Assembly: GCF_028369105.1 (NCBI RefSeq)
Contig: NZ_JAQNDO010000001.1
Coordinates: forward strand, 11,626,501 to 11,690,500
Length of the DNA stretch: 64,000 nucleotides
Source: Polyangium mundeleinium
GTDB taxonomy: Bacteria > Myxococcota_A > Polyangia > Polyangiales > Polyangiaceae
Direction: 5' to 3'
A model generated the notes under the pieces. The model searched no databases. It was not told the DNA's origin and saw only the letters and a list, made by a program, of their open reading frames with translations. Position numbers and translations under genes: made by a program. Shown piece by piece: positions 1 to 64,000 of the stretch. Numbering within the stretch: the stretch's first letter is position 1; every line of letters starts with the position of its first letter.

Positions 1-69
1 CCTCCGGCGCGCGCGGGTGTGCCCGACAAAGCTTGTGTCGGTTCTCGTGGCCTACTAGAAACGTCCCCC

Positions 70-1455
70 ATGATGCGAGGCGCCCTGAGTGACATCACCA
101 AGGCCGTCGGTCGGACTCCCATCGTCAAGCTGAACAAGGTGACCGAGGGGATCGCGAGCGACATCTACGTCAAGTGCGAGTACCTGAACCCCGGCGGCAG
201 CCACAAGGACAGGGTCGCCATCAACATGATCCGGGACGCCGAGGCGGCCGGGCTCAAGCCGGGCGGCACGATCGTCGAGGCGACGAGCGGCAACACCGGC
301 GCGGCGCTCGCGATGAACGCGGCCGTCAAAGGCTACAAGTGCGTCTTCGTGATGCCCGACAAGATGTCGCAGGAGAAGGTCGACACCCTGCGCGCGTTCG
401 GAGCGAAGGTCGTCGTTTGTCCCACGGCCGTCGAGCCCGATGATCCGCGCAGCTACTACCAGGTCGCCAAGCGCATCGCGGAGGAGACGCCGAACTGCTT
501 CTACGCGAACCAGTACCACAACCCCTCGAACCCGGGCGCGCACTACCTCTCGACGGGTCCCGAGATCTGGGAGCAGGTCGGCGAGGACCTCGACGTGTTC
601 GTCGCGGGCATGGGCACGGGCGGCACGATCAGCGGCACGGGCAAGTACCTCCGCGAGAAGAAGGCCTCGATCAAGCTCGTGGGCGTCGATCCCGTGGGCT
701 CGCTTTATTACGACTTCGTAAAGACGGGCCGCATCACGAAGCCCTTCAGCTACAAGGTCGAGGGCATCGGCGAGGACTTCTTCCCGAGCACGATGAACCT
801 CGAGATCCTCGACGAGGTCATCCGCGTCGACGACAAGGAGTGCTTCCTCATGACGCGTGATCTCGTGCGTCTGGAGGGCCTGTTCGTCGGCGGATCCGGG
901 GGCGCGGCCGTCGCGGGCGCGATCAAGTACGCGCGGCAGAGCGGGCGGAAGGAGAACATCCTGATCCTCCTGCCCGACGCGGCCTCGAAGTACCTCGGCA
1001 AGATCTTCAATGACAACTGGATGCGCTCGAACGGCTTCCTCGAAGAAGAGAAGAGCCTCGGCACGGTGCGCGATCTGCTCGCGGGCAAACCCCTCGGCGA
1101 GGTCGTCTCCGCGCGGCCGCAGGACCGTGTCGGCGAGGTCATCAGCATGCTGAAGACCCACGGGATCAGCCAGATCCCCATCGTCGACGAGGGCAAGCTC
1201 TGCGGCCTCGTGCACGAGGTCGACCTGCTCCGCCACCTCGTCGGCGGCAAGGGCAGCCTCGATTCGCACATCAAGGAGCTCATCGAGAGCGAGTACGCGA
1301 CGGTCACCGTCGACACGAAGGTCGAGCTCTTGAAGGGCGTGTTGAACGACGCGCGTGTCGCCATCGTCACCGACGGGACGAAGGTCGTCGGCATCATCTC
1401 GAAGATCGATCTGATCGACTACCTGGCGAAGCGCGCGGCCGAGCCCGCGGTCTGA
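70..1455 (+). CDS. cbs: PLP-dependent cystathionine beta-synthase with C-terminal CBS domains
   Basis: A fold-type II pyridoxal-phosphate enzyme of about 461 residues, expected to condense serine (or O-acetylserine) with homocysteine to cystathionine in the cytoplasm. The PLP lysine lies in NPGGSHKDR (about residue 46). The substrate/PLP loop EATSGNTG and the glycine-rich phosphate loop GMGTGGTISGTGKY are intact. After about residue 340 come two CBS modules in tandem (starting near LLAGKPLGEVVSARP), as in the CBS-domain form of the family; no heme-binding N-terminus is present. The reading frame stays open to a GTG at position 19, but the family begins near MRGALSDITKAVGRTP, so the ATG at 70 (or 73) is preferred. 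The upstream end is close to the window edge. A cysteine synthase role is a less likely alternative because of the paired CBS domains. Confidence 0.92.
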   Translation: MMRGALSDITKAVGRTPIVKLNKVTEGIASDIYVKCEYLNPGGSHKDRVAINMIRDAEAAGLKPGGTIVEATSGNTGAALAMNAAVKGYKCVFVMPDKMSQEKVDTLRAFGAKVVVCPTAVEPDDPRSYYQVAKRIAEETPNCFYANQYHNPSNPGAHYLSTGPEIWEQVGEDLDVFVAGMGTGGTISGTGKYLREKKASIKLVGVDPVGSLYYDFVKTGRITKPFSYKVEGIGEDFFPSTMNLEILDEVIRVDDKECFLMTRDLVRLEGLFVGGSGGAAVAGAIKYARQSGRKENILILLPDAASKYLGKIFNDNWMRSNGFLEEEKSLGTVRDLLAGKPLGEVVSARPQDRVGEVISMLKTHGISQIPIVDEGKLCGLVHEVDLLRHLVGGKGSLDSHIKELIESEYATVTVDTKVELLKGVLNDARVAIVTDGTKVVGIISKIDLIDYLAKRAAEPAV

Positions 1456-1472
1456 GCCTCCCCCACCCGACC

Positions 1473-1501
1473 CCTCCCTCTCCACCACGTGGAGAGGGAG
1501 G
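1473..1501. terminator. Hairpin between converging cbs and GST genes
   Basis: A perfect 13-bp inverted repeat (arms 1473-1485 and 1489-1501) with a 3-nt loop sits in the 63-bp gap between two converging genes. It has no T-tract on either side, so it would be a bidirectional high-GC terminator of the intrinsic-like kind. The arm core CCTCTCC/GGAGAGG recurs in the hairpin at 38615-38640. Confidence 0.6.
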
Positions 1502-1518
1502 CAGCACGGAAGATCCTC

Positions 1519-2226
1519 TCAGCGGCCGCGCACCGTGGCGGCCGATTGTCCGAACAGAAGCTTTTTCGCCTCGTCGTCCATCGTCTGGCTCTGGTTCTGC
1601 ACGAGCTCGCGGCCGACGGCACGGCCGCGATCGACCGCCGGGCGGGCCTCGATCGCGTCGAACCAGCGCTTCAAGTGCGGAAAATCGTCGAGGTTTTGCC
1701 CCTGCGCCTTCCACGGCACGACCCACGGCCAGGCGGCCATGTCCGCGATCGAGTATTCGCCGGCGAGGTAGTCACGATCCGAGAGGCGTTTGTCCATGAC
1801 GCCGTAGAGGCGGTTCACCTCCCGGGTATATCGATCGATCGCGTACTCGATCTTCTCGGGCGCATACATGCGGAAATGGTGAGCCTGGCCGGCCATGGGG
1901 CCGAGCCCGCCCATTTGCCAGAAGAGCCATTGCAATGTCTCGGCCCGGCCGCGCGCGTCCTTCGGGAGGAAGCGGCCGGTCTTCTCGGCGAGGTAGACCA
2001 GAATGGCGCCCGATTCGAAGACGCTGATCGGCGCGCCGCCGCCCTCGGGGTCGTGATCGACGATGGCGGGCATGCGGTTGTTCGGGCTGATCGCCAGGAA
2101 CTCGGGCTTGAACTGGTCGCCGCGGCCGATGTTCACCGGGACGACCCGGTACGGGAGCCCCACCTCTTCGAGCAGGATGGTGACTTTGCGACCGTTCGGC
2201 GTGGGCCAGAAATGAAGATCGATCAT
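1519..2226 (-). CDS. Glutathione S-transferase family protein (YfcG/Ure2p-like)
   Basis: A 235-residue cytosolic GST. The N-terminal thioredoxin-like half starts MIDLHFWPTPNGRKV, the signature of the YfcG/Ure2p-like (Nu-class) GSTs, in which a Thr-Pro-Asn motif replaces the usual catalytic Ser/Tyr. The cis-Pro glutathione-binding segment ISPNNRMPAIVDH and the acidic FESGAI motif follow. The C-terminal half is the all-helical domain (AETLQWLFWQMGGLGPM). Known relatives act as glutathione-dependent disulfide reductases or peroxidases; the substrate here is unknown. The ATG is well supported by AGGAGG at 2231-2236, four bases upstream. It converges with cbs across the hairpin at 1473-1501. Confidence 0.88.
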   Translation of the reverse strand: MIDLHFWPTPNGRKVTILLEEVGLPYRVVPVNIGRGDQFKPEFLAISPNNRMPAIVDHDPEGGGAPISVFESGAILVYLAEKTGRFLPKDARGRAETLQWLFWQMGGLGPMAGQAHHFRMYAPEKIEYAIDRYTREVNRLYGVMDKRLSDRDYLAGEYSIADMAAWPWVVPWKAQGQNLDDFPHLKRWFDAIEARPAVDRGRAVGRELVQNQSQTMDDEAKKLLFGQSAATVRGR

Positions 2227-2310
2227 CGTGCCTCCTCGGGCGCCGCGGGCCGGCGCGAGGACATCTTACCCCTGCCGGGGGACGATGCACGGAGCGGGGG
2301 GGGCTGGAGC

Positions 2311-3174
2311 TCAAAACTCACCCATGAATCCGAGCGCCGGATAGACGATGAAGCTATTGTGGTCGAGGTCGCGCACGGTTTTGTCGAGCACCTTCAGGGT
2401 GCCGTTCGAGATGAGCTGTACCAGCGTGAGCTCGAAACCGAAAAACACGTGCTTGTAGCCGACGGCCACGCCGCCCTGTCCGCCCACGTAAAACGCATTT
2501 CCGCCGAACGACGCGAGCTCGCTGCGGCCCGCGATCGCCTTCGCGGCGATCTCCGGGATCGCGAGCTTCAGCGACGTTCCGAAATGCGTGTACATGAGCC
2601 GCGGCCCGCCCCATAACCGATACCAGCTCCCGTGCGTGCCGAATGCGATCGGAATGTCGACCTGATAACGCGAAAAGTCCTCGAGCTCGATGATCTGGAG
2701 CGTGTCGCCGAGCGGCAAGGGCAAGACGTAATAGCCGAGCCCGAGCCCGACCGTGGCATCGACGCCGTGCCGCTCTTTGTTCAAGAATTGATACCGGCCG
2801 CCCAGGCGAATGGAGCTCGTGGCGAAGCGGAGCGAGATTTCGAGGTTGTCGACGGCCGTGTAGCCGACGCCGACGTGCGGCGTCACCGAAGGCGGGTTCA
2901 GGAAGAGGCCGCCGGCCGCGTCGTAAATCTGATCGACTTCCGCCTGGGTGAGATCCCGATCGTCGGAGGCGTCGACGAGCACCGTGGCGACGTCGATGAC
3001 GTCCGAAATCGGGCCCGTCGGCACCGAGACGTCCATCCCGATCTCGGCCTGCACGTGGCCTTTGGGCGCCACGTGCGCCGGCTGCATGCTGGAGAGCGCA
3101 GGCGCGCAGCCGGCGGCGAGAAAGGAGGCGAGAACCGCACAAAAAAGCGTCGAGGTCGAGCGGAGGACAAGCAC
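2311..3174 (-). CDS. Putative outer-membrane-associated lipoprotein, unknown function
   Basis: 287 residues. The N-terminus is a lipoprotein signal (hydrophobic stretch ending SFLAAGC, with Cys as the lipidation site). The mature part is rich in alternating polar/hydrophobic strands with aromatic caps (for example VGLGLGYYVLPLP, AFYVGGQGGVAVGYKHV), suggesting a beta-barrel-like or outer-membrane-facing fold. It ends in Phe, as many outer-membrane barrels do. No named family recognised. The start is GTG at 3174 with GAGG only about 4 nt upstream, a tight spacing. It follows the 129-residue gene by 29 bp on the same strand, so the two are probably cotranscribed. Confidence 0.7.
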   Translation of the reverse strand: MLVLRSTSTLFCAVLASFLAAGCAPALSSMQPAHVAPKGHVQAEIGMDVSVPTGPISDVIDVATVLVDASDDRDLTQAEVDQIYDAAGGLFLNPPSVTPHVGVGYTAVDNLEISLRFATSSIRLGGRYQFLNKERHGVDATVGLGLGYYVLPLPLGDTLQIIELEDFSRYQVDIPIAFGTHGSWYRLWGGPRLMYTHFGTSLKLAIPEIAAKAIAGRSELASFGGNAFYVGGQGGVAVGYKHVFFGFELTLVQLISNGTLKVLDKTVRDLDHNSFIVYPALGFMGEF

Positions 3175-3203
3175 GACCTCGACGGTATAGGAAGGCGGCG
3201 AAC

Positions 3204-3593
3204 TCAGGAAGACGCGACGACCGGCGGGCTCGCCCCGAAGAGCGGCGCGAAGATACGCGAGAGCGCCGCGCTCGCGTCCTCGAGCGAGGGCGGCATCTTG
3301 CCCACCGCCGAGAGTCGAAGGGTGCGGCCATGGACCGGGACGTCGAACGAGACCATCCCCTCGCCGCGCGTGATCTCCTCGATCACGTCGTCGAAATGGG
3401 GCTCACCCGTCACGACGCCGAGCGCCGCCAGCCAGTCGTGGTCGTACCCGGCGCCGGCCCCAGCCACGAGCAGCCCCTCGTCGCTCGCGAGCGCCATGGC
3501 CTTGATCCGGTTTCGCTCGATCACGGCTTCGAGATACAGGCTGGCCGCCTCCTGGATCATCTCGCTCCGTTTCCTGCGTCGTTCGTTCGTCAT
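3204..3593 (-). CDS. Small hypothetical protein (possible roadblock/LC7-like fold)
   Basis: 129 residues, soluble, no signal peptide. A basic, helical N-terminus (TNERRRKRSEMIQEAASLY) leads into DEGLLVAGAGAGYDHDWLA. That DGLLVAG-type motif with alternating beta strands is reminiscent of roadblock/LC7 or profilin-like domains, but this is only a resemblance. ATG start at 3593, with a GGAGG about 12 nt upstream. It lies just upstream of the lipoprotein gene and diverges from the large kinase gene. Confidence 0.65.
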   Translation of the reverse strand: MTNERRRKRSEMIQEAASLYLEAVIERNRIKAMALASDEGLLVAGAGAGYDHDWLAALGVVTGEPHFDDVIEEITRGEGMVSFDVPVHGRTLRLSAVGKMPPSLEDASAALSRIFAPLFGASPPVVASS

Positions 3594-3967
3594 GTAGGAG
3601 AACCTCCCGTCGCGTACGACATGACACTACCTTGGAGGCCCCCCCTGAGGCCAAGAATGGAGCGATCGATCCGGAGCGAACGATCCGATGGAGTCATCCG
3701 AAAAACCGGAGGGGTCCTCTTCGGCGCGAGGTGGCAAGGTCGGTGACCATGCGCGAAGAATTTGCCGACGTTCCGTAAGGCGAGCATGCGCGAAGGGGCG
3801 AACGATCCGCATGTAGAAGGCTGGTAAGCCGCAAAGAGGAAGAATACGATGGTCGGGATGTCCTTCCCCGTCCCAGCCGCGCGCGCATCGAGGCATGCCT
3901 GCCACGCGCACGCGTACGGGAACGAAGATGCCCAGCCAGCCGCCCGGTGTGGTGCGCGTCGCTGACT
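3594..3967. other. Divergent intergenic region with short direct repeats
   Basis: 374 bp between the divergent small gene and the kinase/ATPase gene. No convincing gene. It holds two pairs of direct repeats: GCGAACGATCCG at 3676-3687 and 3798-3809, and CATGCGCGAAG at 3748-3758 and 3785-3795. These could be regulator sites for the divergent promoters, but neither pair is palindromic. No clear -35/-10 pair was identified. Confidence 0.4.
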
Positions 3968-6900
3968 ATGCTGCCGGAGAAGATCCCCGAGCTCATCGCA
4001 TCGCGATATCGCGTCGTTCACCCCATTGGCGAGGGGAACATGGGGACGGTGTACCTCGTCGAGCACGTGTACACCGGCGAAGAGCTGGCGATGAAGGTGC
4101 TGCAAGCGCATGTCGGCACCAATGCGAAGCTCGTCAAGCGCTTCAAGCGCGAGGCGTGGCTGCCCGCCCGGATCCGCAGCGATCACGTGGTGCGCGTGAT
4201 CGACGCCGACGTCGCCGCCGAGCTCGGCAACGCGCCGTTCCTCGTGATGGAGCTGCTCCGCGGCTCGGATCTCGAAGCCTACGTGCAGCGGATGCAAAAG
4301 GTGCCCGCCGCCGAGGTCGTGGGGATCTACTGGCAGGTCGCGGACGCGCTGAGCAAGGCGCACGCGCTCGGGATCGTCCATCGCGATCTCAAGCCCGAGA
4401 ACATCTTCCTGCACGAGCACTACGACGGGCGCGTGATCGTGAAGGTGCTCGATTTCGGCATCTCGAAGATGGCCGGCGACGACGGCAACATCGAGGAGGC
4501 GCGCCTGACCCGCACGGGCGCGGTGCTCGGGACGCCGCTCTACATGCCGCCCGAGCAAGCCACCGGCGACACGCCGCGCGTCGGGCCCCCCGCGGACATG
4601 TGGGCGCTCGGGCTGATCGCGTTCCGGCTGCTCACGGGGCAGGTCTACTGGAAGGCCCACACGATGGCCGAGCTGCTCGTCGAGATCCTCACGCGCCCGA
4701 TGGAGGCGCCGTCGGTCCGCGACGAGAGCCTGCCGAAGTCGTTCGACGCGTGGTTCTTGCGCTCGTGTGATCGGGACCCGAAGAAGCGGTTCCCGACCGT
4801 GTGGGATCAGGTCAAGGCGTTGGCCGAGAGCCTCGGGATCGGGCCGCCGGAGAAGACCGAGGCGCAGCGCACGATGCTCACGGGCCAGGCGCCGAAGGTC
4901 GAAGGTGATCCGATCCGGATGACCGAGCACGCCGAGACGTTGCGCCCGCAGGCCCTGCCGAAGACGCCGAGCAACCCGCCGCCGGCGACGATGCCCTCGG
5001 GCGCGCTCTCGCGGTCGGAGCGGGAGCGGACGCACACGCGTCCCTCGTCGCGCTCGCGGCACAACATGAAGAAGGTCGCCGAGGCCGAGGCGCAGGCGAA
5101 GGCCGAAGCCGAGGCGAAGGCGCAGCCGACAGCCGCGCCGAAGGGCTCGGAGCCGATGCAGGTGGGCATCGGGACGGTGCTGCGCGCGGGCAGCGACACG
5201 CTGATGCCCGAGGGGGAGCGCCGGCAGCTCACGATCGTCTCGTACGAGCTTTTGCCCTCGACGGAGAACGCCTCGAAGCTCGATCCGCAGAAGCTGCGCG
5301 AATCGATGAAGGAGTACGAGGACGCGTTCGCGCAGGTGATGAAGGGCTACAAGGGCCAGCCCGCGCAGCCGCTCGGTGAGGGACAGATCGCGTACTTCGG
5401 CTACCCGATCGCGCGCGAGGACGACGCGCGGCGCGCCGTGAGCGCAGCGCTCGAGCTCGTGGAGACGGCGCAGAAGCTGAACAGCCGCCACGACAAACCG
5501 CTGCTCGACGTGCGAGTCGGCGTGCACACGGGCCTCGTGCTGACGTGGGAGATCATCGACGACGCGGCGACGAGCAAGCCCGCCGCAATCGCGGGCGCGA
5601 CGCCGACGATGGCCTGGCGCCTGGCGAACCTCGGGCGGCGCAACACGGTGCTCATCAGCGGGACGACGTACCGGCTCGTGCGCAACTACTACCAGTGCGC
5701 GAGCCTCGGCCTGCGCACGCTGAAGGGGTACGCGCAGCCAGTCGAGACGTACCAGGTGAGCGACGAGAGCGGCGCGAAGAGCCGCATCGAGGGCATGACG
5801 ACGGGCCGGCTCACGCCCATGGTCGGCCGCGATCTGGAGCTCGGCCTGATGCTCGATCGCTGGGCCCGCGTGGAAGAGGGCTCGGGACAACTGCTCCTAA
5901 TCTCGGGCGAGGCGGGCATCGGCAAGTCGCGCCTGACGCGCGTGTTCCGCGACAGACTCGAAGCCTCGCCCCACACCTGGGTCGAGACGCGTTGCCTGCA
6001 AGATCAGCGCGACCGCTCGCTCTTCCCGATCGCGGGCCTGGTGAACCAGCTCTTCGTGCTGGTCCCGCGCGACAGCCCCGAGGAGAAGATCAGCAAGATC
6101 GAGCGCGCGCTCGCGCACTACGGCTATCCGCTGCCGGAGGTGATGCCGATCTTCGGCGCGCTGCTCGGCCTGCCGGTCTGGCATCGCTACCCGCCGACGG
6201 CGATGAGCACGGAGGATCAACGCACGAAGCTGCAAGAGGTGCTCTTCAGCGCGATCGACTCGCTCGCGCGGCGCCGTCCGCTCGTGATCATGTTCGCGGA
6301 TCTGCACTGGGCCGATCCCGCGACGCTCGCGATCCTCGGCGACATCGTGCACGACCTGCCGACCGTGAGCGTGATGCTGCTCGGCACGGCGCGCCCTGGG
6401 TTCGTCCCGCCGTGGCCCGCGCGCTCGCACGTCAGCACCGTCACGCTGAGCCGCCTCACGCCGAAGCGCGTGAAGATGATGGTCGAGGAGATCACGAAGG
6501 GGAAAGAGCTGCCCTCGGAGGTCTTCGATCAGCTCGTCGAGAAGACGGACGGCGTGCCACTCTTCGTCGAGGAAGTGACGAAGATGCTGCTCGAATCGGG
6601 GCTGCTTGAAGAGCGCGGCGGTCGTTTCGAGCTCACGGGCCCGCTGCCCGCGTTCGCGATCCCCGCGACGCTGCGCGACTCGCTCATGGCGCGCCTCGAC
6701 CGGCTCGGCTCGGCCAAACGCGTCGCGCAACTCGGCGCGATCCTCGGCCGCGAGTTCACCTACGACCTCATCGAGGCCGTCTCGCCGATCGATCCGGCGA
6801 CGCTCCAACGCGAGCTCGATCGGCTCGTCGAAGCGGACGTGCTCTACCAGCGCGGCCGCATCCCGCGCGCGACGTACACGTTCAAGTACGTGCTCGTGCA

Positions 6901-7201
6901 GGACACGGCGTACGAGTCGCTGCTCCACAACACGCGCCAGGCCTACCACCGCAAGATCGCGCAGGTGCTCCTGCAGCGCTCGATGGCGGCCTCGCAGCTC
7001 GGCGACGCAAAGGGGAGCCGCGATCCGAACGCGAGCGGCAACCAGCCCTCGCAAGCGGGGAGCGGTGACAAGAAGGCGCCCTCGGACGACCATCGGCCGC
7101 CTCAAAGAGACGTGAAGGAAGTGCTACGCGGGCTCATGAAGGACAAACCCGAGGACAGCCCGCTCGGCAACGTCAAGGACCTGAAGAAGCGTCCCTTTTA
7201 G
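3968..7201 (+). CDS. Ser/Thr protein kinase fused to degenerate cyclase domain and AAA ATPase
   Basis: A soluble, multidomain signalling protein of about 1077 residues. Residues ~13-285 are a complete Hanks-type kinase: G-loop GEGNMG (21-26), Lys43, HRD with Asp140, DFG 162-164, and MPPEQ in the activation segment. A Pro/Ala/Glu-rich linker follows (290-410). Residues ~419-600 match the class III nucleotide cyclase fold (EGQIAYFGYP, RVGVHTGLV), but the first metal-binding segment, normally FADI, reads VSYEL, so it is probably not an active cyclase. From ~619 comes a predicted-ATPase module: Walker A GEAGIGKS (647-654) and Walker B PLVIMFADLHW. The usual C-terminal TPR array is missing; the protein ends shortly after the ATPase helical region in a charged tail. 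ATG at 3968 is chosen over GTG at 3947 because the kinase fold starts 12 residues later. Confidence 0.9.
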   Translation: MLPEKIPELIASRYRVVHPIGEGNMGTVYLVEHVYTGEELAMKVLQAHVGTNAKLVKRFKREAWLPARIRSDHVVRVIDADVAAELGNAPFLVMELLRGSDLEAYVQRMQKVPAAEVVGIYWQVADALSKAHALGIVHRDLKPENIFLHEHYDGRVIVKVLDFGISKMAGDDGNIEEARLTRTGAVLGTPLYMPPEQATGDTPRVGPPADMWALGLIAFRLLTGQVYWKAHTMAELLVEILTRPMEAPSVRDESLPKSFDAWFLRSCDRDPKKRFPTVWDQVKALAESLGIGPPEKTEAQRTMLTGQAPKVEGDPIRMTEHAETLRPQALPKTPSNPPPATMPSGALSRSERERTHTRPSSRSRHNMKKVAEAEAQAKAEAEAKAQPTAAPKGSEPMQVGIGTVLRAGSDTLMPEGERRQLTIVSYELLPSTENASKLDPQKLRESMKEYEDAFAQVMKGYKGQPAQPLGEGQIAYFGYPIAREDDARRAVSAALELVETAQKLNSRHDKPLLDVRVGVHTGLVLTWEIIDDAATSKPAAIAGATPTMAWRLANLGRRNTVLISGTTYRLVRNYYQCASLGLRTLKGYAQPVETYQVSDESGAKSRIEGMTTGRLTPMVGRDLELGLMLDRWARVEEGSGQLLLISGEAGIGKSRLTRVFRDRLEASPHTWVETRCLQDQRDRSLFPIAGLVNQLFVLVPRDSPEEKISKIERALAHYGYPLPEVMPIFGALLGLPVWHRYPPTAMSTEDQRTKLQEVLFSAIDSLARRRPLVIMFADLHWADPATLAILGDIVHDLPTVSVMLLGTARPGFVPPWPARSHVSTVTLSRLTPKRVKMMVEEITKGKELPSEVFDQLVEKTDGVPLFVEEVTKMLLESGLLEERGGRFELTGPLPAFAIPATLRDSLMARLDRLGSAKRVAQLGAILGREFTYDLIEAVSPIDPATLQRELDRLVEADVLYQRGRIPRATYTFKYVLVQDTAYESLLHNTRQAYHRKIAQVLLQRSMAASQLGDAKGSRDPNASGNQPSQAGSGDKKAPSDDHRPPQRDVKEVLRGLMKDKPEDSPLGNVKDLKKRPF

Positions 7202-7207
7202 CGAGAC

Positions 7208-8197
7208 ATGAAGGCAATTCGAGTCGATGCGTTCGGGCCCCCGGCCGAGGTGGTCCGTTTCCTCGAGGTGCCCGAGCCGGAGCCGCCGCGCGAGGGCGAG
7301 ATCACGGTCTCGGTCGAGGCAACGCCGATCAACCCGTCGGACCTCTTGATCCTGTCAGGCATCTACGGCGCGCTGCCGCGGCTGCCCACCGTGCCCGGGA
7401 AAGAAGGCGTGGGCCGCGTGATCGACGTGGGCCCAGGCGTGCGCGGGATCGAGCGAGGCATGCGCGTGCTCTTGCCGATCGGCGCGGGCGCGTGGCGCGA
7501 ACGGGTGAAGGTCCTGGCCGAGGACGTGATCCCCGCGCCGGAAGGCGTGCCGGCCGCGCAGCTCGCGATGGCGACGTTGAACCCGCTCGCCGCGCATTTC
7601 CTGCTGACGGCGCTCGTGAACCTCGGGCCCGACGACTTCCTCGTGCAGAACGCGGCGAGTTCCGCGATCGGTCGATGGATCGTCACGCTCGCGAAGGAGC
7701 GCGGCATCAAGACGGTGAACGTGGTGCGGCGCGCGTCGCAGGTGAATGCGCTGCGCGAGCTCGGCGCGAACGTGGTGCTCGTCGACGGGGCAGAGCTCGG
7801 CAAGCGCATCACGGCAGCGACGCGCGGCGCGTCAATCAAGCTCGGGCTCGACGCGGTCGCGGGCGGCGCGACGACACGCATCGCGGGTTGTCTCGGTCGT
7901 GGCGGCACGGTCGTGAGCTACGGGATGCTGAGCGGGCAGCCGGGGCACATCGCGACGAACGATCTCGTGTTCCGTGACATCCACCTGCGTGGCTTCTGGC
8001 TCGCCTCGCACCTCGCGACGATCCCGAAGGAGGACCTGCGCGAGCTCTGGAAGCGGCTCGCGGGCCTCGTCGCGAGTAACGCCGTCGCCGTGCCGGTGGA
8101 GGCGACGTACACGCTCGATCGGATCAAGGAAGCCGTGACGCACGCCGAGCGCGAAGGCCGCGGCGGCAAAATCGTCCTCGTCCCGCAGGGCGGCTGA
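7208..8197 (+). CDS. Zinc-independent MDR oxidoreductase (MECR/enoyl reductase-like)
   Basis: 329 residues. Medium-chain dehydrogenase/reductase with the GroES-like N-terminal half (ATPINPSDLLILSG) and a Rossmann half. Zinc ligands of true alcohol dehydrogenases are absent. The stretches TLNPLAAHFLLT and LVQNAASSAIGRWI are typical of the 2-enoyl thioester reductase (MECR/ETR1) subfamily, so an NADPH-dependent enoyl-CoA or enoyl-ACP reductase is likely; quinone oxidoreductase is the alternative. It starts 6 bp after the kinase stop and could be translated from the same transcript. It converges with pgeF with no gap between the stop codons. Confidence 0.82.
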   Translation: MKAIRVDAFGPPAEVVRFLEVPEPEPPREGEITVSVEATPINPSDLLILSGIYGALPRLPTVPGKEGVGRVIDVGPGVRGIERGMRVLLPIGAGAWRERVKVLAEDVIPAPEGVPAAQLAMATLNPLAAHFLLTALVNLGPDDFLVQNAASSAIGRWIVTLAKERGIKTVNVVRRASQVNALRELGANVVLVDGAELGKRITAATRGASIKLGLDAVAGGATTRIAGCLGRGGTVVSYGMLSGQPGHIATNDLVFRDIHLRGFWLASHLATIPKEDLRELWKRLAGLVASNAVAVPVEATYTLDRIKEAVTHAEREGRGGKIVLVPQGG

Positions 8198-9091
8198 TCA
8201 GGCGCGCGCGACGATCGCGGAGAGGAGCCGTCCGCTCTTCGCAGCGTCGCGCCGATACGAGAACCAGCGCTCGTGGTCGCACACGGTGCAGCCGCGGACG
8301 TCGTCGAGCCGCGCAGGCTCGACGCCCGCGGTCGTGAGCTGCGCGCGGACGATGCGGCGAAGGTCGACGTGTGCGCGCGCGCGGCTGCGATCGACGACGT
8401 CGTCGCCTGCGTTCGACGCGCCGAGGAGCGAGGCCGCGACGTCGTCGCCGACCTCGAAGCAGCAGGGCTCGATGTGCGGGCCGATCGCCGCGACGATGCT
8501 CGGCGAAGGCGCGAGCGCGCGAAGAACGGCGACGCCTGCAGCGGCTGCGTTCGCCACGGTGCCGCGCCAGCCGCTGTGCACGGCGACGACGGCGCCGCTT
8601 CTTCGATCCGCGAGCAAGACGGGCACGCAGTCGGCCGAACGCACGCCGCACGCGACGCCGGGCGTGCGCGAGGCGGTGATGTCGCCGTGGCGCTTCACGA
8701 CTTCATCGCGGTCTTCGGTGCCATCGAGGATGTGCGCGTCGGTCCCGTGAACCTGGCTGAGGATGTAGAGGCGCGGCAGGGGCACACCCAGGGCCGCGGC
8801 GCAACGACGAATGTTCTCCTGCACGGCGGCTGGGTCGTCCCCGGTGGCGGCGGCGGCCACGTTGAGGGAGTCCCACGGGGGAAGGCTGACCCCGCCGGAG
8901 CGCGTGAAGAACGCGTGGCGGAAGCCCTCGGCGTCGAGAAGTGCCGAGAAAACAGGGCTCGGCGCGCCCACCAGGGGGGGCCCGGCGGGGGGGGCGTGGA
9001 GGGGGCTGCCGAGGGCTTCGACTGGGGGGTTACCGGAATCCCGGGTTGGCGTGGGGCGTTGGGACGCCTGCTCTCCATTCGGGCTTTTCAC
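8198..9091 (-). CDS. pgeF: PgeF/YfiH family multicopper-laccase-domain protein
   Basis: 297 residues; member of the YfiH/laccase-domain family (peptidoglycan editing factor, also reported as a purine nucleoside phosphorylase/adenosine deaminase). Family marks are visible: HAFFTRSGGVS, LSQVHGT (metal His), VRSADCVPVLL (metal Cys), AVHSGWRG (metal His) and GPHIEPCCFEVG. The first ~40 residues are a Pro-rich extension without conserved features. The GTG start at 9091 is backed by GAGGAAG about 5 nt upstream, so the extension is probably translated. It diverges from the membrane kinase gene across 76 bp. Confidence 0.9.
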   Translation of the reverse strand: MKSPNGEQASQRPTPTRDSGNPPVEALGSPLHAPPAGPPLVGAPSPVFSALLDAEGFRHAFFTRSGGVSLPPWDSLNVAAAATGDDPAAVQENIRRCAAALGVPLPRLYILSQVHGTDAHILDGTEDRDEVVKRHGDITASRTPGVACGVRSADCVPVLLADRRSGAVVAVHSGWRGTVANAAAAGVAVLRALAPSPSIVAAIGPHIEPCCFEVGDDVAASLLGASNAGDDVVDRSRARAHVDLRRIVRAQLTTAGVEPARLDDVRGCTVCDHERWFSYRRDAAKSGRLLSAIVARA

Positions 9092-9167
9092 GGATCTTCC
9101 TCGCCGGACGTGAGGCTGTCATGGACGAGCGAGGCCGGCGAGGTGATATTTTCCGGCTGAAGCTCCG

Positions 9168-10535
9168 ATGCGCCCGCAAGACCCGAACATCGGCCGAGAC
9201 ATTCTGGGCGGTCAGTTCCAGATCCTGCAGAAGATCGGCTCGGGCGGGATGGGATCCGTCTACAAGGCCGCGCAACCGGCGATGAACCGGATGGTGGCCG
9301 TGAAGATCCTCCATCCGAAGCTCGCGAACCGCAAAGACCTCGTCTCGAGGTTCCGCCGCGAGGCGCGCGCGATGAGCCACCTGACGCACCCGAACACGGT
9401 GAAGGTGTTGCTCTACGGCGAGCTCGAAGACGGCTCGCTCTACATCGTGATGGAGTACCTGGAGGGGAAAAACCTCAACCAGATCGTCCGCAAAGAGGGG
9501 CCGATGGGCCTCGACCGCGCGATCCCGGTGCTCATCCAGGTCTGCGGCGCGCTGCAAGAGGCGCACTCGCAAGGGATCGTCCATCGCGACCTGAAGCCCG
9601 AGAACATCTTTTTGTCCACCAACGGAGGTCTGCGCGACTTCCCGAAGGTGCTCGACTTCGGCCTCGCGAAGGTCACCGAGCGCGAGCTGCGTCCAGGCTC
9701 CGTGATGCTCACGCAGGAGGGCATGGTCTTCGGGACGCCGGAGTTCATGTCGCCCGAGCAAGCCCAGGGCAAACCGCTCGACGCGCGCAGCGACATCTAC
9801 TCGCTCGCGGTGATCCTCTACGAGATGCTCACCGGCAAGCTGCCGTTCGACGCGCGCACGCCGATGGAGTTCATCCAGCACCACGTGACGAAGCCGCCGC
9901 TCGCGCTGGAGACGCGCGTGCCGGGAAAGACCTTCCCGCAAGGGCTCGGCGCGGTGATCGCGAAGGCGCTCGAGAAGCGGCCGGAGGATCGATACACGAC
10001 GGCCGCGGACTTCGCCGACGCGCTGAAGCCGTACGCGCCGGGCGGAGGCAAGGGGTTCTCCGGGCTCTTCCCCGCGAGCAGCGTGGAGGTGCTCGAGAAG
10101 GCGTCGCGCTCGCACGCCGAGCTCGCGCACGTGCCGGAGCAGAAGCCGGAGTCGCAGCGGCAGCCCCCACCCGCGCCCGCGCCCACGCCCTCGTCGTCGC
10201 GACAGGGTGGAGGAGCGTCCGCGCCGACCGCGATGGATGGCGCGCCCTCGAACCGCAAGCCGAACGGCGCGAATCCGATGACGAGCACGGGCAACCCGCT
10301 CTCGTCGCCAAGGCCGATGCCATCCCCCCACGCGATGCGACCGGCGACGAAGTCGGGGACCAACGAGGGCCCGTCGTCGCTGCGCATCGCGCCCCCCGTG
10401 TCGAGGCCAGCGCCGGCGCCGGCGCCCGTCGTCGTGAAGGGCAGCCCGTCGACGCTCACGCTCGTCGGCGTGGCTGTGGGCTTCTTGATCGTCGGCGTGC
10501 TCCTCGCGGTCATCGTCCTCAAGCTGCTCCGCTAG
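9168..10535 (+). CDS. Membrane-anchored Ser/Thr protein kinase
   Basis: 455 residues. Kinase domain at ~15-285 with GSGGMG loop, catalytic Lys in VAVKILHP, HRDLKPENIFL, DFGLAKV and GTPEFMSPEQA, so the active site is complete. Then a Pro/Ser/Ala-rich linker of about 130 residues and one transmembrane helix close to the C-terminus (LVGVAVGFLIVGVLLAVIVL), ending with a few residues. The kinase would face the cytoplasm with no extracytoplasmic sensor domain, so any signal must come through the membrane helix, the linker or a partner. It is immediately upstream of a class A PBP gene (42 bp), which hints at a cell-wall link, as with PASTA kinases in other bacteria (inference). Confidence 0.92.
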   Translation: MRPQDPNIGRDILGGQFQILQKIGSGGMGSVYKAAQPAMNRMVAVKILHPKLANRKDLVSRFRREARAMSHLTHPNTVKVLLYGELEDGSLYIVMEYLEGKNLNQIVRKEGPMGLDRAIPVLIQVCGALQEAHSQGIVHRDLKPENIFLSTNGGLRDFPKVLDFGLAKVTERELRPGSVMLTQEGMVFGTPEFMSPEQAQGKPLDARSDIYSLAVILYEMLTGKLPFDARTPMEFIQHHVTKPPLALETRVPGKTFPQGLGAVIAKALEKRPEDRYTTAADFADALKPYAPGGGKGFSGLFPASSVEVLEKASRSHAELAHVPEQKPESQRQPPPAPAPTPSSSRQGGGASAPTAMDGAPSNRKPNGANPMTSTGNPLSSPRPMPSPHAMRPATKSGTNEGPSSLRIAPPVSRPAPAPAPVVVKGSPSTLTLVGVAVGFLIVGVLLAVIVLKLLR

Positions 10536-10577
10536 CGGACGATCTGAAGCGCGCTCGGCGTTTCCGAGACACCCATC

Positions 10578-13211
10578 ATGCCGGCCGATCGCCCCTCCGA
10601 AGAGCAGAACGGTAGCGACGCTCGGAAGAGCACGCCCTCCACGCCGAACGAGGTGAAGAGCGCGCCCTCCACGCCGAACGAGGCGAAGACCACGAGCGAC
10701 GACGAGCGCGAGAAGCGTCGCGCCGCGCGGAGACGCAAGCGCGCGATCCAGACCTGGGTGCGACGCGCGGGCATCACGATCGTGCTGCTCGCGGCGGCGG
10801 CGATGCTCGGCGTGGCGCTGACGATCCGGCACTACGAGGCGGACCTGCCGTCGACGGAGGAGTTGAAGAGCTACCGCCCGCCGCAGGTGACGCGCGTGAT
10901 GGCGCGGGACGGTCAGATGGTGCTCGGTGAGCTCTTCGTCGAGCGGCGCACGATCGTCGACGTCGAGGCGATGCCGGATCGCGTGCGCTACGCGGTGCTC
11001 GCCGCAGAGGACGCGTCGTTCTACGAGCACAAGGGCCTCGACTATCCGGGGATGCTGCGCGCGCTCTACAAGAACCTGCGCGGCGCGAGCGCGCGGCAGG
11101 GCGCGAGCACGATCACGCAGCAGGTCGTGAAGAACGTGCTGCTCACGTCGGAGCGCACGTTCGACCGGAAGATGAAGGAGGTCATCCTCGCGCGTCGCAT
11201 CGAGCAGGAGCTGACGAAGAACGAGATCCTCGGGCTCTACCTGAACCACATCTACTTCGGGCACGGGCGCTACGGGATCGAGGAGGCCTGCCGTTACTAC
11301 TTCGGCAAGTCGATCCGCGACGCGACGCTCGCGCAGGCCGCGCTGCTCGCGGGGATCGTGAAGGGGCCGAGCATCTACTCGCCGCGCGTGAGCCTGGAGC
11401 GCGCGAAGAAGCGGCGCGAGTACGTGCTCGGGCAGATGCTCGCGAAGGGCTTCGCGACGGCGGACGAGGTGGAGCGCGCGCGGGCGGAGGAGGTGAACCT
11501 CGCGCCCGCGCAGGAGGAGATGCGCGAGCTCGCGCCCGAGGTCGTCGAGGAGGCGAAACGCACGCTGCGCGCGCTCGTCGGTCCGGATGCGGATCGCGGC
11601 GGCTACACGATCACGACGACGATCGATCCGACGATGCAGTCGAAGGCGCGCGGCGCGGTGCGCGCGAACCTCGATGGGTACTTGAAGCGGCACAACATGG
11701 TCGCGCCGCTCGCGCCAGGGAAACGCGAGCCACCCGCGTTCGAGGGCGCGCCGAAGCCGAGTGGTCATCGCGTGTACGCGGGTGTCGTGACGGGGCACGA
11801 CGATACGAAGGGGCTTTTGTTCGTACGCATCGGCGCGCTCGCGGGTGCAGTCGATCTGCGCGGCAAGAGCCGGTACAACCCGAAGGATCTCTTGCCGAGC
11901 CAGTTCGCGAAGGTCGGCAAGGTGGTGCGCGTGAGCCTCGTGGACCCCAAGGAGGCCGCCGCGTCGGCCGCAGATCCGCGCCAGGGCGCGCTCGAGCCAG
12001 GGACGGAGGAGCCGACGCCGGAGCCGACGCCGAAGGAGAAGGCGCAGCCGGCGGGGCTACGGCTGGAGCTCGGGCCGCAGTCGGCGCTCGTGGCGATCGA
12101 CGTCGCGTCGCGCGAGGTCGTGGCGCTCATCGGAGGTTACGAGGGCGTGCGCGGCGGGCTCGATCGGTCGCTCTCGAAGAGGCAGCCGGGCTCGACGTTC
12201 AAGCCGTTCGTCTACGCGTACGGGATCCACACGCGCAAGTTCACGCCGGCCACGTTGCTGGAGACGAATCCCGCGGCGCTGAAAGGCTACCAGCCGAACA
12301 ACTACGACGAGAGCGAAGGGAAGACGCCGGCGCGTTTGCGTGAGGCGCTCGCGCACAGCGTCAACGTCGCGGCCGTGTGGTCGATCCAGGAGCTCGGTGC
12401 GGCGCACGTGATGGCGTTCGCGCAAGACCTCGGGATCGAGTCGAAGCTCGGCGCGGATCTGTCGCTTGCGCTCGGCGCCTATGAGGTGACGCCGCGCGAG
12501 ATGGCCGCGGCGTACGCGGCGTTCGCAGCAGGCGGCGAGTACAAGAAGCCGCGGCTCATCACGCGGATCACTGGGCCGAACGGGGTCGACATCCCGCTCG
12601 GGTCGGAGCCAGAGCCGAAGCGCATGCTCACGGAGGAAGAGGCGTTCCTGGTGAACAGCCTGCTGCGGACCGTGGTGGAGCGAGGCACGGCGACACGCGC
12701 GAAGGCGCTCGATCGGTGGATCGCAGGCAAGACCGGGACGAGCAACCAGTCGAAGGATGCGTGGTTCGTCGGCTACTCGATGGACATCGCGTGCGCGGTG
12801 TGGACGGGCTTCGACGACGCAGCGCCGCTCGGCGCAGGCGAGACGGGCGCGGTCGCGTCGCTGCCCGCGTTCGTGGACTTCATGCGCGAGGCGCACGCGG
12901 GCAAACCGAAGCGTGCGCCGACGGAGCCCGCGGGCCTCGAGCACAAGCGGATCGATCCGGAGACGGGCCTGCTCGCGTACGAGGGGCAGGAGAACGCGGT
13001 CGACGAGGTGTTCTTGAGGGACACCGCACCCGACGCGGGCGTCGACGCTGCGCCGGACGGCGAAGCAGACGCGGAGACGGGCGAGGCAGACGCCGCGGAC
13101 GAGGGCGCGGAGGCGGGTGCGGAGGAGCCGCTCCCGGTCATCCCGGTGCCAACGCTGAAGCACGAGGGGCCGCCCGGCGAGGGCGAAGCGGATCACGCCA
13201 AGGAGCCTTGA
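10578..13211 (+). CDS. Class A penicillin-binding protein (PBP1A type)
   Basis: 877 residues, bifunctional peptidoglycan synthase. A Ser/Thr/Pro-rich cytoplasmic tail and a basic patch precede one transmembrane helix (AGITIVLLAAAAMLGVAL). The glycosyltransferase domain (GT51) shows AAEDASFYEHKG, QGASTITQQ, the RK..E segment and LGLYLNHIYFGHG. The transpeptidase domain carries S539-T-F-K542, S594-V-N596 and K718-T-G, so both activities appear intact. An ~80-residue insertion between the domains is rich in Glu/Pro, and the C-terminal ~60 residues form an acidic Ala/Glu/Asp tail (EADAETGEADAADEGAEAG). It follows the kinase gene by 42 bp on the same strand. Confidence 0.95.
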   Translation: MPADRPSEEQNGSDARKSTPSTPNEVKSAPSTPNEAKTTSDDEREKRRAARRRKRAIQTWVRRAGITIVLLAAAAMLGVALTIRHYEADLPSTEELKSYRPPQVTRVMARDGQMVLGELFVERRTIVDVEAMPDRVRYAVLAAEDASFYEHKGLDYPGMLRALYKNLRGASARQGASTITQQVVKNVLLTSERTFDRKMKEVILARRIEQELTKNEILGLYLNHIYFGHGRYGIEEACRYYFGKSIRDATLAQAALLAGIVKGPSIYSPRVSLERAKKRREYVLGQMLAKGFATADEVERARAEEVNLAPAQEEMRELAPEVVEEAKRTLRALVGPDADRGGYTITTTIDPTMQSKARGAVRANLDGYLKRHNMVAPLAPGKREPPAFEGAPKPSGHRVYAGVVTGHDDTKGLLFVRIGALAGAVDLRGKSRYNPKDLLPSQFAKVGKVVRVSLVDPKEAAASAADPRQGALEPGTEEPTPEPTPKEKAQPAGLRLELGPQSALVAIDVASREVVALIGGYEGVRGGLDRSLSKRQPGSTFKPFVYAYGIHTRKFTPATLLETNPAALKGYQPNNYDESEGKTPARLREALAHSVNVAAVWSIQELGAAHVMAFAQDLGIESKLGADLSLALGAYEVTPREMAAAYAAFAAGGEYKKPRLITRITGPNGVDIPLGSEPEPKRMLTEEEAFLVNSLLRTVVERGTATRAKALDRWIAGKTGTSNQSKDAWFVGYSMDIACAVWTGFDDAAPLGAGETGAVASLPAFVDFMREAHAGKPKRAPTEPAGLEHKRIDPETGLLAYEGQENAVDEVFLRDTAPDAGVDAAPDGEADAETGEADAADEGAEAGAEEPLPVIPVPTLKHEGPPGEGEADHAKEP
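10631..10690 (+). repeat. Two 30-bp tandem repeats in the PBP1A tail
   Basis: Units 10631-10660 and 10661-10690 differ at a few positions and encode STPNEVKSAP-like decapeptides in the cytoplasmic N-terminal tail. In-frame unit length means copy number could change without breaking the gene. Confidence 0.75.
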
Positions 13212-13232
13212 GGCGCCGGCGTTCGTTCGAGC

Positions 13233-13844
13233 TCAAACGAGCTCGTCGATGGGCCCTGCGCCCTCGCGCAGGATGCGCACGTCGCCTTCGCTGAGGTCGA
13301 TGACGGTCGTGGGCAAGTTGCCGCCGGCGCCGGCGTCGAGGATGAGCTCGAGGGCGGGGAAGCGCTCCTTGATCTCCCAGGGATCCACCATGGGATCTTC
13401 GCCTGGCGGTGCAGCCGTCGTGCTGATGATCGGACGCCCGAGCTCACGCACGATCGCGAGCGTGACGGGGTGCGAAGGGACGCGGATACCCACGGTCTTC
13501 TTGTTCATCTGCACGATCTTCGGCACTTCGCGCGTCGCTTGGAGCACAAAGCAATACGGACCGGGCAGGAAGCGCTTGAGCACGCGGTAGGCGGCGTTTT
13601 CGACGATCGCGTACCGCGCGATGTCCCCGAGATCAGGGCAAATGAAGGCGAGGTTCTTGTCTCGCTGCATCCCCTTGATCTGGTAGAGCGTCTCGATCGC
13701 CTGCTTGTTGAAGAGGTCGCAGCCGAGCCCGTAGACAGTGTCCGTCGGGTAGCCGATGACGCCGCCTTTCTCCAGGATCTCGACGGCGCGCCGGATCTTG
13801 CGAGGCTCGGGGTGCTCAGGGTTGATGGGGAGGAGGATGCCCAC
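13233..13844 (-). CDS. yciO: YciO-type Sua5/YrdC family protein (threonylcarbamoyl-AMP synthase family)
   Basis: 203 residues. The Sua5/YrdC/YciO fold is clear: GGVIGYPTDTVYGLGC, the KGMQRDKN loop in place of the KxR motif, RFLPGPYCFVL and VGIRVPSHP. YrdC/Sua5 members make threonylcarbamoyl-AMP for tRNA t6A37; the start ILLPINPEHPEPRKI and overall spacing fit the YciO subgroup, whose role is less certain. The frame is open to a TTG at 13904, but the GTG at 13844 puts the start just before the conserved region. It lies 84 bp downstream of atpG on the same strand, probably within the ATP synthase transcript. Confidence 0.85.
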   Translation of the reverse strand: MGILLPINPEHPEPRKIRRAVEILEKGGVIGYPTDTVYGLGCDLFNKQAIETLYQIKGMQRDKNLAFICPDLGDIARYAIVENAAYRVLKRFLPGPYCFVLQATREVPKIVQMNKKTVGIRVPSHPVTLAIVRELGRPIISTTAAPPGEDPMVDPWEIKERFPALELILDAGAGGNLPTTVIDLSEGDVRILREGAGPIDELV

Positions 13845-13928
13845 AGGTGCGGCTCGGAAAGGGAGGCGTGTGGCAGTGGGGCGCGACTCGGCTCGTCCGA
13901 GCAACGCGCCCCCGGGCGTGACGAGGAC

Positions 13929-14864
13929 CTAGTCCTTCAGCGCCTCGCTGCCACCGATGATCTCCATGAGCTCCTTGGTGATCGCGGCCTGACGCGCTCG
14001 GTTGTACTGAAGCGTCAGGCGCTCGACCATTTCCTTCGCGTTCTTCGTGGCCGCATCCATCGCCGTGAGCTTCGCGCCGAACTCGCTCGCCATCGACTCG
14101 TAGAGCGCGCGGAGGAGCGAGATGTCGACGTACATCGGCGCGAGCACATCGAGCAGCGCCTCGCGGTTCGGCTCGAAGATGAACTCGGTTGCCGACGTCG
14201 CCTCGGCCTGCTCGCCCTCGGCGAGTGGACGAACGGGCAAGAGCCGCTCGACCACGACCTGCTGGCTGACCGCGCTCTTGAACTCGTTGTAGATAACGTA
14301 AATGCTGTCGACCTCGCCCTTGAGGAAGGGCTCGAGGATCTCCTTGCCCACGCGCTGCGCCGTTTCGAGGGCGAGCTTCTCCCATACGCCCGGGAGGTAG
14401 CCGAGATTCGGGGCGTCGCGGCGGCTCATGTAGTCCCGGCCTTTGCGGCCGATGACCTTCATGACCACCTCCTGCCCCTGCTCGACACGGCTCTTCCACT
14501 CGCGCTCGGCGCGCTTGTTGATGTTCGTGTTGAACGCGCCGCAGAGGCCACGATCACTCGTGAGGATCAGGAGCATCACGCGGCGCTCGGGGCGCTCGAC
14601 GAGCAGCGGGTGAAGCGGGCGATCGAGGACGACGTCGGCCTCCGCAGGGACGCCTTGCCCGCCGTCCTGCGCGCTTGCCGCCCGCGCCGACGCCGTGATC
14701 GCCGCGAGGACCTCCTGCGTCTTGACGGCGTAAGGGCGCAGCTCGGTGATGCGCTGCTGGGCGCGGTTGAGCCGCGCGCCAGCAACCATCTTCATCGCGC
14801 GCGTGATCTTCTGCGTCGAGCGGACGCTGGTGATGCGCTTGCGGATCGCTTTGAGCGAAGGCAC
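13929..14864 (-). CDS. atpG: ATP synthase F1 gamma subunit
   Basis: 311 residues; the central rotor stalk of F1. The N-terminal helix PSLKAIRKRITSVRSTQKIT and MKMVAGARLNRAQQ are diagnostic, as is the C-terminal helix (AKEMVERLTLQYNRARQAAIT followed by ELMEIIGGSEALK). Slightly longer than the ~290-residue norm: extra residues occur near AASAQDGGQGVPAEAD (around residue 70-80) and before ATSATEFIFEP. Starts 3 bp after the atpA stop, so translation is likely coupled. Confidence 0.97.
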   Translation of the reverse strand: MPSLKAIRKRITSVRSTQKITRAMKMVAGARLNRAQQRITELRPYAVKTQEVLAAITASARAASAQDGGQGVPAEADVVLDRPLHPLLVERPERRVMLLILTSDRGLCGAFNTNINKRAEREWKSRVEQGQEVVMKVIGRKGRDYMSRRDAPNLGYLPGVWEKLALETAQRVGKEILEPFLKGEVDSIYVIYNEFKSAVSQQVVVERLLPVRPLAEGEQAEATSATEFIFEPNREALLDVLAPMYVDISLLRALYESMASEFGAKLTAMDAATKNAKEMVERLTLQYNRARQAAITKELMEIIGGSEALKD

Positions 14865-14867
14865 GGC

Positions 14868-16730
<1,863 letters not shown>

Positions 16731-17273
16731 TTAGGTGCGGAGCAGCGACTCGCGGAAGCTCTCGAGGCGGGCCTTGACGCTCCCGTCGATCACCCGGTCG
16801 CCGATGCGGGTGACGATGCCTGCGATGAGCGAGGGGTCCTGTACTTGCGTGATGACGACCTTGCGGCCGGTCGATTTCTCGAGCTCGGCGCGGAGCTTCG
16901 CAAGGTAGCTCTCGCTGAGTGGACCAGCGCTCGTGACCGTCGCGCGGAGCGTGCCCGCGTCCTCGTCCACGAGCTTCTCGAGCTGACGGACCATGTCCGG
17001 CAGCGCAGAGAGGCGCCTGCGCTTGGCGAGCAGGCGCAACGTCGAGAGCGCCGTCTCCGAGAGGCTCATGCGCTGGCCGACCTCCTTCAGGAGCGCCTCG
17101 CGTTGATCCTCCGCGATGAGCGGGCTCTGAAGGACCATCCGCAGCTCGTCCGACTTCTCGAAGCTCGTCGAGAAATCCGCGAGATCCCGCGCGACCACGG
17201 GCAGATTCTTGAGCTCCTTGCCGAGCTCGAAGACCGCGCGCGCATACCGCCTGGCGATCGTCTCGCTGCTCAT
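16731..17273 (-). CDS. atpH: ATP synthase F1 delta subunit
   Basis: 180 residues, the normal length for the OSCP/delta subunit that links F1 to the peripheral stalk. Family marks: [13 protein letters not shown] at the N-terminus and [19 protein letters not shown] near the C-terminus. Its ATG overlaps the stop of the upstream b-subunit gene by 4 bp, indicating translational coupling. Confidence 0.95.
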
Positions 17274-18244
17274 CGCGCTCCTCCCGCAGGCCCGCTCGAA
17301 GCGAGCGCTTCACGCACCGAGGTCAGGTAATCCTCACTCATCCGATCGAGATCGGCCTGCGCCGTGCGGCTGCGGATGATCTCCTCGGCCGCCGTCGTCG
17401 CGCCCTGCACCGCCTCGCGCATGAGCTCGATCCGCGCCGTCCGGAGCTCCTGGTCGATGCGGAACTCGGCGTCGCGGCGCATGCGCGCCCGGCGCTCCTC
17501 GGCCTCGGCGATGATGTGCTTCTTCTCGAGCTCAGCCTGCGCCGCGTACTCGGCCTTCAGCGCCGTGAGCGTCTCGGCCATCTGCTCGAACTTGCCCTCG
17601 TACTCGTCGAGCCGCTTCTGCGCCTCGTTCTTCAGACGCGCCGCGTTGTCGATCTCCGACATGATCGACTGCTTGCGCTTCACGAGCGCATCGCCGATCG
17701 GCTTCTTGCCGAAGCGGTAGAGGATGAACCCGAGCACGCCGATGTTCAGGATCGCCGCGAGGAAGGGCGGCGGCTCGTTCTTCGGATCGCAGGGATCCGC
17801 ATGGTTCTCGTACCGCCAGAGGAGCTTGTTCACGAAGCCCGGCTGGACGGCCTTCTCGTTGTTCACCGAGATCATGCCGTGCCACCAGTTGATCTGGTCG
17901 AAGTGCGGCACGTCGTGCGGGCCATGGCCGGGGCAATGCCCACCGTGCCCACCGCCATGGCCACCCGCCTCGGCGTGCGCCGGCTCGGGCGCGCGCTGCG
18001 GCTGCGACCTCTGCATGCCCGGGGGGAACCCAGGACGCCCCGGCATCCCCTGCCCCGGCATCCCTTGCCCAGGCATCGGTCGGCCCATCTGTCCCGGCGC
18101 CGGCCGCGCCTGGCCCGGCGGGACGTCGAGCGGCGGATGCCCCGCCGGCAGCCCCTGGTTCGGGTTCGTCTGCGCGAACGCCGTCGCGCCCGCGAGCCCC
18201 ACCGCAAGCGGGAAGGCGACCTTCGCAAGCCTTCGCGACATCAT
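17270..18244 (-). CDS. atpF: ATP synthase F0 subunit b with signal peptide and His/Gly/Pro-rich extension
   Basis: 324 residues, about twice the normal b subunit. Residues 1-24 look like a cleavable signal peptide ([19 protein letters not shown], cut before Gln25). Residues 25-90 are Pro/Gly/Met-rich with PGQGM repeats, and 90-125 is His-rich (H90, H96, H100, H103, H107, H110, H114, H122 plus C104), reminiscent of metal-binding segments. A single membrane helix follows (161-177, [19 protein letters not shown]), then the typical long charged dimerisation helix to the C-terminus. If the signal is used, ~135 residues lie outside the membrane in the periplasm. The start overlaps the upstream b-type gene by 4 bp and its end overlaps atpH by 4 bp. 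Confidence 0.9.
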
Positions 18245-18783
18245 CGACCGACCTCCCGACCGAGGACCCGAGACGCGATCTCAGCGGCGAGCGCCGGCTG
18301 CGCGTCCTTCAGCTCCTTCCTCATCTGCTCGACCTCCGCGGCGATCCGCGTCTTGCCCGACTCCAGGATGCGCGTCGCCTCGTCGCGCGCCTCGCCCATG
18401 ATCTTCGTCTCGAGCTCCTTGGCCTCGCGGCGCAGCTTCTCGCGCTCGAGGTTCGCCTCGCGCCGGACCTTCTCGAGCTCCGCCTCGTACTTCGTGAGCA
18501 GCTCGCCGGCCTTCGCGTCCATCTTGCGCGCGTCGTCCTTGGCGCCTTCGGTGCGCTTCTCACGCTCCTCGAAGACGCGGAGCAGCGGATCGAAAAGCAA
18601 GGGCCGCAGCACGACGACGAACGTCGTGAAAAGGATGAACTGGGCAATGAACGTCGGGTCGAAATCGACGTTGATCGCCGAGGCGAAGAGCTTGGCTGAG
18701 GCGAGGTGGTTCACGGGATCCGGCGGTCTCCGGAGGGCCTCGATGTCTCGATCGGCGCGAGAGGCGGGGAGGACAGGGGTCAT
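18241..18783 (-). CDS. atpF: ATP synthase F0 subunit b/b' (first gene of partial atp operon)
   Basis: 180 residues with one membrane helix ([20 protein letters not shown]) and a long Glu/Lys/Arg/Ala coiled coil ([20 protein letters not shown]), the architecture of the peripheral stalk b or b' subunit. With the next gene it gives two different b-type subunits, as in organisms with b/b' heterodimers. ATG at 18783 is taken; GTG at 18714, nearer the membrane helix, is a fair alternative, and the frame is open to 18873. No c or a subunit gene lies upstream. Confidence 0.88.
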
Positions 18784-18832
18784 GACCCTCGGTTGATCCC
18801 GAGGAGACAGCCTCCGAACGTCACGGGCCGCG

Positions 18833-18857
18833 CGAGAGGCAAAAAGACACCCTCTCG
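18833..18857 (-). repeat. Inverted repeat in the atp operon leader
   Basis: CGAGAGG (18833-18839) pairs with CCTCTCG (18851-18857) around an 11-nt A-rich loop, about 50-75 bp upstream of the first atp gene. It may form a hairpin in the 5' leader or be a regulator site; function is not evident. Confidence 0.4.
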
Positions 18858-18900
18858 ATGGGCGCGGGGGCAACTAGCACGTGGCGAAGGGAACGGGAAG

Positions 18901-18952
18901 GCCCCTTTTGTTCGCCGGAGGCAGGCCCACCAGCGTCCGGCAAAAAGGGGGC
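18901..18952 (-). terminator. Imperfect hairpin between vapC and the atp operon
   Basis: Arms 18901-18918 (GCCCCTTTTGTTCGCCGG) and 18937-18952 (CCGGCAAAAAGGGGGC) are imperfectly complementary. Downstream of vapC on the same strand, it could end the toxin-antitoxin transcript before the atp promoter. There is no T-run. The rest of 18784-19079 shows no gene. Confidence 0.35.
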
Positions 18953-19079
18953 AAAGGACCAGGGTTCGCGCCCGCCCTTTCCCGAAAAAAGTGCGTCGGG
19001 TCCGAGGTCGGCCCCGACGGAACACCCCGCGAACGCAAGGGCTCGCGTGGACGAACCCGCTCGGTCGCGCGCTCCGTCG

Positions 19080-19472
19080 TCAGAGCGTCCAGTCCTCGAC
19101 GCGCAGGTGCGGATAGATGCGGAACGCAGCGGGCCTGCGGGTCACGAGTGTGAAGTCGTGCGTGACGGCGATGGCCGCGATCATGACGTCGTCGGTGTCG
19201 ACGTCGGGCGCCACGGTCGTGCGGAGCTTGGCGAAGGACTGCGCCGCAAGCGTGTCGAAGGGCGCGACCTTCACTGCCGCGACGAGGCGGATGACGTCCT
19301 GCATGAGCTTCGGGTGCCGCGTGCGGCGCGCGGCGATCAGGATCTGGCTGACCGTGATCGACGTCGTCCAGCGCTCCGAGGTCGGCACGCCGGAGAGGCG
19401 CTTGACGAGCAGGCGCGAAGGGACCGTACGGAGAACCTCGGCCAGCGTGGCCGTATCGAAGAGGTAACCCAC
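19080..19472 (-). CDS. PIN-domain toxin, VapC-like
   Basis: 130 residues, a PIN-domain ribonuclease. The first acidic residue is in YLFDTATLAEVL, the middle acidic region is DTDDVMIAAIAVTHDF, and the strand before the last acidic site is TLVTRRPAAF, where VTRN followed by D/E is usual; Arg replaces Asn here. VapC toxins cleave tRNA or rRNA and are held inactive by the partner antitoxin. GTG start, 5 bp after the antitoxin stop. Confidence 0.85.
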   Translation of the reverse strand: MGYLFDTATLAEVLRTVPSRLLVKRLSGVPTSERWTTSITVSQILIAARRTRHPKLMQDVIRLVAAVKVAPFDTLAAQSFAKLRTTVAPDVDTDDVMIAAIAVTHDFTLVTRRPAAFRIYPHLRVEDWTL

Positions 19473-19477
19473 GCGCG

Positions 19478-19759
19478 CTAGCCCCGACGCCAGAGCCCGG
19501 TCTGCGAGATGTCGATGAGGAGCGAGTCGACGAACTCGTCATGGCGACACGTGCCGCACAAGGAGAGCAGTGGGTCGACGCCGTCGACCGCAGGATCGGG
19601 CGGATCGATCTTGTCGAGATCGCTCATCGGGACGATGGCCGCGATCGGATGCCCCTCGCGCGTGACGAGCGTGCGCGCGCGGACGCGTTCGGCCGCATCG
19701 ACGGCGTCGAGGCAGTGACCCGGCAGGTCGACGATGGGGATCCCGTACTTCTGCACCAC
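19478..19759 (-). CDS. Putative Phd/VapB-type antitoxin
   Basis: About 93 residues. The segment VRARTLVTREGHPIAAIVPMSDLDKI matches the strand-turn-strand of Phd/YefM-like antitoxins (TREGKPVAAIVP). The C-terminal half is long for this family and carries two cysteines (SLCGTC). GTG at 19759 with GGTAGG upstream is preferred; the frame is open to GTG at 19795. It is directly upstream of the PIN toxin gene, in the usual antitoxin-toxin order. Confidence 0.75.
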   Translation of the reverse strand: MVQKYGIPIVDLPGHCLDAVDAAERVRARTLVTREGHPIAAIVPMSDLDKIDPPDPAVDGVDPLLSLCGTCRHDEFVDSLLIDISQTGLWRRG

Positions 19760-19804
19760 GGCATGATACCTACCGGATCGAGCGTCCGGAGTCACGAGCG
19801 CGCA

Positions 19805-21142
19805 TCAGCGGAAGAGCTCGGCGAGCAAGCGCGAGAGCTCACCGAGGCCCGCTTCGATCGCAGCCTCGGGGCACGTCGGATCCCGCGGGAGGACGGTGTG
19901 CTCCTCACGCAAGGCGAGCGCGGCGCGCGGGTTCTGGAACCAGTCCTCGTCGAAGCGTTCGAGGAGCGCGCGGCGATCCGACAGGGCGAGGAGCGCACCC
20001 GCGAGGCGCGTCGGATCCTGCGGATCGGAAGCAGGAAGGACGAACGCGAGTCCACCGGGGATCGAAGCGCCGAGGGCGCGATCCGTGAGCTCTTCGAAGC
20101 GCTCGCGCCGGGCGCGGTGCGGCATGGTGACCGTGCCACGAAGGAGGACGCGGGCAGCGTCGAGGCGAAGCGAGAGGAGGAGCGCGCGGGCGACGTCTTG
20201 TGCTTGCGCACGCGCACGCGAGCGGCCGAGGCCGAGCGAGCGCACGCCGAACGTGGGGTCGGCAGGCAAGGCGCCGAAGAGCGCGGCCCTGCGCGCGCGA
20301 CGAAGATCAAACGGGGGACGCGCGAAGACGAAGGGCGCCGCGCGCGGGACGTCGGCCTCGGCGAAGGCTTCACCAAAGCGAGCGAGCGCGCGCACGAAGG
20401 AGGTCGCGCCGAGCAGGCGCGGGAGCGTGAACGGCGGGATCGAGAGGCCGTCGAGGAGGCCCGTCTTGCCGAAGAGCTCCTGGAACCAGCGCGGCGAGAG
20501 GCGCGCAGGCCAGCCCTCGCCGGCGTCACGCGCGAGCATCACGGCGAGCGCGTCGTCCCAGCGCAGCGCGCGCTTCGGCATGAGCTCGGCCGTCACGTCG
20601 AGCAGGCGCTCGGCGATCCGCGCGAGTGAGGCCGCGGGCTTCACGGGGATCTCGAGGGCATCGACGTCTTCGATCCCGAGGCGGCGGAACGCCTCGGCGC
20701 GGCGCTCCTCATGAACGAGCGCGGCGTCGGAGAGATCGCCCGCGCCACGCGTGAGCGCATCGGCGAGGACGTGGCGCCGCGCGGGGACAGTCTCGTCGAG
20801 CAGACGTGCGAGCGTGACGCGCGGGCTCACGCCCTCGGGCGCGGGACCTTCGATCTCGATCGTGGGCGCGTGCCACGCCTCGGCGAGGCGCACGCGCTCG
20901 ACCCAGGTGACGCGTGTGATCGTGAGCGCTGCGACGTGCGCGTGCGCGGCGGCGAGGATCGGATCCTTCGCGCCCCGCTCACCGAGCTCGATCCACATCG
21001 AGCGTGTGCTCACCGCGCGGAAGACTTCGAGCACGTTGCCACGCGCGGCGGGTCCCTCGACACGGAAGGCGCGCTCCTTCTGGCGGAGCTCGCCCGTGGC
21101 GCGCGCGATCAGACGATCGATCTCATGCGGAGGCAGATCCAT
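19805..21142 (-). CDS. Hypothetical protein downstream of miaE
   Basis: 445 residues, rich in Arg/Ala/Leu, no signal peptide or membrane helix. No family recognised and no HExxH, Walker or other catalytic motif visible. The sequence is mostly helical by composition (EIDRLIARATGELRQKERAF at the start, LGELSRLLAELFR at the end). Its codon use matches neighbours and it starts 4 bp after the miaE stop, so the two are very likely translated from one message. Confidence 0.7.
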   Translation of the reverse strand: MDLPPHEIDRLIARATGELRQKERAFRVEGPAARGNVLEVFRAVSTRSMWIELGERGAKDPILAAAHAHVAALTITRVTWVERVRLAEAWHAPTIEIEGPAPEGVSPRVTLARLLDETVPARRHVLADALTRGAGDLSDAALVHEERRAEAFRRLGIEDVDALEIPVKPAASLARIAERLLDVTAELMPKRALRWDDALAVMLARDAGEGWPARLSPRWFQELFGKTGLLDGLSIPPFTLPRLLGATSFVRALARFGEAFAEADVPRAAPFVFARPPFDLRRARRAALFGALPADPTFGVRSLGLGRSRARAQAQDVARALLLSLRLDAARVLLRGTVTMPHRARRERFEELTDRALGASIPGGLAFVLPASDPQDPTRLAGALLALSDRRALLERFDEDWFQNPRAALALREEHTVLPRDPTCPEAAIEAGLGELSRLLAELFR

Positions 21143-21146
21143 GGCG

Positions 21147-21749
21147 TCACCCGTGCACAGTGGGCTCTTTGCCGAGCACCTCGACGAGCCTCCCCTCGGC
21201 CCGCGCGATCTCTTCGAGGCGCGCGCGCACGGCGGCAGGATCCGCCTTCACGCTCGTCGCGAGGTCGACGAACGTTCGGTAATGCCGCGCCTCGCAAGCG
21301 AAGAGCTCCTCGTAGAACGCGAGCAGCTCGGGCTCGTCGCCGCGCGACCGCAAGGCCTCGCAGAGGAGACGAAACCGCTCGCACGAGCGCGCCTCGATCA
21401 CGGCGCCGACGAGCAGCCGATCGACGAGCGGATCCTCCGGCGCGCCCTTGCGACCGACGCCGATCGCCTTGCGCAGCTCGGCTGCGTAGACGTCGACCTC
21501 GGGCTTGCCGAGTGTGAGACCCCGGCGGGTGAGCTCGTCGAGCACGCCCCGGAAATGACGCAGCTCCTCTTCGGCGAGCTCGACGAGCGCGCGCGCCACC
21601 TCCGTCCGCTCGGGCCAGCGCGCCGCCAGCGACAGCGCGTTCGACGCCGCCTTCATCTCGCAGTGCGCGTGATCCCGGAGCAGGGTGGCGAGGTCTGCGA
21701 GGGCCAAGGTCGCCCAGGCGGGATCGGTCGGTCGGGTCAGGCAGAGCAC
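21147..21749 (-). CDS. miaE: tRNA-(ms2io6A37) hydroxylase MiaE-like
   Basis: About 200 residues, ferritin-like di-iron fold. Iron ligands are visible in HAHCEMKAA, EEELRHF, EARSCERF and EARHYRTF, in the order and spacing of MiaE, which hydroxylates 2-methylthio-N6-isopentenyl-A37 in tRNAs reading U-starting codons. GTG at 21749 (before LCLTRPTDPAW) is chosen; the frame is open to a TTG at 21785. Coupled to an unknown gene 4 bp downstream. Confidence 0.87.
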   Translation of the reverse strand: MLCLTRPTDPAWATLALADLATLLRDHAHCEMKAASNALSLAARWPERTEVARALVELAEEELRHFRGVLDELTRRGLTLGKPEVDVYAAELRKAIGVGRKGAPEDPLVDRLLVGAVIEARSCERFRLLCEALRSRGDEPELLAFYEELFACEARHYRTFVDLATSVKADPAAVRARLEEIARAEGRLVEVLGKEPTVHG

Positions 21750-21840
21750 GAGGCCCGAACTATGGCACGACGACTCCGGGCGCAAGACGCGGCAGGCGTC
21801 CTTCCGTCCGGGATGCGCCCGCGCGTCGGGGCGCTTCGGG

Positions 21841-22896
21841 TTACTTCTCCCCTTCGCCGCTCGCCGCTTCGCTCGCCGTCCCTTCGCCGCTCACCCGGTT
21901 GCGCGTCAGGCCGCTCGACTCGAGGTGATACGTCAGGCCGATGGCAATCATCGTGCTGTTGATCGTGGTCGAGAGCGTCCGACGGACGGAGACCTCAGCG
22001 GCGATCTCCTGGCCGATGTAGCCGAAGCCGCCGGAGAGCTGATGGACGCCTGCGCCTTGATCGAAGCGGTAGCCGAGGCGGATCGGGTAATGGTCGCCCG
22101 CGAGGTACTCGCCGCCTGCCATGACGCGCGCCGTCGTCTTGTTCCACGAATCGAGATCGGCGACGCCGTCGACCTCGAGCGTGAGGCTCTCCGATCCGTA
22201 GCCGAGCGCAGCGCCGATCGTGGTGGGCAGGAGCCCATGGCCCGGGTGCGTGAGGTTCTGCCCGGCGACGCCGAGGTGAACCGACTGCGTGATCTTGATG
22301 GTGACCCCAGCGTCGAAGGTCAGCGTATCGACCGACGGCATGCGCTTGCCTGCTGCGTCGACGAGCCCGCCCGACACGGAGCTGTAACGCGCCGCTGCTG
22401 CGTCATCGAGCGGACCGAAGCCGTCCTGGATCATGCGCAGGTAGCGACCGCCGATCCCGAGGAAGACACGATCACCGACGGGGTACGCGGCGGCCGCGCG
22501 CGCGTCGATGAAGCCGCGATCGACGCCGTCGGGATCGATGATGCCGCCCATGAACGCGAGGCCGCCGGCGATGCGGGTCGACGACGTGATCGAGTCGACG
22601 ATGGCACCGCCGCCGATGGCGCGTGTCACCTCGGGCGTGAACTGCCCGATCGCCTCGATGTGATAGAGGCGCGTGAGCGCCATGTTCGCGGGGTTCGAGA
22701 AGATCGCCGTCGTGCCGTTGCCGACGGCGCGCGTCGCGCCGGCCATGGCGAGGCTCCGCGCCGTCTCGTTCTCCCCGTAGGAGTAGGCGAGCTGTGGGGC
22801 GAGGGCGATTTCCTGCGCGTGCACGATCGAAGCCGACGATCCGACCACCAGCGCGGACAGGACCGCGGTGGTGCCTGCTCTGCTCACCGGACGCAT
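21841..22896 (-). CDS. Outer-membrane beta-barrel protein (FadL/PorV-like)
   Basis: 351 residues. Signal peptide with cleavage after SSASIVHA. The mature start holds ARSLAMAGATRAVGNGTTAIFSNPANMAL, the conserved N-terminal motif of the FadL/OmpP1/PorV-type barrels in which a GG/NPA loop plugs the pore. Repeating beta strands follow (FLGIGGRYLRMI, VHLGVAGQNLTHPG), and the tail is a charged, disordered segment rather than the usual terminal Phe. Likely in the outer membrane, with transport or assembly role unknown. Confidence 0.82.
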   Translation of the reverse strand: MRPVSRAGTTAVLSALVVGSSASIVHAQEIALAPQLAYSYGENETARSLAMAGATRAVGNGTTAIFSNPANMALTRLYHIEAIGQFTPEVTRAIGGGAIVDSITSSTRIAGGLAFMGGIIDPDGVDRGFIDARAAAAYPVGDRVFLGIGGRYLRMIQDGFGPLDDAAAARYSSVSGGLVDAAGKRMPSVDTLTFDAGVTIKITQSVHLGVAGQNLTHPGHGLLPTTIGAALGYGSESLTLEVDGVADLDSWNKTTARVMAGGEYLAGDHYPIRLGYRFDQGAGVHQLSGGFGYIGQEIAAEVSVRRTLSTTINSTMIAIGLTYHLESSGLTRNRVSGEGTASEAASGEGEK

Positions 22897-23506
22897 GAGG
22901 GGGCCTTAGCCACATATCGAGGCCCAGGGCAACTTCTCGGGCCACGCGCGAAAAGGCGGCGGAACCGGTCGCAGCCGTCGCGGGCAAACGCCGGAAATCA
23001 TGGACAATCTTCCCTCTTGACGGACGGACGCATCTGCCAATGCCCGCCTCTCTCGGGCGTCCGAGGACGCGCCTCCTCCGGACGCCATGGTTTCGGCCCT
23101 CGCCGCAACATGACGCCCGGCGGAGCGCGAACGGCGCTACGCGTTGGATCGTCGAACCCGGAAAAACTGCCGTAAAATCATGTGGTTGGGGTATTTGTTT
23201 TCGTTGGGGATGGACGCCCGCCCATCCCCGGTGCTACCTCCGGTTCGTCTTCGCCGCGGCCCCTGTGGGGGGCCCGTCGGGACTCGGATTTTTCCTGACG
23301 ATCGTGAAGGAAGCCTCCCAAGGGCTTACGCAGGGGAGGCTTGATCCTGTATTGTCGTTTTCGCGTTCCGTGATGAACCATTGCGCGAAGCTCGAACAGC
23401 CCCCCTGGAAATGGGCGGGTCGCCCACGCGGGCCGACCCCCATCCCCGAGCCGGGCGAGCCCCGAGGTGTCGCCGGGCTGCCGGCCCCTGATCGTGCCCT
23501 TCGCGC

Positions 23507-23538
23507 CCACAGCATGCGTTCCCCTCGGCATGCTGTGG
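23507..23538. repeat. 11-bp inverted repeat overlapping a DnaA box
   Basis: CCACAGCATGC (23507-23517) and GCATGCTGTGG (23528-23538) are perfect complements with a 10-bp spacer. The right arm runs into the DnaA-like box at 23534-23542, and the left arm begins with CCACA, the core of a box in the opposite orientation, so this may place two DnaA monomers face to face. Confidence 0.65.
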
Positions 23539-23553
23539 ATATCTTGTGGATAA
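23534..23553. promoter_or_regulatory. dnaA: Tandem DnaA boxes
   Basis: TGTGGATAT (8/9 match) and TGTGGATAA (perfect reverse complement of TTATCCACA) lie 11 bp apart in the same orientation, that is about one helical turn, about 150-170 bp before the dnaA start codon. They could serve both origin firing and dnaA autoregulation. Confidence 0.75.
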
Positions 23554-23701
23554 CGCGGGGAATTCATCACGGGCTTCGAACTTCCCGCATTGATTCCGCA
23601 CGATAGCGAGACGAATCGCTGATGCGGGTTGTGGAAAACTTGGGGGCGATCCTGCACGAGGATCGCCACGGCACTGTATTCGCAGCGATTTCTGGGCTGG
23701 A

Positions 23702-25156
23702 ATGACCACTTCGAGAGACGAATCGCGAGCGATTTTCGAACGGGCGATCGAGCATACGCGCGGGCTTTCCCCTGCGACGTTCGATCAGTGGTTCGGCGGC
23801 GTGCAGTTCGACGACCTCACGGACGGGGTCCTCTCGCTCCGGGTGCAGAACGAGTTCGTTCTCGAGTGGGTCAAGACCAATTTCCTACCCACGATCACCG
23901 ACAAGATCCGTGAGCTCACCGGCTGGAGCGTCCAGGTCGCCTGGACCATCGACCAGCACCTCGAGGCTCCCATCGCGAACGTCCCGCAGATGCCGCCCGT
24001 GCGCCCCCGCTCCCTCGTCGTGCGTAGCTCGACGAATCCGCCGGCCGCGCCCGCATCCCCGAGCGCGCCCGTCGCCGCCGAGCCGCGCGCCCCGGCGTCC
24101 GCGCCGACACCGCTACGCAGGCCCGCCCTGCCCGATGATCTGAACCCGAAGCACACCTTCGCGACGTTCGTCGTCGGCCCCTCGAACCAGCTCGCCCACG
24201 CGGCTGCGATCGCGGCCGCGGGCGGCGGCGGCAGGCGGTACAACCCGCTCTTCATCTGCGGCGGCACCGGGCTCGGCAAGACCCACCTCGTCCACGCGAT
24301 CGCGCACCGCGTCCTCGACGAGCGCCCGGGCGCCCGCATCATCTACGTCTCCGCCGAGCGCTTCACGAACGACTTCATCACGGCCATCCAGCACCACCGG
24401 ATGGACGACTTCCGCGCGAAGTACCGCGTCCACTGCGACCTGCTCCTCGTCGACGACATCCAGTTCCTCGCCGGCCGCGAGCAGACGCAGGAAGAGTTCT
24501 TCCACACGTTCAACGCGCTCCACGGCCTCGATCGGCAGATCGTCGTGACGAGCGACAAGTACCCGCAGAACCTCGAGCGCATGGAGGAGCGGCTCGTCTC
24601 GCGCTTCTCATGGGGCCTCGTCGCCGACATCCAGGCGCCCGAGCTCGAGACGCGCGTGGCGATCGTGCGCAACAAGGCCGCGCTCGAGGGCATCGTCCTG
24701 CCCGACGACGTCGCGCTCTACCTTGCCCAGGTGATCCGCTCGAACGTGCGCGAGCTCGAAGGCACCCTGATCCGCCTCGCCGCCAAGTCCTCGCTCACGG
24801 GCCGCCCCGTGGATCTCGCCTTCGCCCGCGCCGAGATCACGGCCGCCACGCCCCGCGCGCAGATCATGAGCGTCGAGGACATCCAGCGCGCGGTCTGCCA
24901 CCATTTCCACCTTCGCTCGATCGATTTGACCTCCAAGGACCGCCACAAGAGCATCGCCTTCGCGCGGCACGTGGCGATGTACCTGTGCAAGCAGCGGCTC
25001 AAGGTCTCGTTCCCCGAGATCGGCCGTGCATTCGGCAACCGCGACCACACGACCGTCATGAGCGCCGTCCGGAAGATCGAGGCCCAGCGCGACACCGACC
25101 CGCAGGTCCGCGCCCACCTCGAAGCCCTGGAGCGCAAGCTCGCCGGCGATTCCTGA
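23702..25156 (+). CDS. dnaA: Chromosomal replication initiator DnaA
   Basis: 484 residues. Domain I (LSPATFDQWFGGVQF), a Pro/Ala-rich linker domain II (~100-150), AAA+ domain III with Walker A GGTGLGKTH and Walker B LLLVDDIQFLAGRE, and domain IV with the DnaA-box reading helix DHTTVMSAVRKIE. All key residues are present. ATG at 23702. The ribosome binding site is weak (GGCTGGA directly before the ATG). The gene is not followed by dnaN, recF or gyrB but by an unrelated lipoprotein gene, so the classical origin gene order is lost. Confidence 0.97.
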   Translation: MTTSRDESRAIFERAIEHTRGLSPATFDQWFGGVQFDDLTDGVLSLRVQNEFVLEWVKTNFLPTITDKIRELTGWSVQVAWTIDQHLEAPIANVPQMPPVRPRSLVVRSSTNPPAAPASPSAPVAAEPRAPASAPTPLRRPALPDDLNPKHTFATFVVGPSNQLAHAAAIAAAGGGGRRYNPLFICGGTGLGKTHLVHAIAHRVLDERPGARIIYVSAERFTNDFITAIQHHRMDDFRAKYRVHCDLLLVDDIQFLAGREQTQEEFFHTFNALHGLDRQIVVTSDKYPQNLERMEERLVSRFSWGLVADIQAPELETRVAIVRNKAALEGIVLPDDVALYLAQVIRSNVRELEGTLIRLAAKSSLTGRPVDLAFARAEITAATPRAQIMSVEDIQRAVCHHFHLRSIDLTSKDRHKSIAFARHVAMYLCKQRLKVSFPEIGRAFGNRDHTTVMSAVRKIEAQRDTDPQVRAHLEALERKLAGDS

Positions 25157-25209
25157 GCGTCCGGCGGGACACCGCATCCCCGACAGCCCCCCGCGCGTAG
25201 ACTGGGGCC

Positions 25210-26823
25210 ATGCGCTGGATCACGCCCCTTGCGCTGCTCGTTGCCACGAGCGCCTGCGCCTCCCCTCCCCCTGCGCCCGTCACGACGCCCGCTCCGAAGA
25301 TCGCGTTGCCTGTCCTCGACGCGGCTCCGAAGGAGACGAGCGCGCCCAAGGAGAGCTTGCTCCTGCCGCTGGGCGATCGGCCTTCGATCCCAGAATGGAA
25401 CGGCGCGACGGCGTGGCTGAACGTGGATCGGCCGCTGCGTCGCGACGCGCTGCGTGGTCACGTGGTGGTGGTCGACTTCTGGACGAGCTGCTGCATCAAC
25501 TGCCTGCACACGCTCTCCACGCTGGCCGCGATCGAGCGGCGTTTTGCGAAAGAGCCCGTGCTCGTCGTGGGCGTGCATTCGCCCAAGTTCGACGAAGAGA
25601 AAAACGCGGCGCGCCTGCGCGACACGCTGCGTGATCTGGAGATCCTCCACCCCGTCGCCGTCGACGCGAACATGACGATCTGGGACGCGTGGGGCGTGCG
25701 CGCGTGGCCCACGGTCGCGCTGATCGACGCGGAAGGAAGGCTCGCGTGGGTGGGCTCAGGCGAGCCGGATCCAGCCGACCTCAGCGGCGCGGTCGAAGAG
25801 GCGCTCGCCGAAGGGCGGTCCTCGAACGTGCTCGCAAAGGCGCCGATCGAAGGGCTGCGGCCCGATCGCGGTCCGGCGGGCGTCTTGCGATATCCGGGCA
25901 AGGTGCTCGCGCTGCAGAACGGTGGCCTCGCCATCTCCGACACGGGCCATCACCGCATCGTGCTGACGAACGCCGCGGGCACAGTGGAAGCCGTATTCGG
26001 ATCGGGCGAAGCGGGCGCGACGGACGGAGCTGCGGAGCGCGCGACGTTCCAGCGTCCGCAGGGGCTCACGGAGGTCGGCGCCGATCTCTACGTCGCCGAT
26101 ACGGGTAACCACCTGATCCGCAAGATCGATCGCAACACGCGGCAGGTCACCACGGTCGCCGGCACGGGCGAGCTCGGCGCCGAGCCGCTCGGCTTGCAGG
26201 AGCACACCGGGCGAACGGCCCCGCTGCGCTCGCCGTGGGATCTGTTGCACCACAAAGGATCGATCTACGTCGCGCTCGCCGGCTCGCATCAGATCGCGGT
26301 CTTCGATCCGAAAATGGGCACGGTGCGCCTCTACGCGGGCAGCGGGCGCGAGGCGCGCGAGGACGGGCCGGCCCAGGCCGCCGCGTTCGCCCAGCCGAGC
26401 GCGCTCGCCACCGACGACAAGAGCCTCTTCGTGCTCGACAGCGAAACCTCGAGCGTCCGCGCGATCGACTTCGCGACGGCCGCTGTGCGCACCGTGATCG
26501 GTGTCGACCTCTTCGTGTTCGGCGACGTCGACGGCGAGGCCGCAAAGGCGCGGCTGCAGCACCCGATCGGCATGACGTACGGACAAGGCGCGTTGTGGGT
26601 CGCCGATTCGTACAACGGCAAGGTCAAGCGCGTGGACCCGGCGAAGGGTACGACGCGCACGGTGCTCACGGGCCTCGCCGAGCCGGCCGGGATCACGGTC
26701 GCGGGCAAGGACCTCGTCATCGCCGACACGAACAAGAGCCGCATCGTGCGGCGCGCGATCACCGGCAGCGGCGAGGCCGCGCCCGTGGCCTTCGCGGGCC
26801 TCACGCCTCCCAAGGCGCCGTGA
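25210..26823 (+). CDS. Lipoprotein with thioredoxin-like domain and NHL-repeat propeller (NHLRC2-like)
   Basis: 537 residues. Lipoprotein-like signal (LALLVATSAC, Cys16). Residues ~75-190 are a thioredoxin/TlpA-like domain with an active-site pair C95-I-N-C98 preceded by a further Cys (WTSCCINCLHT) and cis-Pro region VRAWPTVALID. From ~200 to the end come NHL repeats forming a propeller (IADTNKSRIVRRAI, VADTGNHLIRKID, VADSYNGKVKRVD). The layout matches NHLRC2, whose bacterial homologues have unknown roles. It would sit in the periplasm on a lipid anchor, possibly as a redox or scaffold protein. Starts 53 bp after dnaA and may share its transcript. Confidence 0.88.
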   Translation: MRWITPLALLVATSACASPPPAPVTTPAPKIALPVLDAAPKETSAPKESLLLPLGDRPSIPEWNGATAWLNVDRPLRRDALRGHVVVVDFWTSCCINCLHTLSTLAAIERRFAKEPVLVVGVHSPKFDEEKNAARLRDTLRDLEILHPVAVDANMTIWDAWGVRAWPTVALIDAEGRLAWVGSGEPDPADLSGAVEEALAEGRSSNVLAKAPIEGLRPDRGPAGVLRYPGKVLALQNGGLAISDTGHHRIVLTNAAGTVEAVFGSGEAGATDGAAERATFQRPQGLTEVGADLYVADTGNHLIRKIDRNTRQVTTVAGTGELGAEPLGLQEHTGRTAPLRSPWDLLHHKGSIYVALAGSHQIAVFDPKMGTVRLYAGSGREAREDGPAQAAAFAQPSALATDDKSLFVLDSETSSVRAIDFATAAVRTVIGVDLFVFGDVDGEAAKARLQHPIGMTYGQGALWVADSYNGKVKRVDPAKGTTRTVLTGLAEPAGITVAGKDLVIADTNKSRIVRRAITGSGEAAPVAFAGLTPPKAP

Positions 26824-26841
26824 AACGTCGGAGCCGTCGAG

Positions 26842-29800
26842 CTAACCGAGCTTTGCGAGCGCCTCGCGCGCGTCGTCGGCGATGAAGCCGTTGCCATAGG
26901 CGTCGGCCATCCGAAGCACGAGCTCGAGCTCGCGCCTCGCCTCGTCCCGCGCGCCGTGCTCGGCGAGGAGCGAGGCCAGAAGCGAGCGGCCTTCGAGCGC
27001 ATCGGCGTGGTAGCCGCGCGCCTCGGCGTACTTCACGAGCTCGCGGATCCGCACCTCGGCTCCCGGCTTGCCGCTCTGCCCGTCGAGGTACGCGAGGTGG
27101 ACGCGGTTGAGCGATGCGATGCGCTCGTAGCCCGCCTCCTCGGCGATTTGCAGCGACTCGGTGAGCGTGGCGTAGGCGCGCGGAAAGTCGCCGAGGCGCC
27201 GCGTGGTGTCGCCGAGGTTGTGCAAGGACGCAGCCATCTCGGCGCGCAGCCCCGCGGCACGGGCGAGCTCGACCGCGCGCGCCGAGGCCTCAGACGCAGC
27301 GCGAAAATCGCGCATGAAGGCGTACACGAGCACGCGCTCCTTCTCGCGCTCGCTCGCGAGCGTGGGATCACCGCTCGGGCTCTTCGCCTCGGCGCGATCG
27401 ATCGCGAGCAGCGCCGCTGCAGCGACGCCGGTCGCGGCGCGTACGTGAGCGATGGCGAGGAGCGTGCGCGGATCCTCGGCCGGCCCCATGGCTTCGAGCC
27501 GATCGGCGGCGCGCGCCGCGCGGGCGAAATCACCACTGCGCGCGCCGAGATCGATCTCGGCGACGAGCGCGCGACGCTGGAGCTCTTCGTTCTGCGCGGC
27601 GAGCTTGAACGCGAGGTCGATCTCGACGTACGCCCGATCGAAGCGGTTCACGGCGCCGAGTGCGCGCGCGACATCGACCCGGGCGGCGACGCGCTGCTCG
27701 AGCGTGCCCGCCGCATCGATCCGACGCAGCGCCCGCGCGGAAAGATCCTCCAGCGAAGGCGCCGCGCGCACGGGCAGGACCGCGGAGCAGAGCTCGCGCA
27801 GCCAGCTCGCGATCTCGGTCGCGGGGCGACGATCGAGATCGGCGAGGTCGATCGCGCGGAGCAGCAGGCGGATGCCGGGTTCGAGCTGGCAGAGGCGCAC
27901 GCGATGTGAAGCCGCGCGTGCGTAAAACGTGGCAGCGCGGTCGCGATCGCCCGCATGGTAGAGGTGGGTCCCGACGCGCTCGCCGTGCGCCTCGGCGACC
28001 TCGTCGCCGAACACGGCGCGGTACGCATCGGCTGCCTTGCCGTGTAGATCACGCCGCGCCTCGTGCGGGATCGTGTCGAGGACGATCTCGCCGTGCATCG
28101 GCGACGGGAAGCTCACTTCCGCGGGGCCGGCCGAGCGCAAGAAGCCTCGCGCGACGAGCTCGCCGATCCCTCGATCGACGACGGAAAAACTCTCGCCGAG
28201 CAGCGCCGCGAGCACCTGCGTGTGCACCGGATCGCCGAGGATCGCCGCGGCGTTCAGCGCCCCACGCTCGCGCTGCGGCAGGCGGCTCACGCGCGCCTCC
28301 ATGAGCGTGCGCAGCGCTCGCGGCACCGCGCGCGCGCCGTCGAGCCGCAGGCGGACGCGGCCGTCCTCGACCTCCACGGCGCGCGCGTCCACGAGCTCCT
28401 TCAAGAGCTCCTCGATGAAGAGCGGATGCCCCGCGGCGCGCTCGCGGCAGAACGCGGCGAGCTCACGAGGCGCCGCGCGCACGCCGATTCGCTCGGCCAC
28501 GAGGCGTTCGCTCTCCTCGCCGCCGAGCGGACCGAGCGCGACCACGTGGTGACGCGCGAGCGGCAAAAGCACGCTCGGCGGCGCCGTGCGTGTCGCGAGC
28601 AGGAACACCGCGCGGATGGCCGACGCCGCGCCCTCGTTGCGGCTCGCCACGCTCGCGATCGCCTCTGCCGTCGCCGCATCCATCGCCTGCGCGTCGTCCC
28701 ACGCGAAGCAGTGGATCCGATCCTCGCAGAGCTTGTGCACCATGCGCGTGAACGCCGCGCGCAGCGCCGTGCCCATCCCGCCGACGTGGCGCGAGGGCCG
28801 ATCGCCGATCCGCGCGCCGAGCTGGCGCAGCACCGCCGACGACTCCTCCTCTTGCAGGCCGAGCGCGCGGAGCCGCGGCAAGGTCGCGAGAATCGCCTGC
28901 TCGCCGTCGCCTTCCTGCACGCCGCAGAGCACCTGCAACATCGCCTGCAGCCCGCTCCACGGGAGCTCGGCGCCGCTCGGCGGGCAGCTCGCTGCGTAAA
29001 ACCCGACCGACCAGTTGCCGCGCCCGAGCCGTCGCTCGATCTCGGCGCAGAGCCGCGTCTTGCCGATGCCCTTCTCGCCGAGGATCGTGATCACCTGCGC
29101 GCGCTTGCGCGTCGCGGCCGCGAGGATCTCGCCGATGCGGCGCAGCTCCTCCTGCCTCCCGACGAACTTGCCGCTCGTCCCGATCGGCGGGCGCGCCGAG
29201 GTGATCACGCGCCCGCCCTCCGGCACCGAGCCCGCGCCGTCCGGCAGCTCGTCGAAGCCAAACGCCCCGCGCACGATCCGCGCCGCCGGGTGGGAGGCTG
29301 CGACCTGCTCCGCGACCGCGCGCGCGAGCCCCTGCGCCTGCGTGACCAGCGTCCCGAGCCGCGCGTCGACGATCGGCACACCGCGCGCATCCACGAGTAC
29401 GCGCCCCACGTGAACGCCCGCCGATGCCCCCCGACCCTTTTGAGCACGAAGGATCACCAGCGCAGCACGCACGGCCGCCTCCGTGTCGCGACCGTCCGCG
29501 TCTTCCAGCCCGAAGAGCGCCACGACCTGCGAGGGCTCCTGCTCCAGGATCACCCCGCCATACCGCGTGATCACCTCGCGCGCGCCCTCCACATCGAACG
29601 GCAGCGCCGGAATGCGGCACGTCCCCGCGACCACGAGCACCGTCCCCTCACGCCGCTCGCCCACGGGCTCAAAAAAATTCGCCGTCGCGACGTTCTCTGC
29701 CGCGACCTTCAACGACGCCGACGTCGTCGGCACCTCGACCGGCGTCCGCTCCTGCTCTGTGCCTTGCGGATCCCCGAGCACCGAGCCTGCCTCGATCTCG

Positions 29801-30759
29801 GGTCCCTTCCGCGCATCGTCGTGGAACGGCGCGACGAGCTCGGCGAGATCGTTTGAACCAAAACGATCACCCGTCGCGTAAAAGTATCCGAGGAGCTGCT
29901 CGTGTAGCCGGCCCGCGTCGGCCACGCGCTCCTCAGGTCGCCGCGTGAGCAGGCGCCGCACGATCGCCGCGAGCTCTCGTGGTACGTCGGACCGAGCGAG
30001 CTCGAGTGGAGGCGCCTCGGCCGCGCGCACGCGCCGGAGCGTCTCGGCGTCGCCCGCGCCGGCGAATGGGTTCGTCCCGGCGACGAGCTCGTAGAGCACC
30101 GTGCCGAGCGAGAACAGATCACTCCTGCCGTCGAGCGGCTGCGCGAGCGACTGCTCCGGGCTCATGTACGAGAGTTTTCCGCGGACGCGCAGCACGGATT
30201 CGCCCGCATGCTCGTCCTCGCGCATGAAGCCTTTGGCCTTCGCGATGCCGAAGTCCGTGACCTTCACCTCGCCTTCCCAGGACACGAGGATGTTCTGCGG
30301 CGAGACGTCGCGGTGCACGATGCCGAGCGGCTTGCCTTGCTCGTCGCGCCTTCGGTGCGCGTGATCGAGCGCCTTCGCCACCTCAGCCGCGACGAACACG
30401 GCCATGCCGAACGGCAGCCGCGTCTTCGTCCGGCGAAACCGCGCGAGCAGCGTCGCGAGATCGAGCCCCGCGACGTACTCCATCGCGATGTAGTAACCCG
30501 GCGGCTCGCCCTCCTGCTCGACGAAGCCGAGATCGAAGACCTGCACGATGTTCGCGTGCGAGAGGCGCACCGAGAGCTTCGCCTCGTGCACGAACATCTC
30601 GAGCAGCTCGGGCTCGCGCGCGAGCTCCGGCAGAATGCGCTTCAGCGCGAGCGTCTTCTCGAAGCCCAAGGCGCCGAAGCTCTTCGCCTTCCAGACTTCG
30701 GCCATCCCCCCGGCGCCGAGCCGCTCGAGGAGCACGTAACGCCCGAACTGTCTCTCCAA
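26842..30759 (-). CDS. Ser/Thr protein kinase - degenerate cyclase - AAA ATPase - TPR protein
   Basis: 1305 residues, soluble. Kinase at ~8-300: GAGGMA loop, Lys40, HRD Asp151 with VSPQN, DFG 169-171, SYMSPEQ. Residues ~375-530 have cyclase-like organisation (GVILEQEPSQVVALFG, ASAGVHVGRVLVDARG) but lack both metal-binding Asp positions, so catalysis is unlikely. A STAND-type/predicted ATPase follows with Walker A GEKGIGKTR and Walker B-like IHCFAWDDAQAMD. The C-terminal ~350 residues are helical tandem repeats of TPR type (ASLHNLGDTTRRLGDFPRAY is a recognisable unit). The start is TTG at 30759 with a G-rich site (GGGGGGC) just upstream; the kinase begins 7 residues later. It is 87 bp downstream of dnaK on the same strand. 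Confidence 0.9.
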   Translation of the reverse strand: MERQFGRYVLLERLGAGGMAEVWKAKSFGALGFEKTLALKRILPELAREPELLEMFVHEAKLSVRLSHANIVQVFDLGFVEQEGEPPGYYIAMEYVAGLDLATLLARFRRTKTRLPFGMAVFVAAEVAKALDHAHRRRDEQGKPLGIVHRDVSPQNILVSWEGEVKVTDFGIAKAKGFMREDEHAGESVLRVRGKLSYMSPEQSLAQPLDGRSDLFSLGTVLYELVAGTNPFAGAGDAETLRRVRAAEAPPLELARSDVPRELAAIVRRLLTRRPEERVADAGRLHEQLLGYFYATGDRFGSNDLAELVAPFHDDARKGPEIEAGSVLGDPQGTEQERTPVEVPTTSASLKVAAENVATANFFEPVGERREGTVLVVAGTCRIPALPFDVEGAREVITRYGGVILEQEPSQVVALFGLEDADGRDTEAAVRAALVILRAQKGRGASAGVHVGRVLVDARGVPIVDARLGTLVTQAQGLARAVAEQVAASHPAARIVRGAFGFDELPDGAGSVPEGGRVITSARPPIGTSGKFVGRQEELRRIGEILAAATRKRAQVITILGEKGIGKTRLCAEIERRLGRGNWSVGFYAASCPPSGAELPWSGLQAMLQVLCGVQEGDGEQAILATLPRLRALGLQEEESSAVLRQLGARIGDRPSRHVGGMGTALRAAFTRMVHKLCEDRIHCFAWDDAQAMDAATAEAIASVASRNEGAASAIRAVFLLATRTAPPSVLLPLARHHVVALGPLGGEESERLVAERIGVRAAPRELAAFCRERAAGHPLFIEELLKELVDARAVEVEDGRVRLRLDGARAVPRALRTLMEARVSRLPQRERGALNAAAILGDPVHTQVLAALLGESFSVVDRGIGELVARGFLRSAGPAEVSFPSPMHGEIVLDTIPHEARRDLHGKAADAYRAVFGDEVAEAHGERVGTHLYHAGDRDRAATFYARAASHRVRLCQLEPGIRLLLRAIDLADLDRRPATEIASWLRELCSAVLPVRAAPSLEDLSARALRRIDAAGTLEQRVAARVDVARALGAVNRFDRAYVEIDLAFKLAAQNEELQRRALVAEIDLGARSGDFARAARAADRLEAMGPAEDPRTLLAIAHVRAATGVAAAALLAIDRAEAKSPSGDPTLASEREKERVLVYAFMRDFRAASEASARAVELARAAGLRAEMAASLHNLGDTTRRLGDFPRAYATLTESLQIAEEAGYERIASLNRVHLAYLDGQSGKPGAEVRIRELVKYAEARGYHADALEGRSLLASLLAEHGARDEARRELELVLRMADAYGNGFIADDAREALAKLG

Positions 30760-30846
30760 GTTCGCCCCCCGAGCATGCCCGCGGCGGGAACGAATCCTAC
30801 CACCTCGCTCGTGTCCGGGGACCCCAAACCAAGCCGAAATCCGCGC

Positions 30847-32694
30847 TCACGCGGTGCCGGTGCTGTCGCCGTAGATCGCCTCCGAGAGGCGGAAGGCGGC
30901 GGCTTCGAGCTTGCCGTATGCGCCCCGCAGATCGCTGCTCGACGCGTCCTCGTCGAGCAGCTTGCGCAGGATCACGCAGCCCTCGCGCACGCCGGAGAGC
31001 GTGGCCTCGTCGACGAGCTCGGCGTACGCCTCGAGGGCCTGCTCGGTCGTGTAGAGCAGCGTCTCGGACTGGTTCTTGAGCTCGGCCCGATCACGCCGCT
31101 TCGTATCTTCCTCGCGGAATTTTTCGGCCTCGTCGACGAGCCGCTCGACCTGCGATGGCAGAAGCCCGCTCGTCGGCGTGACGCGCACCTTCTGCGCGCG
31201 CTTCGTGCCGAGATCCGTGGCCTCGACGTGGACGATCCCATCCTCGTCGATGTGGAAGACGACCTGGATCTTCGGCACACCGCGCGGCGCAGGCGGGATG
31301 CCCGAGAGCTCGAAGCGCGCGAGGCTCTGGTTGTCGGCGGCCATCTCGCGCTCGCCCTGCAAGACGTGGATCGGCACGAACGTCTGCCGATCGAGGCTCG
31401 TCGTGAAGATCTCGCCGCGCGAGGTGGGGATCGTGGTGTTGCGCGGGATGAGCCTGGTCATGATGCCGCCGCCCGTCTCCACGCCGAGCGAGAGCGGCGT
31501 GACGTCGAGCAGGAGGATCTCGTCGGCCTGACCGGAGAGCGCGGCCGCCTGGAGCGCCGCGCCCACGGCCACGACCTCGTCCGGGTTCACGCCCTTGCAC
31601 GGTTCCTTGCCGAAGAGCTCCTTCACGGCCGCCTGCACCGCCGGCATCCGCGTCATGCCCCCGACGAGCACCACGGTCTGGATCCCGCTTGGCGTGAGTT
31701 GCGCGTCCCGCATGACGTCGCGCGAGACCTCGATCGTGCGCTCCACGAGGTCCTGCGTGAGCATCTCGAGCTCGTTGCGCTGCATCGATCGTTCGAGGTG
31801 CAGCGGCGCGCCGTCCGGTCCGACCGCGATGAAGGGCAGGTTGAGCTGCGTCTCCAGTGAGGAGCTGAGCTCGTGCTTCGCCTTCTCGGCGGCCTCCTTC
31901 AAGCGCTGCATCGCCATCCGGTCCGCGCGCAGATCCACGCCGAATTCGAGCTGGAACTCGCCGACGAGCATGTCCATCAGCCGCCCGTCGAAGTCCTCGC
32001 CGCCGAGGTGCGTGTCGCCGCCCGTCGCCTTCACGTTGAAGACGCCGCCGCTGATTTCGAGGATCGAGATGTCGAACGTGCCGCCGCCGAGGTCGTAGAC
32101 CACGATCGTCTCGGCGCCCGTGGCCTTCTTGTCGAGCCCGTACGCGAGCGCCGCCGCCGTGGGCTCGTTGATGATGCGGCGCACTTCGAGGCCCGCGATC
32201 TTGCCCGCGTCTTTCGTCGCCTGCCGCTGCGCGTCGTCGAAGTACGCGGGGACCGTGATCACCGCCTCGGTGACCGGCTCGCCGAGGAACCGCTCGGCGG
32301 TCTCCTTCATTTGCGCGAGGATCATCGAGCTGACCTCGGGCGGCGAATGCGCCTTGCCGCGCAGATCGACCCACGCGTCGCCGTTCGGCGCGCGTACGAT
32401 CGGGTACGGCACGAGCGAGATCGCCCGCTCGACGTCGGGCGTGTCGAGCTTGCGCCCCATCAAGCGTTTGACCGCGTAGACCGTGCTCTGCGGGTTCGTC
32501 ACGGCTTGCCTTCGGGCTACCTGCCCGACGAGCCGCTCGCCGCTCGCGACGATCGCGACGACCGAAGGCGTCGTCCGCGCGCCCTCGGCGTTGGGGATCA
32601 CCTTGACGTCGTTCGCCGACGAAGCCGACGCCACGTCGACGACGGCCACGCACGAGTTGGTGGTCCCGAGGTCGATGCCGACGATCCTTCCCAT
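30847..32694 (-). CDS. dnaK: Hsp70 chaperone DnaK
   Basis: 615 residues. Nucleotide-binding domain signatures: [27 protein letters not shown] and [14 protein letters not shown]. Substrate-binding domain with [16 protein letters not shown]. The lid is shorter than in the ~640-residue DnaK and the C-terminus lacks the EEVD-like end, ending in YGDSTGTA; HscA-like length is noted but the pairing with grpE favours DnaK. The frame is open 276 bp further upstream in low-similarity sequence; ATG at 32694 (MGRIVGIDL) is clearly the start. It lies 85 bp downstream of grpE. Confidence 0.94.
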
Positions 32695-32779
32695 GGCGAG
32701 GGCGAGGATATCAAAGACGCGGCGAACGATGGTCCTCGGTGGACCACGCCGCCGGGTTTTGCGTGGCGTCCGCGGGAGA

Positions 32780-33385
32780 TCAGCTCGCCGCGGCCGCGCT
32801 GCCGCCGGGCGGGCCCTTCGAGACGACGACCATCGCCGGACGGACGAGGTAGTCCCCCATGCGATAGCCGGGCTGCACTTCGTACAGGACCACGCCGGCC
32901 GGATGCTCGGGCGATTCGAGGTGCTGGATGGCCTCGTGTTGCGCGGGATCGAAGGGCTGGCCGACCGCAACGACGCGCTGGATCCCCATCTTCTCCAGCG
33001 TGTCGAGGAACTGCTTCAGCACCATCCGCAGGCCCTCGGCCACGGCCTTGCCGTCGGCGGAGCCCTCGGCGTGCACGAGCGCACGCTCGAAATTGTCGAA
33101 GACGGGAAGGAGCTCCTTCACGGTGGTCTCCCGGCCCCGCCGCTGGGCGTCGTCGACCTCACGCCGCGAGCGCTTGCGGAAATTGTCGAAATCGGCCGCG
33201 GTGCGGAGGAGCTGATCACGCGTCCGTGCGGCCTCGGCCAGGGCGTCCGCGAGGCGCTGCTCCACCGTGGGCGTCGGAGGAGCCGAGGGCTCCGCCGCGG
33301 CCGACGGCTGCTCGCCGTTCGTCGCTTCGCCGTTTTGAGCGTTCGGATCCTGGGCGGACTTCGTCGTGGACTCGGCTTCGGACAT
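32780..33385 (-). CDS. grpE: GrpE nucleotide exchange factor
   Basis: 201 residues. An acidic/Pro-rich disordered N-terminus (1-40), a long helix ([20 protein letters not shown]) and the beta-domain [12 protein letters not shown] and [18 protein letters not shown] are typical. It exchanges ADP for ATP on DnaK. First gene of a grpE-dnaK-kinase run. The promoter just upstream leaves a leader of only a few bases. Confidence 0.95.
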
Positions 33386-33396
33386 GGGTGCCGGCC

Positions 33397-33424
33397 ACTA
33401 TAACCTCCAAAGATCGACTGGCAA
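33397..33424 (-). promoter_or_regulatory. grpE: Sigma-70-like promoter for grpE-dnaK
   Basis: On the minus strand TTGCCA (33419-33424) is followed by a 16-bp spacer and TATAGT (33397-33402). The predicted start of transcription falls about 5 bases from the grpE ATG, so the message would be nearly leaderless. No CIRCE inverted repeat is present. Confidence 0.5.
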
Positions 33425-33515
33425 CGGGCGCCCCCCACCTGGCGACCCGAGCGAGCCACGCCGCGAGGGCGCGTGGCATTTGCCCCGGCGGGGCGACCGG
33501 CGTAGATCGCCTCGC

Positions 33516-34769
33516 ATGACCCTCGCCCCCGCCTACGGAGCCGAGAGCCCCATCGCCGAGCTGCTCGAACCCGAAGACCTCCTTCCCCTCGCCGAGCGCA
33601 GGCTCGTGGGCAATTACCGCCAGGCCCCGTTCGTCCTCGATCGAGGCAAGGGCTCCGAGGTCTGGGACACCGAGGGCCGTCGTTACCTCGACTTCTGCGC
33701 CGGTGTCGCGGTCTGCTCGCTCGGCCACGCGCACCCGCGCCTCGTCGCCGCGATCGCCGAGCAGGCCGCGCGGCTGATGCACGTCTCGAACTACTTCTAC
33801 AACGCCGAGAACGCGCGCCTCGCCGACGAGCTTTGCAAGAGGAGCGGCATGGACCGCGCCTTCTTCTGCAACTCGGGCGCCGAGGCGAACGAGGCGATGC
33901 TCAAGCTCGCGCGCCGCTGGTTCTTCACGAAAGGCGAGCCCGATCGCTACCGCATCATCGCCTTCGACAACGCCTTCCACGGCCGCACGATGGGCGCTGT
34001 CGCGCTCACCGGGACGCCGAAATACCGCGAAGGGTTCGGCCCGCCGCTCGCCGGCGTGACGCACGTGCCCTACGGGGATCTCGACGCCGTGAAGGCCGCC
34101 ATGGGCCCGGACGTCGCGGCGATCTTCGTCGAGCCCGTGCAGGGCGAAGGCGGCGTGATCCCGCCCCCGAAAGGCTTCCTCCCCGGCCTGCGTAGCCTCT
34201 GCGACGAGCACGGCGCGCTGCTCTGCCTCGACGAAGTGCAGACCGGCATCGGCCGCACGGGCGCTTTCCTCGGCGCGCAGCACGACGGCGTCGAAGGCGA
34301 CGTGATCGCGCTCGCCAAGGGTCTCGGTGGCGGATTTCCGATCGGCGCGCTCCTCATCAAAGAGCGCCTGAACGGCGTGCTCTCGCCAGGCACGCACGGC
34401 TCGACGTTCGGCGGAAACCCGCTCGCGTCGCGGGCCGCGCGCACCGTGCTCGCCGTCCTCGACGAGGAGAAGCTCATCGAAGGCGCCGTCACCAAGGGCC
34501 AGCGCCTCGCCGAGGGCCTCGCGGCGCTCGTGAAGGAGCACCCCACGCTCTGCGTCGGACAACGCGGCCGCGGCCTCTTGCAAGGCCTCACGCTCGCGCA
34601 AGGCGTCGACACGCGCGCCATCCTCGGCCGCGCCCGCGCCCACGGCCTGCTCCTCACGGTCGCCGGCGCGAGCACGCTCCGCTACACGCCTCCGCTCGTC
34701 GTGCGCGAGGCCGAGATCGACGAAGCCCTCACCATCACGAGCCGTGCGCTCCTGGAGATGAAGCCGTGA
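33516..34769 (+). CDS. argD: Acetylornithine aminotransferase
   Basis: 417 residues, class III PLP aminotransferase. Marks: NSGAEANEAMLKLARR, FHGRTMGAVALTG, LCLDEVQTGIGRTG with the PLP-pairing Asp, and the PLP lysine in ALAKGLGGGFPIGA, followed by STFGGNPLA. It makes N-acetylornithine in arginine synthesis and may also act in the lysine pathway. ATG at 33516 (MTLAPAYGAESP) is used; the frame is open to 33366 in non-conserved sequence. It ends in a 4-bp overlap with argF. Divergent from grpE. Confidence 0.93.
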   Translation: MTLAPAYGAESPIAELLEPEDLLPLAERRLVGNYRQAPFVLDRGKGSEVWDTEGRRYLDFCAGVAVCSLGHAHPRLVAAIAEQAARLMHVSNYFYNAENARLADELCKRSGMDRAFFCNSGAEANEAMLKLARRWFFTKGEPDRYRIIAFDNAFHGRTMGAVALTGTPKYREGFGPPLAGVTHVPYGDLDAVKAAMGPDVAAIFVEPVQGEGGVIPPPKGFLPGLRSLCDEHGALLCLDEVQTGIGRTGAFLGAQHDGVEGDVIALAKGLGGGFPIGALLIKERLNGVLSPGTHGSTFGGNPLASRAARTVLAVLDEEKLIEGAVTKGQRLAEGLAALVKEHPTLCVGQRGRGLLQGLTLAQGVDTRAILGRARAHGLLLTVAGASTLRYTPPLVVREAEIDEALTITSRALLEMKP

Positions 34770-35728
34770 AGCGTGATCTTTTGCGACTCGCAGACCTCGG
34801 GGACGACGGCATCGTCGCCATGCTGGATCGTTCGGCCTTCTACGCCCGCATGCGCGGCAAGACCGACCACCCGCGGCCGCTCTCCGGCCACGCCATCGCC
34901 CTCCTCTTCGACAAGCCCTCGACCCGCACGCGGCTCTCGCTCGAGGTCGCGACCTTCGAGCTCGGCGGCCACCCGCTCATCGTCACGCCCGACTCCACAC
35001 AGATGAGTCGCGGTGAGCCCACCGAGGACACCGCACGCGTGCTCGGCCGCATGGTCTCCGCCGTCACGTACCGCACGAACACCACGGCGCGCTTCGAAGC
35101 CATGGCCCGCGCCTGCCGCGCGCCCGTGTTGAACGCGCTCACCGACGACGCGCACCCGATGCAGGTCCTCGCCGATCTTCACACGACGCGCGAGGCACGC
35201 GGTCGGCTCGAAGGCCTGCGCATCTGCTGGGTCGGCGACGCGAGCAACGTGGCGCGCTCGTGGATCGAGGCCGCGGGCCTGCTCAAGCTCGACATGACGC
35301 TCGCGACGCCGCCCGCCTTCGCTCCGCCCTTGCCCGAGGTCGAGGAAGCGCGCGCCCGCGGCGGTCGCATCACGATCACGACCGACGCACAAGAGGCCGC
35401 GAAGGACGCCGATGTCCTGCTCACGGACGTATGGGTCAGCATGGGGCAAGAGGCCGAGCGCGACTACCGCATCGGCGCGCTCTCGCCGTACCGGATCACG
35501 CAGGAGCTCGTCTCGCTCGCCTCGCCCGAGGTCGTGGTGCTGCACTGCTTGCCCGCACATCGTGGCGAGGAGATCGACGCCGATGTGCTCGAAGGCCCGC
35601 GGAGCTTCGTGTGGGACGCCGTCGAGTCGCGGCTGCACACGAGCAAGGCGCTGCTCGAATGGGCCGCGCTCGGGCCCGGCTTCGGCCCGCCGCCGTTCGC
35701 TGTCGGCCGCGGCGGCGCGGCAGGCTGA
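34766..35728 (+). CDS. argF: Ornithine carbamoyltransferase
   Basis: 320 residues. Carbamoyl phosphate site KPSTRTR, HPMQ, and the ornithine-site HCLPAHRG are intact; VWVSMGQE is the SMG loop of ornithine transcarbamylases. Converts ornithine plus carbamoyl phosphate to citrulline. GTG start overlaps the argD stop (GTGA), indicating coupled translation. The C-terminus ends in a short Gly/Pro-rich tail after the last helix. Confidence 0.95.
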   Translation: MKRDLLRLADLGDDGIVAMLDRSAFYARMRGKTDHPRPLSGHAIALLFDKPSTRTRLSLEVATFELGGHPLIVTPDSTQMSRGEPTEDTARVLGRMVSAVTYRTNTTARFEAMARACRAPVLNALTDDAHPMQVLADLHTTREARGRLEGLRICWVGDASNVARSWIEAAGLLKLDMTLATPPAFAPPLPEVEEARARGGRITITTDAQEAAKDADVLLTDVWVSMGQEAERDYRIGALSPYRITQELVSLASPEVVVLHCLPAHRGEEIDADVLEGPRSFVWDAVESRLHTSKALLEWAALGPGFGPPPFAVGRGGAAG

Positions 35729-35737
35729 GGCTCGGCG

Positions 35738-38086
35738 TTGCGAGCACTCGGACCCGTCGCCGATCCTGTGCCGTGCTCGGGGTGCGGCAAGCTGCTTGAT
35801 CCGCTGCGCGCCGGCCACGTCGGGATCTTCGACAGCAAGTTCCACTTCTTCTGCGATCGTCACGCCTGCCGCGCGTGTTTCCTCGGCGAGCCCCCCGGCG
35901 AAGCCGAAAACACGCGCCCCGCGCGGGTCCCGCTCTCCCTCTTCGCGCCCCGCCGATCCGGCGCCGAGCCCGAGCCCTCGCGCGGCAACCACGACGCGCC
36001 CATCATCCCCTTCCACGCGCCCGCTTCGAGCGACGCCGCGCTCCCCGAGCCGCCCGCTCCCTTCGACGATCGAACCCTCGTCGAGCCCATCGCGCACACC
36101 ATCCTCACCGAGGAGCCGTCCCGCATCGACGTGCCCGAGCCGCGTGACATCGGCGCGCTCCTGCTCGTCATCGCCACGATCGCCGGCACGCTCGCCGTCG
36201 CGCTCGGCCTCGCCGGCGACGCGACCCTCGTCATCGGCGCCCGCATCGTGCTCGCGTCCGTCGGCGCCGGCATGCTCGTCGGACGCGCCGCCACGACCCC
36301 GCGCGAGCCCTCCGATCCGCACCCTGCGCCGATCCTCGCGCCCTCGATCCTCTCGCTCGTCCTTGCCATCGGCGCTGCGCTCCGCGCCGCTCCTTCGCTC
36401 GGCGCCGAGGCAGCTTCACTTGCGGGCATCATCGTCACGGCGACGGCCGTCGGCGCGTGGTTGCTCGAAGGCGCGCGGCACGCCTCCCTCGCCGAACGCG
36501 CCTTCGTCGCGCAATCGCTCGCCGTCCCTGGCAGGCGCGCGCCCGACGACGGCTCTCCCGGCGAGATCGCGAAGAACAAAGTCTTCGACCTCTGCCCCGG
36601 GGAGCAGGTCCTCGTCGAGCCGGGCGAGGTCGTCCCCGTCGATCTCGTCGTCGGCTCGGGCGAGGTCTTCGTCCTGCCTTGGCTCGGCGCGACCACGCCC
36701 ATGCGCAGACGCGCGGGCGAGCCTGTCGTCGCGGGCGCGAAGGTCGTGCGCGGCCGGCTCCGCGGCACCTGCACCTTCGCCGGCAACGACCGCGCGTTCG
36801 CGCGTGTCCTCATCGATCCACGCCGCCGCGCCGACGCCCTCGCGCCCATCGCGCGCGCCTCACGGGCCCTCGCCGAGCGCTGGTCGCTCGCCGCGCTCGT
36901 GACCGGCGCGCTCTCGGCCTTCATCGCCGGCGGCCGTACCTACGTCGAGATCGCGATGACCGCGGTCGCGTCCCACGCCGCGCTCGCGACCACGCTCATC
37001 GCGGGCGTCGCCGGCGTGCACGTCGCGCGCGGCATCTTGCACGCGCAGCGCCGCGGCATCGCCTACAAGAGCGAGGGCGCGTGGGACCGCGCGGCGCGCG
37101 TCAACGTCGCCGTCTTCTGCGCGCGCGGCACGCTCCTCCTCGGTGAACCCGAGCTCGCGGAGCTCGAAGCTCCAGGCGGCAAGCTCGAACCGCTCGACGT
37201 CCTCTCGCTCGCGGCTGGCGCCGAGCGCGGCGAAGAGCACCCGATCGCCACAGCAATCGTGCGCGCCGCCGTGACCCGCTCGGTGCGCCCCGACGGCGTG
37301 CGCAACGCGCATCATGTCCCCGGCCTCGGCGTCACGGCCGTCACGAGCTCGGGCGAGGACCTATGCGTCGGCAGCCGCGCGCTCCTCCTCGCGAACCGCA
37401 TCTCCATCGCCGCGGCCGAGCAACGCATCGCCGAGCTCGAAGCCCTCGGCCGCACCGTCGTCCTCGTCGCGGTCGGCGCGCGCCTCGTCGGCATCCTCGG
37501 CTTGCAGGACGGCCTGCGCCCCGGCGCGCGTGCTGCGGTGCAGCACCTGCTCGACGCACAGATCGAACCCGTGATCATGTCGGGTGACGCGCGCGAGACG
37601 TGCGAGGCCATCGGCCACTCGCTCGACGTCGATCACATTCGCCCCGAGGTCTTGCCGACCGAACGTGGGGCCGAGGTTCGAAGGCTCATCGACGCGGGCA
37701 TGTCCGTCGCGGTCCTGGGTCATCCGAGCGTCGACGAGGGGGCGCTTGGCGCGGCGGACGTCGCGGTCGCGCTTGGCGCGGCCGGCTCGTCGCCGGGCGA
37801 TCTTTCCGTTGCGCTGGCCTCGGACGACGTACGCGACGCGGCGCTCGCGCTCGCCATCGCGCACCGCGCGCGCCTCGAAGCACGCGTGGGCCTCGCGATT
37901 GCCGTCCTGCCTGCGCTCGTCGGGGCGATCGCGGTGGCGTTTGGCGTGCTTCCGCCGGCCTACGCGCCGCTTGCCTCGCTGCTCGGAGGGGCGATGGCGG
38001 TTTTGCACGTGCGAGCGCTCGATCGCGTGCGAGAGTCTGGACCGACGCGAGGACACACGTGGGAAAACGGCCCAAGCGACCCTTGA
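35738..38086 (+). CDS. P1B-type ATPase homologue lacking catalytic motifs (pseudo-ATPase)
   Basis: 782 residues with the layout of a heavy-metal P1B ATPase: an N-terminal Cys/His cluster (C13, C16, C39, H42, C44, C47, TRASH/zinc-ribbon-like), a Pro-rich linker, membrane helices (~139-182, 203-243), an actuator-like region (VLVEPGEVVPVDLVVGSGEV), more helices (~382-430), and P/N-domain-like sequence to ~690, then terminal helices. Catalytic motifs are absent: the DKTGT position reads FCARGT with Cys461 for the phosphorylated Asp; the actuator TGES reads LGAT; the membrane CPC reads SHA; the GDGxND hinge reads GHPSVDEG. The EEHP motif (~501) and SGD remain. So it cannot form the usual phosphoenzyme. 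TTG start; GTG at 35768 possible. It begins 9 bp after argF and ends 32 bp before fur. Confidence 0.85.
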   Translation: MRALGPVADPVPCSGCGKLLDPLRAGHVGIFDSKFHFFCDRHACRACFLGEPPGEAENTRPARVPLSLFAPRRSGAEPEPSRGNHDAPIIPFHAPASSDAALPEPPAPFDDRTLVEPIAHTILTEEPSRIDVPEPRDIGALLLVIATIAGTLAVALGLAGDATLVIGARIVLASVGAGMLVGRAATTPREPSDPHPAPILAPSILSLVLAIGAALRAAPSLGAEAASLAGIIVTATAVGAWLLEGARHASLAERAFVAQSLAVPGRRAPDDGSPGEIAKNKVFDLCPGEQVLVEPGEVVPVDLVVGSGEVFVLPWLGATTPMRRRAGEPVVAGAKVVRGRLRGTCTFAGNDRAFARVLIDPRRRADALAPIARASRALAERWSLAALVTGALSAFIAGGRTYVEIAMTAVASHAALATTLIAGVAGVHVARGILHAQRRGIAYKSEGAWDRAARVNVAVFCARGTLLLGEPELAELEAPGGKLEPLDVLSLAAGAERGEEHPIATAIVRAAVTRSVRPDGVRNAHHVPGLGVTAVTSSGEDLCVGSRALLLANRISIAAAEQRIAELEALGRTVVLVAVGARLVGILGLQDGLRPGARAAVQHLLDAQIEPVIMSGDARETCEAIGHSLDVDHIRPEVLPTERGAEVRRLIDAGMSVAVLGHPSVDEGALGAADVAVALGAAGSSPGDLSVALASDDVRDAALALAIAHRARLEARVGLAIAVLPALVGAIAVAFGVLPPAYAPLASLLGGAMAVLHVRALDRVRESGPTRGHTWENGPSDP

Positions 38087-38111
38087 CGCACGGAAACCTG
38101 GACGGGATAAA
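38083..38111 (+). promoter_or_regulatory. Sigma-70-like promoter of the Fur-family gene
   Basis: TTGACG (38083-38088), 17-bp spacer, GATAAA (38106-38111). The -35 overlaps the stop codon of the pseudo-ATPase gene. Transcription would begin at about 38118-38119, on or next to the fur ATG, predicting a leaderless mRNA. Confidence 0.55.
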
Positions 38112-38118
38112 TGACACC

Positions 38119-38607
38119 ATGGTCGCGAGCGTGAGGGAGGAAGCCGTGACCCTGGACCGGGCCGCCGTGGATCGCTTGCGGGCTCGACTCCAGGCGTACA
38201 TGGCCAAAAAGGGCCTGCGCTCGACGGCGCAGCGGCGGCTCATCGTCGACACGTTCTTCGAGGGTGCGTCGCACATGACGATCGAGGACCTGCTCACCGA
38301 GGTCCGCGTGCACGACAAAGGCATCGGCTACGCGACCGTCTACCGCACGCTCAAGCTCCTCGCCGAGTGCGGCGTGGCCTCCGAGCGTCGCTTCGGCGAT
38401 GGCCTCAGCCGCTACGAGCTCGCCGACGACGCAAAGGCGCACCACGATCACCTGATTTGCATCTCGTGCGGCACGATCGTCGAGTTCGAGGAGCCGCGCA
38501 TCGAAGCGCTCCAGGACGAGGTCGCGCGTAGCTACGGCTTTCAGGTCACCTCGCACAAGCACGAGATGTACGGCACCTGCGCCGACTGTCAGAAAAAGGT
38601 GTCTTGA
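38119..38607 (+). CDS. Fur-family transcriptional regulator (Fur/PerR type)
   Basis: 162 residues. Winged-helix half [19 protein letters not shown] and [13 protein letters not shown], then the metal-binding half with [12 protein letters not shown] and [13 protein letters not shown]. Both CxxC pairs for the structural zinc and the His-rich regulatory site are present, so it should be a metal- or peroxide-responsive repressor; Fur and PerR cannot be told apart here (Zur less likely). The frame is open far upstream but only the ATG at 38119 ([10 protein letters not shown]) starts the family region. It directly follows the pseudo-ATPase gene. Confidence 0.92.
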
Positions 38608-38614
38608 GGCGCGA

Positions 38615-38640
38615 GCCCCTCTCCTGCGCGGGAGAGGGGC
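38615..38640. terminator. Hairpin after the Fur-family gene
   Basis: A perfect 10-bp GC-rich stem (38615-38624 / 38631-38640) with a 6-nt loop, in the gap between converging genes and without a T-tract. Its arms (GCCCCTCTCC / GGAGAGGGGC) resemble those of the hairpin at 1473-1501. Confidence 0.6.
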
Positions 38641-38664
38641 CCTCGACGTGAACGCGGCGGGGTT

Positions 38665-39741
38665 TTACTCGCCGACCTGCGCGACGTAACTGACGCGCGC
38701 GATCGGATCGTAGAGCGGGTTCAATACCTGCACTGGCGGCGCCACGAGGCCTGCGTACTGCGTGTTGTCGAGCACGACGTAGTAGAGCCCCGGCGCGAGG
38801 CTGAACTTCCGCGTCTGCGCCGGCCCTGGCGCGAGCGGCGCGCCGCCGAGCACGGGCCCCGGCGCTACCCCGAGCGGCTGCCCCGTCTGGTAGCCCTCGC
38901 GCCACGGATCCCCGACCATCTTGCTGACGATCATCACGTCGACCGTCGGCCCTTGCACGCTCATCGTCAGGTAGAGCGCTTGCCCCGAGCCGACCTCGAA
39001 GGGGCCGAGGAAGTCACGCGCGTTGCCGTGGACGTCGACGGTCTCGTTCGCGAACGTGAAGCGCTCGTCGTCTTGCACCTTGAACGGCTTGATCGGCTTG
39101 TTCGGCGGCGTGAGGATCCCGAGCGCGAACTCGTTGCCGCGGTCCTCGTTCGCCACGACGGTGAAGCCGCGCGTGAGCTCGCCGGTGATCACCTGGTTGC
39201 CGAAGAAGTTCGTCAGCGTGCCGAACGGCGGAATGTTCGAGGCCACGTTGAACGCGGTGTTCTCGATGTATCCGACGCGGAAGTCGGGCCCCGAGATGAT
39301 GCGGTTCAGCCGGCCCCACACGTAGATGTCTTCGTCGGAGATGGCGAAGTCCGGCCGAAGCTCGATCGTCGCCGACGTGGAGAAGCCGACGCGCTTCGCC
39401 GGCTGCATGTAGCCGTAGCCCGTCCCTGCAAACGTGACAGCCACCGTCTGACGCGCGTCATCGACGGTGTAGTTGCACGTCATCGGGAAGAAGCGGCCCA
39501 TGGCCGGCGAGGCCGAGTCGGTCTTCAAGGGCACGCCGACCTTCAGCATCTCCGGGCAGATCCGACTCGCGCCGAAGTTCGAGAAGAGCCACCAACGGAG
39601 CTGCGGGTTCGCGTTCACCACGGTGCCGGCGCAAGGGCAGCCGGCCACGGCGAAGGAGAGCGCGAGCACGAGCAGGACCAAGAACGCGCCCGCCGGTCGG
39701 GCGGACGACTTGCGACGGGATCGCAGCACGCGGATTACCAT
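38665..39741 (-). CDS. Hypothetical lipoprotein
   Basis: 358 residues. A basic N-terminus, hydrophobic stretch and lipobox (LALSFAVAGC) mark a lipoprotein. The mature part has no recognised family; it is rich in aromatic and small residues with probable beta structure (VGFSTSATIELRPDF, LYLTMSVQGPTVDVMIVSK) and ends LYYVVLDNTQYAG then VSYVAQVGE. ATG at 39741 chosen because the lipoprotein signal starts there; the frame is open to 39948. Faces the Fur-family gene across a hairpin. The 291-bp gap to hrcA holds no other gene. Confidence 0.78.
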   Translation of the reverse strand: MVIRVLRSRRKSSARPAGAFLVLLVLALSFAVAGCPCAGTVVNANPQLRWWLFSNFGASRICPEMLKVGVPLKTDSASPAMGRFFPMTCNYTVDDARQTVAVTFAGTGYGYMQPAKRVGFSTSATIELRPDFAISDEDIYVWGRLNRIISGPDFRVGYIENTAFNVASNIPPFGTLTNFFGNQVITGELTRGFTVVANEDRGNEFALGILTPPNKPIKPFKVQDDERFTFANETVDVHGNARDFLGPFEVGSGQALYLTMSVQGPTVDVMIVSKMVGDPWREGYQTGQPLGVAPGPVLGGAPLAPGPAQTRKFSLAPGLYYVVLDNTQYAGLVAPPVQVLNPLYDPIARVSYVAQVGE

Positions 39742-40032
39742 AGCGACAGAGCGGGCGAGCGTGTCCTGGAACCTGCACCAGGAAGCCGGGATCCAGAGCG
39801 CGCTCCGTTGAAGGTGGATGAAGGCGAGAGAAGACCCTTCTTGGACGATCCGAAAGGCGCCCTCCCTAAGAACAGGGCACGAATCCGGCACTTTGGAGTC
39901 CCTTGGAGAATTTGCCCGGGATTCGTCGGTCGGATTTGACGCCCCCATCCAACGGGCCTACAAAAAGCGAAGCAAGCTAGCACAGGGGAGGAAAACGACG
40001 GCCCCGGGCGACTCGTAGGGACGGATGCGATC

Positions 40033-41082
40033 ATGAGTGACCTGACGAACCGCTCTCGCAAAATCCTGCTCGCCGTCGTCACCGAGTTCATCTCGACAGG
40101 CGCCGCGGTGGGAAGTCGCACGCTCGCGCGTAAGTATGGCCTCGATCTCTCGGCAGCCTCCGTCCGCAATGTGCTCGCCGATCTCGAAGAGGCCGGGTAC
40201 CTGAAGCAGCCGCATACCTCCGCGGGCCGCGTCCCCACGGACCGCGCGCTGCGCCTCTTCATCGACACGCTCGTCCAGGCGCGCGCCTACAGCCCCGAGG
40301 AGCAGGCCAAGCTCGGCAAACGTTTCGCCGAGATCTATGCGGTCGCGACAGACCCGATGCGCGAGGCCGGGCGGTACCTGTCCGAGCTCTCCGGCACGGC
40401 CGCGGTCATCGCCTCGCCGCGCACCGAGCTCCGCGCGCTCTCGCAGCTCCGCTTCATCCCCACGCGCCCCGGTCAGCTCCTCGCCGTACTCGTCTTCTCC
40501 GACGGCAGCGTCGAGAACCGCTTCATCCAGATCGAAGAGGTCCCTGCCGAGCCGGAGCTCACGCGCATCCACAACCTGCTCGCCGACGTCATCGAAGGCC
40601 GCTCGCTCGGCGAAGCGCGCGACCTCTTCGCGCGCCGCCTCGCCGACGAACGCATCGCGCTCGACGCCCTGCGTCGTCGCGCCTTCGAGCTCGGCAGCCG
40701 CGCCACCGCCGACGTGAACCGCCGCAGCGGCGATGTCGTCATCGAGGGCCAGGGCAAGCTCATCGACCTGCCCGAGTACACCGACGCGTCGCGTCTCAAG
40801 AAGCTGCTGCGCACACTCACCGAGCGGGAGGATCTGCTGACGCTCCTCGACAAGGTGATCGCCGCGGGCGCGGTGACGGTGTTCGTCGGCAGCGAGGCCG
40901 GCGAGCTCGGCGAAGGAGACCTCAGCCTCGTCGTCGCGCCGTACACCGAGCATGGCCGCGTCGCCGGCACGGTCGGCGTGCTCGGCCCGACGCGCATGGA
41001 CTACGCGAAGGTCATGCCCCTCGTGGACGCGACGGCCACCGCGATGAGCGAGGCGCTCGGCGGAAGGCGCGGATCATCCTAA
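40033..41082 (+). CDS. hrcA: Heat-inducible transcription repressor HrcA
   Basis: 349 residues. Winged-helix start SDLTNRSRKILLAVVTEFI, SAASVRNVLADLEEAGYLKQ and HTSAGRVPTDRALRLFID are the HrcA signature; the GAF-like middle and C-terminal dimerisation regions follow. It normally binds CIRCE (TTAGCACTC-N9-GAGTGCTAA), but no such element is seen before it or before grpE, so its targets lie elsewhere or its site differs. ATG at 40033. Its last 9 bp overlap the end of the converging RluA-type gene. Confidence 0.93.
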   Translation: MSDLTNRSRKILLAVVTEFISTGAAVGSRTLARKYGLDLSAASVRNVLADLEEAGYLKQPHTSAGRVPTDRALRLFIDTLVQARAYSPEEQAKLGKRFAEIYAVATDPMREAGRYLSELSGTAAVIASPRTELRALSQLRFIPTRPGQLLAVLVFSDGSVENRFIQIEEVPAEPELTRIHNLLADVIEGRSLGEARDLFARRLADERIALDALRRRAFELGSRATADVNRRSGDVVIEGQGKLIDLPEYTDASRLKKLLRTLTEREDLLTLLDKVIAAGAVTVFVGSEAGELGEGDLSLVVAPYTEHGRVAGTVGVLGPTRMDYAKVMPLVDATATAMSEALGGRRGSS

Positions 41083-42117
41083 CGCGCGCAGTCGCTCGAG
41101 CACGCGCTGAAAATCTTCGGGCGCGGGTTCTTCAAAAAAGACCTCGTCGCCCGTCTGCGGGTGGATGAAGCCGAGCTCCGTCGCGTGCAGCATGAGCCGC
41201 GGCGCGTCGATGCGCGTGCCCGCGTAGCCACGCACGTACACGTTCTCCCCGACGATCGGATGTCCCGCCTCGGAGAGGTGGATGCGGATCTGATGCGTTC
41301 GTCCCGTTTCGAGCCGGCACGCGATCAGCGTCGCGCCCCGCAGCCGTTCGAGCGGCTCGACGTGCGTCACGGCGAGCTGCCCTTCCCCGCGACGCTCGCC
41401 TTCTTCGAGCGAGCCTCGCAGCCCGTCACCGCGATCCGCGATGAGCCTTGATCGGAACGTCCGCTTCCCGATCTCGCCGTGCACGATCGCCAAGTAGACA
41501 CGACGCACCGAGTGCTCGCGGAACTGCTGCGAGAGGTGCTTCTTCGCCGCGAGTGTCCGCGTGAAGACGAGCAGCCCGCTCGTCGCCTTGTCGAGCCTGT
41601 GCACCACGCCGAGCGGCGCGCGTCCGCGGATCTTGTCGCGGCGCGCGAGCAGATCGCGCACGAGCGCGTCGAGCGTTTTCTCGCGCTCGGCGGGTGACTC
41701 ATCGCCGAACGGGATCGTCGAGATCCCCGCGGGCTTTCGCACCACGACGACGGCCGGATCCATGTGCACCACGAGCTCCTCGCCGATCTCCGCGAGGCGC
41801 GCGACCTTCGGCGAAGGCGCGCGCGGGTGCCGCGTGATCTCCGCGCCGGCTCGCGTTTTCCGGGTCGAATCGAGGATCTGTGTCCCGTCGATCGCGATCT
41901 TGCCGGTCTCGATGAGCCTTCGGGCGTCGGACCAGGAGACTCCGGCGAGCGTCCGGACGACCCCGTCGAGCGGGCGACCGCCGAGGTCGGGCGGGACGAC
42001 CCAGGTCGCGTCGGGCGAACCGAGCGCGCTCGCGGGCTGACCGGCGGGGGGCGGCGTGCGAGGGGAACCACGCGGGGCGGCGCGGGGGCGTGTACGAGGC
42101 GGAAGACGCGGGGACAT
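41074..42117 (-). CDS. RluA-family RNA pseudouridine synthase
   Basis: About 347 residues. An S4-like region (VSWSDARRLIETGKIAIDG) precedes the catalytic domain with GVVHRLDKATSGLLVFT (catalytic Asp), RRVYLAIVHGE, ETGRTHQIRIHL and APRLMLHA. Target uridines (rRNA or tRNA) cannot be told from sequence. The N-terminal ~40 residues are Arg/Pro-rich and not conserved. ATG at 42117; ATG at 42174 is an in-frame alternative. Overlaps the 3' end of hrcA by 9 bp, tail to tail. Confidence 0.88.
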   Translation of the reverse strand: MSPRLPPRTRPRAAPRGSPRTPPPAGQPASALGSPDATWVVPPDLGGRPLDGVVRTLAGVSWSDARRLIETGKIAIDGTQILDSTRKTRAGAEITRHPRAPSPKVARLAEIGEELVVHMDPAVVVVRKPAGISTIPFGDESPAEREKTLDALVRDLLARRDKIRGRAPLGVVHRLDKATSGLLVFTRTLAAKKHLSQQFREHSVRRVYLAIVHGEIGKRTFRSRLIADRGDGLRGSLEEGERRGEGQLAVTHVEPLERLRGATLIACRLETGRTHQIRIHLSEAGHPIVGENVYVRGYAGTRIDAPRLMLHATELGFIHPQTGDEVFFEEPAPEDFQRVLERLRALG

Positions 42118-42388
42118 GCAGGAAATCAGCGGGGAGGCGGACCAACCGTGCGCGCACGATGACGTACCGCGCATGAATATGCCGCTCGATTTTTCCTCGC
42201 GGGCCTCGACTGCGCTATGCTCGGCCCGCTCTTCAGAGCAACGCTCGATCGTGGGCGCTCGACATCGAACGCCGCATGAGCGCCCGCGGCGGGAAAATCA
42301 TCCGGCTTGTTGACACGCTGCGCGCGCGAGACCGAAGATAGCGCGAAAGACAGCCCTAGCGGCGCTTTACCCCAGAGGAGACCGTTCC

Positions 42389-43177
42389 GTGGCCAGCACC
42401 ATCCTCGCCGTCGACGACAGCGTGACCATGCGCAAGGTCCTCGAGATCACGTTTGCGGGTCCCGAGTTTCGCTGCGTCGCGGTCAATGGGCACGACGCGG
42501 CCCTGGAGAAGCTCAAAACCGAGAAACCTTCCCTCGTGATCGCGGACGTCACGCTCGAGGGCAAGAGCGGTTACGACCTCTGCAAGGCGATCAAGCAGGC
42601 TTCGCCCGCGACCCAGGTTCTCATCCTGTCGTCCAAGCAAAACCCCTACGATCAGGCCAAGGGCTCCGCGGCCCAGGCCGACGACCACATCGACAAGCCG
42701 TACGACAGCACGGCGATGATCGACAAGGTCAAGAAGATGCTGGCTTCGCCCGCGAAGCCGGCCGAAGCCCCGAAGGCCGCCGCCGCGCCGGTCGCCGCGC
42801 CGACCCCGGTCCCCGCGGCCGCCGCCAAACCCGCTGCGACCGTGCCCACCGCCGCTGCGGCCGCGCCGCCCCAGCGCGCGAAGACGATGCTCTACAACCC
42901 GGGCGGCGTGAACGCCGGCCTCCCGGGCGCGCCCGCCGCCGCCGCGAAGCCCGAGCCCGCGCTTGCGAAGACGGACGTCTCGGCCAAACCCGCCGTCGCC
43001 GCCGCCGTGAACGGTGGTCAGCTGAGCGCGCGCCTCGAAGAGATGGGCCTGACGCCCACGCAGATCGAAGGCGTGCTCGCGCTCTCGCGCGAGGTCATCG
43101 AGCGTGTCGTGTGGGAGGTCGTCCCCGTCCTCGCCGAGACGCTCATCAAGGAAGAGATCGCGCGCTTGACGAAGTGA
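42389..43177 (+). CDS. Receiver-domain protein with Ala/Pro linker and C-terminal helix
   Basis: 262 residues. REC domain (1-120) with acidic pocket (VDDS), phosphoacceptor Asp in LVIADVTLEGKSGYDL, Ser/Thr switch LILSSKQ and DKPYD lysine. Residues ~122-205 are an Ala/Pro/Lys linker. The end (VIERVVWEVVPVLAETLIKEE) is an amphipathic helix found on some delta-proteobacterial single-domain response regulators; it carries no DNA-binding domain, so output is probably by protein contact. GTG start with AGAGGAG at 42374-42380, eight bases upstream. A possible promoter is TTGACA at 42310-42315 with a weak -10. Confidence 0.87.
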   Translation: MASTILAVDDSVTMRKVLEITFAGPEFRCVAVNGHDAALEKLKTEKPSLVIADVTLEGKSGYDLCKAIKQASPATQVLILSSKQNPYDQAKGSAAQADDHIDKPYDSTAMIDKVKKMLASPAKPAEAPKAAAAPVAAPTPVPAAAAKPAATVPTAAAAAPPQRAKTMLYNPGGVNAGLPGAPAAAAKPEPALAKTDVSAKPAVAAAVNGGQLSARLEEMGLTPTQIEGVLALSREVIERVVWEVVPVLAETLIKEEIARLTK

Positions 43178-43210
43178 TGGGGAGGTGGGGGGTCCTCGTT
43201 TTGTCACGAT

Positions 43211-43246
43211 GGGGGGTCCGAGAACCCCCCAAACCCCCCGGGTTCT
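43211..43246 (+). terminator. Overlapping alternative hairpins between receiver gene and valS
   Basis: GGGGGGT (43211-43217) pairs with ACCCCCC (43224-43230); alternatively AGAACCC (43221-43227) pairs with GGGTTCT (43240-43246). The two pairings share bases and exclude each other. Placed 34 bp after the receiver stop and ~110 bp before valS, it is a terminator or an attenuator-like switch. Confidence 0.5.
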
Positions 43247-43358
43247 TCTAGGCGGCTAGGCGGCATCCTCAGCCGCTGTCTCTGACGTTGTCCTGCGACG
43301 CGTCTGATCGTCGGGGCCTCGTGCATGTTGCCGCGGTGTGGCAATGTGCCTGCCCCCG

Positions 43359-46160
43359 ATGAGCACTGCCGAACTCGCAAAAGCTTACGAGCCGAAGGAC
43401 GTCGAACCCCGCTGGTACGCCTACTGGGTCGAGCACAACGTCTTCGCCGCCAACCCCGATCCGGCGGATACGCGACCCGTGTACGTCCTGCCCATGCCGC
43501 CCCCGAACGTCACGGGGTCGCTGCACATGGGGCACGCGCTCTTCGTCACGCTCGAGGACGTCCTCACCCGCTGGCATCGCATGCGCGGGTTCAACACGCT
43601 CTGGCAGCCCGGCATCGATCACGCGGGCATCGCCACGCAGACCGTCGTCGAGCGTCAGCTCCGCCGCGAGAGCAAGAGCCGCCACGACCTCGGCCGCGAG
43701 GCGTTCATCGAACGCGTCTGGCAGTGGAAGGCCGAAAGCGGCGGCCGCATCGCGCTCCAGCAGCGCGAGCTCGGCGCGAGCGCCGACTGGCCGCGCAGCA
43801 AGTTCACGATGGATGCCGACATGTCGCGCGCCGTGCGCGAGGCGTTCGTCCGTCTCTTCGAGCAGGAGCTCATCTACCGCGACACACGCCTCGTGCACTG
43901 GGACTGCGAAGCGCAGACCGTGCTCTCGAACCTCGAGGTCGAGAACGAGGAGTCGAACGGCGAGCTCTTCGAGTTCGCGTATCCGATCGCCGGCGGTGAA
44001 GGCGAGCTCGTCGTCGCGACGACGCGCCCCGAGACGATGCTCGGCGACACCGCGGTCGCGGTGCACCCCGACGATCCTCGGTACAAGCACCTGCACGGCA
44101 AGTTCTTGCAGCACCCGTTCCTCGACCGGAAGGTCCCGATCATCACGGACGCGATCCTCGTCGATCCCAAGTTCGGCACGGGCGCCGTGAAGGTCACGCC
44201 CGCGCACGACTTCAACGATCACGAGACGGGCAAGCGCCACAAGCTGGAGATGATCTCCATCATGAACAAGGACGGCACGCTCAACGCCGAGGCGGGGCCG
44301 TTCGCGGGCATGGAGCGCTTCGCCGCGCGCAAGGCCGTCAAGAAGGCGCTCGACGAGAAGGGCCTCGTGCGTGGCTCGAAGAACCACACGCTCGTCCTGC
44401 CGCGCAGCGAGCGCAACGGCTCGATCGTCGAGCCGATGATCTCGACGCAGTGGTTCGTGAAGATGAAGCCGCTCGCGGGCCCGGCGCTCGCCGCGGTTCG
44501 TCACGGCCACACGAAGATCATCCCCGAGGACTGGACGAAGACCTACGAGCACTGGATGACGAACATCCTCGACTGGTGCATCTCGCGCCAGCTCTGGTGG
44601 GGCCATCGGATCCCGGCGTTCTACTGCGACGCTTGTGGCCACATGATGGTCACGCGCGAGGATCCCGCTGCGTGTGAGAAGTGCGGCGGCGACAAACTGC
44701 GCCAGGACGAGGACGTGCTCGACACGTGGTTCTCGAGCGGGCTCTGGCCGTTCTCCACGCTCGGCTGGCCGAACGACACGGACATGCTCCGCAAGTTCTA
44801 CCCGGCGAGTGACCTCGAGACTGGCTACGACATCCTGTTCTTCTGGGTCGCGCGCATGATGATGATGGGCATCCACTTCATGGGCGTGCCGCCGTTCAAG
44901 CGCATCCTCTTGCACGGGATGGTCGTCGACGAGACCGGCGACAAGATGAGCAAAGTGAAGGGCAACGTGATCGATCCGCTCGACCTCGTGCACGGCGCGG
45001 CGTTCGACGCGGTCGTGGAGAAGACGCTGCCCGGCGCGCCGCGCGAGGAGTCGCTGAAGAAGTTCAAGAAGGCCTACCCCTCGGCCTCGCAGATGGGCGC
45101 GGGCTTCTCCGCGTACGGCGCCGACGCGCTGCGCTTCACGCTGAGCACGTACTCTCCGCAAGCGCGGCGCATCCCGCTCTCGCCGAAGAAGATCGAGGGC
45201 AACCGGCACTTCTGCAACAAGATCTGGAACGCGGTTCGGTACTCGCTGCCGTACCTCGAAGGCGCGCGCGTCGGACGCGAGCCGCCGAAGGCCACGACGC
45301 TGACGAACCGCTGGATCCTCTCGCGGCTCGGCGCCGCGCTCGAGACCACGAAGCGCGGGCTCGACGAGTTCCGCTTGGATGACGCTGCGCTCGCGCTCTA
45401 CCACTTCTTCTGGGGCGAGCTCTGCGACTGGTACCTGGAGCTCACGAAGCCCGTGCTGAACCCGAGCGCGGGCGCTGTGCCGGGGCCGGAGCAGAACGAG
45501 ACGAAGGACGTCCTCGCGTACGTGATCGAGGCGTCGATCCGCGCGCTGCACCCGTTCATCCCGTACATCACGGAGGAGCTGTGGCAGCGTCTCCCGCGGC
45601 CGGGGGGCGCGCCGAAGTCGATCGCGCTCGCCGCGTATCCGGAGTCGGGCACCGCCCCGCGGGATGAGGACGCCGAGCGCGAGATGGGCATTGTGATGTC
45701 CGTGATCTCCGCCGCGCGAACGATCCGCAGCGAGCACGAGGTGCACCCGGGCGCCGAGGTGCCGCTCTTGCTCCGCACGGAAGGTGAAGCCACGTTGTCG
45801 CTGCTGCGGGCCGAGGCGCGCGCGATCAAGACGCTCGTGAAGACCGCAGCGGAGCCGGGGATCGAGGCACGCGGCGCGGCGCGTCCGAAGGGCGCGGTGA
45901 TGAGCGTGGCGGCGGGTGTCGACGTGCTCGTCGACCTGCGCGGCCTCGTCGAGGGCGCGAAGGAAGCGGCGCGGATCGAGCGCGAGATCAAGAAGACGGA
46001 GAAGGACATCGCCGCGCTGGAGAAGAAGCTCTCGCTTCCGAGCTTCGCGGAGAAGGCGCCGCCCGAGGTCGTGGCCGAGTCGCGGAGTCAGCTCGACGAG
46101 CTGAAGAAGAAGCGCGTGGCGCTGGAGGAGGCGAAGAGCCTCGCAGCCGAGCTCGGTTGA
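43359..46160 (+). CDS. valS: Valyl-tRNA synthetase
   Basis: 933 residues, class I synthetase. HIGH motif in PPPNVTGSLHMGHAL, editing (CP1) domain with VVATTRPETMLGDTAVAVHP, KMSK-type loop GDKMSKVKGNVIDP (Val where Ser is usual), anticodon-binding domain, and the C-terminal coiled-coil arm (EREIKKTEKDIAALEKKLSL) that is typical of ValS. ATG at 43359 (MSTAELAKAYEPKDV) chosen over GTG at 43338. Ends in a strong hairpin. Confidence 0.97.
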   Translation: MSTAELAKAYEPKDVEPRWYAYWVEHNVFAANPDPADTRPVYVLPMPPPNVTGSLHMGHALFVTLEDVLTRWHRMRGFNTLWQPGIDHAGIATQTVVERQLRRESKSRHDLGREAFIERVWQWKAESGGRIALQQRELGASADWPRSKFTMDADMSRAVREAFVRLFEQELIYRDTRLVHWDCEAQTVLSNLEVENEESNGELFEFAYPIAGGEGELVVATTRPETMLGDTAVAVHPDDPRYKHLHGKFLQHPFLDRKVPIITDAILVDPKFGTGAVKVTPAHDFNDHETGKRHKLEMISIMNKDGTLNAEAGPFAGMERFAARKAVKKALDEKGLVRGSKNHTLVLPRSERNGSIVEPMISTQWFVKMKPLAGPALAAVRHGHTKIIPEDWTKTYEHWMTNILDWCISRQLWWGHRIPAFYCDACGHMMVTREDPAACEKCGGDKLRQDEDVLDTWFSSGLWPFSTLGWPNDTDMLRKFYPASDLETGYDILFFWVARMMMMGIHFMGVPPFKRILLHGMVVDETGDKMSKVKGNVIDPLDLVHGAAFDAVVEKTLPGAPREESLKKFKKAYPSASQMGAGFSAYGADALRFTLSTYSPQARRIPLSPKKIEGNRHFCNKIWNAVRYSLPYLEGARVGREPPKATTLTNRWILSRLGAALETTKRGLDEFRLDDAALALYHFFWGELCDWYLELTKPVLNPSAGAVPGPEQNETKDVLAYVIEASIRALHPFIPYITEELWQRLPRPGGAPKSIALAAYPESGTAPRDEDAEREMGIVMSVISAARTIRSEHEVHPGAEVPLLLRTEGEATLSLLRAEARAIKTLVKTAAEPGIEARGAARPKGAVMSVAAGVDVLVDLRGLVEGAKEAARIEREIKKTEKDIAALEKKLSLPSFAEKAPPEVVAESRSQLDELKKKRVALEEAKSLAAELG

Positions 46161-46168
46161 AACGACGA

Positions 46169-46198
46169 AGGGCCCGCTTCCACACGGAAGAGGGCCCT
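46169..46198. terminator. Hairpin between valS and the converging gene
   Basis: Thirteen-base arms with one mismatch (46169-46181 / 46186-46198, AGGGCCCGCTTCC / GGAAGAGGGCCCT) and a 4-nt loop, starting 8 bp after the valS stop. It lies in the gap between converging genes and could stop transcription from both sides. Confidence 0.65.
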
Positions 46199-46203
46199 CG
46201 CGT

Positions 46204-47148
46204 TCACGCCCCCCACCAAAGCATCTCGTGCACCTGCATCTGCCCCTGGATGCTCACGATCACCCGTAGTTTGTCCCCGTCCGTCTCCACCACGTGCGCC
46301 GGGAACGCGTCTGCCGGGTAGAACGCGCTCTTCACGAACCCCTTTGCGTCGAGCCAGAACAGGTGCACGCCCTCGGGGGTCGGCCCGTGCAGGAGCAGCA
46401 TCCGCCCGCCGCCGAGCCACACGAAATCCAGCCACTTGAAGCCGAGCTCCGTGAAGCGCTCCGCTGACGGGAAGTCCTCGCCCACATCACGAAGCTCCGG
46501 CAGGTGCGCGCGCAGGTGCTTGTAAAGCAGGTCGTACCGCACCTTCGCGAGCCTTGGCATTCGCCGGTCCGGAGGAGCGATCACGGGCAGCGCATCCGCG
46601 TCGAACGTCGGCACCTCCACGTGTGTTCGGTACCGATCGGCGAGCCGCGGGTGATCGATCTCGTCGTCGGAGAGCGCCTTCAGCCACCACCCGAAGATCG
46701 ACAGATCCCCCGTCCCCGCGCGTGACGTGAGCCGCACGAGCGACTCCCACAGCGGCCGCCGCACCTGCCACACGCCTCCGTGGTTCTTCACGACGCACGC
46801 GCCCACGTAGAGCGCGCCGTGCGTCACGAACTGCACGACAAACGGAGGCTCTCCTTTCCCCTGGGGTTCGAGCCAGGCATCCCGCTTCTCGCGCGAAAGC
46901 TTCGCGCCGAGCCGATGCACCGACGCGTCCGAATAGTCGAGCACGAGGTCCGGCGCGCCGAGGACCTTCGGCGCGAGGTGCGCGAACGTCTCGGCGATCG
47001 CCTCGATTTGCCCGAGGATCGTCGGGTTCCCGGCAGGGTTTGCGTCCTCGGTTCGGGCCTTCACCAGGTCGAACCGGACGTCCTTCGGGTAGTACGACTG
47101 GAAAAACCTCGCGAAGAGGAGTTCGGCGGTGCGTTTTTCGACGCTCAT
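46204..47148 (-). CDS. Hypothetical protein near rpoN
   Basis: 314 residues, no signal peptide or membrane helix. Rich in Trp, Phe and Tyr (GVWQVRRPLWESLVRLT, LGFKWLDFVWLGGGRMLLLHG). No family recognised; a partly beta fold is likely in the C-terminal half. ATG at 47148, 14 bp after the rpoN stop on the same strand, so probably in the rpoN transcript. It might modulate sigma-54 use, as other genes downstream of rpoN do, but the sequence gives no direct sign of that. Confidence 0.7.
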   Translation of the reverse strand: MSVEKRTAELLFARFFQSYYPKDVRFDLVKARTEDANPAGNPTILGQIEAIAETFAHLAPKVLGAPDLVLDYSDASVHRLGAKLSREKRDAWLEPQGKGEPPFVVQFVTHGALYVGACVVKNHGGVWQVRRPLWESLVRLTSRAGTGDLSIFGWWLKALSDDEIDHPRLADRYRTHVEVPTFDADALPVIAPPDRRMPRLAKVRYDLLYKHLRAHLPELRDVGEDFPSAERFTELGFKWLDFVWLGGGRMLLLHGPTPEGVHLFWLDAKGFVKSAFYPADAFPAHVVETDGDKLRVIVSIQGQMQVHEMLWWGA

Positions 47149-47162
47149 GGAGGAGGGCGTGC

Positions 47163-48695
47163 TCAGAACATCTTCTTGCGCTTCGAGGACGACAGAATTC
47201 CGAGCATCTCCCGGTACTTCGCGACGGTTCTCCGCGCGATGCGGATGCCGTCCTGATCCTCGAGGATCTTCACGATCGCCTGATCACTCAGCGGGTTCGA
47301 CTTGTCCTCCGCCGCGATGATCTTCTTGATCGCCTGCTTCACGCTCTCCGAGGCGATGTCCTCGTCCGCGACGCGGTGGATCGACGAGTTGAAGAAGTAC
47401 TTCAGCTCGAAGAGCCCCTGCGGCGTGTGCACGTACTTGTTCGAGGTCACGCGCGAAATCGTCGATTCGTGCATGCCCACGCTCTCGGCCACGTCGCGCA
47501 GGATCATCGGCTTCAGGTAGGCCACGCCTCGTTCGAGGAAGTCTTTTTGCTTCTCGACGATGCACTCGGTCACCCGGATGATCGTCCGCCGCCGCTGCTC
47601 GATGGCCCGGATCAGCCACTGCGCGGAGCGGAGCTTCTCGCTGATGAACTCCTTCGCCTTCGGGTCCTTCAGCATCCGCTGCGCGAGGCCCTCGTTGATG
47701 AAGAGCCGCTGCAGACCCTTGTCGTTGTCCGTCACGACCCACAGGTCGCCGTCCTTGATGACGTAGACGTCGGGCGTGATGGCGATCGACTTGTCGTCCA
47801 CCTCGGCGAAGTTCCGCGCCGGGACGCTCTCGAGCTTCTGGATCTCCTGGACCGCCTCGTAGACCTCTTCGAGCGGAATTTTCAGCGCCTTGGCGATCGC
47901 TGGGAAGTTGCGCCGCTCGACGTTGTGGAGGTGGTCCTTGATGATGGCCATCTCGACCGCGTCGTAGCCGAGCACCTCCGCCTGGATGCGTAGACACTCC
48001 GAGAGGTCCCGCGCCGCGACGCCCACCGGGTCGAAGCGCTGGAGCATGGCGAGCACCTCCGGCGCGTCTTCCGGGTTGAGGTCCGCCTCGTTGGCGAGGT
48101 CGTCGAGCGTCAGGTCGGGCCGCTTCGTCCCGTCCGGGTTCTCCCCGCCCGACATGTCGAGGTAGCCGCGCTCGTCGAGGTTGCCGATGATGAGCTCGGC
48201 GAAACGACACTCATTCTCGACGAAGTCGCTCATCTGGAGCTGCCAGAGCAGGTGCTCTTGCAGGCTCAGGTTCCGGGTCAGGTTCTGCTCGATCGGCGGC
48301 AGCTCCTCGAACCCCCCGCGCTGCGAGGGCATCGCCTGCTGGAGCTGGCGGTTCTCGAGGAACTGCTCCCAGTCGACCTCCTTCACCCGTTTTTCGGTGT
48401 CTCGCATCGCGAGATCGGTGTCGGAGTGCTCCGAACCCGACCGCTCGAGGCTCAGGTTCGACCGACCGTCGACGTCCTGCCCCTCCCGGTTCGTCGCACC
48501 CGAGGTGTCCCGCGACTTCGCGGACACCGATTCGCCCGAGTCGTCGGCGAGCAACGGGTTGCCGTCGAGCTCCTTGCGGATTTCCTCTACCAGTTCAAGG
48601 CGCGACAGCTGTAGCAGCCGGATCGCCTGCACCAGCTGCGGTGTCATCACCAGCTGCTGGGACAGCTTGAACTGGAGCTTCATCTCCATGCCCAT
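47163..48695 (-). CDS. rpoN: RNA polymerase sigma-54 factor
   Basis: 510 residues. Region I (MKLQFKLSQQLVMTPQLVQ, QAIRLLQLS), an acidic Ser-rich region II (~50-110), core-binding domain (NLSLQEHLLWQLQ, ERGYLD, RFDPVGVAARDL), HTH (VGMHESTISRVTSNKY) and RpoN box ARRTVAKYRE near the C-terminus. All elements for -24/-12 promoter recognition and activator dependence are present. Start at 48695 (MGMEMKLQF). Confidence 0.97.
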   Translation of the reverse strand: MGMEMKLQFKLSQQLVMTPQLVQAIRLLQLSRLELVEEIRKELDGNPLLADDSGESVSAKSRDTSGATNREGQDVDGRSNLSLERSGSEHSDTDLAMRDTEKRVKEVDWEQFLENRQLQQAMPSQRGGFEELPPIEQNLTRNLSLQEHLLWQLQMSDFVENECRFAELIIGNLDERGYLDMSGGENPDGTKRPDLTLDDLANEADLNPEDAPEVLAMLQRFDPVGVAARDLSECLRIQAEVLGYDAVEMAIIKDHLHNVERRNFPAIAKALKIPLEEVYEAVQEIQKLESVPARNFAEVDDKSIAITPDVYVIKDGDLWVVTDNDKGLQRLFINEGLAQRMLKDPKAKEFISEKLRSAQWLIRAIEQRRRTIIRVTECIVEKQKDFLERGVAYLKPMILRDVAESVGMHESTISRVTSNKYVHTPQGLFELKYFFNSSIHRVADEDIASESVKQAIKKIIAAEDKSNPLSDQAIVKILEDQDGIRIARRTVAKYREMLGILSSSKRKKMF

Positions 48696-49045
48696 CGAGA
48701 GCTCCTACCTGGTCGAACACCCTGGGGTCCCCGCGCCGCCGCCGGCGTCGGGCGAGGTTCGGGCCGACAACGTGCCCGGTACCGCATCCCACCCTAGCAC
48801 CGAAACCGGTCTCGGCCCGAGTCTTGCTTTAACTCGTCGACAACTCCTGGTTCAAAAATTGCGCATCCTCAGGACCGCGACAAGCCTTGCCACACGGTGT
48901 TTTAAAACACAATCACTGGAGAAGCTCCCTCACGACTCGGGAAAATCCTGATGAGTCCCTCAGTCAGGGATGGACGTGAGGCCCGGCCCATGATGTTGTA
49001 CGAGCAGCCCAGCTCACGCGACGAGCTGTCGGACAGGGGGGTGCC
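48696..49045. other. Divergent intergenic region rpoN / CRP-family gene
   Basis: 350 bp, more A/T-rich than its surroundings around 48830-48925. It contains a perfect 14-bp palindrome at 48897-48910 and an inverted repeat TCCCT-N5-AGGGA at 48956-48970. No small gene and no convincing sigma-54 promoter on either strand. Confidence 0.5.
48897..48910. promoter_or_regulatory. Perfect 14-bp palindrome, candidate operator
   Basis: GTGTTTTAAAACAC is a perfect dyad in the rpoN/CRP-family divergent region, placed ~200 bp from rpoN and ~135 bp from the CRP-family start. Its A/T core stands out in GC-rich DNA. Candidate regulator site, owner unknown. Confidence 0.45.
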
Positions 49046-49771
49046 ATGGGTTTGCAGGAAGGCGAGACACAAACCACGACAACCAGACCGAACGCCCGCG
49101 CCCTCGAAATCCTCGAGCGCTCCGGCCTCCGCGGCCTCCCCGAGCCCACACGCCGTGCCTTGCTCGACGTGGGGAAGGTCGAGCGCCTCGCCCGCCGCCA
49201 ACGCCTCGCCCAGCAAGGCGAGCCCGCCCAAGCCCTGTTCCTCCTCGGCAAGGGCCGCGTGAAGCTCGAGCGCGCCGGCAGCGGGCACGTCTTCCCGGTC
49301 GGTCATCGGGGCCCAGGCGACCTCGTCGGAGAGGCCGCGCTCACGGGCAACGTCGCTCCGGAGCACGCCATCGTCGCCGACGAGGCCGAGGCCTTCGTGA
49401 TCCCGGCAACTCTCGTGCGCCGGCTCACGACCACGGACACCGTCTTGCAAGCCGCCGTGGCGCGGGCGCTGCTCGAAGGGCAACGCGCCGCGGAAGACCG
49501 GCTCGCGTCTCTCCTCTTGCGGAGCGTCCGCGCGCGGCTCGTCGAGCTCCTCCTCGACGGGCTCGACCGCTGGGGCGAACCCCACCTCCGCGGCATCGCC
49601 CTCTCTGCGCCTTTCACCCACGCCGATCTCGCGAGCCTCATCGGCTCGACGCGTGAGACGGTCACGCTCGAGCTCGGCAAGTTGCGCCGTGCCAAGCTCA
49701 TCGAGCTCGACAGGCGCCGGATCGTCATACTCGACCGCGACGCGCTTGTGCGGTACGGCGAGACGCAGTGA
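49046..49771 (+). CDS. CRP/FNR-family transcriptional regulator
   Basis: 241 residues. Cyclic-nucleotide-binding-type barrel (LARRQRLAQQGEPAQALFLLG, GDLVGEAALTG) and a C-terminal winged helix (FTHADLASLIGSTRETVTLEL). The phosphate-binding Arg-Ser of CRP is replaced (APEHAIV), and there are no FNR-type cysteines, so the effector is probably not cAMP and not an Fe-S cluster. Close paralogue of the regulator at 61633. ATG with an AGGGGGG-type site upstream. Its last 47 bp overlap the end of the converging receiver gene. Confidence 0.9.
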   Translation: MGLQEGETQTTTTRPNARALEILERSGLRGLPEPTRRALLDVGKVERLARRQRLAQQGEPAQALFLLGKGRVKLERAGSGHVFPVGHRGPGDLVGEAALTGNVAPEHAIVADEAEAFVIPATLVRRLTTTDTVLQAAVARALLEGQRAAEDRLASLLLRSVRARLVELLLDGLDRWGEPHLRGIALSAPFTHADLASLIGSTRETVTLELGKLRRAKLIELDRRRIVILDRDALVRYGETQ

Positions 49772-50174
49772 TGCGACGCACGAGCGGGAAGATGCCCGAG
49801 CGCGGAGCGGCCCGCCGCGACGAACGCGCGCCGAAGACCGCGTCGAGGAGCCGCTCGAACGGATAGGGCTTGACGATCACGTCCGTGAGGTCGGCGGACT
49901 CGTGCCGGGGCAAGGGCTGGCTCGTCGTGACGATCACCCGGTGCGGCACGTTTCCGTGCGAGCGCATCCGCTGCAGGATCTCCACACACTTCGGCGAAGA
50001 GTTCGAGAGATCGATGACCGCGACGTCGTACGTCCGGTGCCCGAGCTCCGCGAGCGCCTCGTCGAGCGTCGCCGTCTTCGTCACCTTCGCGCCGCGATTC
50101 GTGAGCAAGAGCGCGGTGGCCTCACGCATCAGTTGTTCTTCATCCAAGAGCAGGATCGTCGGTACGTTGAGCAT
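49725..50174 (-). CDS. Single-domain response regulator
   Basis: 149 residues. REC fold: acidic pair in ILLLDEEQLM, phosphoacceptor Asp in YDVAVIDLSNSSPKC, Thr switch VIVTTSQP and Lys in VIVKPYPFE. A basic ~30-residue tail (SRRAAPRSG to RGRV) follows with no output domain. Only the tail-coding end overlaps the CRP-family gene on the other strand (47 bp), where both frames must be kept open. Confidence 0.82.
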   Translation of the reverse strand: MLNVPTILLLDEEQLMREATALLLTNRGAKVTKTATLDEALAELGHRTYDVAVIDLSNSSPKCVEILQRMRSHGNVPHRVIVTTSQPLPRHESADLTDVIVKPYPFERLLDAVFGARSSRRAAPRSGIFPLVRRITASRRTAQARRGRV

Positions 50175-50630
50175 GGCGCCGCGGCACCTTGCAGCGCGCG
50201 TGCCGTCACGGTTCGGCGTCGGCGAATTGGTTTCTGAGCTTACCAGCGTTCGTCGACGCGCCCGAAGATCCCAGGTTCAAACAGCGCCCCTGCGGCTGCC
50301 TGGTTCCTTTCCGTACGATTACGCTCTGTGCCTGAAGGGGGCTTGCGTGAGGCTCCTTGCGCGCAAATCGGTGACCAAACACGGGGAATCGTCGCCCGAG
50401 GACATTGCAGCGCAGAAGTCGTGCGCGGTTTCTTCCCATCAACGAGCGGTCTGGACGTGGAAACGCGTTCGACCAGATGGAGCAACCAAGGGCGCCCGGC
50501 ACGTTCTTCCAAAACTCCAAGATCCAACCTGATTTCAAGCACTTGCACGTCCTCGACGTCATGGATCGAATCGTGCAGTACGCGGGTCCGCCGGGTCGGT
50601 CCTTCCGGCCCAGGTTTCCTTGGAGGCCCG
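50175..50630. other. Intergenic region, nothing recognised
   Basis: 456 bp between the divergent receiver gene and the lipoprotein gene. Frames run through it on both strands but lack domains, and the downstream lipoprotein signal starts at 50631. No clear promoter or repeat was identified. Confidence 0.45.
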
Positions 50631-52028
50631 ATGATGCATTCGCTTCGCGTAATGACGATTGCCACGCTTTCCCTTGCAACGGCCGCGCTCGTGGGCTGCG
50701 GTGACGATGAGCGGTCGAACAACGAGAACAAAAGCTGCTCTGTCCAGGCGCAGAGCGGCTGCGGGACCGGGCTCGTATGCGAGGAGGTCGAAGGAGGAGA
50801 GCCGGCCTGCTTTTCGCCCGTGGCGTTCAAAGGAAAGGTCGTGAACGCCCTCGACGACAAACCTGTCCAGGGGGCGAGGATCGTGGCCCGCGACGCGAAC
50901 GACGCGGCCGTCTCGCCGGTCGCCATTTCAGCCGCAGACGGGACGTACACGCTGCACGTTCCGGCGAAACGCAATGGGGAAGGCAAGCCCCTGCCCGCGA
51001 AGCTGACCCTGCGCGCGGACGCGTCGAGCTACCAGACGTTCCCGGTGGCCCCGCGCATCGCGCTGCCGATCGACGTGGACACGGCCACGGGCAGCCCGCC
51101 CGTGGTGCAAAACGCATCGACAGACATCGCGCTCGTGCCGCTGCAAAACGCGTCCGGGCTCGGGTCGATCGCAGGCCACGTGGTGGCGGACGAAGGCGTC
51201 GACCTGGTGCCCGCGGGGGCGCTGGTGGTCGCCGGCGGGTCGACGGGCATCGTCGATTTCGACGGGAACTTCGTCGTGTTCAACGTGCCGGTGAGCACGA
51301 GCGTGGACGTGAGGGCCTATGCCGCAGGCCTGCAAATCAGCCCGAAGACGGTGGCCGTCGAGGCGGGCAAGGAGACGGGCAACGTCGAGCTGCACATCAC
51401 GAGCGCGGCGACGGCGGAAATCTCGGGGAAGCTCTCGATCGTGAACAGCAACGGCTTCAGCACGACGAGCGTGGTGCTCGCGCTGGAGGACACGTTCGTC
51501 GAGGATGTGGCCCGCGGCGAGGTGCCGAAGGGGCTGCGCGCGGGTGGCGTGACGGGTGACTTCCTGTTCAAGGGCGTGCCCGACGGGAAGTACGTCGTGC
51601 TCGCGGCCTTCGAGAACGACGGGCTCGTCCGGGACCCGGACACGTCCATCGGCGGGACGCAGATCGTCCACATCGAGGTCGCCGGCCAGAACATCACGCT
51701 CGCGGAAAGCTTCAAGGTGACGGGCTCGCTCGCCACCGAGTCGCCCGGCAAGGACGGGCTCGAAGAGGTGACGGGCACGCCGACGTTCGTCTGGGCCGAC
51801 GACTCGAGCGAGGACAGGTACGAGGTGCGCGTGTTCGACGCGTTCGGCGTGAAGGTATGGGAAGACCTGGCGGTGCCGAGCGTGAGCGGCTCGAAGACGG
51901 TCAGCGTCGCGTACGGCGGCGAAGCGCTGATCCCGGGCATGATCTACCAGTTCCGCGCGACGTCGATCAAAGACGACACGCCGATCGCCCAGACCGAAGA
52001 CCTGCGCGGCGTGTTCATCGCCCGCTGA
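50631..52028 (+). CDS. Lipoprotein with carboxypeptidase-regulatory-like beta-sandwich domains
   Basis: 465 residues. Signal ends SLATAALVGC (lipobox). A Cys-containing segment follows (SCSVQAQSGCGTGLVCEE), then beta-sandwich repeats of the carboxypeptidase regulatory-like type (FKGKVVNALDDKPVQGARIV, ISAADGTYTLHVPA, GSIAGHVVADEGVDLVPAG, GTPTFVWADDSSEDRYEVRV). Such domains mediate protein or sugar contacts on cell surfaces. ATG at 50631 with GGAGG at 50622-50626; the open frame further upstream has no lipoprotein signal and is rejected. Confidence 0.85.
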   Translation: MMHSLRVMTIATLSLATAALVGCGDDERSNNENKSCSVQAQSGCGTGLVCEEVEGGEPACFSPVAFKGKVVNALDDKPVQGARIVARDANDAAVSPVAISAADGTYTLHVPAKRNGEGKPLPAKLTLRADASSYQTFPVAPRIALPIDVDTATGSPPVVQNASTDIALVPLQNASGLGSIAGHVVADEGVDLVPAGALVVAGGSTGIVDFDGNFVVFNVPVSTSVDVRAYAAGLQISPKTVAVEAGKETGNVELHITSAATAEISGKLSIVNSNGFSTTSVVLALEDTFVEDVARGEVPKGLRAGGVTGDFLFKGVPDGKYVVLAAFENDGLVRDPDTSIGGTQIVHIEVAGQNITLAESFKVTGSLATESPGKDGLEEVTGTPTFVWADDSSEDRYEVRVFDAFGVKVWEDLAVPSVSGSKTVSVAYGGEALIPGMIYQFRATSIKDDTPIAQTEDLRGVFIAR

Positions 52029-52130
52029 CGCCTTTCCACGCCTCTGCGTGGCGCCCTGAACCTGAAAATCCCGCCGTTCGCCGGAAGAATGCGCAGTTCG
52101 GCCACATGCTGCTAGAGTGCCGGTCCCCGC

Positions 52131-52215
52131 GCACGAGTGGCGGAACTGGCATACGCACCGGGTTTAGGTTCCGGCGCCGCAAGGATTGAGGGTTCGACTC
52201 CCTCCTCGTGCACCA
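52131..52215 (+). tRNA. tRNA-Leu (anticodon UAG)
   Basis: 85 nt including the encoded CCA. Acceptor arms GCACGAG (52131-52137) and CTCGTGC (52205-52211) pair fully; T stem GAGGG/CCCTC with loop TTCGACT; anticodon stem CCGGG/TCCGG with one G-U pair and loop TTTAGGT giving anticodon UAG (reads CUA and probably other CUN codons). D region TGGCGGAACTGGCATACGCA and a long variable arm are as in class II tRNA-Leu. Confidence 0.95.
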
Positions 52216-52527
52216 CCCAGGGGGGCTCCGGTCGACCCTGAAGCGATTTTTCGCGATACGGAAAATCGCCGGGCCTTCCGCGGCCCCCCACCCCTTCGCA
52301 CGCTCCCCTCCGCTTCGCTCCGTTGCGGGAAGCGCCTCGAACCGGTACGTGTTCAGGCCCCATCTTGGGGGGGCGTGTTCAGGCCCTACCCCGCGGGACC
52401 CCCTCCCGCGAGGGATTTGCGCCCGCTTGCCGTAGGGACTACGTTCGGCAGGCTCCGCGCCACCCCCACGCACCGCACGATCCGACCGGGACGACGAGCC
52501 CCGGAGCCAAGGCGAAAGCGAAAGACG
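52216..52527 (+). other. Region between tRNA-Leu and secA with a 13-bp direct repeat
   Basis: 312 bp without a gene. CGTGTTCAGGCCC occurs twice, at 52348-52360 and 52374-52386 (26-bp period). GC-rich complementary runs could fold at the transcript end. It must contain the tRNA 3' end signal and the secA promoter, but neither can be placed with confidence. Confidence 0.4.
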
Positions 52528-55562
<3,035 letters not shown>

Positions 55563-55566
<4 letters not shown>

Positions 55567-57629
55567 GCACCGCTGCGTCACAAAGGCCGGTCCACCCGTC
55601 GATGGTGCTCGGGGCCTACCTCGAGCGCCTCGTCCGCGCGCGTCGCGTCGCCGTGCTCGGTGACGCGACCCTGGAGCTCGCCGAGAAGCTCGTCGAGCGC
55701 GGCGCGAGGCTCGTCCACGCCTACGATCCCGATGCAGCGCGCGCGGCCGAGGCCTTCGCGCGCACCGCGCAGGATCGCGACCGGCACGTGATGCACGCAG
55801 TGCTCGCAGGGGACCTCGGCGTGCGCGACGGGGCCTTCGACGTGGTCGTTCTGCCGGACCTGTCGATCTTCGCCGACCCGTCCGACGTGCTCCGCAGAGC
55901 ACGAAAGCTCGTCGGCACGGCCGGCATCGCCGTGATCGCCTCGCCCAACCCAGACGCGTCACGACGGCTGCTCGCGCTCCCCGCGCCCCGCGGCAAGGAC
56001 ACGTCGCCGCCCGGGTATTACGCGCTCTACGACCTCGTCTCGCTCCAGTTCCCCGTCGTGCGCATGCTCGGGCAAGCGCCGTTCGTCGGGTACACGGTGG
56101 CGGACTTCGCCGCCGGTCCGGATCTCGAGGTCAGCGTCGACACGTCGTTGCTCAAGGCGACCGAGGAGCCCGAGCACTTCATCGCGATCGCCAGCGAACG
56201 CAAGGTCTCCGTCGACGCGTTCGTGGTCGTGGAGCTCTCGCTGTCCGAGGTGCGCGACGCGATCGGGACGGCGGGCGGGAAGGCCGCAGATACCGGCCGC
56301 GTGAAGGAGCTTGAAGCCGCGCTCGCCGCGCACGACGAGCGAAGGCGCACGGACGAAAAGTCCGCCGAGGAGCGCGCGGCTGCCGCCTTGGCGACCGCGG
56401 CGCGCGTGGTCGAGCTCGAAGCAAAGCTCGAACGGCTGCGCGACGTGGACACACGCGCGGGCGACACGCACGTGCGCGCCGAGCGGCTGACGCACCAGAT
56501 CCGCGACCTCGACGAGGAGCTGCGCCGCCAGCGCGACCGCGCGACCAAGCTCGCGAAGCAGCTCGACGACGAGAAGAAGTCCCGCACGAAGGCCGAGGTG
56601 GAGCTCGGGCTCGCCCGCGGCCGGCCGGAGATCCCGGGCGCGAAGGAGCGCATCGATCAGCTCACGGCCGAGCTCTCCGCGACACGCTCGCGGGCCCTGG
56701 AGCTCGAAGGCGAGCTCAGCGCGGCAGGCGTGGGCCTCGAGGAACTCTCGAACGATCGGGCCGGGCTGCGCGCTCGCGTCGCCGAACTCGAGCTCCGGCT
56801 CGCCGCTCAGGAAGCCGCCGCGCGGGAGCCGGATCCCGGCCTGCTCTCGCGCGTCACCCAGCTCGAAGCCGCGCTCGAACGGTCGGAGGCCACGCGGCAA
56901 GCTTCCGTGCGCCGCGCCGACGAGCTCGCCGAGACGCTCGCGGCCACGACGGCCGAGCGGCTTCACCTGGCCGAGAAGACGCAGACGCTCGAAAAGCAAA
57001 CGGCCTCGCTCCTCGCCGAGCGCGCCGCGAGCGAGTCGCTCGCGCCGGAGATCGACGCGCTCGAAGCGCAGCTCCGGGCGCGCGGCCTTCGCATCACGGT
57101 GCTCGAAGCAGAGCTGCGCGAAGGCCTGCGGGTGGGCAAGGAGCTCGTCGAGGAGCTCGAAACGCTCCGCGGCGCCGCCGTGGCCCCTGCGGGCGAGGCC
57201 GCTCCTCCGGCGGCCACACCGCAGAACGGTGCGCCCGTGCCCCCGTCGCCGCTCGTCGGTCATGCATCAGCAGTCGAAGCGGCTCCTGTGGAGACCGCCG
57301 ACGCAACGCCCGTCGACGACGCCGAGACGATGAAGACGCAGCTCGACACGCTCGCCGCCCGCGCGGCCCGCTCCGAGGCCGATCTCAAGGCTGCGGAGTG
57401 GCGGATCGCGCAGCTCGAGCTCGCCCTCGCGTCCGCCGAGCGCGGAGAGGGAGAACCGGCGGCCGTCGCGGTCGAGCTGGAGCAAGCCCTGCTCGCGGCC
57501 CACCAGGAGCTCGCGACGCTGCGCCGAGCGGTCGGGCCCGAGGGCGAGCACGTCGCGCCGGGCGTGGTCGAGCAGGCGGTCCTGCTCCACCAGATCTCGA
57601 ATTTGTCGATTGGGGATTCCGCTCCGTAA
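55563..57629 (+). CDS. Methyltransferase-like/coiled-coil protein coupled to secA
   Basis: 688 residues. Residues ~15-180 resemble a Rossmann/class I methyltransferase region (RRVAVLGDATLELAEKLVE, VVVLPDLSIFADPSDVLRRA, AVIASPNPDASRRLLALPAP), but the glycine-rich SAM loop is degenerate, so activity is uncertain. From ~250 to ~640 it is a long Glu/Arg/Ala/Leu coiled coil (ELTAELSATRSRALELEGEL and similar). A Pro/Ala-rich spacer interrupts it near 570. The ATG overlaps the secA stop by 4 bp, which suggests coupled translation and perhaps a role near the secretion machinery or in cell organisation (inference). No signal peptide. Confidence 0.75.
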
Positions 57630-57718
57630 ACGGAGCTGCGCCCCAAACCCCCGCCAACTCGACGGCGCCGTCCCCTGACGGCTCGCCCCCCCTGCCTGGC
57701 CGCGCTAACACGTCGGCC

Positions 57719-60700
57719 ATGCGTCCTCGCCTGATCGCCGCGATCGCTCGCATCGCAACCGCCGCCACGCTCGTCGCGGCCCTCGGCGCCTGCGGATCGG
57801 CCGTCCCCAAGACGGCCGCTGATCCGATCGAGGCCATGCGCGCCGATGCGAGCGCCTCGCAGGACGGAGAGGTCCTCGGCCGGTGGCTCCTCGGCGAGCT
57901 GCTCGTCCCCGGCGGCGACGCGGCGCGTGCCCGCGAGGCGCGCGGCAAGCTCGACAAGGCCTCGAATAAGGGCCTCTACGCCTCGCTTGCGCGCGCGGTC
58001 GACGACGAGACCCACGGACGCTTCCGCGCGGCCGCCCTGGCCCACCTCGACGCTGTGAGCGCCGCCCGCACCACCGATCACCCCGACGCGCCGCTCGTCG
58101 GCTGGTACGCGGCGAGCCACCTGCTCCGCCTGCGCTCCAGCGTCCCCGGCATCTGGGACCTCGCGAAGGACACGGTCCTGCGCACGATCGATCAGCCGGG
58201 CCACATCGGCTGGCGCGCGCGCAGCGACCTCGCTGAGTGGTGGAGCGTCGAGGGCCTGCGCAAGGACGCGGAGGGCAAGGACAAGAGCCCGACGGAGATC
58301 GCGGCCGATCGCTTCGGCTGCGCCAAGAAAGCGCGCATCGCCGGTCCCTTCGGCCACCTCGCCCCGAGTGATCACCGCATGCATTACGAGGCCGAGCGCG
58401 CCGGCCCCTGGCCTCGCCTCTTCCCGGCCGATCCGCGCCGCCAGGATCGCCCGCGTGTCCTCGCCACCGAGCGGCGCGGCTGCCAGATCCGCAGTGCCGA
58501 GCCCGTCGCCGGCGGCGTCTTCTACGCCGAGACCTACCTCGAACTGCCGGCCGAGCGTGAGCTCATCGTCGCCGTGCAGGGCGCGTTCTCGATCCGCGTC
58601 GACGACGTCGAGGTCCTCACGCGCGACCCGCGCGACTGGGGCATCTGGCCTCGCTTCGGCGCGCGTGTCCGCCTCTCGGCGGGCCGCCACCGCATCCTCG
58701 CGCGGATCGGCAGCGCCGAGACCGGCATCCGCATCCTCGCGCCGAACGGCTTGCCCCTCGGCGCCGAGACCTCCGACGATCCTACGGCGCCGTACGTCCT
58801 CGAACCGCCGCTCGTCCTGCCCGATCCCAACGTCCTCGAACCGTTCCTCCTCGCGCTCGGCGTCCCCGCGGCGCCGCGCACCCAGCGCCCGGCGCCCCGC
58901 GACACGAACGATCCCATCGCGCGCTACCTCGCCGCGTGGCTCTCGCACATCGAGGGGCAGGACGACCTCGCCTCCGTGCTGCTCGAACCGCTCGTGAAAG
59001 ATCCCTCGCGCGCCACCGGACCTGCGCTCTCCACGCAGGCGCTCTTCATCGAGAAGGACCCGATCTTCCCGCAGAACGACGCGCGTGATCTCGTGAAGGA
59101 CGTCCGCGCGCGCGCCGTCGCCAAGGACCCGGACCTCTGGCTCTCGCTCTTCTGGCTCGCGCTCGACGAGGCCGACAAGGTCGGCGCGCCCGAGGCCGCG
59201 GCCAAGGTCGCCAGGCTCGCCGATCGTTTCCGCGAGGTCCCGGACATCTTGAAGGGGCTCGGCCGCATGTACGCGCAGATCGGCTGGAGCGTCGAGCATG
59301 CGCGCACCGTCAAGGACACGGCCGCGCGCTTCTCCGAGGACACCGAGGCCCTCTTCGCGCTCCTTCGCCTCCACGACGAGCGCGGCGACGTCGCCGAGGC
59401 CGACAAGATCGCCAAGCGCATCGAGGCCCTCGACCCCGACGCCGAGGTCGCCCTCCAGCGCGCGCTCGAACGACGCGACTGGGGCGGCGCGATCCGCGAG
59501 CTCGATCGCATCGGAAAAACCCGCCGCGATCGGACGGACATCGCCATCAAGATCGCCGATCTCCTCACCCGCGCCGGCGCGCAACGCGAGTCGATCGACG
59601 CCCTCGAACGCGCCGTCAAGAGCGACCCCGAGAACGCCTCCGCGCGCCTCGCGCTCGCCGACGCGCGCCTCGCCCGCGGCGACAAGACGGCCCTCCGCAG
59701 CGCGCTCGTCGAGGCCATCCAGACCGGCGCGGATCCCTCTGCGCTGCGCGAGGCCATCGAGCTCGTCGAGGGCACGACCGAGCTCACGCCGTATCGCATC
59801 GAGGGCAAAAAGGTCATCGCGCAGTTCGAGGCGTCGGGCGTCACCATGCCCGGCACCGCGGCGCGCGTCCTCGACTACGCCACGTTGTGGGTCCACGCCG
59901 ATGGATCGGCGCGCATGCTGGAGCACGAGATCATCGGCATCCAGTCGCGCGAGGCCATCGAGGAGCTCGCCGAGCAGCGCGTGCCGCGTGGCCTCGTACT
60001 CAAGCTTCGCACCGTCAAGAAAGACGGCCGTGTCCTCGAACCCGAGTTCGTCGACGGCAAGCCCACCGTCACCATGCCGCACCTCGAAGTGGGCGACTAC
60101 ATCGAGACCGAGACGCTCTACACGCTGCGCGGCGATGGCCGCGGCGGGCGCAGCTTCGAGGGCCCGCGCTGGTTCTTCCGCGAGGAGAAGATCCCCTACT
60201 TCATCAGCGAGTATGTCGTCGTCACGCCCAAGAACCGCCCGCTCGACGTCGAGATCGGCGGCAGCGTCCCGAAGCCGACCCTCAAGGAGAACGGCGCGTT
60301 CGTCGAGCGTCGCTTCCGCGTCGATCGCAGCCCTGCGCTCCCCGAGGAGCCTGGCAGCGCGCCGACGCAGGAGTTCTTGCCGAACGTGCGCATCGGCTGG
60401 GGCATCAACCTCGAAGACCGCATCGACCGCCTCGTCGACGCCACGAGCGACGAGGTCCCGCGCGACCCGCGCCTCAAGCGGATCGCCGAGAGCATCGTCA
60501 CCGGCGCCGCGCCCGACGCCGAGGACAAACCTGCCAAGCCGGCGTCCGTCGACGAGCAGGCCCGGCGCATCTATCGCTGGGTCCTCGCGAACGTCGAGCA
60601 GGGCCGCGAGCAGTCCCGCGAGGATGACGGACGCCGCATCGTCATCGGCAAGAGCGGCAACCGCACCGAGGCCTTCCTCTACCTCTGCCGCCTCGTCGGC

Positions 60701-61588
60701 ATCGACGCCTCGCTCGGCATGGTGCGTGATCGCCTCACTCCACCTTCGAACGGCCCGCTCAGCGAGGCCGAGTCCTTCAACGCGCTCGCGGTCCGCCTCG
60801 GCACCGAGCGTGGCGCGCGCTGGATGGTCGTGCGCGACAAGTTCGCGCCGTTCGGCTACCTCCCGAGCTCCTTGCGTGGCCAGCCTGCCGTCGTGCTCAA
60901 GGAGGGCGCGCCGCGCGAAAATACGCCGCTCACGGGCTCGCGCGACGGCGTCACCTACGAGGGCACCGTCGAGCTCCGCGCCGACGGATCGGCGGGGATC
61001 AAGCTCGAACAACGCTTCGAGGGCAAGTTCGCCATCATGCTGCGCAGCGCCCTCGAGAGCCTGCCCGACGCGCAACGCGACGAGGCCATCGAGACCAAGC
61101 TCATCGGCCAGGCCTTGCCCGGCGCGCGTCTGCGCTCGCTCGACATCAAGAACGCGACGGATCTCGACGCGCCCCTCGTCCTCGTCATGGACCTCGAGAT
61201 GAACGACTTCGCGCGTGTCCGCACCGGCGACATGGTCATCTCGCCGCCCTTCGCGCTCCGCCTCTCGCCCTTCGCCGCCCTCCCCGCGCGTGAGACGCCG
61301 CTCTACATCTCCGAACAATCATCGGTTTTTTCGAATGTTCGACTCCGCGTGAAACTGCCCGAGGGCGCCCGTGTCACGACCCAGCTCGCGGCAGCTTCCA
61401 CCCAGGACGGAGGCCGCACGGCGACCGTCAGTGACCGCGTGGATCGCGACACCCTCGTCTTCGAACGCGCGATCACCATCCCCGCTGGCCGCGTGCAGCC
61501 CGATGCGTATGGCACCTTCCAGAGCTTCGTCCGCGAAGCCGAGGCCGCGTTGCACCGCGACATCGTAATTTCAGTCGGACCACGTTAG
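57719..61588 (+). CDS. Large lipoprotein with TPR-like region, DUF3857 and inactive transglutaminase-like domain
   Basis: 1289 residues. Lipoprotein signal (TLVAALGAC, Cys25). Residues ~30-690 are helical repeats of TPR type with a carbohydrate-binding-like segment near 280-350 (FSIRVDDVEVLTRDPRDWG). From ~698 comes DUF3857 (DYATLWVHADGSARMLEHEI, HLEVGDYIETETLY). A transglutaminase-like region follows (~935-1040): RRIYRWVLANVEQG and SGNRTEAFLYLCRLVGIDA. The catalytic Cys, usually in GDC/GSC before the helix, is Asn-Arg here, so peptide cross-linking activity is not expected. The C-terminus is beta-rich. ATG at 57719 because the signal starts there; open upstream frame is unsupported. Confidence 0.85.
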   Translation: MRPRLIAAIARIATAATLVAALGACGSAVPKTAADPIEAMRADASASQDGEVLGRWLLGELLVPGGDAARAREARGKLDKASNKGLYASLARAVDDETHGRFRAAALAHLDAVSAARTTDHPDAPLVGWYAASHLLRLRSSVPGIWDLAKDTVLRTIDQPGHIGWRARSDLAEWWSVEGLRKDAEGKDKSPTEIAADRFGCAKKARIAGPFGHLAPSDHRMHYEAERAGPWPRLFPADPRRQDRPRVLATERRGCQIRSAEPVAGGVFYAETYLELPAERELIVAVQGAFSIRVDDVEVLTRDPRDWGIWPRFGARVRLSAGRHRILARIGSAETGIRILAPNGLPLGAETSDDPTAPYVLEPPLVLPDPNVLEPFLLALGVPAAPRTQRPAPRDTNDPIARYLAAWLSHIEGQDDLASVLLEPLVKDPSRATGPALSTQALFIEKDPIFPQNDARDLVKDVRARAVAKDPDLWLSLFWLALDEADKVGAPEAAAKVARLADRFREVPDILKGLGRMYAQIGWSVEHARTVKDTAARFSEDTEALFALLRLHDERGDVAEADKIAKRIEALDPDAEVALQRALERRDWGGAIRELDRIGKTRRDRTDIAIKIADLLTRAGAQRESIDALERAVKSDPENASARLALADARLARGDKTALRSALVEAIQTGADPSALREAIELVEGTTELTPYRIEGKKVIAQFEASGVTMPGTAARVLDYATLWVHADGSARMLEHEIIGIQSREAIEELAEQRVPRGLVLKLRTVKKDGRVLEPEFVDGKPTVTMPHLEVGDYIETETLYTLRGDGRGGRSFEGPRWFFREEKIPYFISEYVVVTPKNRPLDVEIGGSVPKPTLKENGAFVERRFRVDRSPALPEEPGSAPTQEFLPNVRIGWGINLEDRIDRLVDATSDEVPRDPRLKRIAESIVTGAAPDAEDKPAKPASVDEQARRIYRWVLANVEQGREQSREDDGRRIVIGKSGNRTEAFLYLCRLVGIDASLGMVRDRLTPPSNGPLSEAESFNALAVRLGTERGARWMVVRDKFAPFGYLPSSLRGQPAVVLKEGAPRENTPLTGSRDGVTYEGTVELRADGSAGIKLEQRFEGKFAIMLRSALESLPDAQRDEAIETKLIGQALPGARLRSLDIKNATDLDAPLVLVMDLEMNDFARVRTGDMVISPPFALRLSPFAALPARETPLYISEQSSVFSNVRLRVKLPEGARVTTQLAAASTQDGGRTATVSDRVDRDTLVFERAITIPAGRVQPDAYGTFQSFVREAEAALHRDIVISVGPR

Positions 61589-61614
61589 CGATCTCGCGTT
61601 ACGCCCAATCCTGG

Positions 61615-61638
61615 TAATATGGACCATGAATCATGGTC
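61615..61638 (+). promoter_or_regulatory. -10 box and 17-bp palindrome over the start of the CRP-family gene
   Basis: TAATAT (61615-61620, preceded by TGG as an extended -10) is followed at once by GACCATGAATCATGGTC (61622-61638), a perfect 8-bp dyad around one base that includes the ATG at 61633. Its position over the transcription and translation start suggests an autoregulatory operator. Confidence 0.6.
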
Positions 61639-62358
61639 ACGATCCAGGATAACCGACGCCCCTCGGTGGACGCGCCGAAGGTACGCATCAACCGTGCGTT
61701 GAAGCTCTGCCCTCTCTTCGAGAAGGTGGCTCGTGCGACGTTCGACAACGCGCTCGAAGTCGCCGAGCTCGACGTCGTCCGTGCCGGCATGTCCATCCAG
61801 AAACAGGACGACAACGTCACCTCCCTCGCGCTCCTCGGTCACGGGCGAGCGCGGCTCGAGCGCAAACTTCCGTCCGGACAGACGGTCCCCCTCGGTTACC
61901 GCGGCAGCGGTGATCTCCTCGGCGAGGCCGCGCTCGCCGGCGCGCAGACGTACACCGAGAGCGCGATCGCCATCGACGAGAGCGAGGTCGTCCGCTTCCC
62001 GGTCGCCGCGATTCACGCGTGGCTACGGGACGATCCCGCGCTCGGTTTGGCGCTCCTCGGCCTCCTCGTCGACCGCCAGCGTGCCGCGGAGGATCGCATC
62101 GAGTCGTTGCTCTTCCGCAACGTGGAAGGCCGCCTCGTCGAGTTCCTCCTCGCCGCTGTCGATCGCTGGGGTGTACCCGACACACGCGGCACGTTGATCT
62201 CTGCGCCGATCACCCACCTGGAGATCGCGCAGTCGATCGGCTCCACGCGTGAGACCGTCACCATCACCCTCGGCGCGCTCCGCAAGGACGGCTTGCTCGC
62301 CGTGGCGGGTCGACGGCTCATCGTGGTCGACCGCGACGCGCTCGCGAAGCGCCGCTGA
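61633..62358 (+). CDS. CRP/FNR-family transcriptional regulator (paralogue of 49046 gene)
   Basis: 241 residues, same length as the regulator at 49046. Effector barrel with VPLGYRGSGDLLGEAALAG followed by ESAIAIDE, where the cAMP-contacting Arg is missing, and winged helix THLEIAQSIGSTRETVTITL. No FNR cysteines. The DNA-reading segment SIGSTRETVT is shared with the paralogue, so target sites may overlap. ATG at 61633 lies inside a 17-bp palindrome with a -10 box just before it, so the message would have a leader of a dozen bases or less. Confidence 0.9.
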   Translation: MVTIQDNRRPSVDAPKVRINRALKLCPLFEKVARATFDNALEVAELDVVRAGMSIQKQDDNVTSLALLGHGRARLERKLPSGQTVPLGYRGSGDLLGEAALAGAQTYTESAIAIDESEVVRFPVAAIHAWLRDDPALGLALLGLLVDRQRAAEDRIESLLFRNVEGRLVEFLLAAVDRWGVPDTRGTLISAPITHLEIAQSIGSTRETVTITLGALRKDGLLAVAGRRLIVVDRDALAKRR

Positions 62359-62478
62359 CCCGTCCGGTGGTTCGGGGGCGTCGCTCGGCTTGTCCGAGCG
62401 AAGCCCCGCGCGTCGACCACGCTCGTGCGTCCTTTTCGCGTGCTCGGCTGCGCGCGGGCGTGCTATCGCCCGACCGCG

Positions 62479-62856
62479 ATGTCGATCGCTCAGAGCTACC
62501 GGATTCGACTCGAAGGGATCCGGTTCCGCGCGCGCCATGGTGTCTCGCGGGCCGAACGCGGCTTGCCGCAGGACTTCGTCGTCCATGTCGAGGTCACGTT
62601 GCCCGTCACGAGTCTGCCTCGGACGGACACTCTCGCGAAGGTCTTCAACTACGACAAGCTCGCGACCCTCGTCGTCGACGAGGGCACGCGCGCCTCGTAC
62701 AAGCTGCTCGAAATTCTCGCCGAGCGGCTCATCACGCGCATCCTCGCGGACACGCCCGCGATCGCCGTGACCGTACAGGTCAAGAAGTTCGGCCCCCCCA
62801 CGTCGGTCTCGGTCGACGCGGTCTCCGTCGAGCTCTCGGCGAACCGGCCTGCGTAG
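62479..62856 (+). CDS. folB: Dihydroneopterin aldolase
   Basis: 125 residues, normal length for FolB in folate synthesis (7,8-dihydroneopterin to 6-hydroxymethyl-dihydropterin plus glycolaldehyde). FRARHGVSRAERGLPQDF holds the catalytic Glu, YKLLEILAERL the substrate-binding Glu, and VQVKKFGPP the active-site Lys. The octamer-forming tunnel fold is typical. ATG at 62479; the open frame to 62425 has no conserved residues and no ribosome binding site is obvious. Confidence 0.9.
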   Translation: MSIAQSYRIRLEGIRFRARHGVSRAERGLPQDFVVHVEVTLPVTSLPRTDTLAKVFNYDKLATLVVDEGTRASYKLLEILAERLITRILADTPAIAVTVQVKKFGPPTSVSVDAVSVELSANRPA

Positions 62857-62892
62857 CCATCCCTCCGGCGAGCGAGCGGCCTATCATGGGCC

Positions 62893-64000
62893 ATGCCTCG
62901 CCTCTCGCTCCTCGCGGCACCGTTCGTCCTCCTCGCCCTCGCTTGCTCCGGTGAGGACGTAACCCCCGCCGTCAAACCCACGCCCCGCGCCTGGGACAAA
63001 CTCGCCACGCCGAGTGACGTCGCGCTTGGCCCCGTGCGTGGCTTCACGCAGGCCCGCGGCATCATCCACAGCCACTCGCCCTACTCGCACGACGCTTGCG
63101 ACGGCAAAGGCCTCGACGACAGCGGCGTGCCGCGGACCGACTGCGTTGCGAACCTCCGCCGCGGCATGTGCGACGCTGCCGAGGACTTCGTCTTCCTCAC
63201 CGACCACGCCGCCCACATGGCGGACGCCGAGTTCCCCTCGCTGCTCTTCATCCAGCCCGGCGACGAACCCGTCCTCGGCGCGGACGGCGCGCCCATCGGC
63301 AACTACGTCGCATGCGGCGACGGCCGCCGCGTTCTCGTCACCGCGGGCAACGAAAACACCTTCATGTCCGTTGGCCTCGAACGCCACCTGCCCGGCGACC
63401 CGGCCACGCGCCGCGCGACCTACGAAGGCGAAGACGCCTCCACCGTCGACGCGATGCACGACGCAGGCGCCCTCGTCTTCGTCGCACACACCGAATCCCG
63501 CACGCCCGAGTGGCTCGCTTCGATGCCCTTCGACGGCGTCGAGGTCTACAACGTCCACGCCGCCATCGACCCGGACATCCGCAAGGACTACCTCGGCCTC
63601 GAAGCCTACGGCGGCGGCGCCTCCATCCTCCCGTTCACCCGCCAGGACGACGAAGGCCCGCAGCCCGACCTCGCGTTCCTCGGCTTCTTCGAGGAGCTAC
63701 CCATCTACGGCCAGCGCTGGGACGCCTTGCTCGCCACGCGCAACGTCACGGGCATCGCGGGCACGGACGTCCACGAGAACAGCTTCCCCGGAGTCCTGCG
63801 CGACGGCGAGCGTGGCGACAGCTACCGCCGCCTCATGCGGTGGTTCTCGAACATTGCGCTCGTCGACGGCCCGATCACCCCGACCTCCGTCAAGGCTGCC
63901 CTCGCCGCTGGCCGGAGCTACGTCGCGTTCGAGATCCTCGGCGCGCCAGCCGGCTTCGACTTCCATGCCGAGACAAACGGCGCCGTCGTTGAAATGGGTG
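62893..64000 (+). CDS. PHP-like metal-dependent hydrolase lipoprotein (partial at window end)
   Basis: 369 codons to the window edge with no stop. Lipoprotein signal (VLLALAC, then SGEDV). The mature part shows metal-ligand motifs of the PHP/amidohydrolase-like type: GIIHSHSPYSHDACD, FVFLTDHAAHM, VFVAHTESRTPEW and AGTDVHENSFPG, and family-like VYNVHAAID. Such proteins are usually phosphoesterases; substrate unknown. It would act outside the cytoplasm on a lipid anchor, unusual for PHP enzymes, which are mostly cytoplasmic. ATG at 62893. The C-terminus lies beyond 64000. Confidence 0.85.
   Translation, partial: MPRLSLLAAPFVLLALACSGEDVTPAVKPTPRAWDKLATPSDVALGPVRGFTQARGIIHSHSPYSHDACDGKGLDDSGVPRTDCVANLRRGMCDAAEDFVFLTDHAAHMADAEFPSLLFIQPGDEPVLGADGAPIGNYVACGDGRRVLVTAGNENTFMSVGLERHLPGDPATRRATYEGEDASTVDAMHDAGALVFVAHTESRTPEWLASMPFDGVEVYNVHAAIDPDIRKDYLGLEAYGGGASILPFTRQDDEGPQPDLAFLGFFEELPIYGQRWDALLATRNVTGIAGTDVHENSFPGVLRDGERGDSYRRLMRWFSNIALVDGPITPTSVKAALAAGRSYVAFEILGAPAGFDFHAETNGAVVEMG

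Follow-up and report, generated by a model that had tools for sequence, protein, structure and literature searches.

A putative pseudo-P1B-ATPase family of the Polyangiales, encoded in most genomes beside arginine-biosynthesis genes

Pseudokinases and pseudophosphatases are well known. A free-standing bacterial pseudo-P-type ATPase was not found in the literature searched, nor did the search find "P-type ATPase" together with either "pseudoenzyme" or "Polyangium". Among the matches listed, the arginine-gene literature did not mention "P-type ATPase", and only general papers dealt with pseudophosphatases and TRASH fingers. The text of the review PMC5106787 contains no word beginning with "ATPase".

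The closest described systems are the Cu+ P1B-ATPases (CopA, ATP7B, and HMA4), whose fold, domain order, and topology are common to the protein described here. However, this protein has lost their catalytic and transport motifs, its membrane part is poorly conserved, and it is further set apart by a TRASH-like N-terminal finger and its arginine-locus context. Human TMEM94/ERMA is a P-type-like protein whose status as a pump is disputed, according to the available excerpt of PMC12134183, and which is called a Mg2+ ATPase in that of PMC13322241. It likewise has a P-type fold and an actuator-like domain without TGES (excerpt of PMC12134183), but it keeps Asp417 as the proposed site, has ten helices, is eukaryotic, and is not of the P1B type. 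In the degenerate P4-ATPase domain of the Plasmodium guanylate cyclase beta, most signature residues were not found, as is the case here, and a regulatory role has been discussed for related domains; that domain, in contrast, is fused to a cyclase, is of the P4 type, and belongs to a eukaryote (PMC6592433, in the excerpt available).

The window analyzed is a stretch of 64,000 nucleotides from Polyangium mundeleinium (contig NZ_JAQNDO010000001.1, positions 11,626,501 to 11,690,500). It contains the following features, with positions counted from its first letter.

33516..34769, plus strand: argD, acetylornithine transaminase (TIGR00707, 457.6 bits; cut-off, 410), the first gene of an apparent operon
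34766..35728, plus strand: argF, ornithine carbamoyltransferase (TIGR00658, 334 bits; cut-off, 281)
35738..38086, plus strand: predicted pseudo-P1B-ATPase gene, 782 amino acids, TTG start at 35738, stop at 38084-38086 (Pfam, NCBIfam, and profile against PDB)
35774..35869, plus strand: TRASH-like Cys4 finger (C13, C16, C39, and C44), C-x2-C ... DPLRAG-V ... FC-x4-C
36149..36520, plus strand: first four membrane helices, residues 138 to 261 (AlphaFold2 model)
36524..36832, plus strand: actuator domain, residues 263 to 365, with LGAT at the TGES position (36683-36694)
36833..37051, plus strand: membrane helices around the former metal site, residues 366 to 438, with Ala-Thr-Thr at the CPC position (36986-36994)
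37052..37828, plus strand: P and N domains, residues 439 to 697, the most conserved part of the protein
37118-37132, plus strand: former DKTGT, now CARGT
37664-37666, plus strand: P-domain Lys643, now Arg
37718-37735, plus strand: GDGxND position, now GHPSVD
37829..38041, plus strand: last two membrane helices, residues 698 to 768 (AlphaFold2 model)
38119..38607, plus strand: Fur-family regulator (PF01475, 119.5 bits), 32 bases downstream of the pseudo-ATPase gene

The initial annotation had described a single 782-codon frame with metal-ATPase homology, and both the open frame and the homology were confirmed, the latter by Pfam, NCBIfam, and PDB profile matches; GTG codons at 35756 and 35768 are possible alternative starts. 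The protein matches the Pfam models E1-E2_ATPase (E value, 1.6e-10) and Hydrolase (1.1e-12). With the NCBIfam heavy-metal P-type ATPase model TIGR01525, it scores 201.4 bits (E value, 2.8e-59), which is below the curated cut-off of 346.25, whereas it passes that of TIGR01494 (70.9 versus 62.3 bits). The best PDB sequence match of the family profile is CopA 3j08 (E value, 3.1e-78), far beyond chance. The AlphaFold2 model is confident (pLDDT, 88.1; pTM, 0.80) and has the CopA fold, matching the copper ATPase 7r0g as a whole (Z, 24.8; rmsd, 5.2 over 616 residues) and CopA 3a1c-3a1e in the P/N domain (Z, 26 to 27), where 3a1e is the closest solved fold (Z, 26.7). By the TIGR01494 cut-off and its P-type fold, the protein thus belongs by descent to the P-type ATPase superfamily.

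Most of the motif replacements read in the initial annotation agree with the alignment: Cys461 (FCARGT) stands at the phosphorylated Asp, TGES is replaced by LGAT, and the GDGxND hinge is replaced by GHPSVD. Elements described as retained were also found, namely, HP501-502 (of EEHP), SGD615-617, and the N-terminal cysteines C13, C16, C39, and C44, and the GxG at 529 to 531 is kept as well. The reported loss of the membrane CPC stands, but its placement at SHA412-414 does not, as the canonical C417-P418-C419 aligns with Ala417-Thr418-Thr419. Further altered positions are K462, N665, the P-domain Lys643, and the last-helix positions Y725-N726 and S750-S751. There are 89 columns conserved to at least 90% in the canonical relatives in which fewer than half of the pseudo-ATPase family keep the residue.

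These losses are shared across the family. DKTGT occurs in none of the 140 members read, and position 461 is occupied in 90 alignment rows by Cys (71 rows), Ser (10), Leu (4), Ala (2), or Asn, Met, or Phe (1 each) and never by Asp. The substitution first described by its Cys is therefore constant only in the loss of Asp, which is the rule, and a conserved catalytic Cys is ruled out by the other residues in 19 of the 90 rows. The actuator Glu (TGE) is present in 35 of 35 canonical pumps versus 1 of 55 family members, of which 41 have Ala; the membrane C, P, and C are each present in all 35 pumps versus 1, 1, and 0 of the 55 members. Of GDGxND, the 55 members never have the first Asp and always keep the last, and the Asn is found once. 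We were not able to find the actuator domain in three distant members (G019, G020, and G063). By these counts, the family lacks the features of a functional P1B-type ATPase (DKTGT, TGE, CPC and conserved helices, and GDGxND), the window protein falls short of the TIGR01525 cut-off, and the loss of catalytic residues across orthologues of a maintained gene would identify it as a pseudoenzyme family.

Of 183 genomes in the order, 149 hold a family member at an E value of 1e-94 or lower (96 of 111 good genomes), with one match row per genome except in G071, where the gene is in two pieces; diverged members or pieces below this cut-off occur in G018, G019, G063, and G178. The members read were 139 of the 149 plus that of G020, and none carries DKTGT, whereas the best ten relatives outside the order (L221 to L230) are canonical, all with DKTGT. 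A FastTree tree with eight canonical pumps, in which some branches are long and some supports low, sets the canonical rows apart as a group (support, 100), and its labels follow taxonomy. The family descends from a copper-type pump, and the sequences point to vertical inheritance across the order, with the window gene as its Polyangium member.

Compared with real pumps, the family is more conserved in the P/N domain and far less so in the membrane part. When 30 family rows (mean identity, 0.474) were compared with 20 draws of 30 pumps (0.470), columns conserved to at least 90% numbered 89 of 258 in the P/N domain of the family versus a mean of 57.0 of 257 in pumps, and 18 of 265 versus a mean of 62.8 of 262 in the membrane part. 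In 35 rows of each, unmatched for identity (means, 0.406 for the family and 0.470 for pumps), the helices around the former metal site had 0 of 72 such columns versus 22 of 72. With matching, the P/N contrast grew and the membrane contrast shrank (18 conserved columns instead of 5) yet was still clear, and a conserved metal path through the membrane is ruled out by the poor column conservation in the matched sets. Positions 463, 643, and 662 are all basic (R, K, or H) in 45 of 55 members versus 0 of 35 pumps, and the summed pocket charge, which includes position 616, a Gly contributing nothing, is 0 to +2 in the family versus -1 in all 35 pumps; the former phosphorylation pocket is now basic. 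Only 33 of the 55 members retain the nucleotide-site residue His501, which counts against the main reading proposed below.

The N-terminal finger is kept as well. Each of its cysteines is present in 95% to 97% of the rows having a residue there, and C13, C16, and R24 are found in all 54 chosen N termini (63 A2 rows less seven truncated or start-misplaced ones and two near-copies). The Cys pattern is absent from 8 of the 63 A2 rows, comprising three contig-end cuts, one His-for-Cys replacement, and four starts placed inside or behind the finger. At E values of up to 1, the 54 members matched the Pfam models DUF7576 (40), TRASH_HVO_1752_C (28), and zf-FCS (23), weakly in single sequences; these TRASH-like matches came from the pooled members, as the N terminus of the window protein gave none in Pfam and only a chance-level match to DAP10. 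An L24e PDB chain matched the finger with an E value of 0.0012. The C-x2-C ... FC-x3/4-C pattern is common to the TRASH/YHS/MYM/L24e treble-clef fingers, from which the finger here differs in its fixed DPLRAG-V core and in the weakness of the matches.

In most genomes read, the pseudo-ATPase gene lies beside arginine-biosynthesis genes (argD/argF or argH). Neighbors were placed for 137 of the 140 genomes (G021, G087, and G146 were dropped for want of a query match at an E value of 1e-8 or lower), and the counts are lower bounds because many loci stop at contig ends. In the window, 9 bases separate the end of argF from the pseudo-ATPase start. Scanning positions 33300 to 38750 gave a single promoter-like site, which is on the minus strand (mean in shuffled sequence, 0.1), and four terminator-like sites (mean in shuffled sequence, 2.0; standard deviation, 1.2). 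Of the 82 genomes of family f1, 71 have argD or argF upstream in the same orientation; the others are seven with contig ends or short stretches (G069, G073, G079, G116, G123, G155, and G166) and G080, G129, G096, and G097. In families f2, f4, f7, f8, and f9, argH is the next gene downstream, in the same orientation, in 30 of the 33 genomes, with 52 to 415 bases between the matched ends; the gene is likewise followed by argH in G019 and G063. The stretches read from f3 (11 genomes) and f5 (3 genomes) yielded no argD, argF, or argH, and in f12 an arginine gene was seen in just 2 of 8 genomes, upstream on the other strand; in G180 (f12), a single contig, the pseudo-ATPase gene is at neither arginine locus. 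In the genomes checked, argD/argF and argH mostly occupy separate loci, except in G050 and for one of the argH copies of G147, and argD adjoins argF in 9 of 15 genomes checked. The two loci might once have formed one cluster holding the pseudo-ATPase gene, so the two links may not be independent. The profile had no hit in 19 genomes, although four of these hold a diverged member or piece; 17 of the 19 have argH over the cut-off, and arginine synthesis as such therefore does not depend on the pseudo-ATPase. Around argH in nine of these 17, a member or piece was seen in G018, G019, G063, and G178, and none was found in G015 (where the stretch ends near argH), G023, G171, G172, and G174. Synteny is an association and not a mechanism.

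Gene decay or faulty assembly is barely conceivable as an explanation. Such a reading could draw on one fragmented case (G071) and on a hypervariable tail (omega, 1.2), but the frames are open and the same losses recur across the families of the order (the initial annotation had already taken the long undisrupted frame as an argument against simple decay), and in 15 Polyangium pairs omega was 0.087 for the pseudo-ATPase gene versus 0.177 for argD, 0.182 for argF, and 0.116 for fur, indicating purifying selection. Orthologues and dN/dS together rule out decay, strain-specific loss, and assembly error, and the proposal of a maintained, nontransporting pseudo-ATPase family is strongly supported. 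Selection within Polyangium is strongest on the P/N domain (omega, 0.025) and not on the finger. In Sorangium, omega was 0.25, not below argD (0.22) or fur (0.13 to 0.20), and between Polyangium and other genera it was 0.31 to 0.39. All omega values were obtained by the Nei-Gojobori method on GC-rich genes, and dS is biased at longer distances. That the protein is still an active enzyme with an unusual mechanism, such as Cys461 acting as the nucleophile, is very improbable: Cys occupies the site more often than any other residue and the fold is intact in the model, but Cys is replaced in other members, neither D662 nor K643 nor the Glu of TGES is retained, and no actuator domain was found in G019, G020, and G063.

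Since the TRASH-like Cys4 finger is kept family-wide, metal sensing is conceivable, and the finger might read zinc, copper, or iron and signal to the neighboring Fur protein, for which every NCBIfam equivalog listed is below its cut-off. We consider such a sensor or metallochaperone unlikely. It would fit the descent from a copper pump, and fur is downstream in 34 of 82 f1 genomes (27 on the same strand and 7 on the opposite; two of them 1.4 to 1.6 kb away) and also in 2 of 3 f5 genomes. However, the stretches read from the remaining 52 genomes yielded no fur, and the 36 of 137 that have it rule out Fur as a general partner; arginine genes, which do not figure in the initial annotation, are the commoner neighbors. 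In addition, the only metal-tinged annotated neighbor cluster is a beta-helix/NosD-like gene at two f3 loci, fingers of the TRASH kind are often structural, selection in Polyangium does not center on the finger, and the membrane metal path is gone. A role in lysine/diaminopimelate and wall synthesis instead of arginine synthesis is improbable, even though ArgD can also work as a succinyl-DAP transaminase, lysA lies behind argH in 25 of the 33 genomes of f2, f4, and f7 to f9, and a YkuD L,D-transpeptidase gene is near the gene in part of these genomes, in each of the 8 genomes of f12, and in 2 of the 11 of f3; the immediate neighbors argF and argH are arginine specific, the argH-lysA pairing is common on its own, and no lysA or YkuD match was present in the f1 stretches. 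There is only a slight chance that the protein is an inactive partner subunit regulating genuine copper pumps. Its CopA-like fold is compatible with this, as are the copper-type pumps that 32 of the 39 order genomes searched hold over the cut-off, but no copper-pump gene is among the annotated neighbors, and conservation of the membrane residues is poor.

The losses comprise the phosphorylated Asp, the Glu of the actuator, CPC in the membrane, and most of the conserved residues along the membrane path, while strong purifying selection acts on the cytoplasmic P/N domain and the finger is kept. The loss of the motor and metal path, the preserved inner domain, and the arginine neighbors suggest a regulating or organizing role rather than pumping. 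The reading that we favor, at roughly even odds, is that of a membrane-anchored pseudo-ATPase serving as a ligand sensor or scaffold for arginine-synthesis enzymes. Such a protein could no longer run the E1/E2 cycle or pump metal, and its helices would be an anchor placing the folded P/N domain and the zinc finger at the inner face of the membrane. Together, the GxG of the N domain and the former active site, now basic (R463, R643, and H/R662), may make up a pocket that binds a nucleotide or some other anion independently of Mg2+; with its ligand bound, the domain would regulate or co-localize arginine-pathway proteins, and the finger could be a partner-binding or zinc-status module. More tentatively, and with considerable doubt, a single conversion in the ancestor of the order may have turned a copper pump into a membrane-anchored, Mg2+-free anion or nucleotide sensor, with inverted pocket charge, that controls arginine biosynthesis.

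Genes of this kind could be annotated as heavy-metal transporters, and a warning is in order. A family that is old, single copy, order-wide, and under selection raises the question of what the P/N domain does once the drive of the pump is lost, and the arginine context offers a direct genetic test of its role. If the single-conversion sensor is real, it would be a new kind of amino acid pathway regulator built on a P-type ATPase.

The pseudo-ATPase gene has a TTG start and lies between two arginine genes and a Fur-family gene:

33516-34769, argD, upstream of argF
34766-35728, argF, separated by a 9-base gap from the pseudo-ATPase gene
35738-38086, forward strand, pseudo-ATPase (782 amino acids)
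38119-38607, Fur-family gene, 32 bases after the pseudo-ATPase gene

The protein is a P1B-ATPase by descent. It matches TIGR01525 (E value, 2.8e-59; 201 bits versus a cutoff of 346), and the family profile found CopA (3j08) at an E value of 3.1e-78. The AlphaFold2 model built from 63 sequences (pLDDT, 88.1; pTM, 0.80) is nearest to the solved folds of the CopA phosphorylation and nucleotide-binding (P/N) domains (3a1e; Z, 26.7; 1.9 Å over 266 residues) and of the copper ATPase 7r0g (Z, 24.8; 5.2 Å over 616 residues). Membership among P-type ATPases is by descent only, and each functional P1B-ATPase test made here was failed. The DKTGT position reads CARGT (C461), the actuator TGES reads LGAT, the GDGxND hinge has become GHPSVD, and Arg stands in place of Lys643 in the P domain; T465, the GxG motif (529 to 531), D666, and HP (501 to 502) are present. 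The membrane CPC motif is also lost, as the initial annotation stated, but its counterpart in the alignment is Ala417-Thr418-Thr419 and not the SHA proposed there, which is five residues off. Among 90 orthologue rows, the site of the phosphorylated Asp holds C (71), S (10), L (4), A (2), N (1), M (1), or F (1) and never D. Pump activity is very unlikely.

Family members were found at an E value of ≤1e-94 in 149 of the 183 genomes of the order Polyangiales and in 96 of its 111 good genomes, with a single match row per carrying genome. The exception is G071, where the member is split into two frames (G071:C283:12238-14362), reflecting either a sequencing error or a real loss. DKTGT occurs in none of the 140 members read, one per genome (139 of the 149 carriers plus genome G020), and is present in the ten best matches from outside the order and in two far genomes. 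In a comparison across 377 genomes of the phylum, the order's members outscored the best others among the matches listed, with some overlap by weaker members. In the tree, eight canonical pumps form a separate side (support, 100), and the family labels track taxonomy (10 changes versus a minimum of 9); among the hosts with names are Polyangium fumosum, Sorangium cellulosum, and Minicystis rosea. The order-wide membership, the loss of DKTGT throughout the members read, and the tree together point to a single origin preceding the radiation of the order, followed by vertical descent. Another divergent P1B-like gene was seen in the same P. mundeleinium genome (G000:C1:5114531-5115508; 798-amino-acid frame, partial TIGR01511 match), and similar genes occur in other Polyangium genomes.

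The pseudo-ATPase is under purifying selection comparable to that on its neighbour genes, as the dN/dS (omega) values within Polyangium, within Sorangium, and across genera indicate. Among six Polyangium genomes (15 pairs), the mean omega is 0.087 (range, 0.070 to 0.107), compared with 0.177 for argD, 0.182 for argF, and 0.116 for fur. Selection is stronger than on the neighbours in Polyangium only: values for two Sorangium pairs are 0.25 versus 0.22 (argD) and 0.13 to 0.20 (fur), and those between Polyangium and other genera are 0.31 to 0.39 versus 0.37 to 0.41 (argD), 0.52 (argF, one pair), and 0.17 to 0.20 (fur). Within Polyangium, omega is lowest in P/N (0.025) and the last helices (0.027), followed by the other helices (0.10 to 0.11), the actuator (0.105), the N-terminal Cys4 finger (0.117), and the linker (0.237), and reaches 1.2 in the last 14 residues.

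Conserved columns (≥90% same) were counted in identity-matched sets: 30 family rows (mean pairwise identity, 0.474) and 30 canonical pumps drawn 20 times (0.470). The family has more of them than the pumps in P/N (89/258 versus a mean of 57.0/257; range, 54 to 62) and in the finger region (11/42 versus 2.5/38), and fewer in the membrane segments (18/265 versus 62.8/262; range, 60 to 67) and the actuator (17/92 versus 27.4/92). With all 55 nonredundant family rows, the membrane count drops to 6/264, while P/N still has 48/258. The actuator was not found in the distant members of genomes G019, G020, and G063, which retain the finger and P/N (loci L308:2866-4806, L309:2804-4936, and L316:4322-7927); the first helices of the G063 member are apparently also partly missing. 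Since P/N is conserved, the membrane part is poorly conserved, and the actuator was not found in three members, the working part appears to be cytoplasmic and the membrane part resembles an anchor.

The finger cysteines C13, C16, C39, and C44 are Cys in 95 to 97% of the rows having a residue there (90 rows), and C13, C16, and R24 show no variation among 54 chosen N termini. Matches of these 54 at an E value of ≤1 to DUF7576 (40), TRASH_HVO_1752_C (28), and zf-FCS (23), and of the finger to a PDB L24e chain (0.0012), make it probable that this is a treble clef like those of TRASH and L24e proteins, which are related at the clan level. Positions 463, 643, and 662 would lie around the site at which P-type ATPases are phosphorylated. 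In 45/55 members, but in 0/35 pumps, all three carry a basic residue (R, K, or H). Asp662 is gone from all 55 members, and the summed pocket charge is −1 in 35/35 pumps versus +1 or +2 in 48/55 members and 0 in 7/55. We infer a putative Mg2+-independent anion pocket. Nucleotide binding is possible, because the GxG glycines are near universal (53/55 and 55/55) and His501, an ATP-binding residue in CopA, is kept in 33/55 members.

The gene neighbourhood was surveyed in 137 of the 140 genomes. In taxonomic family f1 (82 genomes), the gene is preceded in the same orientation by argD in 68 genomes and by at least one of argD and argF in 71, with fur downstream in 34. In families f2, f4, f7, f8, and f9 (33 genomes), 30 genomes have argH downstream in the same orientation (52 to 415 bases between matched ends), and 25 have lysA after argH. 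The diverged members in G019 and G063 (f10), both under the profile cutoff, also adjoin argH, and 2 of 8 f12 genomes have argH on the opposite strand, 0.9 kb upstream; no arginine-gene neighbour was found in the stretches read from the 11 f3 genomes placed. Fur is a neighbour in 2 of 3 f5 genomes, and the Fur linkage is a secondary, local feature. A Ser/Thr kinase gene follows on the same strand in 19 of the 82 f1 genomes, Labilithrix MAGs included (e.g., L155:10140-13112); the single kinase gene that was scanned has HEAT-like repeats. Near the pseudo-ATPase gene outside f1, a YkuD L,D-transpeptidase gene (L170:2129-3946) recurs on varying sides, and a right-handed beta-helix gene matching NosD (periplasmic copper-binding; L174:4709-7870) adjoins the pseudo-ATPase gene in two f3 loci.

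The arginine loci are generally apart in the genomes checked. In 6/6 f1 genomes checked, argH is away from the pseudo-ATPase gene (9.12 versus 11.66 Mb in P. mundeleinium). Adjacent argD and argF were seen in 9 of 15 genomes checked, seven of them outside f1 and with the pair distant from the pseudo-ATPase gene. The loci lie at 3.03 and 0.01 Mb in G163, and in G033 argD-argF is at 3.31 Mb and the pseudo-ATPase gene with argH at 2.03 Mb; in G180 (f12) the gene is at neither locus, and argF adjoins an argH copy in G050 and G147. With linkage to argD/argF in f1, to argH in several other families, and the loci apart, the same gene thus occupies two different, unlinked arginine loci, one per tree half. 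Either it moved between arginine loci or an old arginine cluster holding it split; both histories would point to an arginine connection, short of proving function. The protein is not needed for the arginine pathway as such, because argH is retained in 17 of the 19 genomes that gave no profile hit. The best argH match in P. mundeleinium (G000:C1:9120229-9121335) is only 38% identical to the pseudo-ATPase-linked argH of other families (G163, 38%; G070, 39%), and this genome may use another ArgH type.

The nearest published analogies are TMEM94 (PMC12134183) and Plasmodium GC-beta, which has a degenerate P4-ATPase domain (PMC6592433). One structural study describes TMEM94 as lacking both TGES and nucleotide at the proposed site (PMC12134183), and another paper presents it as a Mg2+ pump (PMC13322241). 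The protein may work as a pseudoenzyme sensor or scaffold. The best reading is a membrane-anchored pseudo-ATPase that would bind a ligand or enzymes and would tune arginine synthesis.
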